A stretch of DNA of 7,614 nucleotides from a bacterium (GTDB taxonomy: Bacteria; SZUA-79; Acidulodesulfobacterales; Acidulodesulfobacteraceae): NCBI GenBank assembly GCA_021813595.1, contig JAKAKF010000191.1, forward strand, positions 1-7,614, written 5' to 3'. Under the pieces are notes generated by a model. It was not told the origin of the DNA. It made no database searches and saw nothing but the letters and a program-made list of their open reading frames with translations. Positions 1-7,614 of this stretch are shown one piece after another. The translations under genes and the position numbers were made by a program. Within the stretch, counting starts at the first letter, position 1; the number at the start of each line of letters is the position of its first letter.

Positions 1-477
1 GGAATGGGATTATCGCCTCACAGCAGTATAGGCAAAAGATACAATAATGCCAAAGGAGAGGTTTTTACGCCGTCTGCGGTAACCGGTTTTCCTAAGGGTT
101 TTAATAACGGCTTTATCTTAAAACTATATAATTCTGGAAGCGTATATAAGGGAGAGATAATTTTTGGCTTAAATACGGAACCAGATAATTGCATCTTGAA
201 AAATTTCCATTTTTTCCCCGATATGGGCTATAAAAAAGGTTATATTTCCGAATACCCTATGATAAATTATGAGTTAGACATAGCAAATATAAATAGGACG
301 GCGGATAAGAATTATTTAAGCGTATTCGATACAGGCTCTCTTGAAGAAAATTATATTTTAGATGATGTACGAAAAGAAGGCGTAGAGGTTTTTGGACTGC
401 CTGCTATGTTTAACAGAACGATGTATTGGGAGGCAAATCCATGGGGTATAGGATTTGAAGGAGACGTTAAAAAATAA
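1..477 (+). CDS. Pepsin-fold protein resembling DUF3443 (3' part only)
   Basis: The reading frame is open from the first base and ends at TAA 475-477, so only the last 158 codons are present and the real start lies upstream. An ATG at 4 is in frame but has no visible ribosome binding site. Residue numbers below count from it. Features seen are GLSP near the start, NNG at 34-36, a GEIIFGLNT block at 50-58, and FDTGS at 108-112 followed by GLPAMFNR at 131-138. The order NNG, G-x-(I/L)-FG-x-x-T, F-D-(S/T)-G-S, then GLP with an aromatic/Arg stretch is what I recall for DUF3443, a bacterial family with a pepsin-like aspartic protease fold. The D-T-G-S would be the second-lobe Asp motif. Whether it is an active protease cannot be judged without the N-terminal lobe. 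It ends 151 bases before the regulator and is separated from it by a strong promoter, so it probably belongs to the upstream transcription unit. The family call is from motif memory and is moderate at best. Confidence 0.5.
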   Translation, partial: GMGLSPHSSIGKRYNNAKGEVFTPSAVTGFPKGFNNGFILKLYNSGSVYKGEIIFGLNTEPDNCILKNFHFFPDMGYKKGYISEYPMINYELDIANINRTADKNYLSVFDTGSLEENYILDDVRKEGVEVFGLPAMFNRTMYWEANPWGIGFEGDVKK

Positions 478-511
478 CAATCCTATGTTTTTTTACGAGT
501 GCTATTTTTTC

Positions 512-541
512 TTGACAGATTATAATTGAATAAGTTATAAT
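512..541 (+). promoter_or_regulatory. Sigma-70 promoter for the TetR-family gene
   Basis: A perfect -35 box TTGACA (512-517) and a perfect -10 box TATAAT (536-541) are separated by 18 bases. This is the best consensus promoter in the window. It lies about 90 bases upstream of the regulator start, leaving an untranslated leader of roughly 80 bases. The octamer TTATAATT occurs twice around the spacer and -10 box (520-527 and 535-542) as a direct repeat. Confidence 0.75.
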
Positions 542-543
542 TT

Positions 544-569
544 AATAAAACGAGCGTTCTTTTTATTAT
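544..569 (+). promoter_or_regulatory. Candidate operator (inverted repeat at the start site)
   Basis: AACG-AG-CGTT (549-558) is a short perfect dyad flanked by imperfectly mirrored A-rich and T-rich arms (roughly 544-548 and 559-569). It sits just downstream of the -10 box, where a bound TetR-family dimer would block initiation, so autoregulation is plausible. The dyad is short and AT-rich surroundings make chance symmetry easy. I saw no second copy of the GC-containing core upstream of the rhodanese at 1279. Confidence 0.35.
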
Positions 570-628
570 AAATTAATTATATAATCTAATCGCATTTGGA
601 TTTTGCAATAATTATAGTTATTATCGGT

Positions 629-1216
629 ATGAGCGAAAAATCAAGAGACTTGACAAAAGAAAAAATATTTGAATACTGTATGAAAAGTTTTGCGGAAAGC
701 GGATACAGCAATGTCGGTATAAGAAATATTTCGGAGGGAACGGGGCTCAGCACCGGTGCAATATATTATCATTTTTCCTCTAAAGAAAAGATTGCCCAGT
801 TTTTATACGATACCGCAACAGGGCTTATTTTAGATAAAATCAGGACCGCTGTCGAAAAAACCGCTAACGACCAAGAGGCTTTAAAATCCATTATATTTAC
901 ATTATTTAAATTGACGGAGGAAGAACCGCATCTTATGAAATATGCGCTCTATGTCAAACACAAAGATTTTTTGCCCGAAGCACCGCCGATATGTTCATCT
1001 AAACCCTTTGAATACATAAAAAAATTTATAAAAGCTAAAATCAAAGAGGATGTTTTTGAGGATATGGATATGGTTATAGCGGCGTCTTTGATAATGGGGC
1101 CGATTATTCGGATAATTCAGTTAAAGATGGACGGCATCTTAAAACAGGATTTAATGAAATATACCGTTCCCTTGTTCGACGGCATTGCCAGGTCTATTTA
1201 TAAAAAGCAGGTTTAA
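629..1216 (+). CDS. TetR/AcrR-family transcriptional regulator
   Basis: This encodes 195 residues, the usual length for one-domain TetR-family repressors. Residues about 8-55 form the DNA-binding domain: TKEKIFEYCMKSFAESGY, then the helix-turn-helix IRNISEGTGLSTGAIYYHF, then SSKEKIAQFLY, all typical TetR_N features. The remaining part is helical and would hold the ligand pocket and dimer interface. The inducer cannot be predicted. I chose ATG 629 over an in-frame TTG at 596, because the extra 11 residues (DFAIIIVII-like) are hydrophobic and not part of the family. Neither start has a good ribosome binding site. The gene has its own strong promoter with a possible operator. The next gene starts 62 bases downstream on the same strand, so the sulfur cassette is a reasonable target, but that is inference from position. 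Confidence 0.9.
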   Translation: MSEKSRDLTKEKIFEYCMKSFAESGYSNVGIRNISEGTGLSTGAIYYHFSSKEKIAQFLYDTATGLILDKIRTAVEKTANDQEALKSIIFTLFKLTEEEPHLMKYALYVKHKDFLPEAPPICSSKPFEYIKKFIKAKIKEDVFEDMDMVIAASLIMGPIIRIIQLKMDGILKQDLMKYTVPLFDGIARSIYKKQV

Positions 1217-1223
1217 AAGCTTA

Positions 1224-1252
1224 TTGTTACCGTTATAAATTATAATTAAATT
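1224..1252 (+). promoter_or_regulatory. Weak candidate promoter before the sulfur cassette
   Basis: TTGTTA (1224-1229) and TAAATT (1247-1252) are separated by 17 bases, each matching four of six consensus positions. A perfect TATAAT also occurs at 1241-1246 but has no matching -35 at the right distance. The whole 62-base gap is AT-rich, so this is weak. Read-through from the TetR promoter at 512-541 is an alternative, since no terminator is visible between the regulator and the rhodanese. Confidence 0.25.
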
Positions 1253-1278
1253 ATTATTAACTAAAAAGGGGTATTATT

Positions 1279-1821
1279 ATGAAAAAGATTGTTTTGCTGC
1301 CTTTATTCTTATTTATCTTTTTATTGCTATTTGCAAGTACTTCTTACGCCGGAAGCATTAATCGGGAAATGGCAAAAAAAGCTTACAACGCTTTAAATCC
1401 GCATCATCTCGGCGTTAATGTCGCAGGAAAAGGTATGAACCCTGCCATGGGCAAGGTTGGAGTGCCGCAGATACTTGCTTCTGCTCTTTATAAAGAATTC
1501 ATAGTCGAACACAATCCGAAACACTATTTTATTATGGATGTAAGGGAACCCGTTGCGTTCGTAAAAATGGGCCACATACCCGGCGCTCATAATATTCCGT
1601 TGCAGGTAGTTTTTGCTCCAAAGTATTTAAAAATGCTCCCAAAACATCGTACGATAATATCTATTTGCTACGTCGGACAGTGGGAATCTATGGCGGCATC
1701 CATATTATTGTCAATGGGATATCATGTTAAGATACTAAGATTCGGCATGTCTTCGTGGAATAAAAATACCTACGTGCTTGTCCATCAGAAAGCGGTCAAA
1801 AATTATCCGCTGGTTCATTAA
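1279..1821 (+). CDS. Exported single-domain rhodanese (copy A)
   Basis: This is a 180-residue protein with a Sec signal peptide: Lys at 2-3, a hydrophobic core at about 4-19, and a likely cleavage site SYA|G after residue 24. A distinctive segment follows (MAKKAYNALNPHHLGV, 31-46; VGVPQILASALYKEF, 60-74). Then comes the rhodanese domain: DVREP (87-91), GHIPGAHNIP (98-107), and the active loop with Cys130 in CYVGQWES (130-137). Rhodaneses carry sulfane sulfur as a persulfide on this Cys, and Cys130 is the only Cys here. The loop differs from the common CxxGxR type by having Trp-Glu before Ser, so substrate preference may differ. The probable location is the periplasm. The ribosome binding site is a GGGG run at 1267-1270. 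It starts the cassette and has a close paralog at 5652. The fold is clear. The sulfur donor and acceptor are unknown, though the neighbours suggest delivery toward the YeeE/TusA relay. Confidence 0.9.
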   Translation: MKKIVLLPLFLFIFLLLFASTSYAGSINREMAKKAYNALNPHHLGVNVAGKGMNPAMGKVGVPQILASALYKEFIVEHNPKHYFIMDVREPVAFVKMGHIPGAHNIPLQVVFAPKYLKMLPKHRTIISICYVGQWESMAASILLSMGYHVKILRFGMSSWNKNTYVLVHQKAVKNYPLVH

Positions 1822-1850
1822 TATCCAATTAAAATAGGAATAAGCGCCTA

Positions 1851-2864
1851 ATGAAACTCAAAAAATATTTACCGGTTTTAATGGAAAAGAATTGGCAATT
1901 TTCATTGTTTTTACTTTTATCGTTAATCTTTTTAATCGATGCCGGAAATATTTATAATAATGCAAATGCGGCAACCGTGTCGAATTTTAAGGTCGGAAGG
2001 ACGCCTTATGGACTTGCGGTCAGCAAAAAAGATAATGTCTATGTCGCTATAAGCGGTTTTATTAATGTGGTCGAGCTTGACCAAAAAGGTAAATTAATTA
2101 AAAATATCATAACCGATTGGGCGCCTTCGGGGATTGCAGTCAATAAAGCAGGTTATATTTATGTATCGACAGGCATAGGAAATGTGGTAAAACTTAATAA
2201 AAAAGGGCAAATAGTTAAAAAGGTAAAAGTTGGAGTTACTCCGGCAGGAATCGCCATTGGACCCGATGGGGATATTTATGTAGCATCGATGCATTCTAGG
2301 ACAGTTACTAAATTAAACCCCGCCCTTAAGGTTTTAAAGGTTTTTTATGCGGGCATTGCGCCTTATGTCGTCGCTTTAGGGCAAAACGGCGATATATATG
2401 TTACGAACTTCCTAAATAAAGGCACAGTCACCGTCTTAAACAGAAGCGGAAAGATAATAAAAGTATTTAATGCGCAGAGAAAACCGGAAGGCATTGCCGT
2501 AGGTCCCGCCGGCAATATATATGTTACGAATGGGTTAAGCGACAGCGTTTTAAAATTTGACGCAAACGGAAAAATTTTAAAAAAATTTCACGTAAAAGGC
2601 GCGCCTTACGGAATTGCTCTAAGCACTACCGGAAGTATGTTCGTTGCCTGCATATATGCCGATAAAGTCGTGAAATTAAGCCGCGCCGGAAAATTCTTAA
2701 AAGCTTACAGGACAGGAATAAACCCGAATTTCATAGCGATAGACAATAGAGGCAATGTCTGGACGGCAAATAGCGGGGATGGAACGGTAACTAAAATTGG
2801 CGGTGCAACTAAGGGAAAAGAGTTTTTTCCATATAATGGACCTGTTTGGCAGGGTAGTTTTTAA
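1851..2864 (+). CDS. Exported seven-bladed NHL/YVTN-type beta-propeller
   Basis: This 337-residue protein has an N-terminal hydrophobic segment at about 17-30 and a probable cleavage site ANA|A after residue 40, so it should be exported, or anchored if uncleaved. Residues 49 to about 317 contain seven repeats of about 40 residues starting near 49, 89, 128, 168, 209, 249 and 289. Each follows the pattern G-x-x-P-x-G-I-A-(V/I), then a Gly turn, then (I/V)-Y-V-(A/T), then V-x-K-L-(N/D) and G-K-x-(L/I)-K. Seven repeats make a complete propeller of the NHL or YncE/YVTN type. Such propellers usually bind proteins or ligands and often lack recognisable catalytic residues; none is visible here. The ribosome binding site AGGAA (1836-1840) lies 10 bases before the ATG. 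Met11 is an in-frame alternative start. It lies 29 bases after rhodanese A and is probably co-transcribed. A role as scaffold or partner of the exported rhodaneses is inference. Confidence 0.85.
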   Translation: MKLKKYLPVLMEKNWQFSLFLLLSLIFLIDAGNIYNNANAATVSNFKVGRTPYGLAVSKKDNVYVAISGFINVVELDQKGKLIKNIITDWAPSGIAVNKAGYIYVSTGIGNVVKLNKKGQIVKKVKVGVTPAGIAIGPDGDIYVASMHSRTVTKLNPALKVLKVFYAGIAPYVVALGQNGDIYVTNFLNKGTVTVLNRSGKIIKVFNAQRKPEGIAVGPAGNIYVTNGLSDSVLKFDANGKILKKFHVKGAPYGIALSTTGSMFVACIYADKVVKLSRAGKFLKAYRTGINPNFIAIDNRGNVWTANSGDGTVTKIGGATKGKEFFPYNGPVWQGSF

Positions 2865-2904
2865 TTTTTAATTTAATATAAATATTTAAAACGGAGGGAT
2901 TTAA

Positions 2905-3165
2905 ATGGCTGAAGACAAAAATTTAGGGGAAGTTAAGCCGGATGAAAAGCTTGACGTAACGGGGGAGACATGCCCCATTCCGGAAACTATGGCGCATAAA
3001 AGGCTTAAAAAGATGTCGGTAGGACAGGTTCTGGAGGTTTATACCGACCATGCGGCGGCGGTAGAAAATTCTTTCCCGTCTATGCTCAATAAATTGAACT
3101 ACCCTTATTGCGTTACAAAAATAGCGCCTGGGGAGTTTATCATTAAAATTAAGAAAACAAGCTGA
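2905..3165 (+). CDS. tusA: TusA-family sulfur carrier protein
   Basis: An 86-residue cytoplasmic protein, about the usual TusA length. The family signature is DVTGETCPIPE, with the persulfide-carrying Cys23 in a C-P-x-P motif (23-26). A helix follows (ETMAHKRLKKM), then VGQVLEVYTDHAAAVEN (39-55) and a C-terminal strand (GEFIIKIKK). TusA proteins accept sulfane sulfur on this Cys and pass it to DsrE/TusD-type partners or to biosynthetic or oxidative enzymes. A second Cys near residue 69 (YPYCVTK) is not part of the known motif. A strong ribosome binding site, GGAGG (2893-2897), precedes the start. The gene stands immediately before a YeeE/YedE transporter, a pairing seen elsewhere (E. coli YeeE with the TusA-like YeeD), so it is likely the cytoplasmic acceptor of the imported sulfur species. 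The symbol reflects the family; orthology to E. coli tusA, which acts in tRNA thiolation, is not implied. Confidence 0.88.
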   Translation: MAEDKNLGEVKPDEKLDVTGETCPIPETMAHKRLKKMSVGQVLEVYTDHAAAVENSFPSMLNKLNYPYCVTKIAPGEFIIKIKKTS

Positions 3166-3184
3166 AAATGCAGCTTTGATTTTT
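3159..3184 (+). terminator. Small hairpin at the tusA stop codon, possible attenuator
   Basis: AAGCTG (3159-3164) and CAGCTT (3171-3176) form a perfect 6-bp stem with a six-base loop. The tusA stop codon overlaps the left arm. TGATTTTT follows, so the T run starts a few bases late. The stem is short. It may lower read-through into the transporter gene or protect the upstream message, or it may be chance. Confidence 0.25.
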
Positions 3185-3224
3185 AAAATTTAATTTAAAA
3201 TAATTTATAAGGAGAAACCAATTT

Positions 3225-4403
3225 ATGAATCCCTATTTTATCGAATACTCTATAATAGGAATTGCGGGGTTGATTTTCGGAGTGGCGCTGGAACGCGGCA
3301 GAATGTGTTTCGTCCTCGCTACTAATAATATTTTTACTGCCGGCGATACCAAGATATTGGAAGGTATTTTGTGGGCGTTCGGGATATCGGTTCTTGCTTT
3401 CGGCATCGTAGAATCTCTTGGGATAATTCCCGTGCATGCCGCAATTCAAGGTGTTTTTCCTATGGGTTGGTATGACCTTGTAGGTGCTCTTTTATTCGGA
3501 TTCGGCATAGGAATTTGCGGCGCCTGTATGAGCGGATTAATATTCAGGGCTGCTTCGGGGTTTACGCAAAACTGGATGCAATTATTCGGAATACTTGCCG
3601 GAACTATATTTTTTGCCTTTATAATCTTTCCGATGACCAATTTTCTTTACTGGATTTTACATACTATCCCGTGGCTTAGCATAAAACCGGGCATTTCGGA
3701 TTATATTCCGCATGAATGGTTTGGCGATGCGGCATGGGGACCCTTTGTCGTTGCTTTAATATTCGGCGGGTTTTTCCTTATCTTAGGGTTATATTTAACG
3801 AAGAGGAGGTTTAAAAAAATCAGCAATGAGCGCGGCGAAAATTATAAAGAGCCTATTATAACATGGAATATGCTGAAATTTAAAGAACCTTATTCTCCGA
3901 GGCTTGGCGGATTATTGTTTGCGGTTGTTGCGATAATAGTTTTGTTTGCCTCTTATTATACCGTCCATAAGGCGGCGTATTTGGGAGTAACGACTCCTTA
4001 CGGCAGTTTTGACACTTATATTTTGGCCCCGTTTATAAATTTATACAATGTGGTGGGACCTTATAAAGCTTCATTTTTACCAAAAATATCGTCCAATTGG
4101 TTTCAAATCGTTCCGGTTGCAATACCTATGACATTTCTTGTGATATGCACATTTGCGGGAGCTACTATTACCGCCATATTAGGCGGTGAATTCAAATGGA
4201 GGGTTCCAAGAAGAAAAATGATGTTTGTTCAAAATTTTGCCGGAGGAATTCTTACAGGAGTAGGCGCAAGAATTGCATTAGGCTGTAACATAGGAACTTT
4301 ATGGTCGGGGTTTCTAATGTTTTCATGGGCGGGAGTTTTATTTTTGCCTACGCTTGTGCTGGGGATGTATCTTGCTCTTAAGTTTCAGGAGCTTGTGTGG
4401 TAA
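3225..4403 (+). CDS. YeeE/YedE-family sulfur transporter
   Basis: A 392-residue polytopic inner-membrane protein with about nine to ten hydrophobic segments, matching the YeeE/YedE (PF04143) family. The structurally studied YeeE of Spirochaeta thermophila takes up thiosulfate, passing it along conserved cysteines. Equivalent motifs here are ERGRMCF (Cys28), GFGIGICGACMSGL (Cys98 and Cys101) and GARIALGCNIGTLWSG (Cys354). Cys308 lies in another membrane segment (FLVICTF). The two halves show the family's internal pseudo-repeat, with a G-x-G-A/C-rich loop in each. A basic cytosolic-type linker (TKRRFKKISNERGENYKEP, 192-210) joins the halves. The ribosome binding site AAGGAG (3209-3214) supports the ATG at 3225. 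It follows tusA by 59 bases, which fits import of thiosulfate or a related species to TusA. The family assignment is strong. The substrate is inferred from relatives. Confidence 0.88.
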   Translation: MNPYFIEYSIIGIAGLIFGVALERGRMCFVLATNNIFTAGDTKILEGILWAFGISVLAFGIVESLGIIPVHAAIQGVFPMGWYDLVGALLFGFGIGICGACMSGLIFRAASGFTQNWMQLFGILAGTIFFAFIIFPMTNFLYWILHTIPWLSIKPGISDYIPHEWFGDAAWGPFVVALIFGGFFLILGLYLTKRRFKKISNERGENYKEPIITWNMLKFKEPYSPRLGGLLFAVVAIIVLFASYYTVHKAAYLGVTTPYGSFDTYILAPFINLYNVVGPYKASFLPKISSNWFQIVPVAIPMTFLVICTFAGATITAILGGEFKWRVPRRKMMFVQNFAGGILTGVGARIALGCNIGTLWSGFLMFSWAGVLFLPTLVLGMYLALKFQELVW

Positions 4404-4447
4404 ATATAATAAATTTATTTTACTAAATTATGGAGGTTTAACCGAAA

Positions 4448-4735
4448 ATGGCTAAGAAGAAGAATCATAACTGGTGCGGAATTTCATTTATAGCCGCATA
4501 CGGATTATTTACTATATATGCTTCGTCTATTTTGAGTTATTTAAATAACGGCAAAGAAATAGGAAAATTATCCGGTACGGCTATCAGCGGAATAAAACAA
4601 AGCTTTATATTATTCGGCTTCATTTTCATCGGGATTGCAATAGTGCTGTTCTTAAGGGAGTATATATTTAAATCCGGCATTAAAGAAGCCGGAGACACGG
4701 AAAGCGGGGTGGCTCCGCATTATTTTAAGAAGTAA
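4448..4735 (+). CDS. Small two-helix membrane protein, function unknown
   Basis: I do not recognise this 95-residue protein. It starts with a basic stretch (AKKKNHNWCG), then a hydrophobic helix at about 11-30 (GISFIAAYGLFTIYASSILS). A polar loop follows (YLNNGKEIGKLSG), then a second helix at about 51-68 (QSFILFGFIFIGIAIVLFLR) and a hydrophilic tail of about 25 residues. By the positive-inside rule, a hairpin with both ends in the cytoplasm is likely. A single Cys (Cys10) sits at the membrane edge just before helix 1. GGAGG (4432-4436) lies 11 bases before the start. It lies 44 bases after the YeeE/YedE gene and 47 before a DsrE-like gene, so it is most likely an accessory subunit of the transporter or a membrane dock for the sulfur carriers. 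That role is inferred from position only. Confidence 0.8.
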   Translation: MAKKKNHNWCGISFIAAYGLFTIYASSILSYLNNGKEIGKLSGTAISGIKQSFILFGFIFIGIAIVLFLREYIFKSGIKEAGDTESGVAPHYFKK

Positions 4736-4782
4736 CGATGTCCAATAAATATTAATAATGGTAATATCGAGGAGACTGAACG

Positions 4783-5088
4783 ATGAAACTTGCACTGTTA
4801 ATAACCACGGATAAATATAAAAATCATGTGGAAAATATCCTGAGTTCGGCAGAACGATTAGGCTATGGAATAAAATGCTTTATGATGGACGACGGCGTTA
4901 ACCTGCTAAACGACGCAGACTATATTTACAAATTAAAAGAAGCAAATGCCCATGTTTCGTTATGCGAATATTCATGCAGCATAAGAAACATAAATGACAA
5001 GGTGGAGGGTTTTGAGTATGCCTCTCAATATGAAAATGCAACCATCATGAACGAATTAAAAGCCGAAGACAGGCTGCTGGTGTTTTGA
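4783..5088 (+). CDS. DsrE/TusD-like sulfur relay protein
   Basis: A 101-residue cytoplasmic protein with the DsrE-type Rossmann-like layout. It has an N-terminal strand (KLALLITTD, 2-10), a helix, a second strand leading to CFMMDDGVNLL (32-42), then ANAHVSLCEYSC (54-65) and a short C-terminal strand (DRLLVF). The block F-M-x-D-D-G-V followed about 20 residues later by a strand ending in Cys is the DsrE/TusD hallmark. The catalytic Cys of that family corresponds to Cys61 or Cys65. DsrE-like proteins accept persulfide sulfur from, or donate it to, TusA. It is somewhat shorter than DsrE/TusD of about 120-130 residues. GAGGAG (4769-4774) precedes the start. It is the first of three consecutive small genes of this fold superfamily, in the same order as dsrE, dsrF, dsrH. 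Symbols are withheld because similarity to true DsrE is distant. Confidence 0.75.
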   Translation: MKLALLITTDKYKNHVENILSSAERLGYGIKCFMMDDGVNLLNDADYIYKLKEANAHVSLCEYSCSIRNINDKVEGFEYASQYENATIMNELKAEDRLLVF

Positions 5089-5092
5089 TTAT

Positions 5093-5109
5093 AACTGATT
5101 GCGTCAGTT
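5093..5109 (+). other. Short intergenic hairpin
   Basis: AACTGA (5093-5098) and TCAGTT (5104-5109) form a perfect 6-bp stem around a five-base loop, just after the DsrE-like stop codon. There is no T run after it, so it is not a convincing terminator. It may be a message-processing or stability element, or chance. Confidence 0.3.
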
Positions 5110-5146
5110 TAATTTATTTATAATTTAAAATGGGGTATAATTAGAC

Positions 5147-5419
5147 ATGGTTAAAAAAATTGCCGTCCTTGTCCGCGACAGGCAGGCAGAAGCTCTTAGA
5201 ATGTCAGGTGGCTTGACATTGCTTGACGACGAGGTTAATGTTTATGTTCTCGACAGGAAACTTGAAAGCAATAAGGTTATAGATAAGCATCTCGACATGG
5301 TTCGGAATATGCTTGAGATACCGATGTTTACAAACTGCAAAGATAATCCGTACGATTATTTAACAGACGAGGATTTAGCTAATAAATTGCTTGATTATGA
5401 TATTGTAATACCTTATTAA
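5147..5419 (+). CDS. DsrF/TusC-like small protein of the DsrE fold superfamily
   Basis: A 90-residue protein with an N-terminal strand (KKIAVLVRD, 3-11) and a helix containing RQAEALRMSGGLTLLD (12-27). A strand follows (EVNVYVLDRKLE), then a helix, and a final strand (YDIVIPY) at the very C-terminus. The order of elements matches the DsrE/F/H superfamily, but the sequence is divergent. The only Cys is Cys64 in FTNCKDNPYD. It lies just after the third helix, where these folds often place functional residues, but equivalence to a catalytic Cys is not established. DsrF/TusC subunits of known heterohexamers are often not the sulfur-carrying subunit. The start is supported by a GGGG (5131-5135 region) before ATG 5147. 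Its placement between a DsrE-like and a DsrH-like gene is the main argument for calling it the F/C subunit. Confidence 0.65.
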   Translation: MVKKIAVLVRDRQAEALRMSGGLTLLDDEVNVYVLDRKLESNKVIDKHLDMVRNMLEIPMFTNCKDNPYDYLTDEDLANKLLDYDIVIPY

Positions 5420-5441
5420 ATTTTTTGGAGACTTTTAAAAC

Positions 5442-5615
5442 ATGAAAATACTTCATATCCTCAAAAGAGAACCGTCGGAGACGGAAAGAACAATTATTGA
5501 TATTCATTCTAAATCAAATGAAATTACGGTTTTTAAGCTTTATTCAGACGATGCTTTCAGTTACGATGATTTGTTGAAAAAGGTTGCCGAGCATGATAAG
5601 GTATTTTGCTGGTAA
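5442..5615 (+). CDS. Very short DsrH/TusB-like protein (57 aa)
   Basis: ATG 5442 to TAA 5613-5615 encodes 57 residues, below common gene-calling cutoffs. The start MKILHILKREPSE resembles the opening of TusB/DsrH proteins (M-L-H-x-L-x-R-S-P). Near the middle, NEITVFKLYSDDAF looks like the second strand with its following acidic turn. The end, VAEHDKVFCW, matches the habit of TusB/DsrH proteins of finishing with a strand and a final Trp after K-H. It is much shorter than the usual 90-100 residues, as if the central helices were deleted, yet both ends are intact. The sulfur-binding Cys known near position 20 of DsrH is absent (Asp20 here); the only Cys is the penultimate residue, Cys56. TTGGAG (5425-5430) lies 11 bases before the start, and the gap to the DsrF-like gene is only 22 bases. 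A coding function is well supported by start, ribosome site and spacing. The family call is moderate. Confidence 0.7.
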   Translation: MKILHILKREPSETERTIIDIHSKSNEITVFKLYSDDAFSYDDLLKKVAEHDKVFCW

Positions 5616-5641
5616 TAATAAAAAAAATTAATTTAAAAAAT

Positions 5642-5654
5642 GGAGAAAAACATG
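5642..5654 (+). promoter_or_regulatory. Ribosome binding site that decides the rhodanese B start
   Basis: GGAG (5642-5645) lies six bases before ATG 5652. An in-frame ATG at 5640 overlaps this GGAG and has only A-rich sequence upstream, so it is probably not used. Choosing 5652 gives a normal signal peptide beginning MKRIIFL. Confidence 0.7.
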
Positions 5655-6209
5655 AAAAGAATTATTTTTTTGAGTATGTTTTTTTTACTGATTTTGAGCG
5701 GTATATCTTATGCGCAGGGAATGATGAAAGGGCATAAGAACGCCGGCTGTATTGGAACATTTAACCGTATGCTGGCAAAAAGGGCGTATAATGCACTTAA
5801 TCCGCATCATGTAGGGGTAAAGCCCAATGCGGTTGCAGTGGTCGGTGTGCCTCAGATAATGGCTCCCGCTCTTTATAAAGAATATGTGACGGGACACAAT
5901 AGTAAGCATTATTATCTTTTAGATGTAAGGGAGCATCTGGCTTTTGTAAAAATGGGCCACATATCCGGCGCGCATAATATCCCACTTCAAGTGCTTTTTA
6001 CGCCGAAATATTTAAAAATGCTTCCAAAAAACCGCACGATAATATCTATATGTTATGTAGGGCAGTGGGAATCAATGGCGGCCGGATTACTTGCCACTAT
6101 GGGCTATCATGTTAAAATATTAAGATTCGGAATGTCTTCGTGGAATCCGAAAATAGACTTGCTTCACCGCAATAAAGTGGCATTCGGAAATTTTGCTTTA
6201 GCTCATTAA
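5652..6209 (+). CDS. Exported single-domain rhodanese (copy B)
   Basis: 185 residues from ATG 5652. A Sec signal peptide (hydrophobic core 4-17) ends at about SYA|QG after residue 21. A short mature N-terminus follows, HKNAGCIGTF (28-37), which contains an extra Cys33 absent from copy A. The rest mirrors copy A: LAKRAYNALNPHHVGV (41-56), VGVPQIMAPALYKEY (64-78), DVRE (91-94), GHISGAHNIP (102-111) and active-site Cys134 in CYVGQWES. By eye alignment the two copies share about 82 of 102 residues from VGVPQI to MSSWN, with the block around the active Cys identical. The linker between the conserved N-terminal piece and the domain is five residues shorter than in A. Placement after the DsrE/F/H-like trio, with copy A before the trio, brackets the sulfur cassette. 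Cys33 could form a disulfide or a second relay site with Cys134; this is untested. The rhodanese call is firm. Confidence 0.9.
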   Translation: MKRIIFLSMFFLLILSGISYAQGMMKGHKNAGCIGTFNRMLAKRAYNALNPHHVGVKPNAVAVVGVPQIMAPALYKEYVTGHNSKHYYLLDVREHLAFVKMGHISGAHNIPLQVLFTPKYLKMLPKNRTIISICYVGQWESMAAGLLATMGYHVKILRFGMSSWNPKIDLLHRNKVAFGNFALAH

Positions 6210-6260
6210 TAAAAATATTTAAATATTAAACAAAAGTTTGCTGAATATAGTAAATAATAA

Positions 6261-6283
6261 AGGAGGTGAAAAATATAATAATG
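6261..6283 (+). promoter_or_regulatory. Strong Shine-Dalgarno deciding the start of the Lys-rich protein
   Basis: AGGAGGTGA (6261-6269) is a near-perfect anti-16S match. A GTG inside it (6266) is in frame but is part of the ribosome site itself, so translation should begin at ATG 6281. The gap of about 11 bases from the end of the match is slightly long but acceptable. Confidence 0.7.
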
Positions 6284-6529
6284 AAAAAATCTATTAATAC
6301 CTTTTTAACCATTGCAGCTGTCTTTATGCTCTCTATCGGTTTCAGCGCTATCTCCGGCGGAAACGCGGCGGCCGCTTCTTATAGCGGAAACATGAAAATA
6401 AGCGGAAATATGCATATGGGCGCAAATATCGGATACGTGGGCAGCTCTCAGAAAAAATCAAAGAAAAAAGACAGCGGAAGCAGCAAAGCAAAATCTAAGT
6501 TAAATAAAATGGGCGCCGGTTGCCTGTAA
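6281..6529 (+). CDS. Small exported Lys/Ser-rich protein with C-terminal AGC motif
   Basis: I do not recognise this 82-residue protein. Residues 1 to about 32 are a signal peptide: MKKS, a hydrophobic core at 8-24, and an Ala-rich cleavage region (GNAAAAS). The mature part of about 50 residues begins with a small Gly/Asn/Met repeat (SGNMKI-SGNMHM-GANIGY, 35-52). It continues into a basic low-complexity stretch (KKSKKKDSGSSKAKSKLNK, 58-76) and ends GAGCL. Cys81 is the only Cys and is the next-to-last residue. The very strong ribosome site suggests high expression. The 20-bp hairpin starts eight bases after the stop. It follows rhodanese B by 71 bases. It could be a secreted cationic or surface-binding protein, or a thiol carrier given the AGC motif shared with both neighbouring exported proteins. 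No function can be assigned. Confidence 0.75.
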   Translation: MKKSINTFLTIAAVFMLSIGFSAISGGNAAAASYSGNMKISGNMHMGANIGYVGSSQKKSKKKDSGSSKAKSKLNKMGAGCL

Positions 6530-6536
6530 ATTAAAA

Positions 6537-6584
6537 ATTACAGAAAGGTTAAAAAGAGAATAACCTTTTTAACCTTTCTGTAAT
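6537..6584 (+). terminator. Perfect 20-bp hairpin after the cassette
   Basis: Positions 6537-6556 and 6565-6584 are exact reverse complements, separated by an eight-base loop (AGAATAAC). The stem begins ATTACAGAAAGG and ends TTAAAAAG. It is positioned eight bases after the stop codon of the Lys-rich protein and probably marks the end of the cassette transcript. It is not followed by an uninterrupted T run (TAATAAATTATTAATTATTTT follows only loosely), so a transcript-stabilising 3' structure or bidirectional terminator is as likely as a classical intrinsic terminator. A shorter alternative stem, GGTTA (6547-6551) with TAACC (6561-6565), is nested inside it. Confidence 0.7.
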
Positions 6585-6644
6585 AAATTATTAATTATTT
6601 TCAGGGCTTTTTTAATATAAATAAATAATGGGGAGAAAATTAAA

Positions 6645-7172
6645 ATGCGATATTTGATAATGACAGTTTTAATATTTATTACAATTGTTTTTGCTAGCGC
6701 AGTTTATGCTGTTCCATCCTACGCTTCTGCTTTATCTGCTAAAAAAAGCGCAGCTAAAATTGCAATGATAAGAAAATATTTCCTATCCCATACTTACGAT
6801 TTCGGCCCGATTTTTTATAAATATCATCCCGGCCCAAATTGGTATCTTCAACATATTAAAGGCTTAAGGCTTACTCCAAGCCAGTTAATAATAATTAAAA
6901 AATTAGACGCAGGAATGATTAAAGATACTATTTTGGGAATAAAGAATCTTAAGGCCGCATACTCCAATTACAAAAAAGATTCTATGGAAGTTGCTCCAAA
7001 AATAAAAACTATTATCAACGATATAAAAAAAATAGGCAAGGCGCAAACTTACCTTGCTTATGAGATGGTGCCGTATCACCTTAAAAGCTATTCTATTTTA
7101 ACGCCTTCCCAGAAAAAAATATTTAAAGAGTTAAGAATGACTAAACTAAATGCTGGATGCATGGCAAAGTGA
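6645..7172 (+). CDS. Exported Spy/CpxP-like protein with two LTPSQ motifs
   Basis: A 175-residue protein with a signal peptide (hydrophobic core 4-19; possible cleavage VYA|V after 22 or SYA|S after 27). The mature protein is Lys-rich and mostly helical. LTPSQ occurs twice, at 76-80 (LRLTPSQLIIIKKLDAGM) and 152-156 (ILTPSQKKIFKELRM). Two L-T-x-x-Q motifs heading helices are the mark of the Spy/CpxP superfamily, periplasmic chaperones and stress or metal sensors; the helical content and size (about 150 residues mature) agree. The region HTYDFGPIFYKYHPGPNWYLQH (49-70) is His/aromatic-rich and could bind metal. Its end, KLNAGCMAK, carries the only Cys (172) and is not a Spy feature. GGGGAG (6630-6635) precedes the start by nine bases. 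It lies after the 20-bp hairpin, so it may be separately transcribed, and it ends at a terminator. Superfamily placement is moderately sure. The specific role is unknown. Confidence 0.75.
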   Translation: MRYLIMTVLIFITIVFASAVYAVPSYASALSAKKSAAKIAMIRKYFLSHTYDFGPIFYKYHPGPNWYLQHIKGLRLTPSQLIIIKKLDAGMIKDTILGIKNLKAAYSNYKKDSMEVAPKIKTIINDIKKIGKAQTYLAYEMVPYHLKSYSILTPSQKKIFKELRMTKLNAGCMAK

Positions 7173-7195
7173 CTGCAAGAGGAGAAATAGCAGTC
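7171..7195 (+). other. Hairpin with a purine-rich loop at the stop codon
   Basis: GACTGC (7171-7176) and GCAGTC (7190-7195) form a perfect 6-bp stem. The 13-base loop contains AGAGGAGA, a Shine-Dalgarno-like string. The left arm overlaps the TGA of the LTPSQ gene. No start codon follows at a usable distance, so the string probably does not serve translation. Confidence 0.35.
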
Positions 7196-7197
7196 TT

Positions 7198-7228
7198 AAT
7201 CTAAAAGCAACTTTGCTTTTAGATTTTT
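7198..7228 (+). terminator. Intrinsic terminator after the LTPSQ gene
   Basis: AATCTAAAAGCAA (7198-7210) and TTGCTTTTAGATT (7213-7225) are exact reverse complements; with the tight centre opened, this gives an 11-bp stem and a six-base loop (AACTTT). The stem runs into TTTTT (7224-7228). It ends the plus-strand unit 26 bases after the stop codon and is the best intrinsic terminator in the window. Confidence 0.8.
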
Positions 7229-7349
7229 AAAATCGTCTGCCGGGGGGGGCATTTGGCACCCGCTTGAATATTCGATAGGTTAGGGTTTTGTTTCATCTTT
7301 CCTTAATTTTTCGCTATGACAACTTTATTTATTTTTTCCGTTAATTTAG

Positions 7350-7358
7350 TGATATAAT
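7350..7358 (+). promoter_or_regulatory. Extended -10 promoter for queH
   Basis: TG-A-TATAAT (7350-7358) is a perfect -10 box (7353-7358) with the TGn extension that can compensate for a poor -35. Upstream at the right distance only AT-rich, non-consensus sequence is seen (TATTTT near 7330). Transcription would start near 7365, about 58 bases before the queH ATG. The region from 7229 to 7349 shows no gene; its only notable element is an eight-G run at 7242-7249. Confidence 0.55.
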
Positions 7359-7422
7359 GATAAGACAAATTGAAAGTATTAATAGCGCAAAATTGCTCAG
7401 TTACCAAAGTTAAAACGTTGAA

Positions 7423-7614
7423 ATGGAATCCGATAAAAAACTTTTACTTCATATATGCTGTTCGCCATGCTTGATGTATCCATATCATGTTTTCTCCTCC
7501 GCATCTCCCGACAAAAAATTCGATAAAATTATAGGTTACTTTTATAATCCTAACATTCATCCATACAGCGAATATCTCAGGCGAGAGGAATCTTTAAAAA
7601 CATTCAGCGAGGCG
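7423..7614 (+). CDS. queH: Epoxyqueuosine reductase QueH (5' part only)
   Basis: The first 64 codons are present and the frame runs off the window end. QueH (DUF208 family) reduces epoxyqueuosine to queuosine in the wobble position of tRNAs for Asp, Asn, His and Tyr, as a non-homologous alternative to QueG. Diagnostic sequence: LLLHICCSPCLMYP with Cys12, Cys13 and Cys16, ligands of the iron-sulfur/iron centre, and the strongly conserved GYFYNPNIHPYSEYLRR (38-54). It should be a cytoplasmic enzyme. ATG 7423 gives the usual short N-terminus before the first strand; the ribosome site is poor (only AAAGTTAAAACGTTGA upstream). It follows a terminator and has its own extended -10 promoter, so it is a separate unit and probably unrelated to the sulfur cassette. 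The rest of the protein, about two-thirds, is outside the window. Confidence 0.9.
   Translation, partial: MESDKKLLLHICCSPCLMYPYHVFSSASPDKKFDKIIGYFYNPNIHPYSEYLRREESLKTFSEA

Follow-up and report, generated by a model that had tools for sequence, protein, structure and literature searches.

Known sulfur-transfer clusters

Import of sulfur into the cytoplasm for oxidation was called poorly understood in a 2024 paper on SoxT (PMC11582611). Among the closest described systems is the YTD cluster of cable bacteria and their relatives, in which yeeE/yedE, tusA, dsrE and two DsrF/DsrH-like genes stand together, DsrE has a conserved cysteine (Cys67 in Electronema) and dsrAB lies elsewhere in the genome (PMC13293266, PMC12998232, PMC13047784). 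A 2026 study recognised the DsrE, CHP1 and CHP2 proteins of this cluster as DsrEFH type II and, in Electronema, measured sulfur transfer from TusA to type II DsrE and on to DsrC (PMC13293266). The same report gives a co-occurrence of DsrEFH type II with dsrAB of 73.9%, which makes it typical of the complex, not strictly defining. In the SoxT1A module of Hyphomicrobium denitrificans a YeeE-like transporter required for sulfur oxidation lies near truncated sox genes together with a small membrane protein and sulfur transferases (PMC11582611). Thiosulfate uptake by YeeE-YeeD or TsuA-TsuB (6leo, 8j4c) relies on the same transporter and TusA-like families.

Organization of the locus

The stretch of DNA analyzed here (the window) spans 7,614 nucleotides of contig JAKAKF010000191.1 and comes from uncultured acid-mine bacteria of the phylum Ca. 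Acidulodesulfobacteriota. A sequence-only reading of the window had proposed nine consecutive same-strand genes (1279..6209) as a sulfur-relay cassette. All nine are present, contiguous and on a single strand, but the limits were drawn too narrowly as a TetR gene upstream and a gene for a Cys-tailed exported protein downstream, both omitted at the time, belong to the unit too. We know of no cultured host. The features are as follows.

512..541, + strand: candidate sigma-70 promoter ahead of the TetR gene, TTGACA-18-TATAAT, 12/12 consensus (consensus match only)
629..1216, + strand: TetR-family regulator, same-strand cassette neighbour (PF00440, 42.8 bits)
1279..1821, + strand: RhdA, exported rhodanese, species-specific neighbour (PF00581, 52.3 bits)
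1851..2864, + strand: exported seven-bladed NHL/Vgb-like propeller, one invariant cysteine (Cys267)
2905..3165, + strand: TusA sulfur carrier with CPxP motif (PF01206, 61.6 bits; Cys23 invariant in 13/13)
3225..4403, + strand: YeeE/YedE (SoxT-like) sulfur transporter (PF04143, 166.9 bits)
4448..4735, + strand: tm2, two-helix membrane protein of 95 aa, invariant N-terminal NHNWCG (Cys10)
4783..5088, + strand: DsrE subunit of a DsrEFH type II-like complex, predicted active Cys61
5147..5419, + strand: DsrF-like subunit
5442..5615, + strand: putative DsrH-like subunit, 57 aa, terminal Trp
5640..6209, + strand: RhdB, exported rhodanese, active loop CYVGQW (Cys138), ancestral member (PF00581, 49.1 bits)
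6281..6529, + strand: Cys-arm protein, 82 aa, exported, lysine-rich, ends KMGAGCL; absent from the first nine-gene list
6537..6584, no strand: 20-bp perfect inverted repeat behind the unit, no T run after it on the + strand
6645..7172, + strand: exported LTXXQ-like protein, ends NAGCMAK, optional member (weak PF07813 match, 17.8 bits against a cut-off of 24.3)

The small proteins, TusA and YeeE had been assigned to sulfur-relay families, which is correct, but the TusA-YeeE-DsrE/F/H centre is the already published YTD or DsrEFH type II cluster; the novel part is the arm protein. As in YTD clusters the genes are contiguous in the window and in 12/12 cassette genomes, with tm2 placed between yeeE and dsrE. 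In contrast to YTD clusters the cassette adds tm2, the propeller, an exported rhodanese, the Cys-arm protein and the TetR gene. Its YeeE grouped apart from 11 DsrEFH-II-linked YeeEs in a tree that carries long-branch warnings and lacks the published OG1 sequences.

Conservation across the phylum

A sample of 30 genomes of the phylum was compared, 12 with the cassette and 18 without, along with 13 relative loci. The order tusA-yeeE-tm2-dsrE-dsrF-dsrH-rhdB was kept on one strand in 12/12 cassette genomes, rhdB following dsrH immediately in each (in L006 it is cut by the contig end). Tm2, an RhdB-type rhodanese (E 1e-15) and a close type II DsrF (E 1.2e-38 or better) were each found in 12/30 genomes, and these were the identical 12. 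The expectation that the genes would co-occur in fixed order in relatives was borne out for this core, to which RhdA does not belong. RhdA lies beside the cassette only in the window and L001, and orthologues 91% identical to it are standalone at unlinked sites (G006:C80, G010:C18). RhdA is not ancestral to the unit and, since it adjoins the cassette in this species only, the bracket of two rhodaneses described in the sequence-only reading is a local feature. An RhdA-like sequence in G016:C2 was recognized by eye as a third standalone copy.

An invariant cysteine was found in 8 of the 9 proteins checked, a set that left out RhdA: TetR, the propeller, TusA, YeeE, tm2, DsrE, DsrH and RhdB, the DsrF-like subunit being the exception. 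Co-occurrence, order and cysteines together uphold the earlier view of a coherent sulfur-relay unit that includes a propeller and a two-helix protein of no recognised family. Invariant cysteine columns numbered 15/17 against 9.9 expected, which is weak support because cysteines are conserved in general. In YeeE, Cys28, Cys98, Cys101 and Cys354 were all invariant in 13/13, and the YeeE profile retrieved the YeeE structures 6leo (E 5.3e-23) and 8j4c. TsuA and TsuB were considered as identities and rejected on NCBIfam cut-offs, with scores of 85.9 of 400 (NF052577) and 47.2 of 645 (NF041049) for the TsuA models and a further 15.3 of 147.5 (NF041048).

Tm2 had no Pfam or NCBIfam match above cut-off, and its 11 relatives in the protein collection are each at least 65% identical. 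DsrE2, a DsrE domain with two transmembrane helices, was ruled out by the lack of any DsrE-family match at E 1. With 56 aa, one helix and no cysteine (PMC11582611), the small membrane protein of Hyphomicrobium differs from the two-helix tm2, in which one cysteine is invariant. In DsrE, Cys61 was invariant in a 14-row alignment covering this lineage, Nitrospirota, Actinomycetota and one further bacterium, and would be the counterpart of Electronema Cys67. The DsrF-like subunit has a DsrF fold, and alignment of the 57-aa protein with 55-59-aa proteins adjoining dsrE/dsrF in other phyla suggests a DsrH-like subunit. The propeller gene was found near tusA in every relative locus but L002.

The TetR gene adjoins the cassette in 12/13 relative loci, that is, all whose sequence extends there, L004 being the exception. 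Its product, in which two cysteines are invariant in 12/12, probably regulates the unit. The reading frame has an alternative start, TTG 596. A 12/12 promoter match with 16-18 nt spacing occurred 0.01 times per shuffled window on both strands (200 shuffles). The inverted repeat behind the unit is terminator-like on the - strand only. Beyond it, the LTXXQ-like protein kept its NAGC end in all 5 relatives aligned; in L002, L010 and L087 no such gene was found after the arm gene.

The Cys-arm protein

A protein ending in KMGAGCL was encoded in 9/9 loci covering the full gene position behind rhdB. The body is variable while the KMGAGCL end is invariant; no Pfam family matched at E 0.01 and no described family was found. 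In G008 and G009 an exported rhodanese with 82% identity to RhdB carries the arm tail as a C-terminal fusion.

SoxY is likewise exported, and its C-terminal arm bears a Gly-flanked cysteine at the end (motif GGCGG). The arm protein differs in its KMGAGCL end, its variable lysine-rich body, and the lack of a SoxY domain and of an adjoining SoxZ in the window. SoxY was rejected as its identity, there being no Pfam family at E 0.01 and no SoxZ among the window ORFs scanned. Tentatively, the KMGAGCL protein could be a new sulfane carrier of the swinging-arm kind, independent of SoxY/SoxZ. An exported rhodanese would load the cysteine near the end of this protein, and the arm, which is a free protein in the species of the window and in two sister relatives also occurs fused to a lipid-anchored rhodanese, would present the sulfur to YeeE with tm2. 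If true, the arm protein would be a missing link from periplasmic sulfur chemistry to the cytoplasmic Dsr pathway.

Sox and dsr context

The statement that no terminal sulfur enzyme is present, and that the cassette is a dedicated module, is true within the window only. A check of the flanks in relatives for dsrAB and sox, proposed at the outset, located genes of both kinds. SoxB lies 0.2-5.1 kb upstream of the cassette in 6/10 informative relative loci (L001, L002, L003, L005, L007, L011). L006 has the exported DsrE-like genes of that same SoxB operon, and L009, L010 and L087 have neither, other genes being found there, so that the cassette occupies more than one genomic site. The sox neighbourhood is known from these relative loci, the window itself holding no sox genes; as in the SoxT1A module, a YeeE-like gene lies near sox genes. 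L007 holds the one fuller sox operon seen, with SoxB, SoxA and SoxZ above NCBIfam cut-offs and a SoxY candidate below (99.8; 125); SoxX was not identified in it. SoxC passed its cut-off in 0/30 genomes, with weak sub-threshold matches in 21/30. The Sox system is truncated, without SoxC, as judged on soxC alone. Since soxB is found in 9/12 cassette genomes but also in 9/18 others, Sox is not a strict partner of the cassette; in G008-G010 and G016 full-length soxB is on another contig.

The dsrAB co-occurrence of YTD clusters extends to this lineage, as dsrA was above cut-off in 12/12 cassette genomes, 11/18 without the cassette and 23/30 in the phylum. Two genomes have dsrA on the contig of the cassette, 18-19 kb downstream of it. 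One of the genomes, G005, has dsrA, dsrB, dsrC and dsrK above cut-off from 19 kb downstream, and a canonical DsrEFH type I that passes curated cut-offs adjoins dsrABC, a further difference from YTD clusters. Strong DsrE-family pairs occur in 9/10 genomes searched. With these pairs and type I beside dsrABC, type I could serve DsrC alone and type II something else. The name sirA belongs to the TusA family. In the host order sirA and sirA-like genes are among the top transcripts (PMC6776010), which may or may not include the cassette tusA.

Proposed relay and alternative readings

Gene content, order, co-occurrence, sox/dsr neighbourhood, the arm-rhodanese fusion and invariant cysteines can be read from the genomes. 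What tm2, the propeller and TetR do, which partner each exported protein has, which way sulfur flows and every transfer step itself are our inferences. On balance we favour a relay of the YTD or DsrEFH type II kind that imports and delivers sulfane sulfur, is extended outside the membrane and is at least partly Sox-fed. Sulfane sulfur would be produced outside the cytoplasmic membrane by the truncated Sox system, with polysulfide as a possible further source. RhdB, through Cys138, and the arm protein, through its C-terminal cysteine, would take it up. It would cross via the cysteine-lined YeeE, with tm2 as accessory membrane subunit, to be accepted by TusA Cys23 and passed to DsrE Cys61 in the type II complex. 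Onward transfer would most likely be to DsrC and from there to DsrAB working oxidatively, and the propeller would act as a conserved exported partner. The continuous cysteine-to-cysteine path of the sequence-only reading may run through the cassette. In the SoxT1A module the sink is sHdr-LbpA, with cytoplasmic Rhd442 and a DsbA-like partner (PMC11582611); that of the cassette would be DsrEFH type II, probably together with Dsr, and its rhodanese is exported.

It is currently disputed whether DsrEFH type II is a marker of sulfur oxidation or of disproportionation. Instead of Sox-fed oxidation, the cassette could take part in disproportionation of elemental sulfur or thiosulfate by serving its oxidative branch, the role originally proposed for YTD clusters. 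Desulfolithobacter contains more of the YTD proteins while disproportionating thiosulfate (PMC9751629), all S0 disproportionators of PMC12998232 have the complete cluster, as do some strains with evidence against disproportionation, and the DsrAB of the host order is of reductive type (PMC6776010). DsrEFH type II is however found in just 25/63 cultured disproportionators, and the authors of that count call the reading poorly supported (PMC13293266). With SoxB upstream in most informative loci, the sox neighbourhood favours oxidation over disproportionation in this lineage, and we regard disproportionation as unlikely.

Flow could also be outward, surplus cytoplasmic sulfane sulfur from sulfate reduction being loaded onto the several exported carrier-like proteins. 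Exchange between TusA and DsrEFH type II is bidirectional in vitro, but transfer from type II to DsrC is one-way (PMC13293266) and the YeeE-family proteins of PMC11582611 import or signal inward, which renders export improbable. It is likewise improbable that YeeE lets in a little sulfur solely to inform TetR, in the way that SoxT1B signals to SoxR (PMC11582611): the adjoining regulator with its invariant cysteines and candidate promoter would suit such a role, yet signalling needs no TusA, DsrEFH complex and exported rhodanese, which are kept together in all cassette genomes. Assimilatory or tRNA-thiolation supply of the TsuAB/TusBCD kind is very unlikely, for although TusA and YeeE families also serve assimilation and YedE/FdhT and TsuA come closest among NCBIfam models, scores are far off the curated cut-offs (TsuA as above; TusA 28.3 of 78) and dsrA accompanies every cassette, though it is also common in the other genomes. 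The context is dissimilatory, unlike that of TsuA-TsuB.

The relatives place truncated Sox, exported DsrE-like proteins, an exported rhodanese, the Cys-arm protein, YeeE, TusA and DsrEFH type II on one chromosome stretch, joined on the same contig by dsrA in two genomes. For every hand-over the locus offers specific candidates, along with a naturally occurring fusion of rhodanese and arm. Paralogues of the propeller were seen beside OMP-like and lipoprotein genes in G002, G007 and G017, the neighbours being named by eye.

Conserved gene order of the cassette

The genes of the window form one same-strand run encoding TetR, an exported rhodanese (RhdA), an exported seven-bladed NHL/Vgb-like propeller, TusA, YeeE, a two-helix membrane protein (tm2), DsrE-, DsrF- and DsrH-like proteins and a second exported rhodanese (RhdB). 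The run continues 3' of RhdB with a small exported protein, here termed the arm protein, an LTXXQ-like exported protein and QueH. Intergenic gaps across the reported span, from RhdA to RhdB, are 22–59 nt. Signal peptides, lipoboxes and transmembrane helices were assigned from hydropathy and by eye, and DsrD, OMP-like and similar names lacking a family match are by-eye labels. Further features of the run are:

512–541: consensus promoter ahead of the TetR gene, 12/12 match (0.01 expected per shuffled window)
6281–6529, + strand: arm protein, 82 aa
6537–6584: perfect inverted repeat of 20 bp behind the arm gene
6645–7172: LTXXQ-like exported protein, C-terminus NAGCMAK

The LTXXQ-like protein of five relatives likewise ends in NAGC plus three residues, a possible second C-terminal cysteine arm.

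A scan of genome contigs returned 36 loci, of which L001–L010 hold a full-length YeeE at 85–100% identity; L011 is a partial eleventh locus (YeeE 82% identical) and L012–L036 are distant. L001, taken as the same species, shares 97.5% DNA identity with the window (1–7157) across 7.2 kb. Identity is 100% from ~2750 to 7000 and 84–98% (250-base steps) further upstream, and the jump at ~2750 points to recombination between strains or to a mosaic assembly of low coverage. L009 is from Ca. Acididesulfobacter diazotrophicus AP1, labelled Ca. Acidulodesulfobacteriota, an acid-mine lineage described in PMC6776010.

The order tusA-yeeE-tm2-dsrE-dsrF-dsrH-rhdB is identical in L001–L010 and in two further phylum genomes, G016 and G019. 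This seven-gene order is thus kept in 12/12 cassette genomes, with rhdB cut by the contig end in L006. The TetR gene adjoins the cassette in 12 of 13 relative loci, these being the 12 whose sequence reaches that far (the exception is L004), and the propeller gene lies near tusA in every relative locus except L002, beyond tetR in L006. The cassette occurs at differing sites, with sox genes upstream in some loci and other neighbours in L009, L010 and L087. This variety of sites speaks for genes that belong together rather than for chance adjacency. Among 30 genomes of the host phylum, tm2, the RhdB-type rhodanese (E 1e-15) and a close DsrF-II (E 1.2e-38 or better) are found in an identical set of 12. 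This overlap does not amount to 12 independent events because the genomes are related and MAG completeness is not given. The propeller (E 1e-30) is present in the same 12 genomes and three more, and has two relatives in the protein collection at E <= 1e-40.

Cassette presence is patchy on a DsrA tree that leaves 7 of its 19 inner branches open, and no claim of horizontal transfer is made; a locus that is lacking outright (all or none) may also reflect missing contigs. Only the C168 copy of G002 was used in the tree, and G027 was left out on account of a partial match below the cut-off. The G002 bin contains two dsrA copies (contigs C168 and C108) together with a further, partial cassette (L011), and is probably two species binned together.

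The sequence-only reading had the cassette bracketed by two exported rhodaneses. RhdA lies between tetR and the propeller gene in the window and L001 only, in 2 of 13 loci with the interval visible. Elsewhere it occurs as standalone copies, 91% identical in G006:C80 and G010:C18 and similar in G016:C2, so the two-rhodanese bracket holds only locally.

The arm protein downstream of RhdB

A short exported lysine-rich protein is encoded directly 3' of rhdB in 9/9 relative loci that contain the whole stretch (L001, L002, L003, L005, L007, L008, L009, L010 and L087). Its body varies while its end, KMGAGCL, is invariant; the contigs of G004 and G019 break off after the start of the protein. Searched in the 30 phylum genomes, the arm protein was found at E < 1e-8 in cassette genomes only (11/12; the contig of the twelfth, G006, ends inside rhdB), with a best match of E 6e-4 in a non-cassette genome. 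It matched no family in the libraries searched. By analogy, the end of the arm protein may be likened to the C-terminal arm motif of SoxY, GGCGG; a SoxY-like protein encoded in L007 ends in GGC.

The same search matched the C-terminal part of a 250–251-aa frame in G009 (E 2e-9) and G008 (E 3e-10). This frame joins a lipobox and a rhodanese core (82% identity to RhdB, loop CYVGQW) to the tail KLNKMGAGCL. As G008 and G009 form a sister pair on the DsrA tree, one fusion event is counted and not two. That the two parts are fused in nature is good circumstantial evidence for the rhodanese and the arm protein working together.

TusA, YeeE, tm2 and the DsrEFH-like proteins

DsrE Cys61 is invariant in 14 aligned rows. 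Cysteines invariant in 12–13 sequences are C28 and C133 of TetR (numbered from TTG 596), C267 of the propeller, C23 and C69 of TusA (SirA being another name for it), C28, C98, C101 and C354 of YeeE, C10 of tm2, C32, C61 and C65 of DsrE, C56 of DsrH and C138 of RhdB; C64 of DsrF is conserved in 11/13. When the near-identical L001 is excluded, invariance holds for 15 of the 17 cysteine columns counted, where the rate of each protein itself would give 9.9. This would fit a relay, weakly if taken alone.

A structural model of the DsrF-like protein matches DsrE/F folds, and in Foldseek neither the DsrF-like nor the DsrH-like small subunit matched at E 0.001. PDB profile searches gave a weak best match for DsrE (2hy5_A, E 0.14), zero matches for the DsrF-like protein and one irrelevant chain for the DsrH-like protein. 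In a tree that carries long-branch warnings, YeeE is distant from its counterparts at 11 other DsrEFH-II loci. No tm2 homologue beyond the close set was found among 7,996 candidates scored (shared 5-residue words required), and no tm2 family in the Pfam/NCBIfam libraries searched.

The TusA-YeeE-DsrEFH core is already published: YTD clusters comprise yedE, tusA, dsrE and conserved hypothetical genes (PMC12998232), and a DsrEFH-like architecture was obtained by modelling in PMC13047784, whose authors describe a structural analogue with a possible role in disproportionation.

Surroundings of the cassette in relatives

Upstream of tetR and the cassette, L007 encodes, in this order towards tetR, a SoxY-like protein (99.8 bits, cut-off 125), SoxZ (83.3, cut-off 76), a DUF302 protein, SoxB (630.7, cut-off 550), SoxA (138.8, cut-off 110) and three exported proteins whose DsrE domain scores over the Pfam cut-off and which have a single cysteine each beyond the signal or lipobox. 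SoxB, or its 3' end, lies upstream in L001, L002, L003, L005 and L011 as well, giving 6 of 10 informative relative loci from nine bins (L002 and L011 share one). L004, L008 and L088 have too little sequence and were left out of this tally, and L009, L010 and L087 count as having other neighbours. SoxB and tetR are 0.2–5.1 kb apart in the six loci, L003 and L005 being closest and L001 furthest; in L006 just the exported DsrE-like genes of the sox neighbourhood are visible. Among the 30 genomes, soxB was detected in 18 at E 0.001, 15 of them over the cut-off, and is present in 9/12 with the cassette and 9/18 without. No soxC exceeded the cut-off in any of the 30, with weak matches in 21.

Triplets of exported DsrE-domain proteins beside soxA/soxB, with one cysteine each outside the signal or lipobox, are found at L007:5118–7690, L011:1827–4436 and L002:594–3872. 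The first of L002 is just below the Pfam cut-off (22.3 vs 22.7), and this locus encodes a fourth exported protein, close to the others in size, that has one cysteine and no Pfam match. The DsrE-domain proteins are candidates for taking sulfur from SoxY.

The dsrA gene lies 18 kb (G002:C168) and 19 kb (G005:C26) downstream of rhdB on the same strand, and occurs in 12/12 cassette genomes and 11/18 others. G005 encodes DsrA, DsrB, DsrC, DsrK and the canonical type I DsrE, DsrF and DsrH over curated cut-offs, with DsrM below its own (99.5 vs 300). Recoding of an in-frame TAG, flagged in dsrA of several genomes, was rejected on the two copies read, those of G005 and G003, in which it is an ordinary, doubled terminal stop. 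PMC6776010 reports dsrAB, dsrD, dsrL, dsrEFH, sqr and soxABYZ in this bacterial order and counts sirA or sirA-like genes with the top transcripts of the order; the main text of that paper contains none of the terms 'YedE', 'rhodanese' and 'tusA'.

Proposed sulfur relay

The best reading of the cassette is a sulfane-sulfur import relay, whose direction, substrate and hand-overs we infer. Periplasmic chemistry by a truncated Sox system, nearby in most informative relatives, would be the source of sulfane sulfur for import, which the exported rhodanese and arm protein would pass to YeeE with tm2. From there it would move to TusA and DsrEFH type II, and probably on to DsrC/DsrAB. Against import count the type I DsrEFH that these genomes also carry and the loose co-occurrence of soxB (9/12 vs 9/18). 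A function in disproportionation, as raised for the modelled architecture, is given lower weight than the import relay, as are signalling, export and assimilation. The sox link is like that of SoxT1A modules. For tm2 and the arm protein the searched libraries gave no family. Among the matches listed from the open-access PMC literature, no paper dealt with the cassette, its sox linkage or the arm protein.

Related genes outside the cassette

DsrF-II matches occur in 26/30 genomes, a figure that was rejected as a measure of cassette presence: the 12 matches at E 1.2e-38 or better are all cassette genes, and the remainder (E 1e-21 to 1e-15, three weak ones left out) sit in other neighbourhoods. 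As labelled by eye, these sites hold either a lone dsrF-like gene or a dsrF/dsrH-like pair next to an aldolase-like gene, to which several add an ammonium-transporter-like gene. A separate conserved group in phylum genomes (L093, L095–L106; most names by eye) combines a dsrF/dsrH-like pair with an aldolase-like gene and, in several, an SQR-like flavoprotein accompanied by TusA- and DsrE-like genes.

Downstream of the cassette, L009 (14491–14751) and L008 (6971–7231) carry a second TusA-like gene with CPNTE instead of CPIPE, and a fragment that matches only the C-terminal 37 residues of RhdB. Between SoxB and tetR, L001 has an OMP-like gene, a double-rhodanese lipoprotein and further ORFs; the window opens with the last of them. 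Double-rhodanese lipoproteins are encoded near OMP-like genes at L001:3203–4384 (two PF00581 stretches) and L055:7016–8254 (blastp). A propeller paralogue, 54% identical, follows the latter, giving a second cluster of exported rhodanese, OMP-like and propeller genes.
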